IMG/VR virus record: IMGVR_UViG_3300045776_000124
Location: 1-35,644 of that record
Strand: one strand, 5' to 3'
Source of the DNA: a virus
Length of the DNA: 35,644 bases
The notes under the pieces were generated by a model, which made no database searches, had not been told where the DNA came from, and was given only the letters and a program-made list of their open reading frames with translations. Below are positions 1 to 35,644 of this stretch, piece after piece; position 1 is the first letter of the stretch; each line of letters starts with the position of its first letter. The translations under genes and the position numbers were made by a program.

Positions 1-156
1 CGCCGAGGCCACGGTGCCGACGCTGGCGCCGTCGTATTGCAGCTGCAGCGCGTTGGCCTGCCCGCCGCCGGCATGCGCGGTCAGTCCGGTTTGCGTGCGC
101 CCGACGAACGGCGCGTCGAACGCGACACGGCCCTTGAAGCGTTGCGCGAGGCCCAT
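1..156 (-). CDS. Unknown phage structural-module protein (3' part missing)
   Basis: The minus-strand frame opens with ATG at 156-154 and stays open for 52 codons to the window edge, so the C-terminus is missing. It begins MGLAQRFKGRV and is rich in Gly, Ala and Gln. Its start lies one base past the TGA (160-158) of the preceding gene, so it belongs to the same late operon, after the capsid gene. I do not recognise the family. By position it may be a head completion or head-tail connector protein, but nothing in the visible part proves that. Confidence 0.6.
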   Translation of the reverse strand, partial: MGLAQRFKGRVAFDAPFVGRTQTGLTAHAGGGQANALQLQYDGASVGTVASA

Positions 157-157
157 G

Positions 158-544
158 TCATTGATCCTTCTGCTTGGCGAGCGCTTCGGCGGTCTCGCGC
201 GACAACGGCTGATCGTTCAGAATCGACCCGCTCACCACGTCGTACCGGCCGCCGCCGCGATGAATGATGTGCCGCACCCCGGGCGCGGCCGGTGCCACGG
301 CGATGCGCGCGGCCGGCGGCTCGGACGGCGTGTAATCGGCGTCGCCGGGGCGGCGGTAGAACGGGGTGATCTGGCCGCTGTTGGCGAACACCCGGCGCAC
401 CGGGTAATTGATCGCCATGTAGTCTTCGGCCGACAGCACCGCGCCGACCGGGACGCGCGCCCCGGCCCGGTTGAACGGGCGGCGCACGACGGCGCCCGCC
501 AGTTCAAAGCCCGGGATATGCTCCCGCGCCACGTCCGGTGCCAT
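158..544 (-). CDS. Unknown small protein downstream of the major capsid gene
   Basis: This is a 128-residue protein starting MAPDVAREHIPGFELAG. Its ATG (544-542) shares one base with the capsid TGA (546-544), in the pattern TGATG, which implies translational coupling with the capsid gene. It has no membrane segment or Cys motif. The middle is rich in Pro, Arg and Tyr and the C-terminus is a charged helix. A longer reading from 700 only runs antisense-offset through the capsid gene and is not needed. By position it could be a head accessory or connector protein, but the family was not recognised. Confidence 0.7.
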   Translation of the reverse strand: MAPDVAREHIPGFELAGAVVRRPFNRAGARVPVGAVLSAEDYMAINYPVRRVFANSGQITPFYRRPGDADYTPSEPPAARIAVAPAAPGVRHIIHRGGGRYDVVSGSILNDQPLSRETAEALAKQKDQ

Positions 545-1530
545 CAGGCGACGATCGTGTTGAACATGTAGCCGAGGTCCGACGAGACGAGGTGCATGTC
601 GAACGACATTTCGCACTCGACCCGCGTTGCGCGGAGCTTCTGCTCGTACCAGGACGATGTCCTGATTCCGATATCGTTCAAGCCAGTATAGCCTCTCCAC
701 CCGAAAATGTAGCCGGCGGAGGGGATCATCAGGCCCGCACTCGGCGGCGAGTAGGACAGCAGCGCCGACTTGCCCATGATCCAGCCGAAGTTGTCGGTGC
801 CGCCTTCGATACCGGAATTGTAGACTGCCTTGCTGATGACGACCTCTTGCACGTCGAACATCTCGGCGAGCAGCGTCGCGGTGACGTTCTTCGCCGTCGG
901 CATCGACGTGTACTTGATGCGATCGACGATCAGCGGGTGCTTGATGAGCGCCTGGAACACCGGATAGCTCATCGTCAGCTTGTTCGGCTCAAAGCCGGTC
1001 GTGGACAGCACGTAGGTCTTGCCGGCGGCGACATCGCTGATCGGATCGCCGTTGACGTCGTCCGACCATTGGATCACCTGATTCGTCGTCGGCCCCGAGG
1101 CGACGCCGGTAATGTCGGTGCCCCAGATGCCCGAGGTCAGGAACTGCGACACGAACTGGCGGTCGCGGCGGATCAGCAGCCGCTGGGTGCAGAACTCGGA
1201 AGACAGCGTCTCGATATCGACGGCGGGGTCGGCGTTCGATCGCACCTGATCGCCGATGTCCTTGTGAAACGCCCACACGTTGGCGCTGTAGCTCGATGTC
1301 GTGACGTTGAAGCCGCCGCCTGCGGACTCGGTCGCATCGGCGCGAATCTGCGCCTCATCGCGGAAGAAATCCGACTTCGAGAAGATGAAGTACTTGTCCG
1401 CCTGAAAGTTGACCGGCACCAGCGGGAACACTTTATCGGCGATGTAGGCGTCGTTGCTTTGAACATAAGCAACGGAGATATCGGTGAGGGCGGCCGATAC
1501 GTGTACGTCCCCATATACTGGCTGTGGAAT
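544..1530 (-). CDS. Major capsid protein, start codon unclear
   Basis: This is the shell-forming protein of the phage head. The reading contains GDVHVSAALTDISVAYVQS, ADKVFPLVPV and QADKYFIF, a combination typical of the N-terminal arm of phage major capsid proteins, and it ends in a beta-rich C-terminus. The first in-frame ATG (1431-1429) lies inside the conserved ADKVFPLVPV block, so translation must begin upstream. The frame is open back to a TAA at 1548-1546, but that stretch has no ATG, GTG or TTG. The best candidate is ATT at 1530-1528, eight bases after a GGAG, giving 328 residues; this start is inferred. A plus-strand HNH gene ends the upstream context. It follows the decoration gene, the normal phage order. 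An intron or a lost start codon are alternatives. Confidence 0.85.
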   Translation of the reverse strand: MPQPVYGDVHVSAALTDISVAYVQSNDAYIADKVFPLVPVNFQADKYFIFSKSDFFRDEAQIRADATESAGGGFNVTTSSYSANVWAFHKDIGDQVRSNADPAVDIETLSSEFCTQRLLIRRDRQFVSQFLTSGIWGTDITGVASGPTTNQVIQWSDDVNGDPISDVAAGKTYVLSTTGFEPNKLTMSYPVFQALIKHPLIVDRIKYTSMPTAKNVTATLLAEMFDVQEVVISKAVYNSGIEGGTDNFGWIMGKSALLSYSPPSAGLMIPSAGYIFGWRGYTGLNDIGIRTSSWYEQKLRATRVECEMSFDMHLVSSDLGYMFNTIVA

Positions 1531-1556
1531 CGGACCTACTCCGTCTTAAAACGCCG

Positions 1557-1576
1557 CGCTATCTTGATCGATAGCG
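1557..1576. other. Perfect 7-bp hairpin between the capsid and HNH genes
   Basis: The arms CGCTATC (1557-1563) and GATAGCG (1570-1576) pair perfectly around a 6-base loop. On the minus strand the hairpin is followed by a short GC stretch and four T residues (1550-1546 region), so it looks like a weak minus-strand terminator or an RNA structure upstream of the capsid reading. On the plus strand it lies in the leader of the HNH gene. Confidence 0.45.
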
Positions 1577-1640
1577 ACGTGTCTGCTCACATGGACATCG
1601 CCCCATGCTATGGCGTTGACATCGACGCGGGAGAGGTCCG

Positions 1641-2297
1641 TTGCCGAAGAAGAAAGCGATCGACGATGCGGTGATCCTTGAGGCCCACAAACGGCTAGGA
1701 AACGGGAGGGCTGTATCCCGTGAGACGGGCGTTCACGAGAACACCGTCTATCAGGTGCTCCGCCGCGCCGCAGGCGCGTGCCTGCGATGCGGCGGAAAGC
1801 CGGTGCCTGGCAAAGCCAGCTGCCAGCCGTGCCTGGATTACGAGAAGGCGCGCGTAAAGCAGGAGCGGGCAAGGCGCTTGCGGGCGGGCGTGTGCGTTCA
1901 ATGCGAGGGACCGCGCAGCCCGTTATCGAGCCTGTACTGCGAGAAGCATCGCATCGCCGCGGCGGCGGCGTCAAAGGCCAGAAAGAAGGCTCTGCGCGGA
2001 TCACCGCAGGGCGAGGCGCAGAGTTTTCGCCAGAAGATGCGCAGCCTGCTCGCCCGCTTTGGACAAGCCGGTCGCGATCGATGGAATCACGCCGGCGGCG
2101 CGTGCGAGATATGCGCGACACCCTACGGCGAGGCGGCAATCCATCTGCATCACATCGATCGGGATCGAACGCACAACACGTTCGAGAACCTGATCTGCCT
2201 GTGCCATGACTGCCACACCGCAGGGCACGCGCTTCTGCGCCTGAAGCAACGAGCCGCCCTGCTGGTGTGGGTTGAGCGCGCATATCCGCTGTCCTAG
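1641..2297 (+). CDS. HNH homing endonuclease with N-terminal HTH and Zn motifs
   Basis: This is a 218-residue predicted DNA-cutting enzyme. It starts at TTG 1641 with GGGAGAGG just upstream. Residues 9-42 look like a helix-turn-helix. Paired CxxC motifs follow (C47/C50, C61/C64, C85/C88), then a basic linker, then an HNH core: CEIC at 155-158, HHIDRDR at 170-176, N179/N183 and a closing C188/C191. It sits on the opposite strand between the decoration and capsid genes. Its TAG (2295-2297) overlaps the decoration gene's stop in the palindrome CCTAGG, so it fills the gap between the two genes exactly. This is typical of a mobile HNH gene in a phage head module. Whether it is free-standing or lies in an intron is not resolved. 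Confidence 0.85.
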   Translation: MPKKKAIDDAVILEAHKRLGNGRAVSRETGVHENTVYQVLRRAAGACLRCGGKPVPGKASCQPCLDYEKARVKQERARRLRAGVCVQCEGPRSPLSSLYCEKHRIAAAAASKARKKALRGSPQGEAQSFRQKMRSLLARFGQAGRDRWNHAGGACEICATPYGEAAIHLHHIDRDRTHNTFENLICLCHDCHTAGHALLRLKQRAALLVWVERAYPLS

Positions 2298-2677
2298 GCG
2301 ACGGTGTCGCCGGAGTTCGGACCGAGAGCGACGGTGATCAGCTGTCCCGCAGCGGTCGCGGCCTCGATCGAGGTCGCAACGCGATGGTTGGTGCCGGTCG
2401 CGGCGATGAGCCGCCCGGTGGTGTCGGTCATCAGTGCGACGCCGGCGGAGAACGCCGCCCCCGCCGCCGCCTTGCTGACGCCGATAAAGCCGACATCGAC
2501 CGCCTGGCCGAGCGTCGGCTTGTTCTGCACGATGCCGTAGATGTATTCGCCGCCGGCGCTGGCGAGATTGGTCTGCCGCGCGGCGGTGATCTTGACGGCG
2601 TAGAACTGCGAAGACGACAGGTCAGCCGCAGCAGTGGTCTGTGCGCCGTCGTGGAGAAGGGGCGACTCAGTAGCCAA
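2294..2677 (-). CDS. Capsid decoration (cement) protein
   Basis: This 127-residue protein is rich in Ala, Gly and Thr, with repeated short beta-type segments such as YIYGIVQNKPTLGQAVDVG and FSAGVALMTDTTGRLI. This matches the small capsid cement proteins encoded just before phage major capsid genes. The start is TTG at 2677-2675, chosen because AAGGAG lies 8 bases upstream; the nearby ATG is only 1 base from that site and out of frame. It likely binds the outside of the mature capsid and stabilises it. Its stop overlaps the stop of the opposing HNH gene. The family assignment rests on composition, size and position. Confidence 0.8.
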   Translation of the reverse strand: MATESPLLHDGAQTTAAADLSSSQFYAVKITAARQTNLASAGGEYIYGIVQNKPTLGQAVDVGFIGVSKAAAGAAFSAGVALMTDTTGRLIAATGTNHRVATSIEAATAAGQLITVALGPNSGDTVA

Positions 2678-2729
2678 AGCACATACTCCTTGCTAGAGTT
2701 GTCGATCGGACACCACAGGGTATCGATCC

Positions 2730-3239
2730 ATGTTGACGGCAGATCGTTTGCGCGAAGTTCTGCGCTATGACCCGGAAACGGGCGCTTTTACGTGGCTGGT
2801 GAAGACATCGAGAAAGGTCCGTATCGGCAGCGAGGCGGGAAGCGCGCGTCCAAGCACGCACCGAACGCCAGGCAAGAGGCGCATCAAGATCGATGGCCTT
2901 ACCTATCAAGCCAACGTCCTGGCTTTTCTCTACATGACCGGCCGAATGCCCGAGGGTGATGTCGATCATCGCGACAACGACCCCGGCAACGACAGATGGC
3001 TCAATCTGCGTGAAGGCACGCGCAGTCAGAACATCGCTAATCGACACAAGACGCCGGGCAAGAGCGGCTTTACCGGCGTGCGGCACGTCGCGCGCAATCT
3101 GAGCAAGCCCTGGCGCGCGGTCATTCGCGTACAGAACAAGCTGCGCTGCCTGGGGTATCATGCGACCCCCGAGCAGGCGCACGCCGCGTGGCGAGAGGCG
3201 GCGATCAGTGCGTTTGGCGAGTTTGCCAAGGTCGATTAG
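2730..3239 (+). CDS. HNH endonuclease with AP2 DNA-binding domain
   Basis: This 169-residue protein has the usual layout of phage HNH_3/AP2 homing endonucleases. The N-terminus LREVLRYDPETGAFTW is the common entry motif. A beta-rich segment with the YQANVLAFLYMTGRMPEGDV signature follows, then the HNH core DHRDNDPGNDRWLNLR (residues 79-94) and QNIANR. An AP2-like domain at about 112-155 (SGFTGVRHV to AHAAW) should bind the target site. It is inserted on the plus strand between the scaffold-like and decoration genes and transcribed against them. ATG 2730 is preceded by GGACACCAC, which resembles the ribosome site of the early genes. Confidence 0.9.
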   Translation: MLTADRLREVLRYDPETGAFTWLVKTSRKVRIGSEAGSARPSTHRTPGKRRIKIDGLTYQANVLAFLYMTGRMPEGDVDHRDNDPGNDRWLNLREGTRSQNIANRHKTPGKSGFTGVRHVARNLSKPWRAVIRVQNKLRCLGYHATPEQAHAAWREAAISAFGEFAKVD

Positions 3240-3246
3240 CCTTTCA

Positions 3247-3275
3247 ATTGTGCGCGATGCACAAGCCACAGGCAA
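3247..3275 (-). promoter_or_regulatory. Putative minus-strand promoter with overlapping repressor operator
   Basis: Read on the minus strand, TTGCCT (3275-3270) and CACAAT (3252-3247) are spaced by 17 bases, a plausible -35/-10 pair. The 17-base site 3248-3264 is a near-perfect dyad (arms TTGTGCG and TGCACAA around CGA) and covers the -10. The same motif flanks the strong promoter near 32.2 kb. A promoter here would read towards the decoration and capsid genes, across the antisense HNH gene. This is inferred from sequence only. Confidence 0.45.
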
Positions 3276-3280
3276 AAAAA

Positions 3281-4606
3281 TCAGCCGACGGCGCGGATCG
3301 CGGCGCGTTCCTCGTCGCGCTCGCGCTGCGCCAGCGCGGTGTGCGTCTTGCGCACGGCAACCCGCGCCTGGATGATCGACAGCGTCGGGTCGGCCTTCGT
3401 CAGCGTCTCGGCCATCGCCTCGATCTCACCGCGCGCGCCTGCCCCGGTGCCGCCGCCCTGCGTCGAACCGAATTCCTTGAACACGCCGCCGACGCGCGCC
3501 TGGGCGTTCGCCGCCTTGAGCATGTCGAGCACCGCGCCGAAGGCGGTCGCATCGCCCTGGCTGGCCTTGAGCAGCACCTCGGCCTGTGCTTCGCCGACGC
3601 CGATTTCGACGGCGCGGCGCTTCATCAGGTTGACCTCGCGCTCGGCCTCGAACGTCGCCAGCCGCTTCTCCAGCGCCTCGGTGTGCGCCAGCGCCTTCGC
3701 CAGCTTCTCAGCCTTCTCCTTTTCGTCGCCGTCGTTGTCGTCCTTGCCGGCTGCGCCGTCGATCTGCTTGTCGCGCTCATCGGCGGTCTTGGCGGCGAAC
3801 TTCGCCTTGGCGTCGCCTTCGAGCTTGGCGGCGAACGCCTTGTGCTTGTCGGACATCTTGTTGACATCGGCCGCGGCCTCGGCGTCGGCAAGCCGCTTGG
3901 TCAGCGCCTCGACGGTTGCGGACAGTTCTTCAATCGTCGGCATGGGATGATCGTCCTTCTCGATGACGCCGGCAGCCTGCGCGACATCGCGCATGGCCTT
4001 CTCAATCTGGTCGGGCACGGCATCGCCGAGGTGCGTGCGGAACTCAGCCAGGGATTTCTGGATCGCCGGCGCCTTGTCGGTAATGGCGGTGTCGGCGAGG
4101 ATCGAGGCGATCGACACGCCGAGCGCATCGGTCGCCTTATCGACGGCATCGGCGGCGGCGTCGCTGTAGGTGTCGGGATCGATCTCGGTGGCCGGGACGC
4201 GCTTGGCGATGCCGAGCCGGGTCAGCAGCCGGTCGAGCGGACCGAGATCGGCGCGTTTCCAGGCTTCGGGCAAAGCGCTTTCGGCGCCGAGCGTCTTGGC
4301 GCGCGCCTTGATGTGATCCCTTGCCTTGGCGGGGTCGGATGCGCGGCCGACCGCTTTGATCGCATTGTGCAGATCGGCGACGTCCTCGATCGGGAAAGAA
4401 CCGTCCGGCAATGCGGCTCCGGATGACGCCAGCGAGCGGCGGGCATCGTCGCTGAAGTTCCGCTTGAGGTAGGCCAAGACTTCGGCGTCCATCGTCGCTT
4501 GATCCCTTCGTTTGTAGAGCAGGGTGACCGCGCCGGGATTGGCCGGCGCGTCAACGAGGCTGATCTCATCGACAACCAAGCCTTTGAGGGTATGCCGCTT
4601 GCCCAT
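3281..4606 (-). CDS. Scaffold-like head protein with XkdF-type N-terminus
   Basis: This is a 441-residue protein. The first 35 residues (HTLKGLVVDEISLVDAPANP) match the end region of phage XkdF-like proteins, where the protease product is often continued by a scaffold. The middle and C-terminal parts are highly charged, Ala/Lys/Glu/Asp-rich and strongly helical, with likely coiled coils at about 225-345, as expected for an internal capsid scaffold removed by the protease. Its ATG (4606-4604) overlaps the protease TGA as TGATG. T-tract 3280-3274 just past its stop may help termination. A scaffolding role is inferred from composition and position between protease and capsid genes. Confidence 0.75.
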   Translation of the reverse strand: MGKRHTLKGLVVDEISLVDAPANPGAVTLLYKRRDQATMDAEVLAYLKRNFSDDARRSLASSGAALPDGSFPIEDVADLHNAIKAVGRASDPAKARDHIKARAKTLGAESALPEAWKRADLGPLDRLLTRLGIAKRVPATEIDPDTYSDAAADAVDKATDALGVSIASILADTAITDKAPAIQKSLAEFRTHLGDAVPDQIEKAMRDVAQAAGVIEKDDHPMPTIEELSATVEALTKRLADAEAAADVNKMSDKHKAFAAKLEGDAKAKFAAKTADERDKQIDGAAGKDDNDGDEKEKAEKLAKALAHTEALEKRLATFEAEREVNLMKRRAVEIGVGEAQAEVLLKASQGDATAFGAVLDMLKAANAQARVGGVFKEFGSTQGGGTGAGARGEIEAMAETLTKADPTLSIIQARVAVRKTHTALAQRERDEERAAIRAVG

Positions 4607-5211
4607 CAGACCGGCACCCGGCGCGCGCGTCCGCCGATCGAGAACGCCTTGAGCGCGCCGGACTTGACCAGGGCGCGCACGTCCGCATCATCGACGCGAT
4701 AGCCGATGAACCAGCCGGTCCGTCCGAGATCGATGCCGAGGGCCTTCTGCACGTCAGGGGTCATCACCACGGATTCAACGATGTCGCCGCCACGATAGGG
4801 CGATCCATCGTCTTGCCGGGCGTGCAATACCCCACCGGTTCTTGATGATGTAATGAAATCGTGTGCCGCCTTAACGATTTCCGCGTCAACCACCTGATCG
4901 TCCTGATGATCGGTGACGATCTCGCCGCCCTCGCTGTTGACGCTGGCCCAGCCGTAGACGGTGCTGAGTTCGTCGTTATACTTCAATATCGGCACAGTAA
5001 TCGAGAACGCACAGGTTTCTTCGGCGTCATCGTTCTTCAGCATCGCCAGCGGCGGATCGCCGGGGTTGAACTTGCGCCGCAGGCGGCGGCGGCCGTCGCG
5101 CTGACGCGAGGCGTTGCCGAGCGCGGTCGGCACGTGGACATCGCCCACCGCCGGCATCTGGTCTTTGATAACCTGAAAGAATGTCAGCATCATTTGTCCT
5201 TCATTCGCCAT
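4606..5211 (-). CDS. XkdF-like prohead serine protease
   Basis: This 201-residue protein is a predicted head maturation protease. The conserved part begins at about residue 75 with ITVPILKYNDELSTVYGWAS, continues through EIVTDHQDDQVVDAEIVKAA and ends in DVRALVKSGALKAFSIGG, which matches the phage XkdF serine protease family. ATG 5211-5209 overlaps the end of the MuF gene by 11 bases; ATG codons at 5193 and 5190 are alternative starts. It lies between the MuF and scaffold-like genes, the standard place for a prohead protease that cleaves scaffold and capsid arms during assembly. Confidence 0.85.
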   Translation of the reverse strand: MANEGQMMLTFFQVIKDQMPAVGDVHVPTALGNASRQRDGRRRLRRKFNPGDPPLAMLKNDDAEETCAFSITVPILKYNDELSTVYGWASVNSEGGEIVTDHQDDQVVDAEIVKAAHDFITSSRTGGVLHARQDDGSPYRGGDIVESVVMTPDVQKALGIDLGRTGWFIGYRVDDADVRALVKSGALKAFSIGGRARRVPV

Positions 5212-7063
5212 AGTCGGTTTGGATGCGAGTTCCAACACCGGATGCGCCGGGACCCGAGGAAACGATGCGCGCGTAGCGTTCGGTGCAGCGGCAGTTGTGT
5301 ACATAAATGCCCCGTGCCAGATAATATTCCGACAGGGTTTCGAGATTGAAGACATGCCCCGCAAATGGACGCCTGACAACGCTGACGACTTGATCAAACG
5401 CTATCGCGCCGGCACTTCCGTCTTGCAGCTTGCGCGCGAGGTCAAGATCAGCCGCCCGTGCTTGACGCGCTTTCTCGTCGCGCACGGCGTCGTCTTGCGC
5501 AGCGCAAGCGAGCAAGAGCAATTGAAGTGGCAGACTATGACGCCCGAGCAGCGCGCCGCCCGGGTCGATGCCGCGCATGAAGCTGTGCGCGGGATGAAGC
5601 GCTCGATCGATGATTTGACTAAGCGCGCGGCCACACGCGCAGCGCGCGGGCATGGCGTATCGACGCTCGAATGCCGGCTGCATGATCTGCTGGCTGAGCG
5701 TGGCATCGAGACGATCCCGCAGATGGCGATCGGTCGCTATAACTGCGATCTCGCTGCCTTGCCCATCGCCGTGGAAGTCTTCGGCGGTGAGTGGCACTTC
5801 TCGGGACGTCATCTGGCCCGCACGCCGCAGCGCATCAGAGACTTCGCCGATGCGGGCTGGCATAGCCTGATGGTCGTGCATCGGGGATGGGCGCAGATCG
5901 GACCCGGCGTCGCAGACGAGATAGTCGCCCTGCACAAGCAGGCGCGGCGCAACCCATCCGCGCGTCGTCAGTACTGGGTGATTCAAGGTGACGGGAAGCT
6001 GCTTGCCAGAGGATGTGCTGACGATCGCGATCTCACCCTGAAACTGCCGCGCCGTATGCCCCGCGATGGGCGCGCGCGCTTCGATCAGGACGTCACCCGG
6101 TAGGCAGTTCGGATGCGGATCGGGCGGCATCATCAGCGGACCGATCGGCGTCTCATAGGCTTGATCCAGATCAACGCCGTCCGGGTTCATCCCCGGGATC
6201 GGCGCGCACACCGCGCAGACCAGTTCGTCGCCCGCGGTGAGCCAGAAGCGCCTGACGCCGCGCCCGGTCGCCTCGGCATACTGCAGCCAGGCCGCCCGGC
6301 GGCCCTGATTCGCCGCCCGCAGGCTCTCGGTGCGCGCCAGGCGCAGCGCGCGATAGGAGCGATAGCGCGCGGCATAGCGATCGGTCATCGCGTCGATCTG
6401 GTCAGGCGTCATGTCGCCGCGCAGCACGCGCGCATCATAGCGCCTATCGCGCAGCGCGCGGCTCAGCGCCGACGCGGTGCCGGACTGGAGCGCGCGGCGG
6501 TAGCTCTCGATCGCCGCCGCCTCCTGCTGCGTCATGCCGAGCGTCTCGCGCAGCGTCCGCGCGATCTTTTCGGGAGAGACATGGCCGGCCAGCCCGTCGC
6601 TGAGAATCTGCTGCGCGGTGCGCATCGCCTGTTGTTCGACCGTGGCGGCGAGTTCGTCGTTGGTGGCGTTCTGCGCCGCCACGGTGGCCGTATTCAGCGG
6701 ATCGTAGGTGAGGTTGATCACCGCCGGGGTCTTGAAGTTCTTCGGCGCCGCCTTGCCGACGATCGCCCAGGCCGGCACCGACAGGCTGGCGGAGATCGCC
6801 GCCTGATCGTGAATGGCGGCGAGGCGGTTGAGCGCGGGCCGCAGCGCGGGCCGGATGCGTTCGATCGCCAGATGCCGCCATATCTCGGTAAAGCGGTTCT
6901 CGCGGATCAGCCGCGCCAGCCCGGTCTGATCGAAAGTCTGACCGAGCGCGACCAGCGCCTCTCTGATCGCGCGCGCGACGCCGCCCTCGCCGTGCTCGGC
7001 GAACATGCGCGCGGCATCGTCGGCGGGCTGGATCTGATGCGCCAGCAGGACCGGGCTGATCAT
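5201..7063 (-). CDS. MuF-like head morphogenesis protein interrupted by an intein
   Basis: This is a 620-residue precursor. Residues 1-319 are a helical phage minor head protein with the MuF pattern: ALRLARTESLRAANQGRR, then GDELVCAVCAPIPG and DPHPN. The conserved HPNCRC motif is split: HPN precedes the intein Cys at residue 320, and CRCTERYARI resumes at 591 after the intein's HN. The spliced product would be about 349 residues. ATG 7063-7061 overlaps the portal TGA as ATGA. MuF proteins sit at the portal and are injected or act in head assembly. The intein interior is overlapped on the other strand by a homing endonuclease gene. Confidence 0.9.
   Translation of the reverse strand: MISPVLLAHQIQPADDAARMFAEHGEGGVARAIREALVALGQTFDQTGLARLIRENRFTEIWRHLAIERIRPALRPALNRLAAIHDQAAISASLSVPAWAIVGKAAPKNFKTPAVINLTYDPLNTATVAAQNATNDELAATVEQQAMRTAQQILSDGLAGHVSPEKIARTLRETLGMTQQEAAAIESYRRALQSGTASALSRALRDRRYDARVLRGDMTPDQIDAMTDRYAARYRSYRALRLARTESLRAANQGRRAAWLQYAEATGRGVRRFWLTAGDELVCAVCAPIPGMNPDGVDLDQAYETPIGPLMMPPDPHPNCLPGDVLIEARAPIAGHTARQFQGEIAIVSTSSGKQLPVTLNHPVLTTRGWVAPRLLVQGDYLVCDAGSDLRPSPMHDHQAMPARIGEVSDALRRAGQMTSREVPLTAEDFHGDGQGSEIAVIATDRHLRDRLDATLSQQIMQPAFERRYAMPARCACGRALSQIIDRALHPAHSFMRGIDPGGALLGRHSLPLQLLLLACAAQDDAVRDEKARQARAADLDLARKLQDGSAGAIAFDQVVSVVRRPFAGHVFNLETLSEYYLARGIYVHNCRCTERYARIVSSGPGASGVGTRIQTDYGE
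5294..6106 (-). mobile_element. Intein in the MuF-like protein (271 residues)
   Basis: The splicing domain starts with CLPGDVLIEA (Cys1 at 6106-6104), has a B-like block LNHPVLTTRGWV, and ends VFNLETLSEYYLARGIYVHN (Asn at 5296-5294), followed by Cys+1. These are canonical Hint blocks A, B, F and G with penultimate His and terminal Asn. The centre (motif AEDFHGDGQGS and following) has no LAGLIDADG or HNH domain in this frame. Instead, the plus strand of the same DNA encodes a Vsr-like nuclease ending (TAG 6101-6103) right at the intein's first codons. Splicing activity is predicted from intact motifs. Confidence 0.9.
5354..6103 (+). CDS. Vsr-like homing endonuclease antisense to the MuF intein
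   Basis: This 249-residue protein is encoded wholly inside the intein DNA but on the opposite strand. Residues 1-55 form an HTH region (LIKRYRAGTSVLQLAREV). Residues 103-175 resemble the Vsr/DUF559 nuclease fold used by some homing endonucleases: ECRLHDLL (E106), CDLA (D132), VEVFGGEWHFSGRH (E141, H148, H153) and RIRDFADAGWHSLMVVH. The C-terminus YWVIQGDGKLL matches the tail of the same endonuclease group. ATG 5354 was chosen because conserved sequence begins there; an earlier ATG at 5219 would extend outside the intein. It probably promotes spread of the intein to inteinless MuF genes. Confidence 0.85.
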   Translation: MPRKWTPDNADDLIKRYRAGTSVLQLAREVKISRPCLTRFLVAHGVVLRSASEQEQLKWQTMTPEQRAARVDAAHEAVRGMKRSIDDLTKRAATRAARGHGVSTLECRLHDLLAERGIETIPQMAIGRYNCDLAALPIAVEVFGGEWHFSGRHLARTPQRIRDFADAGWHSLMVVHRGWAQIGPGVADEIVALHKQARRNPSARRQYWVIQGDGKLLARGCADDRDLTLKLPRRMPRDGRARFDQDVTR

Positions 7064-9690
7064 AGAGAGGCTTGCGCCAGATGGCGGCGGCGCATCCGCT
7101 CGGCGGCGGCGGTCAGCATCGCGTTGATCTTCTGCACGGTGGCCTGCGGCACCGGCTTGGCGACGGCGCCGGTGGCCTGCGCTTCGGCGGTCGGCGTCGT
7201 GACGGCGGCGGGCTTGGGCCATGCGCGGCCGGGCGCGGCGCCGCTGTTGAGATCGCTGTCCTTCTGATCCTCGGGCGAGGTGTCGGCATTGAGCGCATAG
7301 GCGGTCTCGCCGAGGTCCGGCATGCCGGCGGCGTTGCGCAGATAGTTCTCCAGGTCGGGATCGGGGAACATCTGCATGCCCGACTGCGCCAGCTTGACCA
7401 CGAAGTCGCCGATGGCGGCGATGTCGATGCGCTGCGCGAGGTCCGGTTCGAACTCCGGCATCAGCGACGGATCGAGCGCGTTCAACTCCCACACCCGCGG
7501 CAGCAGGTAGCGGTTAACCACGGCGGCGAGCGAATTGATCCAGCCTTCGACCGCCTGGAAGAACATGTCGATCTTGCTCTCCGCCAGCGATTGCGTGCCG
7601 TGGCTGGCGTGACCGAGGGCGATGAAGTCGGCGAGCACGGTCATCAGCATGTCGAGACGGTGGCGGCTGATGATCTTGTCGGAATCGGGCGGCGTGCGGC
7701 CCTGCGGCACGACCAACTGAAATTCATACATCCGCGTGGCGCCCTGCGCGCCCATCGCGTTCGGCCAGGTGTTGGACGGCAGCAGCAGGCCCATCTGCTC
7801 GCCGATCTTGGTGTTGGTGATCATCTTCTTGTAGGCGTTGACCTGGGCGGCGGCGTTGGCATCGCCGGCTGCAGCCGCGTCCATCAGCTCCTGCGGCACC
7901 CACATCACCGGCACGCCGGACATGCGCTCGTAGAAGATGGCTTCCTCTTCCTCGAACCGCTTGAGGAAGTACCAGCTTCGGTAGCAGTTGCGCAGCAGCG
8001 AGCGGCCTTCCGGATTGCCCTTGTGGCTGGACGGGCGGAACAGCAGCATCTTCTCGATCGGAATGTTGTTGATGGTCCCGGTGTAGGGCTGCTGCGTCAT
8101 GCCGAGCACTTCGCCGTTTGGACCGAAGAACCAGTGGATCACCGTGTCCTGACCGCGGATCGGCAGCTTGCGGATGCCGATCCGGCCGTCGTCGAACTGG
8201 CTGGACGCGAGCGCGTCGTCGCCGTCGGCGCTGCGCTCGGGCTGACGGCCGAGGCGGCGCTTGTAGACGATCTCGTGCGGCGCATAGCCATAGGTCAGCA
8301 TCGACAGCGCCTCGCCGATGAAGTCCTCCCAGGTGTGGCTGTTGCCGCACCACATCGCCTTGCCGCCCCGGCGCACCATGACGACGCCGGAGGGTACGGA
8401 CACGCAATGCACCTTGCCGGTATAGTCCTGCTCGTACCAGCCGCGTCCGGTCTTGAGATAGGGCTGTTGATGTTCCGGCCGCGACCAGAGCGACACGCGA
8501 TAGCTTGGCGAGCCGGGCGAAAAGCTGTCGGGCGATCCCGTCCGGTTGAGCAGCGTCGCGACATAGCCCGCCCTCATGGCGATCTCTTGCAGATCGTCGG
8601 CGAGTTGCCTGGATGACGTGTAGAGCGCGATTAGTCCGGTATCCGCCTCCCATCCGTCGCCCTCGGTAAAGCCGGTCAGGAACGCGCGGATTTCATCCGG
8701 CGTCGCGTTCTTGAGCCAGAACGGCAGGCGCTTGAAGCGTGACGTGCCACCAAAATCCGCCGCCATCTTGCGCGCGATCGCCGTGTCGCAGAGCGCCCAT
8801 TGCGTTGATCCGTTGACCGGCCGGTCGCCCATCTTGTGGGTCAGGCCGCAGCGCTCGATCAGGTCGGCGACATACTCGGTTTCCTTCTGGATCAGCACAA
8901 CCTGATTGGACTGCACGCAGCCGTCGGCCAGCGCGAAGCCCAGGAACTCCAGCCAGTTCGCGTCCAGGCCGCAGCTTTCGCCGCTCCAGGTGACGCGCTT
9001 GGAGAGCCAGCCGGACTTGTTGTAGATCGCCTCGCATTTGTGAATGCCGAGGTTCGCCTTCCGGCTGCTGTCGTGCTTGCGACCGATGCGCGGCGCGAAC
9101 AGCATCCGATGGCTCGGGGTGACAAGGAAATCGACCGCGTCGCCCTTGTTGCCCATCAGCTTGCCGTCAAAGTCATAGACGTGGCGCTTGCTCGGACGGA
9201 CGAACTCTATCCTGTCATTGTCGCCGCGCTGCGCCACGCGATCGTCATCGGTCAGGTTCTCAAACAGTATCCAGCCGCGCTCGGTGAGGATTTCCGTCTC
9301 GCGGTCGTAGCACATGTCGAAGCGCAGCGTGTCGGCGAACTGCGCCTCGGCCAGCGCCTCGGGCGTATCGTTCGCGGCTTTGACGCGCCATTCGATCTTG
9401 CGCATGGTCTGGATGATCGCGAACAACATCGCGCCGATGGTGGCGTTGTTGTCCTGCATCTCGCGGTAGACCCGCGCCGCCTGACGGCCCTGCAATTGCG
9501 GCAGGAACTCCTCGCGCACCCAGCCGGAGTACTGCCGCAGGCCGGTCTGACCGTATTCGCGGAACGTCATCCCGGCGTCGAACACCGGCGCGCCGTAGGT
9601 CGCGACGCCCCATTGCGCGTTGCGCGCGGAGGCCGGATCGGACGGGTTCGGCACCGGCAGGTTGACGGGCTTGGGCGGCGACGGCGACAT
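7060..9690 (-). CDS. Portal protein interrupted by a LAGLIDADG intein
   Basis: This is an 876-residue precursor. The extein (residues 1-126 and 451-876, about 552 residues) is a DUF935-like portal: MTFREYGQTGLRQYSGWVRE, then DTLRFDM/SHTWEDFIGEAL at the intein junction, LPIRGQDTVIHWFFGPNG, KMLLFRPSSHKGNPEGRS and a long C-terminal stem region. Portals form the dodecameric ring through which DNA is packaged. The start ATG 9690-9688 has GGAG about 8 bases upstream and lies five bases past the terminase stop. Its TGA overlaps the MuF ATG. Confidence 0.93.
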   Translation of the reverse strand: MSPSPPKPVNLPVPNPSDPASARNAQWGVATYGAPVFDAGMTFREYGQTGLRQYSGWVREEFLPQLQGRQAARVYREMQDNNATIGAMLFAIIQTMRKIEWRVKAANDTPEALAEAQFADTLRFDMCYDRETEILTERGWILFENLTDDDRVAQRGDNDRIEFVRPSKRHVYDFDGKLMGNKGDAVDFLVTPSHRMLFAPRIGRKHDSSRKANLGIHKCEAIYNKSGWLSKRVTWSGESCGLDANWLEFLGFALADGCVQSNQVVLIQKETEYVADLIERCGLTHKMGDRPVNGSTQWALCDTAIARKMAADFGGTSRFKRLPFWLKNATPDEIRAFLTGFTEGDGWEADTGLIALYTSSRQLADDLQEIAMRAGYVATLLNRTGSPDSFSPGSPSYRVSLWSRPEHQQPYLKTGRGWYEQDYTGKVHCVSVPSGVVMVRRGGKAMWCGNSHTWEDFIGEALSMLTYGYAPHEIVYKRRLGRQPERSADGDDALASSQFDDGRIGIRKLPIRGQDTVIHWFFGPNGEVLGMTQQPYTGTINNIPIEKMLLFRPSSHKGNPEGRSLLRNCYRSWYFLKRFEEEEAIFYERMSGVPVMWVPQELMDAAAAGDANAAAQVNAYKKMITNTKIGEQMGLLLPSNTWPNAMGAQGATRMYEFQLVVPQGRTPPDSDKIISRHRLDMLMTVLADFIALGHASHGTQSLAESKIDMFFQAVEGWINSLAAVVNRYLLPRVWELNALDPSLMPEFEPDLAQRIDIAAIGDFVVKLAQSGMQMFPDPDLENYLRNAAGMPDLGETAYALNADTSPEDQKDSDLNSGAAPGRAWPKPAAVTTPTAEAQATGAVAKPVPQATVQKINAMLTAAAERMRRRHLAQASL
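8341..9312 (-). mobile_element. Intein in the portal with LAGLIDADG endonuclease (324 residues)
   Basis: The intein starts with CYDRETEILTERGW (Cys1 at 9312-9310) and has block B LVTPSHRMLF. It carries two dodecapeptide motifs of a LAGLIDADG (DOD) homing endonuclease: LEFLGFALADG and AFLTGFTEGDG. It ends VHCVSVPSGVVMVRR followed by GKAMWCGN, with terminal Asn at 8343-8341 and Ser at +1. The penultimate residue is Gly instead of His, as seen in some phage inteins. All splicing and nuclease motifs look intact, so it should be an active, mobile intein. Confidence 0.93.
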
Positions 9691-9694
9691 GTGG

Positions 9695-11077
9695 CTACTC
9701 CAGAACTGACCAGCCCTCTTGCTCGCGGCTGGCGATGCCGACGAAGCCGGTGCCGATGGTGACGAAATACGCGGTGAGGCTCTTGAACGCGGTCGCGGTG
9801 GCGTCGGGGCAGTCGTCGTGCCGCGCTTCGGGGAAGGCTTCGTTCTCGGACAGGAACCGCTCATTCCAGCCGCCGCGCACGATCGAGACGTTGCCCGCCT
9901 CGGCCTGCGCGGAAAACGGGCTGTAGCGGGTGATCTTGTCGCCGTTGTTGGTGGCGTAGCGCACCACGTAGCCGGCGAGGTCGGCGACGATCGACGCGAT
10001 CTGATCCTTGCCCGCCGAGCCGGGGTCCTGCGGCAGATGGATATGCACGCTGTCGGTGTCTTCCGAGGCGACGTTGCCGATGAAGCGCCGCACCTCGCCC
10101 GGATTGCCGCGCAGCCAGCGCGCGTCGAGCACGTAGTAGTGCCCGACCGGGGTGCGCCCCATCTTGACGCAGCACGACCAGTCGGGATCGTTCGATCCGG
10201 TATAGGCGGTGGCGGCCAGATCCCAGCCGCGCTTGACCGTCATCAGCGCGGGCGCGGCATCGACGACGGTGCACCACTCGCGGCGGAAGTAGAGGCCGGC
10301 CGCGGGCCTGATCTTCCAGTTGCCGCCGAGCAGGCGCTCGCGTTCGACCAGTTGCAGCGCCATCAGGTTCGCCCGGTAGCCGGGATCGGACTGTTCCAGG
10401 GTCGGATTGTCGGACAGCCGCGAGCCGATGAAGGTCAGGCTTTTCGGGATCGATCCCGGGATGCGCGCCTGCATCTCGGCAAAGCTGTCGCCCCATTCGA
10501 GGCGGTCTTCGACGCGCACGAACCAGCGGATCACGCCCGACCGCTCGGGGATCGGCAGGCCGGTGTTTTGGTCGATCCACCACGCAATCAGTTCGGCGAC
10601 CCACGAATCGGCGTCCGGATTGCACGAGGCGCGCACATAGCCGCGCACCCCCGACATCGAGCGGTTGCGGCTCAGGAGATACCAGAACTGCGTCGAGGTG
10701 AACGTCGTCAGCTCATCGAACAGGATCAGCGGCAGTTCCGCGCCGTGCCAGTCGAGCTTGGTGCTCTCGTGCTCCAGATGGGCGAACTTCACCTTGCCGC
10801 CGTCGCGCCAGCGCCATTCCAGCGTGTAGGACGGAATGCCGCCCAACAGCGGATAGAGCTTCATGCTCTGATCCCACAGCCCGCCGGGGTTCTTGATCTG
10901 CGTCGTGGTGCGCCGGAAATAGACCGCGGCGAAGCGCGGATTGTGCATCACATGGCGCAAGGCTTCGAGCAGCAGCGCGTGCGATTTCCCCCCGCCGGCC
11001 GCGCCGCCGAACAGGGTGATGTCGGCCTCGGAGGCGAGAAACCGTTCCTGCGGCCCCGCATGAGGGCGGATGTCCAT
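9695..11077 (-). CDS. terL: Terminase large subunit
   Basis: This 460-residue protein is the ATPase and nuclease motor that packages DNA into the prohead. Residues 24-32 are a Walker A motif (GGAAGGGKS), residues 117-122 a Walker B (LILFDE), and the region after about residue 260 has the RNase H-like nuclease pattern: GWDLAATAYTGS, QDPGSAGK and the acidic pair in HDDCPDATATAFKSL. Length and order are normal for a Terminase_6-type large subunit. The small-subunit gene ends 3 bases before its ATG at 11077, and the portal follows after 4 bases. Confidence 0.96.
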   Translation of the reverse strand: MDIRPHAGPQERFLASEADITLFGGAAGGGKSHALLLEALRHVMHNPRFAAVYFRRTTTQIKNPGGLWDQSMKLYPLLGGIPSYTLEWRWRDGGKVKFAHLEHESTKLDWHGAELPLILFDELTTFTSTQFWYLLSRNRSMSGVRGYVRASCNPDADSWVAELIAWWIDQNTGLPIPERSGVIRWFVRVEDRLEWGDSFAEMQARIPGSIPKSLTFIGSRLSDNPTLEQSDPGYRANLMALQLVERERLLGGNWKIRPAAGLYFRREWCTVVDAAPALMTVKRGWDLAATAYTGSNDPDWSCCVKMGRTPVGHYYVLDARWLRGNPGEVRRFIGNVASEDTDSVHIHLPQDPGSAGKDQIASIVADLAGYVVRYATNNGDKITRYSPFSAQAEAGNVSIVRGGWNERFLSENEAFPEARHDDCPDATATAFKSLTAYFVTIGTGFVGIASREQEGWSVLE

Positions 11078-11080
11078 CGC

Positions 11081-11524
11081 TCAGCCGTTCGAGCTTCTGC
11101 CGTTGTCGGGCAGGTAGAGCGACACCTTGGCGTTGACGTTGACCTCGACCGGCGGCGCGTCGGCATCGCCGCCGATCCGCATGCGCGGCGCGAATTCGGG
11201 TCCGCCGAGGCGGTCCAGCAGGTAGGTCATCGCGCGCACCGAGCCGCCCTGCGCGGATTTCACCAGCGCAGTCTTCAGGCTGGCGACCAGTTGCTCCTTG
11301 CCGGTCGTCAGTTCCTCGGCGAAATGCTTGCGCAGCGTGTTCGGCGAAATGCCGTCCGGGCCGATGTTGCGCGCGATCGTCGCAATCGGCACCGAGACGC
11401 CGACGAGAATTTGCACCATCTTGCGCTGATCGAGGTTCGGCTCAAATCCCGCTTCGCCCAGGCCGCGCGCCCGTTTTTTGTAGCGCCCCGGCCTCGGGCG
11501 GTACTTTTCCTTCTTCTTAACAAC
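11081..11524 (-). CDS. terS: Terminase small subunit, start codon missing or unusual
   Basis: The product recognises phage DNA for packaging. The conserved part starts VVKKKEKYRPRPGRYKKR, followed by an HTH (QRKMVQILVGVSVPIATIAR and SPNTLRKHFAEEL) and a helical segment (VRAMTYLLDRLGGPEFAPR), a usual small-terminase plan. No ATG, GTG or TTG exists in frame between the HTH ATG (11419-11417) and the region antisense to the ASCH gene; a reading from ATG 11911 is just the codon-aligned antisense of that gene. I therefore mark the first conserved codon (11524) as the limit. Real translation may use a rare codon there, or begin at 11419 with a truncated HTH. Confidence 0.75.
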   Translation of the reverse strand, partial: VVKKKEKYRPRPGRYKKRARGLGEAGFEPNLDQRKMVQILVGVSVPIATIARNIGPDGISPNTLRKHFAEELTTGKEQLVASLKTALVKSAQGGSVRAMTYLLDRLGGPEFAPRMRIGGDADAPPVEVNVNAKVSLYLPDNGRSSNG

Positions 11525-11542
11525 GGCCTGCTCAGGAGAATG

Positions 11543-11863
11543 ATGCCCATCAGTATCGACAATCCGCTGTTTATCCCGCTCAAGGGTGAGTGGTTTGACC
11601 GCTTTGAGAGCGGGGACAAGAGCGACGAGTGGCGCCGCCTCGGCGCGCGCTGGAACTTCATCAACTGCCGGATCGGGCGCCGCGTCGTGCTGTCGCGCGG
11701 CTATTCCGGCCGGCGGCTTGGCGCGTCGATCGGCGCGGTGCGGCTGGTGAAGGCCGAAGTCGGGAGCGCCGCGGCCGGTCTCTACGGCGTCGGCACGAAC
11801 TGCATTGTCCTCGAACTGCACGACATTGGTCCTATCCGAGCAGGATCGCGGCGTCCTCCTTAG
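11543..11863 (+). CDS. ASCH-domain (PUA-like) small protein
   Basis: This 106-residue protein starts MPISIDNPLFIPLKGEWFDR, with a Shine-Dalgarno AGGAGA at 11534-11539; ATG 11540 is an alternative start one codon earlier. The pattern LFIPLKGEWFDRFESGDKSDEWRR, then INCRIGRRVVLSRGYS, is the ASCH fold signature of small phage proteins (PUA-like superfamily), which bind RNA or nucleotides. The gene is on the plus strand between two minus-strand packaging genes and overlaps the 3' end of the ABC-GNAT gene by 32 bases. Its insertion coincides with loss of a normal terS start. The ligand is unknown. Confidence 0.8.
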   Translation: MPISIDNPLFIPLKGEWFDRFESGDKSDEWRRLGARWNFINCRIGRRVVLSRGYSGRRLGASIGAVRLVKAEVGSAAAGLYGVGTNCIVLELHDIGPIRAGSRRPP

Positions 11864-12938
11864 AACCCGCAGGACCCACATACTCGAAAACCGCGCACGG
11901 TCGCCCGCCAAATGATCCGGCAGCGATAGTTGTGGTGTCGTTTCTGTTGGACGTGACGCGTCCGGGCTTCTTGTCGAGCCGCCACATGCGGCTGCGATCG
12001 TAGGCGCGCACCAGACCGGGATGCGCCGGATAGCAGCGCAGCCGAAATCCCTTGGCGCGATACGCCTGCCCGACGCGATCCACCAGCGCGAAGGCGAGCC
12101 CCAACCCCTGAAAGTCGGGCAACGTCACCAGCCGGGAAATGCCGTAGATGTTGTCCACGCGCGGATGCGGGCGAAACAGCGAGGCGCAGAACGCCGCCGG
12201 CGCGCCATCGACGGAAAGCTGGAAGCAGCGCGCGCTGCGGCTCAGATCGGCGGTCATATAGTGAAAACGAGCGAACCGCTCCCAGGCGCCGTAGGGGACG
12301 TGCTCGACGCGGCAGCGGATGTCGGGACGTCGTTGAACCGACCTCCATCTGAAAGTCATGGTCGCCGGCTCGAACACCCAGTCCGGCTGCAGCCATTCTT
12401 CCAGATCGTAGTGGCAGGTCACCGCCACGAATTTACGCCCCGCCTTGCGGATGAACTTCTGCACCGCATGCGCGCCGATGGTCGCCACCTGACGATCGAC
12501 GACGCTGGTGAATTCGTCGCACACCACCAGGTCGCCGCCTTCCAGCAGCCGCCGCGCCAGATCCACCCGGAACTGCTCGCCGTTCGACAGCACGCGATAC
12601 GGCCTGAGCCACGCCGGGATGGTGTTGAAGCCGACCGCCATGCAGATGTCGGTCACCGCGCCGACGCCGAACGCCGGATCGAAGTCGTCGATCACCGACG
12701 CCCCGCCCCAGGCGAAGCTGATCGGCTCGCCGAAGGTCTGCCGCATGATCGAGGTCTTGCCCGCCCCGGACGGCCCGACGATCAGCCCGATATTCCAGGG
12801 CCGCTCCTCGATCGGCATCGACCCGTGCCACTCCAGCCGCGCAATGTCGGACGGCGGCACATCGAACATCGACGATACCTGTGCGGCACGCACCGACTGA
12901 CTGACGGCGCTTTCCACCACCACGTCAATCTGCGGCAT
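11832..12938 (-). CDS. ABC-type ATPase fused to a GNAT acyltransferase domain
   Basis: This is a 368-residue two-domain protein. Residues 45-190 are an ABC ATPase without membrane segments: Walker A GPSGAGKT (55-62), signature LSNGE (117-121), Walker B DLVVCDE (136-142) and an H-loop His at 177. Residues 210-340 look like a GNAT fold: FHYMTADLS, YGISRLVTLPDFQGLGLAFA (acyl-CoA binding loop near 277-281) and CYPAHPGLVRAYDRS. It is encoded between the ParB-like gene and the terminase genes. Soluble ABC ATPases often act on nucleic acids, and phage GNATs include the Mom base-modifying enzymes, so a role in DNA modification or packaging is possible. The substrate is unknown. Confidence 0.8.
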   Translation of the reverse strand: MPQIDVVVESAVSQSVRAAQVSSMFDVPPSDIARLEWHGSMPIEERPWNIGLIVGPSGAGKTSIMRQTFGEPISFAWGGASVIDDFDPAFGVGAVTDICMAVGFNTIPAWLRPYRVLSNGEQFRVDLARRLLEGGDLVVCDEFTSVVDRQVATIGAHAVQKFIRKAGRKFVAVTCHYDLEEWLQPDWVFEPATMTFRWRSVQRRPDIRCRVEHVPYGAWERFARFHYMTADLSRSARCFQLSVDGAPAAFCASLFRPHPRVDNIYGISRLVTLPDFQGLGLAFALVDRVGQAYRAKGFRLRCYPAHPGLVRAYDRSRMWRLDKKPGRVTSNRNDTTTIAAGSFGGRPCAVFEYVGPAGSKEDAAILLG

Positions 12939-13088
12939 AACCGCCCGCTTTTGCCATTTGGAAAATCATGAGATCGCTTCCCCCGCGCACCCGCGCGTTG
13001 CGCACACGCGCACGGCTTCGGTGGGGTAGCAAGTACTAAGATGTTCCACCGGCGCGAACCGGCCGTCAATGAATTTTCGCAGCCGCGA
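12939..13088. other. 150-bp gap between the ParB-like and ABC-GNAT genes
   Basis: No gene was recognised here. The stretch includes GCGCGTTGCGCACACGCGCAC near 13000 (alternating purine-pyrimidine) and a GGCGCGAACCGGCC element near 13048. It may contain the ribosome binding region of the ABC-GNAT gene and a processing or terminator hairpin, but nothing is clear enough to name. Confidence 0.3.
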
Positions 13089-13682
13089 TCAAAGGATCAA
13101 TGCCCGGCACTTCAGACCGCGCGCCCCGAGATCGGTCAGCAACGCCGCCTGCTCGCGCTCGCCCGCACACTCGACAACCACCTGAAACGTCAGCCCGTCA
13201 CTCACCTTGCGCTCGTCACGGCTGGCGTCAACGCCGAACAACGTGCCCAGTTCGATCGTCGAAAACCCGGTCAACGACAGATCGAAGCCGTCGCCCTTCA
13301 AGTCCTCCAGTTCCAGCCGCAGCAGATCGTTGTCCCACCCGGCATCCTCGGCCAGCTTGTTGTCGGCAATGATGTAAGCCTTCCGCTCCGACGCACTCAG
13401 CGCCGACAGATCGACCGTGGGAACCATCCGCAAATCGGCATGCCGCGGGATCGCCCCGCCCTTCTTGCGCAGATTGTCCGCCGCCGTCAGACGCGCATGC
13501 CCGGCCAGCAAATCATCCCCCGCCGTCAATAACGCATTGGTCCAGCCGAACCGCTGCAACGAGGCTTCCAGCCGCGCGATCTGCTTGACCGTGTGCGTGC
13601 GGCTGTTCCGGCCATACCGCTGCAAACCGTCGATCGGCCGATACACGATCGTCAGCCCCGAAGACGCCGGATCACGCACCAT
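13089..13682 (-). CDS. ParB/Srx-like domain protein
   Basis: This 197-residue protein begins at ATG 13682-13680; longer readings run into repeats and low-complexity sequence. Residues 10-75 carry the ParB N-terminal pattern: IVYRPIDGLQRYGRNSRTHT, QIARLEASLQRFGWTNALL and DDLLAGHARLTAADNL, where the AGHARL segment is the CTPase/nucleotide-binding box of the ParB/Srx fold. The C-terminal half (ERKAYIIADNKLAEDAGWD) also matches phage ParB-like proteins next to terminase genes. It heads the minus-strand packaging operon. Such proteins may bind the packaging site or act with DNA-modifying enzymes; the exact role is unknown. Confidence 0.88.
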   Translation of the reverse strand: MVRDPASSGLTIVYRPIDGLQRYGRNSRTHTVKQIARLEASLQRFGWTNALLTAGDDLLAGHARLTAADNLRKKGGAIPRHADLRMVPTVDLSALSASERKAYIIADNKLAEDAGWDNDLLRLELEDLKGDGFDLSLTGFSTIELGTLFGVDASRDERKVSDGLTFQVVVECAGEREQAALLTDLGARGLKCRALIL

Positions 13683-13735
13683 CACACTCACCCTCGCTCT
13701 GCCGCATGCCGCACTTAGACCTTTTAGCCGCAGAA

Positions 13736-13792
13736 CCGGCGGTGGAAATTTTTTCCCGGCGCAATCCGGAGCCGGCGGTTTGAATTTTTCCG
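13736..13792. repeat. Two imperfect direct repeats upstream of the ParB-like gene
   Basis: CCGGCGGTGGAAATTTTTTC (13736 onward) and CCGGCGGTTTGAATTTTTCC (13772 onward) are imperfect copies with a 36-base period. Each has a GC half and an A/T half. They lie 54-110 bases upstream of the ParB-like start, in the likely promoter or packaging-site region of the late operon. They look like binding sites for a regulator or terminase. Confidence 0.55.
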
Positions 13793-13901
13793 CGAGGGCG
13801 TAAGCCGTGTGCCCGACGCGCCGAAATCTGTACCGTCCTGGGTGCCGAACGAACCGCGCACCATGAGACATCGCCGCATTGTGTGAGCCGCCTCGCTCGC
13901 C

Positions 13902-13955
13902 GCACCGTGACGGCATGGCAGCCACACCATCATAGCACCGTGACGGCATGGCAGC
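13902..13955. repeat. Two perfect 21-bp direct repeats (33-bp period)
   Basis: The 21-base unit beginning GCACCGTGACGG occurs exactly at 13902-13922 and 13935-13955. The flanks also share ACACCAT/TCACCAT-like words. A 33-base period is about three helical turns, so proteins bound to both copies would sit on the same DNA face. Located upstream of the ParB-like and terminase genes, the repeats could be operators, a packaging site, or sites for the ParB-like protein. Confidence 0.65.
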
Positions 13956-14982
13956 GTCACCCTCACCATGCGGTGTGTCACGGATAGGCTATCGGTGAGC
14001 ACCATCGCCATGATTTGTCTTGCCGCACGCACCCCTTGCACGCCCCAGCCGCTACACGCGCCCGTTGCATAGGCCGCTTTACATAACAGGCGTTATCAGG
14101 CTGGCGCTACTTATGCGCGAAACCGAGGCCGCAGGCGCTCCGTTGCGTGCCCGACGGTTCGTTGCGCTAAACTGAAATGACGCTACAGGCGTTCGGCGCC
14201 GCCCCGTGCATGAATGTGCCCGGGAACGCGGTGAAGCCCCTGGCGATGCCTCCCAGCCTCGGGAAAAGGCACATCAGGCCCCGAGGCATCCCGCAGGCTG
14301 GTCAGGCGGGTGCGCCATCGCCGGTGCGTGACGGGCCGGTGTGTCGGCTCACCGAGCGAGGGGCGGCAGCCTTCCCGACCTTTGATCAATACGACCTCGC
14401 TCGCGACCTAAGCCTGATTTATCAATGCTTTACTGCGCCATCGTTCGTGCATTTCGTGCATAAATTCATCCTTTATTCGTATCGCCGAGCAATCGGCCAT
14501 CCGCATAATCGTCTGTAACCTATTGAAATTGCAGCGCTAATAATGTGATTAGACGTCCGTGCGTATCGCACATAGGATGTGCATGCTTACTAAATGACTA
14601 TCTGAATTGATCTGAGGCGCTAGCCTGCCTTGCCTCAGAGTTCTTTGAAAATCGAATAGGTCGTATCGCGATACTTGCCTTGCGTGAGTAGGACGCACGA
14701 ACGCGCATAGTGAAGTAGCTTTTCATGCTGTGAAGCATCTAAAGCGAAGCATGCGCAGATTGTGTCTGCGTTCCTGTCTAGCTGTGAAGCTGTCAGGCAA
14801 GGACGCTTGCAATGCCTGCCTCACCTAGCCTGATAGCCTCGCAAGAGGCTGACAGAGGCTTACAGAGGCAAGGCTAAGGCTAAGGTCGCGATAGGACGCT
14901 ATGACACTCATTGACACTGTGAAGAGGCTTAGGACTAACGAAACGAACGAAGGCTAATCGTTCCTTTCCTCTGAGTTCGTGT

Positions 14983-15000
14983 TTCATTGTTCGCAATGAA
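14983..15000 (+). other. 7-bp hairpin with TTCG tetraloop
   Basis: Arms TTCATTG (14983-14989) and CAATGAA (14994-15000) pair perfectly around TTCG, a very stable RNA tetraloop. There is no T-tract after it, so it is unlikely to be a simple terminator. It lies in the leader of the first early gene and may shape or protect the transcript. Confidence 0.5.
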
Positions 15001-15088
15001 CGTAGTCAAAATGGTGTGTCCTTCTCTGAACTGCTTAATACGAAGCTAAAGCACGCGTGACGTCTAGATGTCCCGTGTCTTTAGCCTC

Positions 15089-15111
15089 GCCTTGCGCAGT
15101 TCGTGCAAGGC
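15089..15111 (+). other. 7-bp hairpin just upstream of the first early gene
   Basis: Arms GCCTTGC (15089-15095) and GCAAGGC (15105-15111) pair perfectly with a 9-base loop. It ends 46 bases before ATG 15158. There is no following T-tract. It is probably a leader RNA element. Confidence 0.45.
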
Positions 15112-15157
15112 GCGCGCAAGCATAGCGCGCGTTTATCAGAGTAAAGGAACATTCATC

Positions 15158-15661
15158 ATGGCCAAGACAACCCAAGCGATTGCTACCGTCCGCGTGCCGA
15201 CAAACGAGCGTACCAAGATGTACATTTGTATGCTGACACGCGCGCAAGGTGTAACGCCCGCCCAGCTTAAAGAGGCGGTTCTGGCGCTGCCCAATCGCCG
15301 CGCCGAAGGCTACACCTCGCACAATAGCTATTCGCTCAATCTGCTGGCCCGCACTTACGGCTACCGCTTTATCGCGGTGGACTTTGAGAACGGGCAGCGC
15401 CACTACTTCTTTGAATCCCCGAAGAATGCCGACTTTTTGGCGCCATTCTTCGTTGAAGTAGCCAAGGCGGAAAAGGCAGCCGCACGCGAGGCAGCCAAGG
15501 CCGAGCGGGAGGCGATTGCGGCACGCGAGGCGGCGAAAGCGGCACGCGAGGCCCGCAAGCTGGAACGCGAGGCGGCGGCGGCGATCAAGGTTGATCGCAA
15601 ACGCGCGCGCAAGCCCGCCGCTCCGGCGACCGAACTGCCGACGCTCGACGCGCAAGCCTAA
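15158..15661 (+). CDS. First early protein: charged, with helical Ala/Lys/Glu tail
   Basis: This 167-residue protein starts MAKTTQAIATVRVPTNERTK, with AAAGGAAC upstream of ATG 15158. Residues 1-95 look folded (LKEAVLALPNRRAEGYTSHN and LARTYGYRFIAVDFENGQRH). Residues 100-150 are a long charged helix of repeated AREAAKAE-type units, likely a coiled coil, and the end is basic and Pro-rich. It is the first gene after the long leader and its upstream sequence is unlike the other early leaders. The family was not recognised; a DNA- or RNA-binding role would fit the basic tail, but is a guess. Confidence 0.8.
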   Translation: MAKTTQAIATVRVPTNERTKMYICMLTRAQGVTPAQLKEAVLALPNRRAEGYTSHNSYSLNLLARTYGYRFIAVDFENGQRHYFFESPKNADFLAPFFVEVAKAEKAAAREAAKAEREAIAAREAAKAAREARKLEREAAAAIKVDRKRARKPAAPATELPTLDAQA

Positions 15662-15749
15662 ACGAGACCAGGACGGAAACGGCGCGCGGGGCTTGCCTCG
15701 CGTTGCCGCTCCCGCCTCGGCCTTTTGTGAGGAACCACGGAGAACACCG
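15662..15749 (+). promoter_or_regulatory. Early-gene leader 1 (hairpins plus GGAGAACACC site)
   Basis: A GC hairpin with outer arms CGGC/GCCG is followed by a smaller CCTC/GAGG hairpin with CTTTT in its loop. The ribosome site GGAGAACACC then precedes ATG 15750. It is the most divergent member of the leader family. Confidence 0.6.
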
Positions 15750-15977
15750 ATGACATACCCCGCGCATCCGACCAAGGCCCGCTATTCCTATCGCGAGGCC
15801 CGGCTGGCCCGCGAGCGCGCGCGCACCAGGGAAGTGTTCTGGCGCGGCGTGCAATCCACCGCACTTGAAATGCTGACCGTCGCGGCGATCGCCGTTTCGG
15901 CCTGCGCCATGGCGGCGCATTTCGCCCCGTCCGGCGCCCCGCAATCGGTGCTGGCGGCGCTGATTAATCACCTTTGA
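15750..15977 (+). CDS. Small single-span membrane protein
   Basis: This 75-residue protein has a basic N-terminal half (RYSYREARLARERARTREV) followed by one hydrophobic stretch at about 41-58 (MLTVAAIAVSACAMAAHF), consistent with a single transmembrane helix. The start ATG 15750 follows the conserved early leader. The basic segment before the helix predicts an N-in topology. No family was recognised. Small phage membrane proteins of this kind are often involved in superinfection exclusion or host takeover, but there is no direct evidence. Confidence 0.7.
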   Translation: MTYPAHPTKARYSYREARLARERARTREVFWRGVQSTALEMLTVAAIAVSACAMAAHFAPSGAPQSVLAALINHL

Positions 15978-16055
15978 GGTCCCGACCAAGACGGCGCGCG
16001 CCAGCGTGCCGCCCTGGCCCCGACCTTGGGGAAACCGACTACAGAGGGCACCACA
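15978..16055 (+). promoter_or_regulatory. Early-gene leader 2
   Basis: Hairpin 1 pairs GGCGCGC with GCGTGCC around a GCCA loop. Hairpin 2 is CCCC-GACCTT-GGGG. The tail GGGGAAACCGACTAC, then AGAGGGCACCA, is identical to that of leader 3, showing recent copying. Confidence 0.7.
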
Positions 16056-16271
16056 ATGACAACCTACGCCATCGCGAACAACCACGGCCAGATCCGCTTC
16101 CTTAGCGAAGCCGACGCCTGGGTGCTCGCACCGAACCGCGCGATTCGCGTGTTCAATAGCCGCAGGAAAGCCGATGCCTTCCTTAAGCAGAACCACGCGC
16201 TTGCCGCCTTCAAAGCCGAGACGCCGGTCATCCTGACGTTTCTGCCCAACGCGCGCGCCGGCAACCGCTGA
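16056..16271 (+). CDS. Small unknown protein, paralog of the product at 17825
   Basis: This 71-residue protein begins MTTYAIANNHGQIRFLSEAD and is preceded by leader 2. It shares a spaced pattern (aromatic-A-x-x-N, RFL, A/T-W, and F-x-S-x-x-x-A-D-A) with the protein at 17825-18040, so the two are probably paralogs. Its stop overlaps the ATG of the next gene. It has no Cys motif or membrane segment. The mixed alpha/beta composition suggests a small folded domain. Function is unknown. Confidence 0.75.
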   Translation: MTTYAIANNHGQIRFLSEADAWVLAPNRAIRVFNSRRKADAFLKQNHALAAFKAETPVILTFLPNARAGNR

Positions 16272-16459
16272 TGAATTACATCGTGATCTGCCGCACCGAC
16301 AGCGATAGCGACGGTACGCCGGGCAAATACGTCCTGGCTACCCGTCAGACTTTCCGCACCGAGCAATCAGCCGACGCCTATGCCGCCGGCATCAGCCCAT
16401 CGCGTTCACCGATCGTCGTCGAAGGCGATTTTGACCGCCTGCGCCAGCCGATCGCCTGA
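16271..16459 (+). CDS. Small unknown early protein
   Basis: This 62-residue protein starts MNYIVICRTDSDSDGTPGKY at an ATG overlapping the upstream TGA as TGATG, so it is translated by coupling rather than from its own leader. The pattern (short beta strand, acidic loop, ATRQTFRTEQSADAYAAGIS helix, then SPIVVEGDFDRLRQ) resembles many small phage proteins with a compact alpha/beta fold. No family was recognised. Confidence 0.7.
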   Translation: MNYIVICRTDSDSDGTPGKYVLATRQTFRTEQSADAYAAGISPSRSPIVVEGDFDRLRQPIA

Positions 16460-16551
16460 GACCCGGACGAAAGCAGCGCGATCCCGCAAGGGTCGCCGCT
16501 GTCTTCGCCCCGGCCTTTCGTGGGGAAACCGACTACAGAGGGCACCATGCA
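16460..16551 (+). promoter_or_regulatory. Early-gene leader 3
   Basis: Hairpin 1 pairs AGCAGCG and GATCCC with GGGTC and GCCGCTG around a GCAA tetraloop. Hairpin 2 is CCCC/GGGG with loop GGCCTTTCGT. The tail shares 26 identical bases with leader 2 and ends AGAGGGCACCA. Confidence 0.7.
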
Positions 16552-16797
16552 ATGACAGAAAACACCACGCCCGCGCCCGACAAGGAGCCGGTCTATTGGA
16601 TCGGGGAAATCCCGACCAGGTGCGACATCTGCGGCGCGAAAATGCAGCATAAGATGGTCGACGCGCGAACCAGAAACGGCCAGTGGGGTCTGATTGACCT
16701 CAAATGCCATGCGGCGCACGGTGTCGGGGTCGGCAAGGGAAAGGGTCAGGTCTATGAGCGCCAGCCGGACGGCCGGTGGCTCAAGATCGAAGGATGA
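16552..16797 (+). CDS. Small Cys-containing protein (possible zinc ribbon)
   Basis: This 81-residue protein starts MTENTTPAPDKEPVYWIGEI. It has CDIC (residues 24-27) and a later C-H-x-x-H segment (CHAAH), which together could bind one zinc ion. The end QVYERQPDGRWLKIEG is a beta-type tail often seen in small phage proteins. It follows leader 3, and its TGA overlaps the next ATG. A nucleic-acid or protein-binding adaptor role would fit but is not shown. Confidence 0.75.
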   Translation: MTENTTPAPDKEPVYWIGEIPTRCDICGAKMQHKMVDARTRNGQWGLIDLKCHAAHGVGVGKGKGQVYERQPDGRWLKIEG

Positions 16798-17015
16798 TAC
16801 GCCGGCGCGCGCCACGCAAGCGCCGGACCCAGCCGATGATCATCGCCAGATGGAAAATCGGCAAATCCGACAAGTGGCAAGCCTGCGCGACCGCGGATGT
16901 GGCGCGCTCGGTGATCAAGGCGTTGCTGGCGGACCCGAGTGTGAATTGCGCGCGGGCCTACTACAACGACGGGCGCGGCGTGATCGACGGGTTCGATCGC
17001 AGCAACGCCGGCTGA
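16794..17015 (+). CDS. Small basic unknown protein
   Basis: This protein has 73 residues from ATG 16794, which overlaps the previous stop as ATGA; ATG 16836 would give a shorter 59-residue form beginning MIIARWKIGKSDKW. The N-terminal extension is very basic (RRRAPRKRR). The core contains a helix (ATADVARSVIKALLAD) and ends with DGRGVIDGFDRSNAG. Start choice is uncertain because both ATG codons are plausible. Function is unknown. Confidence 0.65.
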   Translation: MIRRRAPRKRRTQPMIIARWKIGKSDKWQACATADVARSVIKALLADPSVNCARAYYNDGRGVIDGFDRSNAG

Positions 17016-17100
17016 TCAAGGCCGGACGGCATCGGCAGCGCGGGGCGCTCCCCGCCTGCCGTTTCCGCCCCGTCTTGGGGCAAAGCAGAGGACACCATAC
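17016..17100 (+). promoter_or_regulatory. Early-gene leader 4
   Basis: Hairpin 1 pairs GGCAGCGCGGGG with CCCCGCCTGCC around CGCT. Hairpin 2 is CCCC-GTCTT-GGGG. The ribosome site is AGAGGACACCA before ATG 17101. Confidence 0.72.
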
Positions 17101-17565
17101 ATGACAACCACATACACCTGGGATGAGGCTCGCCGCCTGGCGAACGGCTGGGGGTTCAGTTTGACCCGCAGAACGCCCGGCGAATATCGCCTCGCCCCCC
17201 TGGACGGCTCCCCGGCCGAAAAGGAGGATCAAGCCTATTACACCGGCGAGATCGACGATGCGGTGATGACGGCGCATGCCGCCTATCAGAACCGCATCCG
17301 CGTGCCCGCCGAACTGATCGTCCCGATCATTAACATGAACGGCACCGCCGCGCGGGATCTGGTTAGCCAGTGCATCAAGGCGATGGACGCGCTGGATTTG
17401 GCGCATGCGGCGCTCGCCGAGGCGGCACCGCATGGCCGCGACTATCCCGGCGATTCGCAGCTATGGAAGCGCGCGGTGGACCAAAATATGGCCTGGCGCG
17501 TCGCCATCCAGCGCATCGCGCGCGATGTCGGTCTACTGGCCGAGAAAATCGCCGAACGGTCATAA
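17101..17565 (+). CDS. Unknown early protein of 154 residues
   Basis: The protein starts MTTTYTWDEARRLANGWGFS after leader 4. The N-terminal half has a small alpha/beta look (WGFSLTRRTPGEYRLAPLDG). The C-terminal half from about residue 60 is helical (IVPIINMNGTAARDLVSQCI and MDALDLAHAALAEAAP), with NMNGT reminiscent of a loop in small phage proteins of this type. There are no catalytic motifs, signal peptide or membrane segments. Function is unknown. Confidence 0.78.
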   Translation: MTTTYTWDEARRLANGWGFSLTRRTPGEYRLAPLDGSPAEKEDQAYYTGEIDDAVMTAHAAYQNRIRVPAELIVPIINMNGTAARDLVSQCIKAMDALDLAHAALAEAAPHGRDYPGDSQLWKRAVDQNMAWRVAIQRIARDVGLLAEKIAERS

Positions 17566-17648
17566 CGACTGAGGCTGAGACGGCAGCGGCGAATCGCGAG
17601 GTTCGCCGTTTCCGCCCCAATCTCGGGGATCAGAGGGACACCACGACG
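17566..17648 (+). promoter_or_regulatory. Early-gene leader 5
   Basis: Hairpin 1 pairs GGCGAA with TTCGCC; hairpin 2 is CCCC-AATCTC-GGGG. The site AGAGGGACACCAC precedes ATG 17649. The reading frame it serves is only 19 codons, so this leader may now be nearly orphaned. Confidence 0.65.
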
Positions 17649-17708
17649 ATGACGACTTCGGCGTTGCCATGCCGGCGGCGTTTGAGAGCGTCGGGCCGGC
17701 CTAGGTAG
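17649..17708 (+). pseudogene. 19-codon reading frame after leader 5, probable gene remnant
   Basis: ATG 17649 sits at the usual distance from leader 5 but stops at TAG 17706-17708. The peptide MTTSALPCRRRLRASGRPR is basic and of low complexity. It may be a leader peptide or, more likely, the remnant of a cassette. The 116 bases that follow hold no gene until GTG 17825. Confidence 0.35.
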
Positions 17709-17824
17709 ATTCACCTACGTCAACCGCATCGTTTAATCATTGACCGGCGTCGATCCGAACTGTCAACAGGATCGCGCCCCGGCGCGACTGCGCGCCGAGT
17801 GCTTGATCCACAAGGATAAAACGA

Positions 17825-18040
17825 GTGGCTGGCATACATCAACCCGCTCGGCGATGGGCCGTTCAGAACGGCTACGGGTTGACCCGATACCTGACTGAAC
17901 ACGATACCTGGGCGGAGTTCGGCGACGGCGCGATTCTGCTGTTCGACAGCCACGCCGATGCGATGCAGGTGGCCCTCTGGCCGACCAGCGGCACCTGCTG
18001 CGCATCGCCGATCGCGTGCCCGTTCCCGCCCGACGAATAA
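17825..18040 (+). CDS. Small unknown protein, paralog of the product at 16056
   Basis: This protein has 71 residues from GTG 17825, with AAGGA about 9 bases upstream. The part RWAVQNGYGLTRYLTEHD aligns by eye with the protein at 16056 (YAIANNHGQIRFLSEAD), and both continue with W, a hydrophobic strand and F-x-S-x-x-x-A-D-A. The N-terminal extension is poor and the C-terminus is Cys/Pro-rich. It lacks the usual leader directly upstream, so it may be a decayed duplicate. Function is unknown. Confidence 0.6.
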   Translation: MAGIHQPARRWAVQNGYGLTRYLTEHDTWAEFGDGAILLFDSHADAMQVALWPTSGTCCASPIACPFPPDE

Positions 18041-18140
18041 CGCGAGGCTGGACCATGGCGGCAGTGTGCAAGGAATCCTTGCGCGTGCCGCCCTGGCCCC
18101 GGTTCGCATCCTGCGGATCAGGGCTTAGAGGACACCACAC
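18041..18140 (+). promoter_or_regulatory. Early-gene leader 6
   Basis: A long hairpin pairs GCGGCA plus TGCAAGG with CCTTGCG plus TGCCGC around AAT. The region continues CCCCGG and ends TTAGAGGACACCACAC before ATG 18141. Confidence 0.7.
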
Positions 18141-18344
18141 ATGACACGATTTCTCACGGCGCTGGCCCTGCTGACGCCGCTGTCGGGCTGCGGCGAACCG
18201 CCGCCCGATGCCAGCCCGTTGATCAAAGCCATGGCGTTCATCGGCAACACGCTGGACGCCGTAACGGATCAATATGACGGCGGGCCGGTGACGACGACCT
18301 GCTCACCGGGGAAGGGCGGCTCCTATAGCTGCACCACCTACTGA
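18141..18344 (+). CDS. Small predicted lipoprotein
   Basis: This 67-residue protein has a short signal peptide (MTRFLTALALLTPLSGCGEP) ending in a lipobox LSGC, so Cys17 would be lipidated and anchor the mature 51-residue protein in the membrane. The mature part has two more Cys residues near the C-terminus (TTCSPGKGGSYSCTTY), which may form a disulfide. It lies in the early block, not beside lysis genes. Superinfection exclusion lipoproteins are one known role of such phage proteins, but an Rz1-like role cannot be excluded. Confidence 0.75.
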   Translation: MTRFLTALALLTPLSGCGEPPPDASPLIKAMAFIGNTLDAVTDQYDGGPVTTTCSPGKGGSYSCTTY

Positions 18345-18637
18345 TGAGCGGCGTCACACCGGAAACCGTCCGGATCGCCTGGCGGCTGCTCACCAACGAG
18401 CGCGGGCGCGCGCCGGACATCCGTTCGATCGGGCGCGGCCAGCGGCTGATCTACGGCACGGTGCGGGAAACGGATGGCAAGCGGCATCTCTATACGCCGT
18501 TCACCATCGACCCGGACAAGGACCATGTCGCGCTGTATCCCGACGGCCAGGACCGCTGCTTTCACTATGCGGCCGGGGCGGCGGCGCACCGCTGCAACGA
18601 CATCGAAGACCGCAACACGGATGACCCGCACAAATGA
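18344..18637 (+). CDS. Unknown early protein of 97 residues
   Basis: ATG 18344 overlaps the lipoprotein stop. The N-terminus MSGVTPETVRIAWRLLTNER reads like a helical DNA-binding lead-in, followed by GRAPDIRSIGRGQRLIYGTV and a beta-rich C-terminus with single Cys and His residues (DRCFHYAAGAAAHRC). The final bases overlap the next ATG. No family was recognised. Confidence 0.72.
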   Translation: MSGVTPETVRIAWRLLTNERGRAPDIRSIGRGQRLIYGTVRETDGKRHLYTPFTIDPDKDHVALYPDGQDRCFHYAAGAAAHRCNDIEDRNTDDPHK

Positions 18638-18840
18638 CGCGGTTCATCATCGAACACCGCAGCCGGGGAGCTTACCTCGGCTGCGCGCCGCATCCGCGCA
18701 GCGGCAAGTCTGCGCCGCTGTTCCGCGCCGACCGCAGCAATCTCCCGGCGATCATGTTCGGCAGCATCCCGCAGGCCGAGGCCGAGCGCGATCTGTTCGA
18801 CGACAAACTCGCCGCGGTCTGCGACATCAAACCACTGTAG
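18634..18840 (+). CDS. Small unknown early protein
   Basis: This 68-residue protein begins MTRFIIEHRSRGAYLGCAPH; its ATG overlaps the previous stop as ATGA. The layout (beta strand, basic loop, PLFRADRSNLPAIMFGSI, then an EAERDLFDDKL helix) resembles the small alpha/beta proteins at 16271 and 16056, though identity is low. It is the last gene of a three-gene block headed by leader 6. Function is unknown. Confidence 0.7.
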   Translation: MTRFIIEHRSRGAYLGCAPHPRSGKSAPLFRADRSNLPAIMFGSIPQAEAERDLFDDKLAAVCDIKPL

Positions 18841-18921
18841 CCAAGGACGAAAGCCCTGCCCGCGCCGTGCGGGTGGGCCTTCGCCCCTGACTATCGGGGA
18901 ACACCATCAGAGGGACACCAC
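18841..18921 (+). promoter_or_regulatory. Early-gene leader 7
   Basis: Hairpin 1 pairs AAGCCC and CCCGC with GCGGG and GGGCCTT around GCCGT. Hairpin 2 is CCCC-TGACTATC-GGGG. The site AGAGGGACACCAC precedes ATG 18922. Confidence 0.72.
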
Positions 18922-19881
18922 ATGACGAAGAAACCACCAGCGCGCCGCCGCACGCTCAACCAACTCAAGGTCGCGGCCTGGCCCGACCGGACATCGGCGG
19001 TGCGCGATCTGAAAATCAGCGGCGTGCCGGCGCACGGCGAGGATTACGAGCTGGGCGAGCACAAGCCCGGTTCGTGGATGCTGCTGCCGCTGAACCCGCC
19101 CGATGAGGTCGTGTTCGAGGAGCAAACCCACGCGGAGCCGGAGGCCGCGCCGATCCGCGAGGACCGAGTGCTCGACAGCCTGCGCAAGAAGCCCGGGGCG
19201 CCGCCGAAAGGCACGCCGAAGGTGATTGCCGAGGCCAAGGCGCCGAAGGGCAAGCCCGGCGTCGCCAAGGCCAATGGCAACGCGGTCAAGCTGCCCGCGC
19301 CGTTGGCCGAGCCGCCGCCCGATCCGGCGGCGTTGCAAAGCCTGTTCAACGACGTGGTTGAGGAACTGGCCGGCGAGGCGGCCGGCGACGAAGCGCCTGC
19401 CGAACCGGCGGTTGAACCGGCGGCCAAACCGCCGCGCTTCGATCTGTCGCCGCTGCCCGCCAGCGGCGGGCCGTACGAGATCGCCATCCGCGCCGCCGAC
19501 GGGTCGTTCCCGAACAATGGCGCGGTGACCTATGCGGTGACGTTCTCGCGCATGCTCAAGGTGCCGGTGCACGTCCGCAATCCGGACGGCGACACCGTGC
19601 GCACCGTCGATGTCGCGGCGATGAAGGCGGCTGAGAAGGCCAGCCGGATCAAGGGCGCCGCCGGGCGGCCGGCCGGCAGTTTCGGGCGGCCGAAGTCGGG
19701 CGAGAGCAAATTCGACCGGGCGGCGAAGCTGCTGTTCCGCGACAAGGGCGCCACGGCTAAGGAGCTTGCGGCGATCTGGCCCGATGTCGGGCAGCGGCAT
19801 ATCAACCGCGCCAGCCGGCTCAACAACGACGCCAGGATCGAAAAGCTCGGCGATCAGCACTGGCGCTTGGTGAAGGCGTGA
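18922..19881 (+). CDS. Large early protein with Pro/Ala-rich linker and HTH-like end
   Basis: This 319-residue protein begins MTKKPPARRRTLNQLKVAAW. It has a small N-terminal domain (1-75), a long Lys/Pro/Ala-rich linker (about 80-170), a beta-rich middle domain (YEIAIRAADGSFPNNGAVTY to VDVAAMKAAEKASR) and a basic C-terminal domain (245-319: KFDRAAKLLFRDKGATAKEL, then RHINRASRLNNDARIEKLG) that looks like a winged helix or HTH. It is by far the largest protein of this early block. A DNA-binding regulator is the best guess. No family was recognised. Confidence 0.75.
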   Translation: MTKKPPARRRTLNQLKVAAWPDRTSAVRDLKISGVPAHGEDYELGEHKPGSWMLLPLNPPDEVVFEEQTHAEPEAAPIREDRVLDSLRKKPGAPPKGTPKVIAEAKAPKGKPGVAKANGNAVKLPAPLAEPPPDPAALQSLFNDVVEELAGEAAGDEAPAEPAVEPAAKPPRFDLSPLPASGGPYEIAIRAADGSFPNNGAVTYAVTFSRMLKVPVHVRNPDGDTVRTVDVAAMKAAEKASRIKGAAGRPAGSFGRPKSGESKFDRAAKLLFRDKGATAKELAAIWPDVGQRHINRASRLNNDARIEKLGDQHWRLVKA

Positions 19882-19959
19882 GATGACGGCAACGGCGGCG
19901 CTTCGGCGCTGCCGCTTCCGCCTGATCACGAACGGTCAGGACAACAGAGGACACCATTT
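19882..19959 (+). promoter_or_regulatory. Early-gene leader 8
   Basis: The hairpin pairs GGCAACGGCGGCGC with GCGCTGCCGCTTCC (three mismatches) around a TTCG tetraloop. CAGAGGACACCATTT then precedes ATG 19960. The arm sequence is close to leader 9. Confidence 0.72.
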
Positions 19960-20145
19960 ATGCAACGACTTATGATTCCCGCCGCGCAGCCGGTCATCAA
20001 GGCGGCTGCGCGGCATCCGGTGCTGCTCGGCGTCACGCTCGGCGCGGCGATCGCGATCGGTGCGATCTGGGTAGCCGGTGAAACGCTGGTCAAACTGGCG
20101 CGCTCCGGCGTGCTGACGCTGCGCATCGGCACGGAAAGGACCTGA
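19960..20145 (+). CDS. Small single-span membrane protein
   Basis: This 61-residue protein starts MQRLMIPAAQPVIKAAARHP. The stretch at about 21-41 (VLLGVTLGAAIAIGAIWVAG) is strongly hydrophobic and should cross the inner membrane once; the segment before it is basic. It follows leader 8 and is three bases from the next ATG. Function is unknown. Confidence 0.72.
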   Translation: MQRLMIPAAQPVIKAAARHPVLLGVTLGAAIAIGAIWVAGETLVKLARSGVLTLRIGTERT

Positions 20146-20147
20146 GC

Positions 20148-20447
20148 ATGGCAAGACGACCGATACCGGCGGAGATCAAGGCGATCAACACGATCGCCGA
20201 CCGCGCGCTGGCGATCGGCCAGCAGGCAGGACGGCGGCAGCTTACCAAGGCCGCCATCGTGCATGATCTGCTCGGCACGCACGCGATCTGCCCGCTGGCG
20301 CTGGCGAAGCTGGCCGAGGCGAAGGATCTGGACCTGGCGCACGATGTTTTCGGCATCGAGCAGCATCTCGACCGCGAGGCCAAGGTGCTGCGTCACGGCT
20401 TCCAGCCGCGCTATGCGCAGTCGAACCACATCGGCGGGGAGGTCTGA
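20148..20447 (+). CDS. Unknown helical early protein
   Basis: This 99-residue protein begins MARRPIPAEIKAINTIADRA. It is almost entirely helical, with Ala/Leu/Arg/Glu-rich segments (LALAKLAEAKDLDLAHDVFG). There is no membrane segment, Cys pair or catalytic motif. A GGAAAGGACCTGAGC ribosome site lies just upstream and it is tightly linked to the genes on both sides. Function is unknown. Confidence 0.72.
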   Translation: MARRPIPAEIKAINTIADRALAIGQQAGRRQLTKAAIVHDLLGTHAICPLALAKLAEAKDLDLAHDVFGIEQHLDREAKVLRHGFQPRYAQSNHIGGEV

Positions 20448-20449
20448 CC

Positions 20450-20797
20450 ATGGGTAAGACCCTCCCGCCGGTCGCGTTCGGCCAGCCTATTCTCAGCAAG
20501 GAGGCCAAGGCGGTTTTCACCGAGCTTTTCGAGGCTTACCGCATCCTGCGCGAAGCCTACCACCATGACATGCACCGCGAGCCGCCGGCGGATAATGCGC
20601 TGCAAATTCGAGTGCGAGAACTGCTCGCCAAAGGACGGGCCGAGGTCATCATCATCCACGGCAACGTGGTGGACGGGCTGCGTTTCGTCGGTCCGTTCAA
20701 CAGCATTGAGGCGGCCGATGAATACGCACGGCTGTCCACGACGCTGCGCGATGAGCCGTGGACCGTCGCCTATCTCAACCCGCCGTTGGAGGATTGA
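20450..20797 (+). CDS. Unknown early protein of 115 residues
   Basis: The protein starts MGKTLPPVAFGQPILSKEAK, two bases after the previous stop, with GGGGAGG just before it. A helical first half (AVFTELFEAYRILREAYHHD) is followed by a beta-rich second half (AEVIIIHGNVVDGLRFVGPF, ADEYARL). The second half has the look of the small alpha/beta domain that recurs in this block. No family was recognised. Confidence 0.74.
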   Translation: MGKTLPPVAFGQPILSKEAKAVFTELFEAYRILREAYHHDMHREPPADNALQIRVRELLAKGRAEVIIIHGNVVDGLRFVGPFNSIEAADEYARLSTTLRDEPWTVAYLNPPLED

Positions 20798-20798
20798 G

Positions 20799-21035
20799 AT
20801 GGGCTTCGATGACATCGACAAGGCGTTCCGGCCGAAAGCTGTGGTTGACCACACGTTCGAAAGCATCGACCGCAAGTTTCGCGGCGATGCCCCGGCGGCG
20901 CCGGTCTGCGAGGTCTGCGAGGGCAAAGGGTGGGAATATCGCATCCGCCGACCGCGTGGCTTTCGCTACCGGTTTTGCGTGGCCTGCGACAACCCGGCCG
21001 ATTTGCCGAAACCGCAGGAGGCGGACGAAGGATGA
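20799..21035 (+). CDS. Small protein with two CxxC motifs
   Basis: This 78-residue protein begins MGFDDIDKAFRPKAVVDHTF. Residues 37-40 (CEVC) and 60-63 (CVAC) form a four-Cys set that should bind one zinc, as in a DnaJ-type or ribbon zinc finger. The segment between them is basic and aromatic (YRIRRPRGFRYRF), suitable for nucleic acid contact. Its stop overlaps the next ATG. The exact role is unknown. Confidence 0.78.
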   Translation: MGFDDIDKAFRPKAVVDHTFESIDRKFRGDAPAAPVCEVCEGKGWEYRIRRPRGFRYRFCVACDNPADLPKPQEADEG

Positions 21036-21250
21036 AGATCAACGGCATCACGGTCCACAAGTCGATCACCGTCGCGCGGGTCTGCGCGGCGGTCGAGCGG
21101 CACAACACCAGCCTGGACGATCCCGGTTTCTGTCTGTCCTGCGGTCAAGAGCAGGGCGGGTGTGAGCCGGACATGGAAGGCGGCGAGTGCGAAAGCTGCG
21201 GCGAGGCTTCGGTCTACGGCGCCTCGGAACTGCTGATTACCATCGCCTGA
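21032..21250 (+). CDS. Small zinc-ribbon protein
   Basis: This 72-residue protein starts MKINGITVHKSITVARVCAA, overlapping the previous stop as ATGA. CLSC (residues 34-37) and a later CESC (53-56), with extra Cys at 18 and 44, form a likely zinc ribbon. The consecutive order after another zinc protein suggests related adaptor roles. Function is unknown. Confidence 0.76.
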   Translation: MKINGITVHKSITVARVCAAVERHNTSLDDPGFCLSCGQEQGGCEPDMEGGECESCGEASVYGASELLITIA

Positions 21251-21339
21251 GAGCCACGACGGCAACGGCGGCAGGGGCGACCCTGCTGCCGCTTCCGCCC
21301 CGGCTGTTGCGCGCCGTGGACAACAGAGGACACCATCAC
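21251..21339 (+). promoter_or_regulatory. Early-gene leader 9
   Basis: The hairpin pairs GGCAACGGCGGCAGGG with CCCTGCTGCCGCTTCC around GCGA. Its outer arms match leader 8 while the inner arms differ yet still pair. CAGAGGACACCATCAC precedes ATG 21340. Confidence 0.74.
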
Positions 21340-21759
21340 ATGCCGAAAATAGAGATCGATGTTGACCAGATTCTCACCAGCGCGGTGCACATGGAGGTCG
21401 AACCGGGCGACCGGCTCGTCGTCATGGGCGGCGTCGTCGTCGGGGTGATCGGCAAGGCGTCGGTGCGTGCCGTCGTCGCCGACCAACGCCCGCCCGCCGC
21501 GCTGCCGCCACCCGACGCGCCGCCACCCGACGCGCCGCCACCCGACGCGCCGCCGTCCGATTCGCGCGTGGCGCCGAGCATCCTGGCGCTCAAACGCAAG
21601 GCGCTGGAAATCATTCGCGTGCAGGGTCCGATCAACGGGCACCGCATCAGCACCGTGCTTGGCGCCGAGGGCAAGGACGGGCGGCTCAGTCAGGCACTCA
21701 AGTCGCTGCGCACCGACGGCGTCATTCGCGCCACCACGGAGAAGCGTTATCCGTCCTAG
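21340..21759 (+). CDS. Winged-helix-like protein with PPPDA repeats
   Basis: This 139-residue protein starts MPKIEIDVDQILTSAVHMEV. Residues 55-75 contain three copies of PPPDA, encoded by a 15-base tandem repeat around 21505-21553, acting as a flexible linker. Residues 78-139 (ALKRKALEIIRVQGPINGHR to LKSLRTDGVIR) look like a winged-helix DNA-binding domain. A DNA-binding regulator is likely; its target is unknown. Confidence 0.75.
   Translation: MPKIEIDVDQILTSAVHMEVEPGDRLVVMGGVVVGVIGKASVRAVVADQRPPAALPPPDAPPPDAPPPDAPPSDSRVAPSILALKRKALEIIRVQGPINGHRISTVLGAEGKDGRLSQALKSLRTDGVIRATTEKRYPS
21506..21553 (+). repeat. 15-bp tandem repeat encoding PPPDA
   Basis: About three copies of the unit GCCGCCACCCGACGC lie in tandem inside the gene at 21340, encoding the Pro-Pro-Pro-Asp-Ala linker. 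The copies are identical at the DNA level, which suggests recent slippage; a degenerate fourth copy follows. Confidence 0.7.
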
Positions 21760-21934
21760 GTCTATGCCGGAAACGGGCTGAGTTGACGCTATTATGGCCG
21801 TTTTGACCCCTGCGGAGGGGTCGAAACGGCATATCTGACACCGTTTCATAACACGGCCTAAGACCGCAACAGCCTGTCTCGGCAGGCTGCTTCGGCCCGT
21901 GGCCGACACGGGATTTCAGAGGACACCAAGCACA
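21760..21934 (+). promoter_or_regulatory. Early-gene leader 10 (longer, two strong hairpins)
   Basis: This leader is twice the usual length. It holds the 15-bp hairpin at 21797-21830, then a second hairpin AGCCTG/CAGGCT with loop TCTCGG, then CAGAGGACACCAAGC before ATG 21935. Confidence 0.65.
21797..21830. other. 15-bp hairpin with GCGG loop
   Basis: Arms GCCGTTTTGACCCCT (21797-21811) and AGGGGTCGAAACGGC (21816-21830) pair over all 15 positions with a single T-G pair. No T-tract follows on the plus strand. It may be a processing site, a bidirectional block to transcription or a protein-binding RNA element. Confidence 0.7.
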
Positions 21935-22522
21935 ATGACATCACTGGAACACCGATTGGCAGTGCCGCTGCCGAAGCGGATGCACACGCTCGCGCGCGAT
22001 GCCAGGGGCTATCCGATTCCCTTCATCGTTCTGACCGACCGCAAGGGCAATCCGCAGTTCACCATCAACCACGGCGACCGGCTGCATGACTGCCGCAGCA
22101 AGCGCCTGTGCTCCATCTGCGGCAAGCGCATCGACGGGCTATTCTGGTTCGTCGGCGGCTCGCGCTGCTTCGTGCATGAGCATGGCGCCTTCGTCGATCC
22201 GCCCATGCATCGCGAGTGCGGCAGCTACGCCTTGCAGGTCTGCCCGTTTCTCGCCGCGCCGGGCTATCTCAAGCGCATCGACGACGCCAAGCTGCCTGAG
22301 AACGGTTTGCCCGAGGGCATGGCGCTGCTGCGCACCGAGGGCATGCCGTCCGCGCAGCCCGAGCGCTTCGGCTTCGGCGGCGCAATCAGCTACCGGACGA
22401 TCAATCCAAGGCCCGGCGAAACGCTCTCCGTGGTTGACCGCTGGACATACGTCGAGTGGTGGCGTTTCGGAGAGCAGGTCAATGCGCCGGATGCGGCGCT
22501 GATGCGGGAACTGACGGCATGA
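21935..22522 (+). CDS. Unknown zinc-binding phage protein of 195 residues
   Basis: The protein begins MTSLEHRLAVPLPKRMHTLA. Residues 53-100 have a zinc-finger pattern: C53, CSIC (59-62), FVGGSRCFVHEHGAFVDPPMH, then C95. The rest includes PGYLKRIDDAK and a C-terminal VDRWTYVEWWRFGEQV. The combination is seen in many uncharacterised phage proteins. It follows leader 10. Function is unknown. Confidence 0.8.
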   Translation: MTSLEHRLAVPLPKRMHTLARDARGYPIPFIVLTDRKGNPQFTINHGDRLHDCRSKRLCSICGKRIDGLFWFVGGSRCFVHEHGAFVDPPMHRECGSYALQVCPFLAAPGYLKRIDDAKLPENGLPEGMALLRTEGMPSAQPERFGFGGAISYRTINPRPGETLSVVDRWTYVEWWRFGEQVNAPDAALMRELTA

Positions 22523-22534
22523 CGGAGCCGACGA

Positions 22535-22831
22535 TCACGGCGTCAAATACGTCGCGTCCGGCCAGACGCTTTCGATGAACGAAACGAAGTTGCTGTTGGC
22601 GGTGGCGAAGAACGCCGCGATCTGCGTCGGGCCGACCGGCAGATCGATCGCGCCCAGCGGCTCGTACTGGCCGCTGTAGGCATCCGCCTGCGAGGTCCAG
22701 CCGGAGACGGTGATCAGCATGCTCGGGTTCGGCGCGACCGGGTTGGAGCCGAGTGTGATGGCGATCTTGCTGATCTGCCAGAACGTCGCGGTGCCGAACG
22801 GCGTCGTCTGGTTATGCGCAAAGCCTGGCAT
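22535..22831 (-). CDS. Unknown 98-residue protein on the opposite strand within the early block
   Basis: This minus-strand frame has protein-like composition, rich in Thr, Pro, Ala and aromatic residues and poor in Arg, unlike chance antisense frames in this GC-rich DNA. It starts MPGFAHNQTTPFGTATFWQI and ends SFIESVWPDATYLTP. No plus-strand gene overlaps it. It resembles small beta-rich phage virion proteins in composition, and could be a late gene moved here. No clear ribosome site was seen, so the start is moderately sure. Confidence 0.6.
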   Translation of the reverse strand: MPGFAHNQTTPFGTATFWQISKIAITLGSNPVAPNPSMLITVSGWTSQADAYSGQYEPLGAIDLPVGPTQIAAFFATANSNFVSFIESVWPDATYLTP

Positions 22832-22842
22832 GGCGACTGATC

Positions 22843-22920
22843 CTTGGACGCGGCCGGCGGCACAATGTCGCCGGCTCCGCCTCGGGATTAGGCCCCGGGG
22901 ATTTCAGAGGACACCAAAAA
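22843..22920 (+). promoter_or_regulatory. Early-gene leader 11
   Basis: Hairpin 1 pairs GCCGGCG with CGCCGGC around CACAATGT. A CCCCGGGG self-complementary element follows, and the tail GGGATTTCAGAGGACACC matches leader 10. ATG 22921 follows. Confidence 0.7.
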
Positions 22921-23307
22921 ATGGGTACAACCAACGGTAAGACAAAAAGTCAAACCAATCACCGGCAGGATCGGGCGATCATCGCGACGCGCGGCAACGC
23001 CACCCGGCTCGGCGCGATCCTGCTCGCCGCACTCGGCCGCGCCGAAGCGGACGATCAGCCGCGCTTTGTCGGCCGGGCGTCGGTTACGTCGGGCGGCTTT
23101 GTCATGTGCGACTACGTGGGGATAGACGGCCAAAGCCATCCCGGCGCGTTCGTCGGCGATGTCGTCGATCCGTTGCGGTTCGATGATTTCCTCGCCGCGA
23201 TGGAGTGTTGGAAGATGCCGAGCCGGGTGCGTCCGCTGCGCCCGGACGGCAAGCCCAACCGGCCGCTGACCGTCTATACGATCACCTTCGAGACGGTGGC
23301 GGAGTGA
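22921..23307 (+). CDS. Unknown early protein of 128 residues
   Basis: The protein begins MGTTNGKTKSQTNHRQDRAI and follows leader 11. The N-terminal 45 residues are polar and helical; from about 48 it becomes beta-rich (FVGRASVTSGGFVMCDYVGI, FDDFLAAMECW, then LTVYTITFETVAE). Two single Cys residues do not form a motif. The stop overlaps the next ATG. No family was recognised. Confidence 0.76.
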   Translation: MGTTNGKTKSQTNHRQDRAIIATRGNATRLGAILLAALGRAEADDQPRFVGRASVTSGGFVMCDYVGIDGQSHPGAFVGDVVDPLRFDDFLAAMECWKMPSRVRPLRPDGKPNRPLTVYTITFETVAE

Positions 23308-23555
23308 TGGGCGAGATCGCGGAGGCCGTGCTGAACGGCGACATGTGCGATGAGTGCTTCGAGTGCTTCGAGGAGGCCGGAGAGGGCTTTCCCCGGACCT
23401 GTGCCGCGTGTCAGGCGGCGGCGAGACAGGCAATTGCCGGGTTCGGCCAGCCGGTGCGCAAGATCAAGGTCAAACCGAAGGTCAAACGCGACGGCGACGG
23501 GGTTCCGGTGAAGCCGTCGAGACACGGCAGCGGCAAGAAGGGAAGGCGCGGATGA
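23307..23555 (+). CDS. Small zinc-finger protein with basic tail
   Basis: This 82-residue protein begins MGEIAEAVLNGDMCDECFEC. The cluster C14, C17, C20, then RTCAAC (C32, C35) is a compact zinc-binding pattern common in small phage proteins, and the C-terminal third is strongly basic (KIKVKPKVKRDGDG, RHGSGKKGRRG), suggesting DNA or RNA binding. ATG 23307 overlaps the previous stop and the TGA overlaps the next ATG. Function is unknown. Confidence 0.8.
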   Translation: MGEIAEAVLNGDMCDECFECFEEAGEGFPRTCAACQAAARQAIAGFGQPVRKIKVKPKVKRDGDGVPVKPSRHGSGKKGRRG

Positions 23556-23706
23556 CGGACGATGAAACGCCGACCGGCCGCTGCTGATCGACGACGACGC
23601 CTATCACAACCCGGCCTTTCCGGTGCGTGACTGCGACTACTGCGGCAAGCCGTATCGCGGCCCGGCGGTCTATTGCCGGCTGGCGTGCGCGCTGGCCGAC
23701 GCCTGA
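23552..23706 (+). pseudogene. Frameshifted small zinc-finger gene
   Basis: ATG 23552 overlaps the previous stop as ATGA but the frame ends after 11 codons (TGA 23585-23587). In the -1 frame the DNA continues with LLIDDDAYHNPAFPVRDCDY and CGKPYRGPAVYCRLAC, a clear CxxC...CxxxC zinc motif, to TGA 23704-23706, without its own ATG. One base gained or lost near 23565-23585 would join the two parts into a protein of about 51 residues. It is either a disrupted gene, a sequencing error, or a programmed frameshift. Confidence 0.6.
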
Positions 23707-23776
23707 CGACGCCGGCGGCGGGGTAGCAACCCCCCGCCGCCGGGCTTTCCATGCAACAAAGTATCGAGGACACCGC
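23707..23776 (+). promoter_or_regulatory. Early-gene leader 12
   Basis: A very strong hairpin pairs CGGCGGCGGGG with CCCCGCCGCCG around a TAGCAAC loop and is followed by GGCTTT, so it could terminate transcription. CGAGGACACCGC then precedes ATG 23777. Confidence 0.7.
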
Positions 23777-23851
23777 ATGACTACCACCGATAACCAGGCA
23801 ACAACAATCTCCATCGACCTCAGCGCCGCCAGCCGGCGGTGTGGATCATAG
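23777..23851 (+). pseudogene. 5' part of a small gene split by the IS element
   Basis: ATG 23777 follows leader 12. The frame reads MTTTDNQATTISIDLSAASR and then meets IS DNA and a TAG at 23849-23851. The likely continuation is at 25494-25604, beyond the IS. Confidence 0.65.
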
Positions 23852-23867
23852 GGTGCTCCGCGAGAAA

Positions 23868-23887
23868 CTGCCTGCTTTAGCTGGCAG
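23868..23887 (+). repeat. Left-end hairpin of the IS element
   Basis: CTGCC (23868-23872) pairs with GGCAG (23883-23887) around a loop containing CTTTAG; inner GCT/AGC bases can extend the pairing. It is the expected recognition structure for the Y1 transposase at the left end. Confidence 0.6.
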
Positions 23888-23938
23888 AGGGATAGCGCAG
23901 GTATTGACTATATATCCGTCGCACACATATTGTGCGCC

Positions 23939-24343
23939 ATGGCCGCCGTTCAACGATACGCAACCAACGCCGGAGCGATATTTTCGCTGAAATACCATCT
24001 TGTCTGGTGTCCGAAGTATCGGCGGAAGGTGCTGATCCCGCCTATCGACAATCGGTTCAAGGAACTGATCGGCGAGGTTGCAGCCGAGCACGGAATGACA
24101 GTCCACACCATGGAAGTGATGCCTGACCACGTGCACCTGTTCGTCGAAGCTGATCCGACCTTGTCCGTCGCCGAGATCGTCAACCGATTTAAGGGACGCA
24201 CCAGTCGGGTGCTGCGTCTGGAATTCGTCGCGCTTCGCAGGCGTCTGCCGACACTGTGGAGCCGTAGCTACTATGCTGGTTCCGTTGGCGCAGTCTCCGA
24301 AGCTGTCGTTCGACGCTACATCGAAGCGCAGAAGGGCGTCTGA
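23939..24343 (+). CDS. tnpA: IS200/IS605 Y1 (HUH) transposase
   Basis: This 134-residue protein is a single-strand transposase. It has the family opening (FSLKYHLVWCPKYRRKVL), the HUH metal-binding motif within MPDHVHLFVEA (His109-type pair at about residues 63-65) and a C-terminal catalytic Tyr in VRRYIEAQKG. Length is normal. ATG 23939 was chosen as the natural start; TTG 23930 is possible but needless. TnpA cuts and joins single-stranded hairpin ends, probably during replication. All key residues are present, so it is likely active. Confidence 0.95.
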   Translation: MAAVQRYATNAGAIFSLKYHLVWCPKYRRKVLIPPIDNRFKELIGEVAAEHGMTVHTMEVMPDHVHLFVEADPTLSVAEIVNRFKGRTSRVLRLEFVALRRRLPTLWSRSYYAGSVGAVSEAVVRRYIEAQKGV

Positions 24344-24346
24344 CCG

Positions 24347-25480
24347 ATGAAGCTGGTCGCAACCGTCCGCCTGCTGCCTGATGCCGCACAAGCCGCCCTG
24401 TTGCGCGAGACGCTGGAGCGATGCAACGCGGCGTGCTCGTGGCTGGCGGCCCTCGCCGACGAGAAGGGCGTCAAGCGGCAGTATGACCTGCACCACCTTG
24501 CCTATGCCGAAATCCGCACGCACTTCGGACTTACCGCGCAAGCTGCGGTGCGGTGCATCGGCAAGGTTGCCGACAGTCTGAAGGCCGGCGATGATGATGC
24601 AGTGCGGTCCTTCCGACCGCTCGCCGCTCAACCGTTCGACGAACGGATATTCCGTTTTCTGCCTGATCAGGATGCCGTCTCGATCTGGACGCTCGCCGGC
24701 AGGCAGCGCATCGGGTTCGTCTGTGGAGACCACCAGCGCGCCTTGCTGGCCAGCGCGAAGGGCCAGGTCGATCTGATGTTCGTGCGCGGCAAATGGCTTC
24801 TGGCCGCGACATGTGACGTAGCTGAAGCGCCCAAGATCGCGCCGTCCGATGTGATCGGCGTAGACCTCGGCGTGGTCTACCTTGCCGTAGACAACAGCGG
24901 CAAGAGCTACAGCGGCGCTGCGGTCGAAAAGGTCCGTCGCCGTCAGCATTCCCGTCGCCGGGCACTTCAGAAACTTGGCACGCGATCCGCCAAGCGCGCC
25001 CTCCGTCGAGCATCGCGGAAGCAATCCCGCTTCCAGCGCCACGCCAACCACTGCATTTCCAAAGCAATCGTAGCCGATGCCGAACGCGGCCGGTCCGCTA
25101 TTGCCCTCGAAGACCTCGAAGGCATACGCGACCGGGTCAAGGCTTCCAGGCGCCAGCGGGCACGATTGCACAACTGGGGTTTCTTCGAACTTCGCAACCT
25201 GATCGACTACAAGGCTGCGCGCGAAGGCATCCCGGTGCTGCTGGTCGATCCGCGCAACACAAGCAGACAGTGCTCGTGCTGCGGTTCGATCGATAAGAAG
25301 AACCGTCCCAACCGGGACGACTTCAGATGTGTGTCCTGCGGCTTCGCTGCGCCGGCAGACCACAACGCGGCGGTCAACATCCGGCAACGGGGTTTGGTCG
25401 CCAGTGGCATAGTAGTGGCGCCACAGGTGGCGACGCGGCATTCTCGCTGCGTTAGCTACGAAGAAAGCCGTCTTCTTTAG
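24347..25480 (+). CDS. tnpB: TnpB RNA-guided nuclease of the IS605 group
   Basis: This 377-residue protein begins MKLVATVRLLPDAAQAALLR, typical of TnpB. The RuvC triad is visible: Asp in GVDLGVVYLAV, Glu in ALEDLEGI and Asp in PADHNAAVNI. A zinc finger sits between the last two (CSCC and CVSC). TnpB is known to cut DNA guided by an omega RNA copied from the element's right end, which helps keep the element in place. The 3' end of the gene runs into the right-end hairpin, as expected for the RNA source. Nothing is truncated. Confidence 0.95.
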   Translation: MKLVATVRLLPDAAQAALLRETLERCNAACSWLAALADEKGVKRQYDLHHLAYAEIRTHFGLTAQAAVRCIGKVADSLKAGDDDAVRSFRPLAAQPFDERIFRFLPDQDAVSIWTLAGRQRIGFVCGDHQRALLASAKGQVDLMFVRGKWLLAATCDVAEAPKIAPSDVIGVDLGVVYLAVDNSGKSYSGAAVEKVRRRQHSRRRALQKLGTRSAKRALRRASRKQSRFQRHANHCISKAIVADAERGRSAIALEDLEGIRDRVKASRRQRARLHNWGFFELRNLIDYKAAREGIPVLLVDPRNTSRQCSCCGSIDKKNRPNRDDFRCVSCGFAAPADHNAAVNIRQRGLVASGIVVAPQVATRHSRCVSYEESRLL

Positions 25481-25487
25481 ATGACGG
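25468..25487 (+). repeat. Right-end hairpin of the IS element
   Basis: CCGTC (25468-25472) pairs with GACGG (25483-25487) around a loop containing CTTTAG. It overlaps the tnpB stop codon (TAG 25478-25480) and probably marks the guide end of the omega RNA. Confidence 0.6.
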
Positions 25488-25493
25488 TCCATT

Positions 25494-25604
25494 ACTCTGC
25501 GCGCCCGGGTGCTGCGGCGGTTTCCCGGGCTGATGCTGCGGGCGCTGGACATCGACATCGAGGCGGTTGAGATCACTGAGTTCACCGATCCTCGCGAGCC
25601 TTGA
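25494..25604 (+). pseudogene. 3' part of the gene split by the IS element
   Basis: After the IS, one frame reads TLRARVLRRFPGLMLRALDI, then DIEAVEITEFTDPREP, to TGA 25602-25604. It has no start or leader and joins naturally to the fragment at 23777. The original protein was probably about 60 residues. Its function is unknown. Confidence 0.6.
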
Positions 25605-25788
25605 AATGCGTGCCGGCCGGGCGGATGCGCCGCCCGCCTTGCAGCGCGATGAGATCAGCGATGGCCTCGGCCTCGGTTGACCCCCAGCCGATCGGCTGGC
25701 CGATCGCATAATTGTCTGGATCGAGGGCACACCAGTCGTAGCCGCGGATCGGAATCGGCGCGGGATCGAACTTGGTCACGATCTTCAT
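25582..25788 (-). CDS. Small unknown phage protein
   Basis: This 68-residue protein starts MKIVTKFDPAPIPIRGYDWC at ATG 25788-25786; an upstream extension to 25908 is basic, of poor composition and crosses the divergent leader, so it was left out. The pattern DNYAIGQPIGWGSTEAEAIA followed by a short helix is common in small phage proteins of unknown role. It converges on and overlaps the remains of the IS-split gene. Confidence 0.75.
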   Translation of the reverse strand: MKIVTKFDPAPIPIRGYDWCALDPDNYAIGQPIGWGSTEAEAIADLIALQGGRRIRPAGTHFKAREDR

Positions 25789-25860
25789 GGAAGGAAACCG
25801 GCGACACGGCTGGCGTGGCCGCGCCGCCGGCTTTCCAAGGAGAACCGAGGACACCACATC
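25789..25860 (+). promoter_or_regulatory. Orphan early-gene leader 13
   Basis: CCGGCG (25798-25803) can pair with CGCCGG (25825-25830), and AAGGAGAACCGAGGACACCACATC follows as in the other leaders. There is no ATG at the expected place (ATC instead) and minus-strand genes occupy the next 300 bases. It is probably the remnant of a lost cassette. Confidence 0.5.
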
Positions 25861-25914
25861 CGTCTGCTCACCGAGGCGCAACATAGGGGCGCAGATCGGC
25901 GCTGCCAAGCGCGG

Positions 25915-26103
25915 CTATGTGTCATTACCGTCAACTTGCTTCACCGCCGCGATCTGCGCGGCGAAATTGCGCGCCGCCGCCTCGCTCGGAAAGTCTGCGC
26001 AAAAGCCGTTGAGGACGATCCGCCAGACCGGCTCGGCGGCCTCGGCGAAGCCCGACGACCAGTCCTCCATGTCGACCCGCTCGACGACGATGGGCGTTCT
26101 CAT
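25915..26103 (-). CDS. Small unknown protein ending the replication operon
   Basis: This 62-residue protein starts MRTPIVVERVDMEDWSSGFA. The ATG (26103-26101) overlaps the preceding TGA as ATGA. The layout (N-terminal strand, acidic loop, VWRIVLNGFCADFPSEAAAR strand-helix) suggests a compact alpha/beta domain. Function is unknown. Confidence 0.72.
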   Translation of the reverse strand: MRTPIVVERVDMEDWSSGFAEAAEPVWRIVLNGFCADFPSEAAARNFAAQIAAVKQVDGNDT

Positions 26104-26363
26104 CCGGTTGCGCTCCTGCGTTTGCGGGGCTTCTCGCCGCGCCACGGCCAGCGCTCGGCGGCGTGCGGCAGGCAGAGGTTGATATCGGCGACGGCGGCGG
26201 TGATCAGCCTGACGTTGCGGCGGGTGGACTCGCTCGTCGCCGCGATGCTGTCGGCATACTCGGCGTCGCTGCCCGGGCAGACGACGTTCGCCGGCCCGCC
26301 GCAGATCGCGCAGCGGCGGGCGGCAAACGCGGCGGCCAGGACCGCGTGCCCGGAATGGGTCAT
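26100..26363 (-). CDS. Small protein with a CxxC motif
   Basis: This 87-residue protein starts MTHSGHAVLAAAFAARRCAI. CAIC (residues 18-21), a later Cys at 29 and a C-terminal CLPHAAERW could together bind zinc. The middle is helical. Its ATG overlaps the upstream TGA and its own TGA overlaps the next ATG, so it is translationally coupled in the five-gene operon. Function is unknown. Confidence 0.74.
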   Translation of the reverse strand: MTHSGHAVLAAAFAARRCAICGGPANVVCPGSDAEYADSIAATSESTRRNVRLITAAVADINLCLPHAAERWPWRGEKPRKRRSATG

Positions 26364-27301
26364 TCATCCGGCCACGTCAGGGGTGCGAGCGGCGGGTCGA
26401 TCAGATCGGCGTCGTCGGTCCAGAGCGGATGGTGTGCGCGCGTCGCGGTCGCGTGCTCCAGTTCGCGTTCGCGCTCGGCTTCGGCGGCGGCCTGCGCCCG
26501 TTCCTCGGCGACCAGCGCTGCGACCGCGCGCGCCGACTGCACCGCCGGGTTGGCGTCGCGTATCGCGGCGAGGCGTTCGGGCGACAGCGCGCCGAGCGGC
26601 CGTGCGGGGGGTGTGGACTCTTGCGGCGGAGCGCTGTCCCGCGTTGCCAGCACCGCCGGTGCGACCGTCGAGGGCTGCGTCGCGAGCCGCTGTTCGTCGT
26701 GATCCCTGGCCCGCTCGGCGGCAACCGTCAGTTCCGGGTGCAGCGCGCGTTGCAGCGCCGGGGCGACCGGCGGCATCGCCGCGCGTTCCTCGGCCGTCAT
26801 CGGCGGCTGGCCGTCGTACCATCGCTGCCGAACGGCCATATCGGCGGCCTGCATGTCGAAGTTGATCAGCCAGCGATAGGCGCGGTTGACGTGCGCGCGG
26901 AGCACGGCGAGACGGCCGAGCAGATCGCGCTCGCTGGCCCCTTTCGCACGCGCGGCGAGCCAGACGCGCACGTTGCAGCGTTCCTCCGCCGACAGGCCCG
27001 ACGCATCGAGTTCGGGCGGGTCGATGTCGGATGCCGCCTTCGGCAGATGCGTCTCGGCCCACAGTTCCAGCGCGCGGCGGAATTTCGCCAGCGAAGGCAC
27101 GCCGGACCATTTGTGTTCGATGGACAGGATTGTTGCCAACGCGCCGGGATCGGCGAACACGGCCTCGGGGATGTGCCGGCATGACGGCAGAAACGCCAGT
27201 ATGGCGTTGGTGGCGTCGGCCGGCTGCATCGGCGAGACGCACTTCGCCAGCGCAGCGACGAACATGCGCTGATCGATCGACGGCTCCCAGCTTTCGCTCA
27301 T
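26360..27301 (-). CDS. Helical protein next to the replication initiator (possible helicase loader)
   Basis: This 313-residue protein begins MSESWEPSIDQRMFVAALAK. It is mostly helical. The first 90 residues (ATNAILAFLPSCRHIPEAVF to FRRALELWAET) form a compact alpha domain, and from about 200 on it is an Ala/Glu/Arg-rich tail. It is coupled by a 4-base overlap to the DUF1376-type gene. Phages often place a helicase loader or similar replication partner there, so that role is possible, but I see no defining motif or Walker box. Confidence 0.75.
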   Translation of the reverse strand: MSESWEPSIDQRMFVAALAKCVSPMQPADATNAILAFLPSCRHIPEAVFADPGALATILSIEHKWSGVPSLAKFRRALELWAETHLPKAASDIDPPELDASGLSAEERCNVRVWLAARAKGASERDLLGRLAVLRAHVNRAYRWLINFDMQAADMAVRQRWYDGQPPMTAEERAAMPPVAPALQRALHPELTVAAERARDHDEQRLATQPSTVAPAVLATRDSAPPQESTPPARPLGALSPERLAAIRDANPAVQSARAVAALVAEERAQAAAEAERERELEHATATRAHHPLWTDDADLIDPPLAPLTWPDE

Positions 27302-28323
27302 GACCGGCCTCCCGCGACGGCGAGCAGCATGGGCTGCTGCGCCGGCGGCGCTTGCCGGGCGCGGTGCTCGGCGATCATCTGCGGGGTCAGGCCGGCCGCC
27401 GCGAGCGCTTCGTCGATCACCTCGTCAGGCTCATCGCGCCAGCAGCCCGCGTGCAGCCACGTCGCCGGATGCTTGACGAACTTCGGACGCGGATCGAACG
27501 CCTGACGCGCCAGCCCGGCCATGATCTCGTCGGCCGGCACACCCTCACGCATGCGCTGGAAGAATGCCGCACGAGCAAGGTCGGGCGCTTTCTTGCGCGG
27601 GTAGGCGGCATAGAACGCCTTGAACGCGATTTCCCATTCGACGCGAACCGGACCGGCGCACGCGCGCGCTTTTTTCGGCGCGCGCACTGTTTGTGTCAGA
27701 TTCAGTTTCTGATTTTGATTCTCAGGTGTTGATACCAGACTCCTCCCTCTATCCTCTTTCTTACTTTCTTTTCTGAGTCCTGAGTCCGCTAGGGCGGGGG
27801 TGTTGATTTCATTGATTTTTGTCTCGAATATCTCGGAATTATCGGGTCGATAAATCGAAGATAATTCCGATACGGGCGCTGCACGATCAGAATCGGCGGG
27901 GGTTGAGTCTGATCCTTCAGCTAAGTCATTGATAGACCACAGATCATCTGAATTTATCGGGTCGATAATCGCACGGGTGCGCGCTTTGTTCGTGCCGCCG
28001 CGACTCCCCGCACGGCGGGCCGCATCGAGTCGCTTGGCGCTCTCATGCGTCTCGTAGCTCACCCGCGAGTTCATCAGTTTGCCGTCCGGCGTGAGTTGCA
28101 GCTTGCCAGCCGCGATCAGCGCCGGGCGCAACACCTGGGTCCATTTGCGCTGCGAGCACCCGCACATGCGAGCGATCCATTGCGGATCATCGGGGATCGG
28201 GCCGCCGCGCTCGTACATCAGATCCAGCGCGACGCTGTACGCACCCTTTTCCTCCAGCGACAGCGCCGCCGTGCTGTGCAGAAAGTCCGCCGGATAGCGC
28301 TTGTACCAGGATGTGCCGCTCAC
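27298..28323 (-). CDS. DUF1376/YdaU-type replication protein
   Basis: This protein has 341 residues from GTG 28323-28321, chosen because it gives the family N-terminus (SWYKRYPADFLHSTAALSLE) and a 4-base overlap (GTGA) with the upstream gene. Residues 3-75 are the DUF1376 domain (EEKGAYSVALDLMYERGGPI, PDDPQWIARMCGCSQRKW). A low-complexity Ser/Thr/Asp-rich linker spans about 125-220. The C-terminal domain (EIAFKAFYAAYPRKKAPDLA, KHPATWLHAGCWRDE) matches the replication-initiator tail of phage O-like proteins. It probably binds the origin. The linker DNA (27690-27960) is much more AT-rich than its surroundings. Confidence 0.88.
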   Translation of the reverse strand: MSGTSWYKRYPADFLHSTAALSLEEKGAYSVALDLMYERGGPIPDDPQWIARMCGCSQRKWTQVLRPALIAAGKLQLTPDGKLMNSRVSYETHESAKRLDAARRAGSRGGTNKARTRAIIDPINSDDLWSINDLAEGSDSTPADSDRAAPVSELSSIYRPDNSEIFETKINEINTPALADSGLRKESKKEDRGRSLVSTPENQNQKLNLTQTVRAPKKARACAGPVRVEWEIAFKAFYAAYPRKKAPDLARAAFFQRMREGVPADEIMAGLARQAFDPRPKFVKHPATWLHAGCWRDEPDEVIDEALAAAGLTPQMIAEHRARQAPPAQQPMLLAVAGGRS

Positions 28324-28661
28324 AGGATATCCTCCTGCTTGAGCAGCGCGGTTCGCTCCGGCGTTATCAGCATCGACGGGCGCCACAATCCGTCCTTCGT
28401 CTCGACCAGCCCCTTTGCGAGCAGAGAGTCGAGCACCGCGCGCATACGCCAGCGCGGCCATCCTACCCCTGACAGTTCAGCCGCCGATCTGTGCATAACC
28501 GCATCAACCGCGATCGACAGCAGTAGCGTGATCTCATCGACCGTCATCGCTTGAGCGGCAATCTCAAGGACGATCCACGACATGACGGACCAACTAAGGT
28601 CTTTCATCAGATCGACATCGTCGGGATCGCCGAGCACGAACGGGAAATCATCGGCGCTCAT
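28320..28661 (-). CDS. Winged-helix protein of the replication operon
   Basis: This protein has 113 residues from ATG 28661-28659 (MSADDFPFVLGDPDDVDLMK); a longer start at 28760 adds 33 poorly phage-like residues. Residues 25-110 look like a winged helix: AQAMTVDEITLLLSIAVDAV, RWRMRAVLDSLLAKGLVETK, then DGLWRPSML. It is first in the coupled chain and could be a regulator or a part of origin binding. The operator-like site at 28864-28880 lies about 200 bases upstream. Confidence 0.75.
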   Translation of the reverse strand: MSADDFPFVLGDPDDVDLMKDLSWSVMSWIVLEIAAQAMTVDEITLLLSIAVDAVMHRSAAELSGVGWPRWRMRAVLDSLLAKGLVETKDGLWRPSMLITPERTALLKQEDIL

Positions 28662-28830
28662 GACCGCGCCCCCTTGAACGCGGCGGACAACCCGAGATTC
28701 ACGAAAATGTATAGAATCATAGCCATAGCCCCTCTTGATCGGGGCCGCGGGCTGTGGCACATACAGGAGGCGAGTGTTTCCTGGTATGTGCCGGTCAGCC
28801 AGCCAGCCCCGGTGTTACCTAGCGATCAGA

Positions 28831-28856
28831 CGCCCGAAGGTTCCCGCCTTCGGGCG
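28831..28856. terminator. Hairpin terminator candidate in the 28.66-29.0 kb gap
   Basis: CGCCCGAAGG (28831-28840) pairs perfectly with CCTTCGGGCG (28847-28856) around TTCCCG, followed on the plus strand by TTTC. The T-run is short, so it would be a weak terminator for plus-strand transcripts. On the minus strand it sits in the leader of the replication operon and may act as an RNA structure there. Confidence 0.55.
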
Positions 28857-28863
28857 TTTCGCT

Positions 28864-28880
28864 TAGCGCATGATGCACAA
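28864..28880 (-). promoter_or_regulatory. Operator-like site upstream of the replication operon
   Basis: On the minus strand it reads CTTGTGCATCATGCGCTAA, a TTGTGCA half site plus a degenerate second half, as in the other operators. A TTGATT about 11 bases upstream could be a -35 element with the operator in the spacer and -10. The inference is that the phage repressor shuts off the replication operon here. Confidence 0.5.
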
Positions 28881-29006
28881 GTCCCGCGCCCAATCAAGCC
28901 TTGTAGGCGCAACGAAAAAAAGCCTGTCAGGGTAGGCATTTTATGCGTTCTCTCGGTTAGTGTCTGTGGCCTGAAAACAGGCGTCCCGCAACGGCGCGCG
29001 TGCCGC

Positions 29007-29774
29007 TCAACTGCATGATCTGCCATTGCCGTCGCTCCCTGATTTGTCCGCCGACCAGCCCCACGTCTTGCCCGTGATCGCATTCCGCACGCTGGCGCGA
29101 CTCACTTTCATGCCGCGCGCGATGCTAGAGATGCTTTCGTCCGTGGTGGCACGGCGACGGATTTCAGCTACTTTCTCCGGGTCAAGACGATAGGAGCGCG
29201 TGCGCAGCGCCGGGTCGGGATATCGTACACTGGGCGGCCGGACCTCATCGTCCCATGCCCAACTTCTGTTTTCGACGACCGCCTGGACGCAGCCGCGCGA
29301 AACACCGCGCTCTGCGGCTATCGCCATCTGCGAATGCCCGGCGGCGTAATCCAGGCGAACCTGCTTCGCGCCTTCTGCCGTCAGTCGCGCCATGTGCTGA
29401 CGAACCCCGCGGTTGCTCGTGCCGTGAATGATGCGATCCGCTTCGTTCTCGGCCGGCGTCGCCCAGCGGATGTTGCCTTTGCTATTATTGGCCGTCTTGC
29501 CGTCGTTATGCGCCGCCATATGCAGATCGCTCGGCGGTGGCCCGATGAACGCCAGGGCCACGGCGCGATGCACGCCCATGCTGATCTGTCGGTTTTCGGG
29601 ACCGCGCAGCACGACGCGCAAGTGACCCCACTTCGGATCAGCATACGCCTTGCGCAGTCTGGCCTTCACGCGACCGCACGGACATGCGGCCGTGCGAATC
29701 CGGCCAAGGCTTGACACTTCATACCATTCCCATCCAGGGATAACGCGCCACTCTTCCAGTTCAGTTGACGGCAT
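29007..29774 (-). CDS. NUMOD4/HNH homing endonuclease with HTH tail
   Basis: This 255-residue protein starts MPSTELEEWRVIPGWEWYEV, overlapping the RuvC-like gene by 14 bases. The NUMOD4 motif (EWRVIPGWEWYEVSSLGRIR) is followed by an HNH_3 core (VHRAVALAFIGPPPSDLHMA, AHNDGKTANNSKGNIRWAT) with the catalytic H-N-N pattern. The C-terminal half has two HTH units (QMAIAAERGVSRGCVQAV and SISSIARGMKVSRASVRNAI) of the NUMOD type that bind the target DNA. It is the only HNH gene here in the same orientation as its neighbours. Confidence 0.92.
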   Translation of the reverse strand: MPSTELEEWRVIPGWEWYEVSSLGRIRTAACPCGRVKARLRKAYADPKWGHLRVVLRGPENRQISMGVHRAVALAFIGPPPSDLHMAAHNDGKTANNSKGNIRWATPAENEADRIIHGTSNRGVRQHMARLTAEGAKQVRLDYAAGHSQMAIAAERGVSRGCVQAVVENRSWAWDDEVRPPSVRYPDPALRTRSYRLDPEKVAEIRRRATTDESISSIARGMKVSRASVRNAITGKTWGWSADKSGSDGNGRSCS

Positions 29775-30309
29775 CGCGAGTGCTCCGAAACAAAGGGCCA
29801 GCAACAGGGGAAGTCCTGTTCATCTGTCCTTTGTACCACAGCCAAACGAGCACAGCATCTGCTGCGTTATGATCCGGCACCATTAGACCTATGCTTCGGC
29901 AGTAGCGCACGACCTCGTACTTCACCTGATTTTTGGCAAAGCGCGAGGTGCCGAGCACGGCGAGCCGCACGATGTCGCTGGAAACCTCGCTGATCGGAAT
30001 CGATGCCCGATAGGCTTCCGAGTAGGCGATGCCGCGCAGGGTCAACTGCTGGCGCGCGACCGCGATGGTCGAGACCCCGGCGAGCGCCTGCAAGGAGAGC
30101 GAGGCTTCCAGCACCAGCGAGCCGGGCCGCAGCACGCCGATCGCGGCGGCAAGCTCATTCTCGAAGGCGCAGTATTTGGCGCCCTCGCCGCCAATGTGCG
30201 GCAGCCGCCAGACGCCGAAGCGCGGCGCGTTGCTGTCGGTCAGGCCGTAGGCCCAACCGACGCAGGACGACAGATCGAGCGTCATCACTCCGCCGGGACG
30301 ATGCGGCAT
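29761..30309 (-). CDS. RuvC-like Holliday junction resolvase
   Basis: This 182-residue protein begins MPHRPGGVMTLDLSSCVGWA. The RuvC/RNase H acidic set is present: D12 in TLDLSS, E68 in LVLEAS, D146 and D151 in VPDHNAADAVLVWLW. The glycine and aromatic positions (GWAYG) match phage RuvC-type resolvases. It should cut branched DNA during recombination or before packaging. It follows the RMF-domain gene and precedes the HNH gene. Confidence 0.88.
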   Translation of the reverse strand: MPHRPGGVMTLDLSSCVGWAYGLTDSNAPRFGVWRLPHIGGEGAKYCAFENELAAAIGVLRPGSLVLEASLSLQALAGVSTIAVARQQLTLRGIAYSEAYRASIPISEVSSDIVRLAVLGTSRFAKNQVKYEVVRYCRSIGLMVPDHNAADAVLVWLWYKGQMNRTSPVAGPLFRSTRDAVN

Positions 30310-30318
30310 GACACGCGA

Positions 30319-30978
30319 TCAGTGAATGGCCGAGCGCCCGCTCCCGGCGGCCTTGCGCCCGCGCTTGGCCGGGGTCCGCTTGAGCGCTGCCGCCGGCTTG
30401 GCCGCGCCCGGGACATAGGGCGGATCGGCGGGCGCCTCGGCGATGTCGCCCGGGCCCGGCTGGTCGCGCTGCGGGCGCGCCTTGGAGGCGTCGCCCTGCT
30501 TGACGTCGGGACCGAGTTCGCGCGCGATCGCCGCCTGGCCTTTGTGCCATGCCGCCGTCCAATGCTGCGCCCGTTCGGCGTCGTCGTACGGCACCGAGCC
30601 GATGTCGTCGGCGTTGCGCCCGGCGCGATAGCCCTTGTCGTCGGCGTCCCACAGATCGTCCTCGCGGCTCTGCCTGGAACTGACCTCGGCGTCCCATCCG
30701 GCGAGCAGGTCCTCGGCGGTGAGCGGGATGCGGATGATCTGCATATAGCGGAGCTGATCCTTGAGATCCTGCGCCACCACTTCGGGGTCGAGCCTGGTCA
30801 GCTTGACCGTCTCGATCATCGCCTTGGTGTTTACGCCGTCCGCCTTGGCGCGCTTGATCAGGTTGCGCAGCACGCCGTTCTCCTCCTCGCACTTGCGCTT
30901 CTGCTGGCGGTAGAGGCGCATGTGCTCGGCGGCGGTGTCGTTGGCGGCGGTGTTCGACCCGGAAGTGTCAAGCGGCAT
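30319..30978 (-). CDS. Phage protein with RMF-like domain
   Basis: This 219-residue protein starts MPLDTSGSNTAANDTAAEHM. The N-terminal half is helical and charged (YRQQKRKCEEENGVLRNLIK, KAMIETVKLTRLDPEVVAQD). Residues 120-155 (GYRAGRNADDIGSVPYDDAE followed by RAQHWTAAWHKGQ) match the ribosome modulation factor pattern of GY-x-AG, a PY and W-x-x-G-x-x. The C-terminus is a basic Pro/Ala tail. RMF binds ribosomes in E. coli; in phage the domain may act on host ribosomes, but this is inference. Confidence 0.82.
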   Translation of the reverse strand: MPLDTSGSNTAANDTAAEHMRLYRQQKRKCEEENGVLRNLIKRAKADGVNTKAMIETVKLTRLDPEVVAQDLKDQLRYMQIIRIPLTAEDLLAGWDAEVSSRQSREDDLWDADDKGYRAGRNADDIGSVPYDDAERAQHWTAAWHKGQAAIARELGPDVKQGDASKARPQRDQPGPGDIAEAPADPPYVPGAAKPAAALKRTPAKRGRKAAGSGRSAIH

Positions 30979-31390
30979 GGGTTTGTTTCCTGATAGACGG
31001 TGAGGGCGCGGCGCGCACATCCGCTTGCGCATCGTGCGCAATCACGGCATCGCTGCGTATCGGCTTGGAGCGGGTATTTTCCGGCTCTACCGGCGGTAGC
31101 AAAGGGGCTGACCGGTGCTCATACGAAGTGTTGTCCAGCGCGAGGCGTTGTGCCGATCGCGCGCGCAGAGTTACAAAAGTCACGCCCCTGATCCGGCGGC
31201 GCCGGGCCGAGGCGATCAGCGCATCCCAGTGCCACGTCGGCACGGAGTCCCGTCGCATCCAGGCGGCGACGGTGAAGTAGGAGATGCCAAGATCGGCGGC
31301 GATCGTTCGCACGTCGGGCCAAAGCCGCAACAGCGGGCGAAAGCACGTTCCGATTTGTGCATTGAGCGCAGGAGAGATCGACACCACCAT
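30968..31390 (-). CDS. Cro-like HTH regulator
   Basis: This protein has 140 residues from ATG 31390-31388; a TTG at 31417 would add nine residues inside an operator and is less likely. Residues 25-55 hold a helix-turn-helix (RTIAADLGISYFTVAAWMRR) followed by SVPTWHWDALIASARRRRIR, the usual short Cro/CII-like layout. The second half is Arg/Pro-rich and may be disordered. It is divergent from the CI-like repressor gene and is the first gene of the minus-strand operon, the classic Cro position. Confidence 0.82.
   Translation of the reverse strand: MVVSISPALNAQIGTCFRPLLRLWPDVRTIAADLGISYFTVAAWMRRDSVPTWHWDALIASARRRRIRGVTFVTLRARSAQRLALDNTSYEHRSAPLLPPVEPENTRSKPIRSDAVIAHDAQADVRAAPSPSIRKQTHAA
31025..31041. 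promoter_or_regulatory. Perfect-dyad operator-like site inside the Cro-like gene
   Basis: TTGCGCA and TGCGCAA (7-3-7) form a perfect palindrome, related to the TTGTGC sites by one change per arm. It lies inside the 3' half of the Cro-like gene, 47 bases upstream of the RMF-domain start. It may be a repressor or Cro binding site that tunes the operon. Confidence 0.45.
31355..31371. promoter_or_regulatory. Operator-like site inside the start of the Cro-like gene
   Basis: TTGTGCATTGAGCGCAG carries one clear half site and a weak second half. It lies within the first codons of the Cro-like gene, 46 bases from the operator at 31401. Confidence 0.45.
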
Positions 31391-31400
31391 ACCGGGACCA

Positions 31401-31427
31401 TTGCCCGCAATGCACAAGCGGCGTCAA
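31401..31427 (-). promoter_or_regulatory. Operator and -35 of the Cro-like operon in the divergent gap
   Basis: The 58-base gap between the repressor (31449) and the Cro-like start (31390) holds TTGACG (31427-31422 on the minus strand), a good -35, followed by the operator-like site 31401-31417 (TTGTGCATTGC on the minus strand). The -10 is poor. Repressor bound here would block the minus-strand operon; it also lies just upstream of the repressor's own ribosome site. Confidence 0.6.
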
Positions 31428-31448
31428 TAGCAAGAAAGGCATGAACCA

Positions 31449-32096
31449 ATGATGCAGACCAATTCAGAAGGCGCCGTTGGCGAGCGCCTGCGCCGGGCGC
31501 GGATCGACGCCGGCTGGCCGAGCGCGATCGGGTTCGCCCGCGCACACGGATTGAATGAGACCAGCTACAGCCATCACGAGAACGGCCGGCGCAACATCCG
31601 CCCCGACGTGGCAAGGATTTATGCGCAGATCCTCAAGCTGCCGGCGGGAACACTCCTGTACGGTGAACAATTGCACACGATACCGAGAGTGCGTATCGTC
31701 GGGCGGATTGGACCCGAAGGGAAAATAGACGCCGTGAAGCGCACTGACACTCTACCGCAGACGGTCGTTCTTCCCGATCCGGCTGCCATGGTCGCGCATC
31801 TTGTCTGCGGCGACGATCTATATCCGGCCTACAGAAACGGCGATGTCGTGTTGCATCGCGAACTCGACAGCGAGGGCTTCGATGCGGCGCCGCTGCACGG
31901 TCAGGAGTGCGTTGTGCGGATGGCGGACGGTCGTCATCTGCTGCGTCAGATATCGATCCAGCCCGACGGCAAGGTGACATTATTCGGCTATCATGTACCG
32001 CCGCTGTTCGATCAGACCATCATCGCCGCCGCCGCGATCGAGTTCGTGCAGCGTCATCTGAAGCCGGCGATACCGCTGCTGGCGCGCGCCGCCTGA
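31449..32096 (+). CDS. CI/LexA-type repressor with inactivated S24 peptidase domain
   Basis: This 215-residue protein begins MMQTNSEGAVGERLRRARID. Residues 10-50 are an HTH of the XRE type (GFARAHGLNETSYSHHENGR). Residues 80-200 form an S24/LexA-like C-terminal domain (HLVCGDDLYPAYRNGDVVLH, GQECVVRMADGRHLLRQI). The motif GDSMxP carries the catalytic Ser in cleavable repressors; here it is GDDLYP (Asp at 123), and the catalytic Lys position near 166 is Arg. Self-cleavage is therefore unlikely. It probably keeps the prophage silent through the TTGTGC sites, and induction would need another route, such as the Cro-like protein. Confidence 0.88.
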   Translation: MMQTNSEGAVGERLRRARIDAGWPSAIGFARAHGLNETSYSHHENGRRNIRPDVARIYAQILKLPAGTLLYGEQLHTIPRVRIVGRIGPEGKIDAVKRTDTLPQTVVLPDPAAMVAHLVCGDDLYPAYRNGDVVLHRELDSEGFDAAPLHGQECVVRMADGRHLLRQISIQPDGKVTLFGYHVPPLFDQTIIAAAAIEFVQRHLKPAIPLLARAA

Positions 32097-32133
32097 TCCC
32101 GGCCTAACCTCACACCGCATCCGGCCTGCCAGG

Positions 32134-32163
32134 CGCCGCGTCCCTCCGGGGGCGCGGCGTTTT
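32134..32163 (+). terminator. Intrinsic terminator after the repressor gene
   Basis: CGCCGCG (32134-32140) pairs with CGCGGCG (32153-32159), extended by CCC/GGG, and TTTT follows (32160-32163). It ends the repressor transcript and separates it from the promoter at 32226. Confidence 0.85.
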
Positions 32164-32191
32164 GCCGTGCGCGTTCTGTTCCGGCGATCCC

Positions 32192-32270
32192 TTGTGCATC
32201 GGGAAACCCTTGTGCCGAGCGCGATTTGACAAAGTTTGCCCGTTATGCACATAATGAGCGCAACGCACAA
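32192..32270 (+). promoter_or_regulatory. Strong promoter bracketed by three operator-like sites
   Basis: TTGACA (32226-32231) and CATAAT (32250-32255), spaced by 18 bases, form a near-consensus promoter. Operator-like sites TTGTGCATCGGG (from 32192) and TTGTGCCGAGC (from 32210) lie upstream, the second touching the -35, and an inverted site ends GCACAA at 32265-32270, overlapping the -10 and start point. Repressor bound here would block the 32285-35.6 kb operon, including recT. This is the best supported regulatory region of the window. Confidence 0.75.
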
Positions 32271-32284
32271 GGACAGGTGACTGC

Positions 32285-32650
32285 ATGACATCCGAATTGC
32301 ATGCCGCGCGTCAACGCCGCCGCATCGACGCGCCGGAGCCTGGATACTTCTCGATGCGCCTGGTCAAGGGCGGCTGGCGCGTGCCCTGCCGCATCGTTCA
32401 CGACGCGCACGGCTGGCACGCCGAGATCAACGGCGAAGTGCAGCCCGCCTTTCCCGATCCCTATGCCGCACCCGGCGTCTCGCGCGTTCACGAGCGCGGG
32501 CTGCGCATCGATCAGCCGACATACGACCGGCTGATCGCGCTCAAGGCTTATGCCGAAGCGCACGAGCCGGACCATCCCGCCGCGAACCCGCTGCGGGCGA
32601 TCGATCCCATGCAACTGCAACCCATCATTCCGAGGACACCACATCGATGA
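32285..32650 (+). CDS. First gene of the recT operon, unknown
   Basis: This 121-residue protein starts MTSELHAARQRRRIDAPEPG. The segment YFSMRLVKGGWRVPCRIVHD, then GWHAEING and a conserved helix (YDRLIALKAYAEAHEPDHPA), matches a small uncharacterised family found at this place in many phages. ATG 32285 follows AAGGACAGGTGACTGC. Its last bases overlap the next ATG. No enzymatic motif was seen. Confidence 0.78.
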   Translation: MTSELHAARQRRRIDAPEPGYFSMRLVKGGWRVPCRIVHDAHGWHAEINGEVQPAFPDPYAAPGVSRVHERGLRIDQPTYDRLIALKAYAEAHEPDHPAANPLRAIDPMQLQPIIPRTPHR

Positions 32651-33438
32651 ACAGCATCACGCCCATTTCCCCGCCCGCCGGCTCCAATGCGCCGCTGCCG
32701 CCAAGCCCGCTCTCGACGGCGCAAATCGAAGCCTATCTCGACTATGCGCTGGCGCTGCTGGCCGAACGCCGCGACAGCCTGACGGCGGTGTTGCAGGCCA
32801 CGGCCGCGACGATCGCGGTCATCGATGACGACGAGACGCTCGGCGACGTCGCCGAGAACATGCGCATGGCGACCGCGCTGCTGCGCACGTCGAAAGAGAA
32901 ATTCACCGAGCACAAGGCGCCGTTTCTCGAAGGCGGGCGCGTCGTCGATCGCTGGTTCAAGGCGTTCAACGCGCCGCTGAGCGGGCCGATGGCCGCCGTG
33001 CAGGCGATCATGGACGGCTACGGCAAGCGCAAGGAGGACGCCGCGCGCAAGATCGCCGAGGCCGAGGCCAGGCGGCTGCAAGACGCCGCCGACCGCGCCA
33101 CCGCGGCCGCGGCGAAGGCGCTGCAAAAGGGCAAGGGCGCGGACGCGCTGCTGGAACGCGCGGCCGTGGCGCAGAAGGCGGCCGATGATGCCGATGCGAT
33201 GGCGGACGGCCGCGCGGCTGATCTGACGCGGGTGCGCGGCACGTTCGGCGCGACGGCGTCGATGCGCACCACCTGGGACTATGAGGTCACCGACCTCAAC
33301 GCCGTGCCGATGCAGTTCCTCATGATCAACGACGCGGCGGTCAAAGCGGCGATGAAGGCGCGCGACAGCCGCAACCGTCCGACCGCGGTCATACCGGGGG
33401 TCGAATGGAAGGCGGCGTCGTCGATGAAGGCGCGATGA
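32647..33438 (+). CDS. Coiled-coil protein next to recT
   Basis: This 263-residue protein starts MNSITPISPPAGSNAPLPPS, with GAGGACACCACATCG upstream, the same ribosome site as the early genes. Residues 25-200 are a long Ala/Lys/Glu-rich coiled coil (AARKIAEAEARRLQDAADRA). The C-terminal domain (WDYEVTDLNAVPMQFLMIND, then NRPTAVIPGVEWK) is conserved in phage proteins that neighbour RecT or exonuclease genes. A partner of the recombination system is likely; the function is not known. Confidence 0.8.
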   Translation: MNSITPISPPAGSNAPLPPSPLSTAQIEAYLDYALALLAERRDSLTAVLQATAATIAVIDDDETLGDVAENMRMATALLRTSKEKFTEHKAPFLEGGRVVDRWFKAFNAPLSGPMAAVQAIMDGYGKRKEDAARKIAEAEARRLQDAADRATAAAAKALQKGKGADALLERAAVAQKAADDADAMADGRAADLTRVRGTFGATASMRTTWDYEVTDLNAVPMQFLMINDAAVKAAMKARDSRNRPTAVIPGVEWKAASSMKAR

Positions 33439-33656
33439 GCATGCGCGCCGCCGTCCTGCTGCGCCGGCTGACCCCCGTCGCCTGCGCCTCGCTCGCCTTT
33501 CTGCGCGTCTACCGCGAGTTCGTGCTGTTGCAGGCCAGCGAGATCGACGCCGCCGGCAACCCGATTCCCGGCACCGCCGGGCCGGACGGGCTGCGCGAGA
33601 TCAGCGCCATCGACGAGCAGATCGCCGGCTTTGAAGCCGCCCTTTCACACACCTGA
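33435..33656 (+). CDS. Small unknown protein between coiled-coil protein and RecT
   Basis: This protein has 73 residues from ATG 33435, which overlaps the previous TGA as ATGA. It begins MSMRAAVLLRRLTPVACASL and continues with a helix and a Gly/Pro loop (EIDAAGNPIPGTAGPDG), then EISAIDEQIAGFEAALS. The first 25 residues are mildly hydrophobic but do not make a clear membrane span. Function is unknown. Confidence 0.7.
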   Translation: MSMRAAVLLRRLTPVACASLAFLRVYREFVLLQASEIDAAGNPIPGTAGPDGLREISAIDEQIAGFEAALSHT

Positions 33657-33672
33657 TGAGGACACCGACACC

Positions 33673-35574
33673 ATGAATGAACTGACGCCCATCCAGCCCG
33701 CCAGCGACGAGTCGCGCGCGCTGACCCCCGTCTCGCGCAGCGTCCAGCCGATCCTGTCGATCCGGCTCAACTCGATCGGCGAGATCATGGACTTCGCGGG
33801 CGCCGCCGCGCGCTCGCAACTGGTGCCCGCGAGCTATCGCAACAAGCCCGACGATATCGTCATCGCGGTCATGTTCGGCGCCGAGCTTGGCCTGCCGCCG
33901 GTGCAGTCCGTGCAGTCGATCGCGGTGATCAACGGCCGTCCCTCGGTGTGGGGCGACGCGGTGCCCGGCCTCTGCTACGCATCCGGCAAGGTCGATGACA
34001 TCCATGAGTTTTTCGAGGGCGATGAAGGCACCGACGGATTCACCGCGGTCTGCATCGCCAGGCGGCGCGGCGCGAGCGAGAAGATCGGCCGGTTCTCGAC
34101 CAGGGACGCGAAGACGGCGGGGCTGTTCGGGCAGGCGACGCACGGCAAGTACCCCAAGCGCATGATGATGTGGCGGGCGCGGCATTTCGCGCTGCACGAT
34201 GCGTTTCCCGACGTGCTGCGCGGCATCGGCACGCGCGAGCTTGACGCCGAGGACTTCGCCACCGAAGCGCCGAAGTCGTGGGCGGCACCGGCCGAGCGGC
34301 CGACCCGCGAGCAGTTCGTCAAGGCGGCTGAACCCGCCGCGCGGGCCGACGACGGGTGGGACGACACATGGTTTATTGGCACGCGCAACAAGCTGATCGG
34401 CGAGGGCAATGCCTGGGAATGGGCGAAACTCCTGTTCGCCGCGCTCAAGGCGGCGCCGACGCTGCGCGACGTGCTGGAGATCGGCGACATGCCGTCGGTG
34501 CAGTCCACGCGCGATGCCGCGCCCGAGGACGCCAGGACCAAGATCGACACCGCGTTCAACGCCGCGCTGGCGCGCTTCAAGGACGACAAGCCCGGCGAGA
34601 AGAAGGCCGAGAAGAAGGCCGAGAAGCCCGCGGCCGCGGTTGACAAAAAGGGGATAAAAGCCGCTGCGGTTGACAAGCCGCCGGCGCAACCCGCAGCCAC
34701 AAATCCGGTCGCGCCCGAGGAACTGCGCAAGGCGGCGGCAACCTACGGCGACACGCCCGTCAATGACGACCGGCCCGATTGGGGCGATGCCGACTATGAC
34801 GCGGTGCTGATCGACGAGAACGGCGAGGTCGTCGGCGAGGGCTTCGAGGACGCGCGGCAGTTCGCGCACGAGTTCGTCAAACGCTGGATCAAGGCCGACG
34901 ACGCGGCGCGCGCGCTGCTGATCGAATACAACGGCGACACCATCGAAGAGGCCCGCGCCGTGCCTGACGCCGCCGAACTGCTGCGCGCGCTCGACGAAGA
35001 ACCGACGCCGGAAGAGCACGCCGCCGCGGCGTTCGAGTTGCACGCGATCGACGTGCCCGCCGATCGCGGCAAGCCGTCATGGCCCGGCTTCGTCAAGGCG
35101 TTGAAGGCCGCGATGGCCGATGTGCCGGCCGAGCACTTCCATGACTGGGCGGTGGTGCAGCGCCCGGCGCTGGAAAGCTGCCCGATGGCGCAGCGCGTGC
35201 TCTGCGTCCGCGCATTGGCCGAGTGCAGCGGACGGCTGCAGGTTGGACAACCCGACTGGCTGGCGACGATTCTGCGCGCGAAGGGCGTCGTCGAAGTCAG
35301 TTCGGCACCGGCCACGTCCAAGCCCGCCGAGCCGGCAACCCCGGCGCCAGCCGAGGCCGAGGCGGTCACCGACCCCGACGAGCGTTGGGTCAACGCGCGC
35401 ATCGCCGAGCTTGGCGACATGCACGAGCGCGAGCCGTTCGATGCGCTGGTCGGATCGAACGCGGTGCGCACGCTGATGGCGCGGCTGCGGCGCGAGAAGC
35501 CCGCGCTGTTCGCCCGCGCCGACGCGGCGTTCAGCGCCAGGCACGCCGCGCTGCCGCGCACCGGGGCACGCTGA
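33673..35574 (+). CDS. recT: RecT-family single-strand annealing protein with long C-terminal extension
   Basis: This protein has 633 residues from ATG 33673, after GAGGACACCGACACC. Residues 20-190 match the RecT core (IGEIMDFAGAAARSQLVPAS, VMFGAELGLPPVQSVQSIAV, NGRPSVWGDAVPGLCYASGK, HGKYPKRMMMWRARHFALHD). RecT anneals single-stranded DNA during phage recombination. The family is usually 270-370 residues; here the C-terminal 330 residues add an Ala/Lys linker (about 300-340), a domain with DADYDAVLIDENGEVVGEGF, and a helical Ala-rich end. The added part may hold a partner-binding or regulatory domain. Confidence 0.9.
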   Translation: MNELTPIQPASDESRALTPVSRSVQPILSIRLNSIGEIMDFAGAAARSQLVPASYRNKPDDIVIAVMFGAELGLPPVQSVQSIAVINGRPSVWGDAVPGLCYASGKVDDIHEFFEGDEGTDGFTAVCIARRRGASEKIGRFSTRDAKTAGLFGQATHGKYPKRMMMWRARHFALHDAFPDVLRGIGTRELDAEDFATEAPKSWAAPAERPTREQFVKAAEPAARADDGWDDTWFIGTRNKLIGEGNAWEWAKLLFAALKAAPTLRDVLEIGDMPSVQSTRDAAPEDARTKIDTAFNAALARFKDDKPGEKKAEKKAEKPAAAVDKKGIKAAAVDKPPAQPAATNPVAPEELRKAAATYGDTPVNDDRPDWGDADYDAVLIDENGEVVGEGFEDARQFAHEFVKRWIKADDAARALLIEYNGDTIEEARAVPDAAELLRALDEEPTPEEHAAAAFELHAIDVPADRGKPSWPGFVKALKAAMADVPAEHFHDWAVVQRPALESCPMAQRVLCVRALAECSGRLQVGQPDWLATILRAKGVVEVSSAPATSKPAEPATPAPAEAEAVTDPDERWVNARIAELGDMHEREPFDALVGSNAVRTLMARLRREKPALFARADAAFSARHAALPRTGAR

Positions 35575-35644
35575 TGAACGCCGTCACGTCGCGCGAGCCG
35601 CGCGCTGTTAGCGCGTCGCGCGAGCCGCGCGCTGTTAGCGCGAC
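35574..35644 (+). CDS. Start of the next gene, cut by the window end
   Basis: ATG 35574 overlaps the RecT TGA as TGATG. The visible 23 codons read MNAVTSREPRAVSASREPRA, two copies of the nonapeptide SREPRAVSA. The next gene after recT is often an exonuclease, but nothing here shows it. Confidence 0.55.
   Translation, partial: MNAVTSREPRAVSASREPRAVSA
35589..35642 (+). repeat. 27-bp tandem repeat, two copies at the window end
   Basis: The unit TCGCGCGAGCCGCGCGCTGT continues TAGCGCG (27 bases). It occurs at 35589-35615 and 35616-35642 without any difference. It keeps the reading frame and each unit contains inverted GCGCG words. More copies may lie beyond the window. Confidence 0.85.

Follow-up and report, generated by a model that had tools for sequence, protein, structure and literature searches.

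Can one short stretch of phage DNA serve two full-length proteins, with one strand coding for an intein and its complement for the endonuclease that would spread it? The question is raised by a MuF gene in the viral record IMGVR_UViG_3300045776_000124, of which the whole stretch of 35,644 nucleotides was analysed (hereafter the window). A first-pass annotation, made from the letters alone, had placed an intein with intact ends at the HPNCRC motif of MuF and a 249-residue nuclease antisense within it. Translation agrees with both, at the positions given in Table 1. Very probably, we think, the element is a mobile intein whose homing endonuclease, of the Vsr/EDxHD-like type, is encoded by a separate gene on the opposite strand.

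Table 1. Features of the MuF locus and of related loci. Positions are those of the window, unless preceded by the name of a locus; a slash within a motif marks the extein-intein junction.
Feature	Position	Strand	Basis
MuF-type minor head / head morphogenesis protein gene (N-extein, intein, C-extein)	5201-7063	-	translation, PHROG, Pfam
Intein, 271 aa, at HPN/CRC of MuF (...PDPHPN/CRCTERY...)	5294-6106	-	translation, PF14890, fold model
Intein Cys1, splicing nucleophile, first intein codon	6104-6106	-	translation; invariant in family alignment
Intein C-terminal His-Asn, followed by +1 Cys at 5291-5293	5294-5299	-	translation; N271 invariant
Intein EDFHGDG motif, antisense of the nuclease's conserved IAVEVF stretch	5762-5782	-	sequence
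Nuclease gene, 249 aa and stop, wholly within the intein coding sequence	5354-6103	+	translation; 184/184 loci; AF2 pLDDT 92
Helix-turn-helix DNA-binding region, N-terminal in nuclease	5378-5500	+	HTH_7/HTH_58; helices in model
Vsr/EDxHD-like nuclease domain, residues 100-221	5651-6016	+	profile, conserved residues, fold match
Nuclease ATG start, antisense of intein block-F His251 (GHVFNL)	5354-5356	+	sequence, family comparison
Shine-Dalgarno-like GAGA, antisense of block-F Asn-Leu	5342-5345	+	sequence; weaker than family form
Nuclease TAG stop, antisense of intein Leu2, rare codon CTA	6101-6103	+	family codon counts
Promoter-like TGTACA-16-GATAAT upstream of nuclease start, in intein C-end	5298-5325	+	consensus match
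Antisense ORF between portal and MuF in Jerseyviruses	L252:440-1093, L021:1348-2001, L260:704-1357	-	
Free-standing nuclease homologues beside intein-free MuF	L106:2821-3687; L207:2501-3394	tail to tail	

The host protein matches PHROG 3517, head morphogenesis (E 8e-38), and, under the Pfam cut-off, Phage_Mu_F (E 0.004). Its insert is read on the minus strand as a stop-free product with Cys1, TLNHPVL, GHVFNLET and HN, then Cys at +1. These are the residues of a class 1 Hint intein: a nucleophilic residue 1, TxxH in block B, a C-terminal HN and C, S or T at +1. Cys1, the TxNHP of block B, block F and the HN/C end are invariant or nearly so among 72 aligned inteins. All 72 match PF14890 (E 0.01); the window intein does so with an E of 1e-5 and is itself under the Pfam cut-off. 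The structural model is a Hint domain, with pLDDT mostly 87-98 at the ends and 40-68 in the middle, and it compares with the Mtu RecA intein at Z 12.8 (107 residues, 1.7 A). A Pfam search of the 72 intein products found no LAGLIDADG, HNH or other endonuclease domain; the nuclease is coded by the opposite strand and stays outside the spliced polypeptide.

The nuclease, modelled from an alignment of 72 sequences (AF2, pLDDT 92), consists of an N-terminal helix-turn-helix and a nuclease domain. Its best structural match is Vsr (1cw0, Z 12.0, 113 aligned residues, 2.3 A), ahead of I-Bth0305I (3r3p, Z 10.4, 93 aligned, 2.4 A) and the endonuclease-like protein 3hrl (Z 9.9). The family profile finds the latter two by sequence as well, 3hrl with an E of 1e-4 and I-Bth0305I with 3e-3. 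Profiles were needed: as single queries against PDB (phmmer), the window proteins gave no match. Likewise, Pfam MTES_1575 is matched by 50 of the 72 members (E 0.01), while the window nuclease alone stays under the Pfam cut-offs for MTES_1575 (E 2e-4) and HTH_7 (E 7e-5). The name "Vsr/DUF559-like" given in the first-pass annotation thus holds by profile and by predicted fold, not by Pfam for the single protein. Residues D132 and E141 are invariant in the alignment, E106 and H148 nearly so; E106 aligns with the E of I-Bth0305I, and the four are candidates for the acidic and histidine residues of an EDxHD active site. The stretch facing EDFHGDG has the family form (P)(V/I)AVEV(F/L), and the conserved EDFHGDG of the intein is an imprint of the putative nuclease active site.

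The two frames lie exactly back to back: position 1 of the intein codon is opposite position 3 of the nuclease codon, and the middle bases are shared. The register is identical in all 184 related loci with one complete pair, reduced to 118 non-redundant ones at 95% for the counts below. The GC content of the loci goes from about 0.35 to 0.72, and the null models use the codon usage of each gene itself. A tblastn search of annotated phages gave 99 records with the intein and 127 with the nuclease. The two sets largely coincide, and many of the hits carry the label of a head morphogenesis or minor capsid protein. An alignment search of IMG/VR gave 355 relatives of the nuclease and at least 496 of the intein; the best 80 per search were studied, and some of the search patterns included the EDFHGDG imprint. 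Bacterial genomes contribute 14 loci, among them Actinomycetota, Pseudomonadota and bins of Chloroflexi, Gemmatimonadales and Scytonema, and a plasmid search with the nuclease one record, there too in a minor head protein. The intein with its antisense nuclease is confirmed as a widespread and conserved arrangement, present in hundreds of phages. Among the best-scoring loci, each nuclease except that of L106 is antisense in an intein, and each intein has its antisense nuclease. A nuclease profile match was required for the 118-locus set, and no intein-found locus of the top set was without one. Vibrio PvVp04_M and Cronobacter ES2, considered as nuclease-free relatives of the intein, were rejected, both carrying the nuclease antisense. 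In GE_vB_M4 frameshifts break both frames; this record is unverified and was for that reason not counted as evidence of decay.

How would a gene enclosed in another one be expressed and terminated? An ATG or GTG lies opposite the block-F His region in 110 of the 118 loci. Block F is mostly GHV(Y/F)NL, and when its His is missing the start is supplied by a His two codons earlier (FHGxV). The block-F Leu is CTC or CTT in 94 of 112 cases, against 42 expected, which writes the GAG or AAG of a ribosome-binding site; the family form of this site is usually (C/G)GAGGTT, weak in the window. At the other end, the nuclease stop had been located at the first codons of the intein. The position is right, but the codon concerned is codon 2, not codon 1; where codon 2 is Leu, it is CTA or TTA in 64 of 71 cases (7.9±2.5 expected). 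The promoter-like element of the window matches the consensus at 9 of 12 positions. As sigma-70 scans of single loci are weak, only a family-wide synonymous-shuffle test is informative here: a -10 hexamer (at least 5/6) is found in the last intein codons of 90 of 117 loci, against 22-33 in shuffles preserving the intein, and an extended -10 in 40 loci, against a mean of 3.2 and a maximum of 7. The element lies mostly over intein codons -4/-5, in the Ile-Ile-Thr region. The evidence for promoter and ribosome-binding site is thus statistical. With an extended -10, the -35 region matters little; it would fall in the extein, so that the element may carry a portable promoter. The uncoupling of splicing and homing in expression, proposed in the first-pass annotation, gains support from the conserved antisense -10 and start codon.

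Several comparisons bear on mobility. In Jerseyvirus, intein-bearing phages occur among many intein-free ones, i.e. presence of the element is polymorphic. Salmonella phage FSL SP-101 has an uninterrupted MuF whose protein is 98.6% identical to the exteins of the intein-bearing L021; DNA identity is 96% upstream and only 83% and 77% in the 30 bases flanking the junction, a drop such as expected from co-conversion. Between L066 and L047 the nuclease (0.68) and the intein (0.61) are far more alike than the exteins (0.30); the pair L103/L026 has 0.75 for the extein and 0.62 for the intein. Divergence of intein and extein is thus not always discordant, and much of the inheritance may be vertical. 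Moreover, Acinetobacter phages IME285/P1068 and L106 have the nuclease as a separate, ordinary gene that faces an intein-free MuF tail to tail; the in-register antisense of this gene contains 12 and 5 stops, respectively. L106 was classed as free-standing, and not as a broken intein, since HPGCRC is continuous in its MuF. In the tree, these two free-standing forms do not cluster with each other among the intein-borne ones. Such relatives, with a stop-rich other strand, show the nuclease frame to be an independent gene.

Dual-strand inteins were also seen at no less than three conserved MuF motifs, HPN/C, DSRTTPQ/C and RTE/T. Each of these inteins (L007:1069-2862, L046:2941-5031, L015:3001-3918) has its own antisense nuclease, and the MuF genes of L007 and L046 contain two such inteins, at different conserved motifs. 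Jerseyviruses, with and without the intein, have in addition a further, uncharacterised antisense ORF located between the portal and MuF genes.

Could the plus-strand frame nevertheless be a chance by-product of a conserved intein, a high GC content and a favorable register? High GC does lower the stop frequency in some members, and part of the nuclease similarity is indeed an imprint, since sequences shuffled synonymously with the intein protein fixed still score 89-100 bits with the nuclease HMM. However, the observed score of 262 bits is beyond every shuffle. With the nuclease fixed, the intein score falls in the same way from 252 to 133-147 bits, and in none of 106 loci did any shuffle equal the observed score. 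As synonymous shuffling of either fixed protein ruins the score of the other, both strands carry independent information. Antisense stops were counted in a region set beforehand, from intein codon 18 to codon -22, against a null in which the intein protein was preserved and synonymous codons were sampled with the codon usage of the extein: the 118 loci contain 5 stops where 459.4±19.4 are expected, so the plus frame is not freely interrupted in relatives. Applied to the flanking N-exteins, this test gives 317 for 333.4±14.8, which indicates that the method is unbiased there, and loci found by the intein query only have 3 for 140±10. In a Helicobacter prophage with a GC of 0.35, the antisense frame remains open throughout the intein, whereas that of the N-extein is stop-rich. 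Finally, between close pairs, the variability at intein-frame codon positions 1/2/3 is.17/.11/.48 in the exteins and.08/.09/.25 in the intein C-end ahead of the nuclease start, but.33/.11/.19 in the intein middle, where position 1 is the nuclease wobble; the most variable position thus flips within the overlap. On these three independent controls—synonymous shuffles, codon-position variation and fixed-region stops—to which the homologues living without an intein and the confident Vsr fold are added, chance is rejected as an explanation and we consider it hardly conceivable.

The reverse would be a true nuclease gene facing a dead intein, i.e. a sense frame merely tolerated in MuF and not spliced. 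This agrees with the middle of the intein, which is poorly conserved, modelled with low confidence and evolving, over the 11-12 pairs available for selection estimates, at an omega of about 0.4-0.8, when that of the nuclease in the same part is 0.08-0.16. Most of the intein middle in fact passively mirrors the nuclease, its own strand being near neutral there save for staying open. But omega on the intein strand is 0.11-0.14 in the N-terminal splicing block, the splicing residues are (near-)invariant, PF14890 and the Hint fold are recovered, more than 100 bits are lost when the nuclease alone is preserved, and MuF, a head protein, is expected to need an uninterrupted sequence; a dead intein is thus very improbable. 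On each frame, purifying selection exceeds the constraint due to the other, though only weakly for the intein strand in the middle. The earlier claim of selection on both strands therefore stands, with the correction that it is uneven: the nuclease is constrained in the middle, the intein more strongly in its N-terminal splicing block. One may also imagine that the main task of an expressed nuclease is the exclusion of competing phages, whose MuF gene it would cut, or an effect of its antisense RNA on late MuF expression, rather than homing. A promoter of its own would indeed separate nuclease expression from that of MuF, and phage endonucleases can exclude co-infecting relatives (PMC7468147). 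Against this, the element occurs sporadically at one exact site, free-standing relatives lie next to intein-free MuF genes, and three different MuF sites are occupied by relatives, which are the usual signs of homing. We find such a main role unlikely, and exclusion can in any case coexist with homing.

For a mobile intein with an opposite-strand endonuclease, we propose the following functioning. On the minus strand, the DNA would be translated within MuF alongside the other head genes, and the Hint domain would splice itself out, leaving a functional head protein. From the plus strand, the helix-turn-helix and Vsr/EDxHD-type endonuclease would be produced with its own -10, ribosome-binding site, start and stop, all contained within the bounds of the intein. 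It most likely recognises the uninterrupted DNA coding the HPN/CRC motif of MuF; it would cut intein-free alleles in co-infecting phages, whose repair would copy in the whole 0.8-kb element. Through splicing, the insertion would go unnoticed by the phage, and its spread would be driven by the nuclease. Taken over the family, it is likely that these elements form a distinct, ancient and widespread class of dual-strand-coded inteins, segments of 0.8-1.1 kb in which one strand encodes a splicing protein and the opposite one carries a complete homing-endonuclease gene with its own promoter. In this class the block-F His would provide the start, block-F Asn-Leu the ribosome-binding site, the C-terminal Ile-Ile-Thr the extended -10 and Leu2 the stop, EDFHGDG being the active-site imprint.

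Mobile inteins of the PI-SceI type, with an in-frame LAGLIDADG or HNH endonuclease, resemble the present element by their Hint domain, which sits at a conserved motif within an essential gene, and usually spread by homing; the difference is that here the endonuclease is a separate protein of the opposite strand, outside the spliced polypeptide. For the EDxHD (Vsr-like) homing endonucleases, relatives were reportedly described by Dassa in 2009 as separate genes between the halves of split inteins, whereas here the gene is antisense within an unsplit one. The catalytic-domain fold, the profile and the extra DNA-binding helices bring the nuclease close to the EDxHD (Vsr-like) homing endonuclease I-Bth0305I, described among group I intron enzymes (PMC3943268, a review of EDxHD enzymes). 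The ShiLan domain is a hidden, out-of-frame HNH endonuclease in a phage methylase, for which neither a splicing domain nor a detectable ribosome-binding site was found (PMC11855218). It shares with our case an alternative-frame endonuclease in an in-frame insertion keeping the host gene open, but not the conserved intein, nor the opposite-strand, Vsr-like enzyme with ribosome-binding and promoter signals. Nuclear rDNA group I introns may also have a homing endonuclease gene opposite to the splicing element, inserted antisense in a peripheral loop of the ribozyme (PMC9548176); here, by contrast, each strand codes for a protein along almost the same 750 bases. Inteins of the MuF/capsid protein of Jerseyvirus and Kagunavirus have been reported, with the intein only and no mention of an antisense nuclease in the excerpts of these papers (PMC8425127, PMC11162368). 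They are of the same family and in the same host gene, and L020, L021 and L198 are members. We found no earlier description, in the open-access literature, of an intein and an endonuclease on opposite strands.

Clear cases of two full-length proteins on opposite strands, both folded and selected, are rare, and that of the MuF intein recurs in hundreds of phages. It comes with natural controls: empty sites, free-standing nuclease genes and free exteins. The origin and the upkeep of antisense overlapping genes become directly testable, since the mobility of the element would link the two. In-frame fusion, until now the rule for intein endonucleases, is to be revised accordingly, and the other strand of endonuclease-free "mini" or mid-size inteins is worth searching. 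There are also consequences for annotation, as many phage records lack the nuclease. In Salmonella phage PK2, the antisense frame over the whole intein (L258:2004-2813, minus strand) is annotated as a CDS for a hypothetical protein.

One relative departs from the family: in Rhodococcus phage REQ3 (L199), the MuF intein seemingly starts with Ala, not Cys, and the nuclease frame is without the helix-turn-helix region. It is possibly a decaying member or one of a different class.

The region of the window around MuF is rich in selfish elements. The adjoining portal gene (7060-9864, minus strand; Portal_Mu, E 4e-29) holds a second intein, this one of the ordinary type, with an in-frame LAGLIDADG_3 domain (E 4e-7), so that the two neighbouring inteins represent two different ways of carrying an endonuclease. 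Two free-standing ORFs of HNH type, at 2730-3239 and 1641-2297, are read on the plus strand between structural genes of the minus strand; their matches are to HNH_3 (E 3e-11) and, under the cut-off, to HNH (E 0.002).
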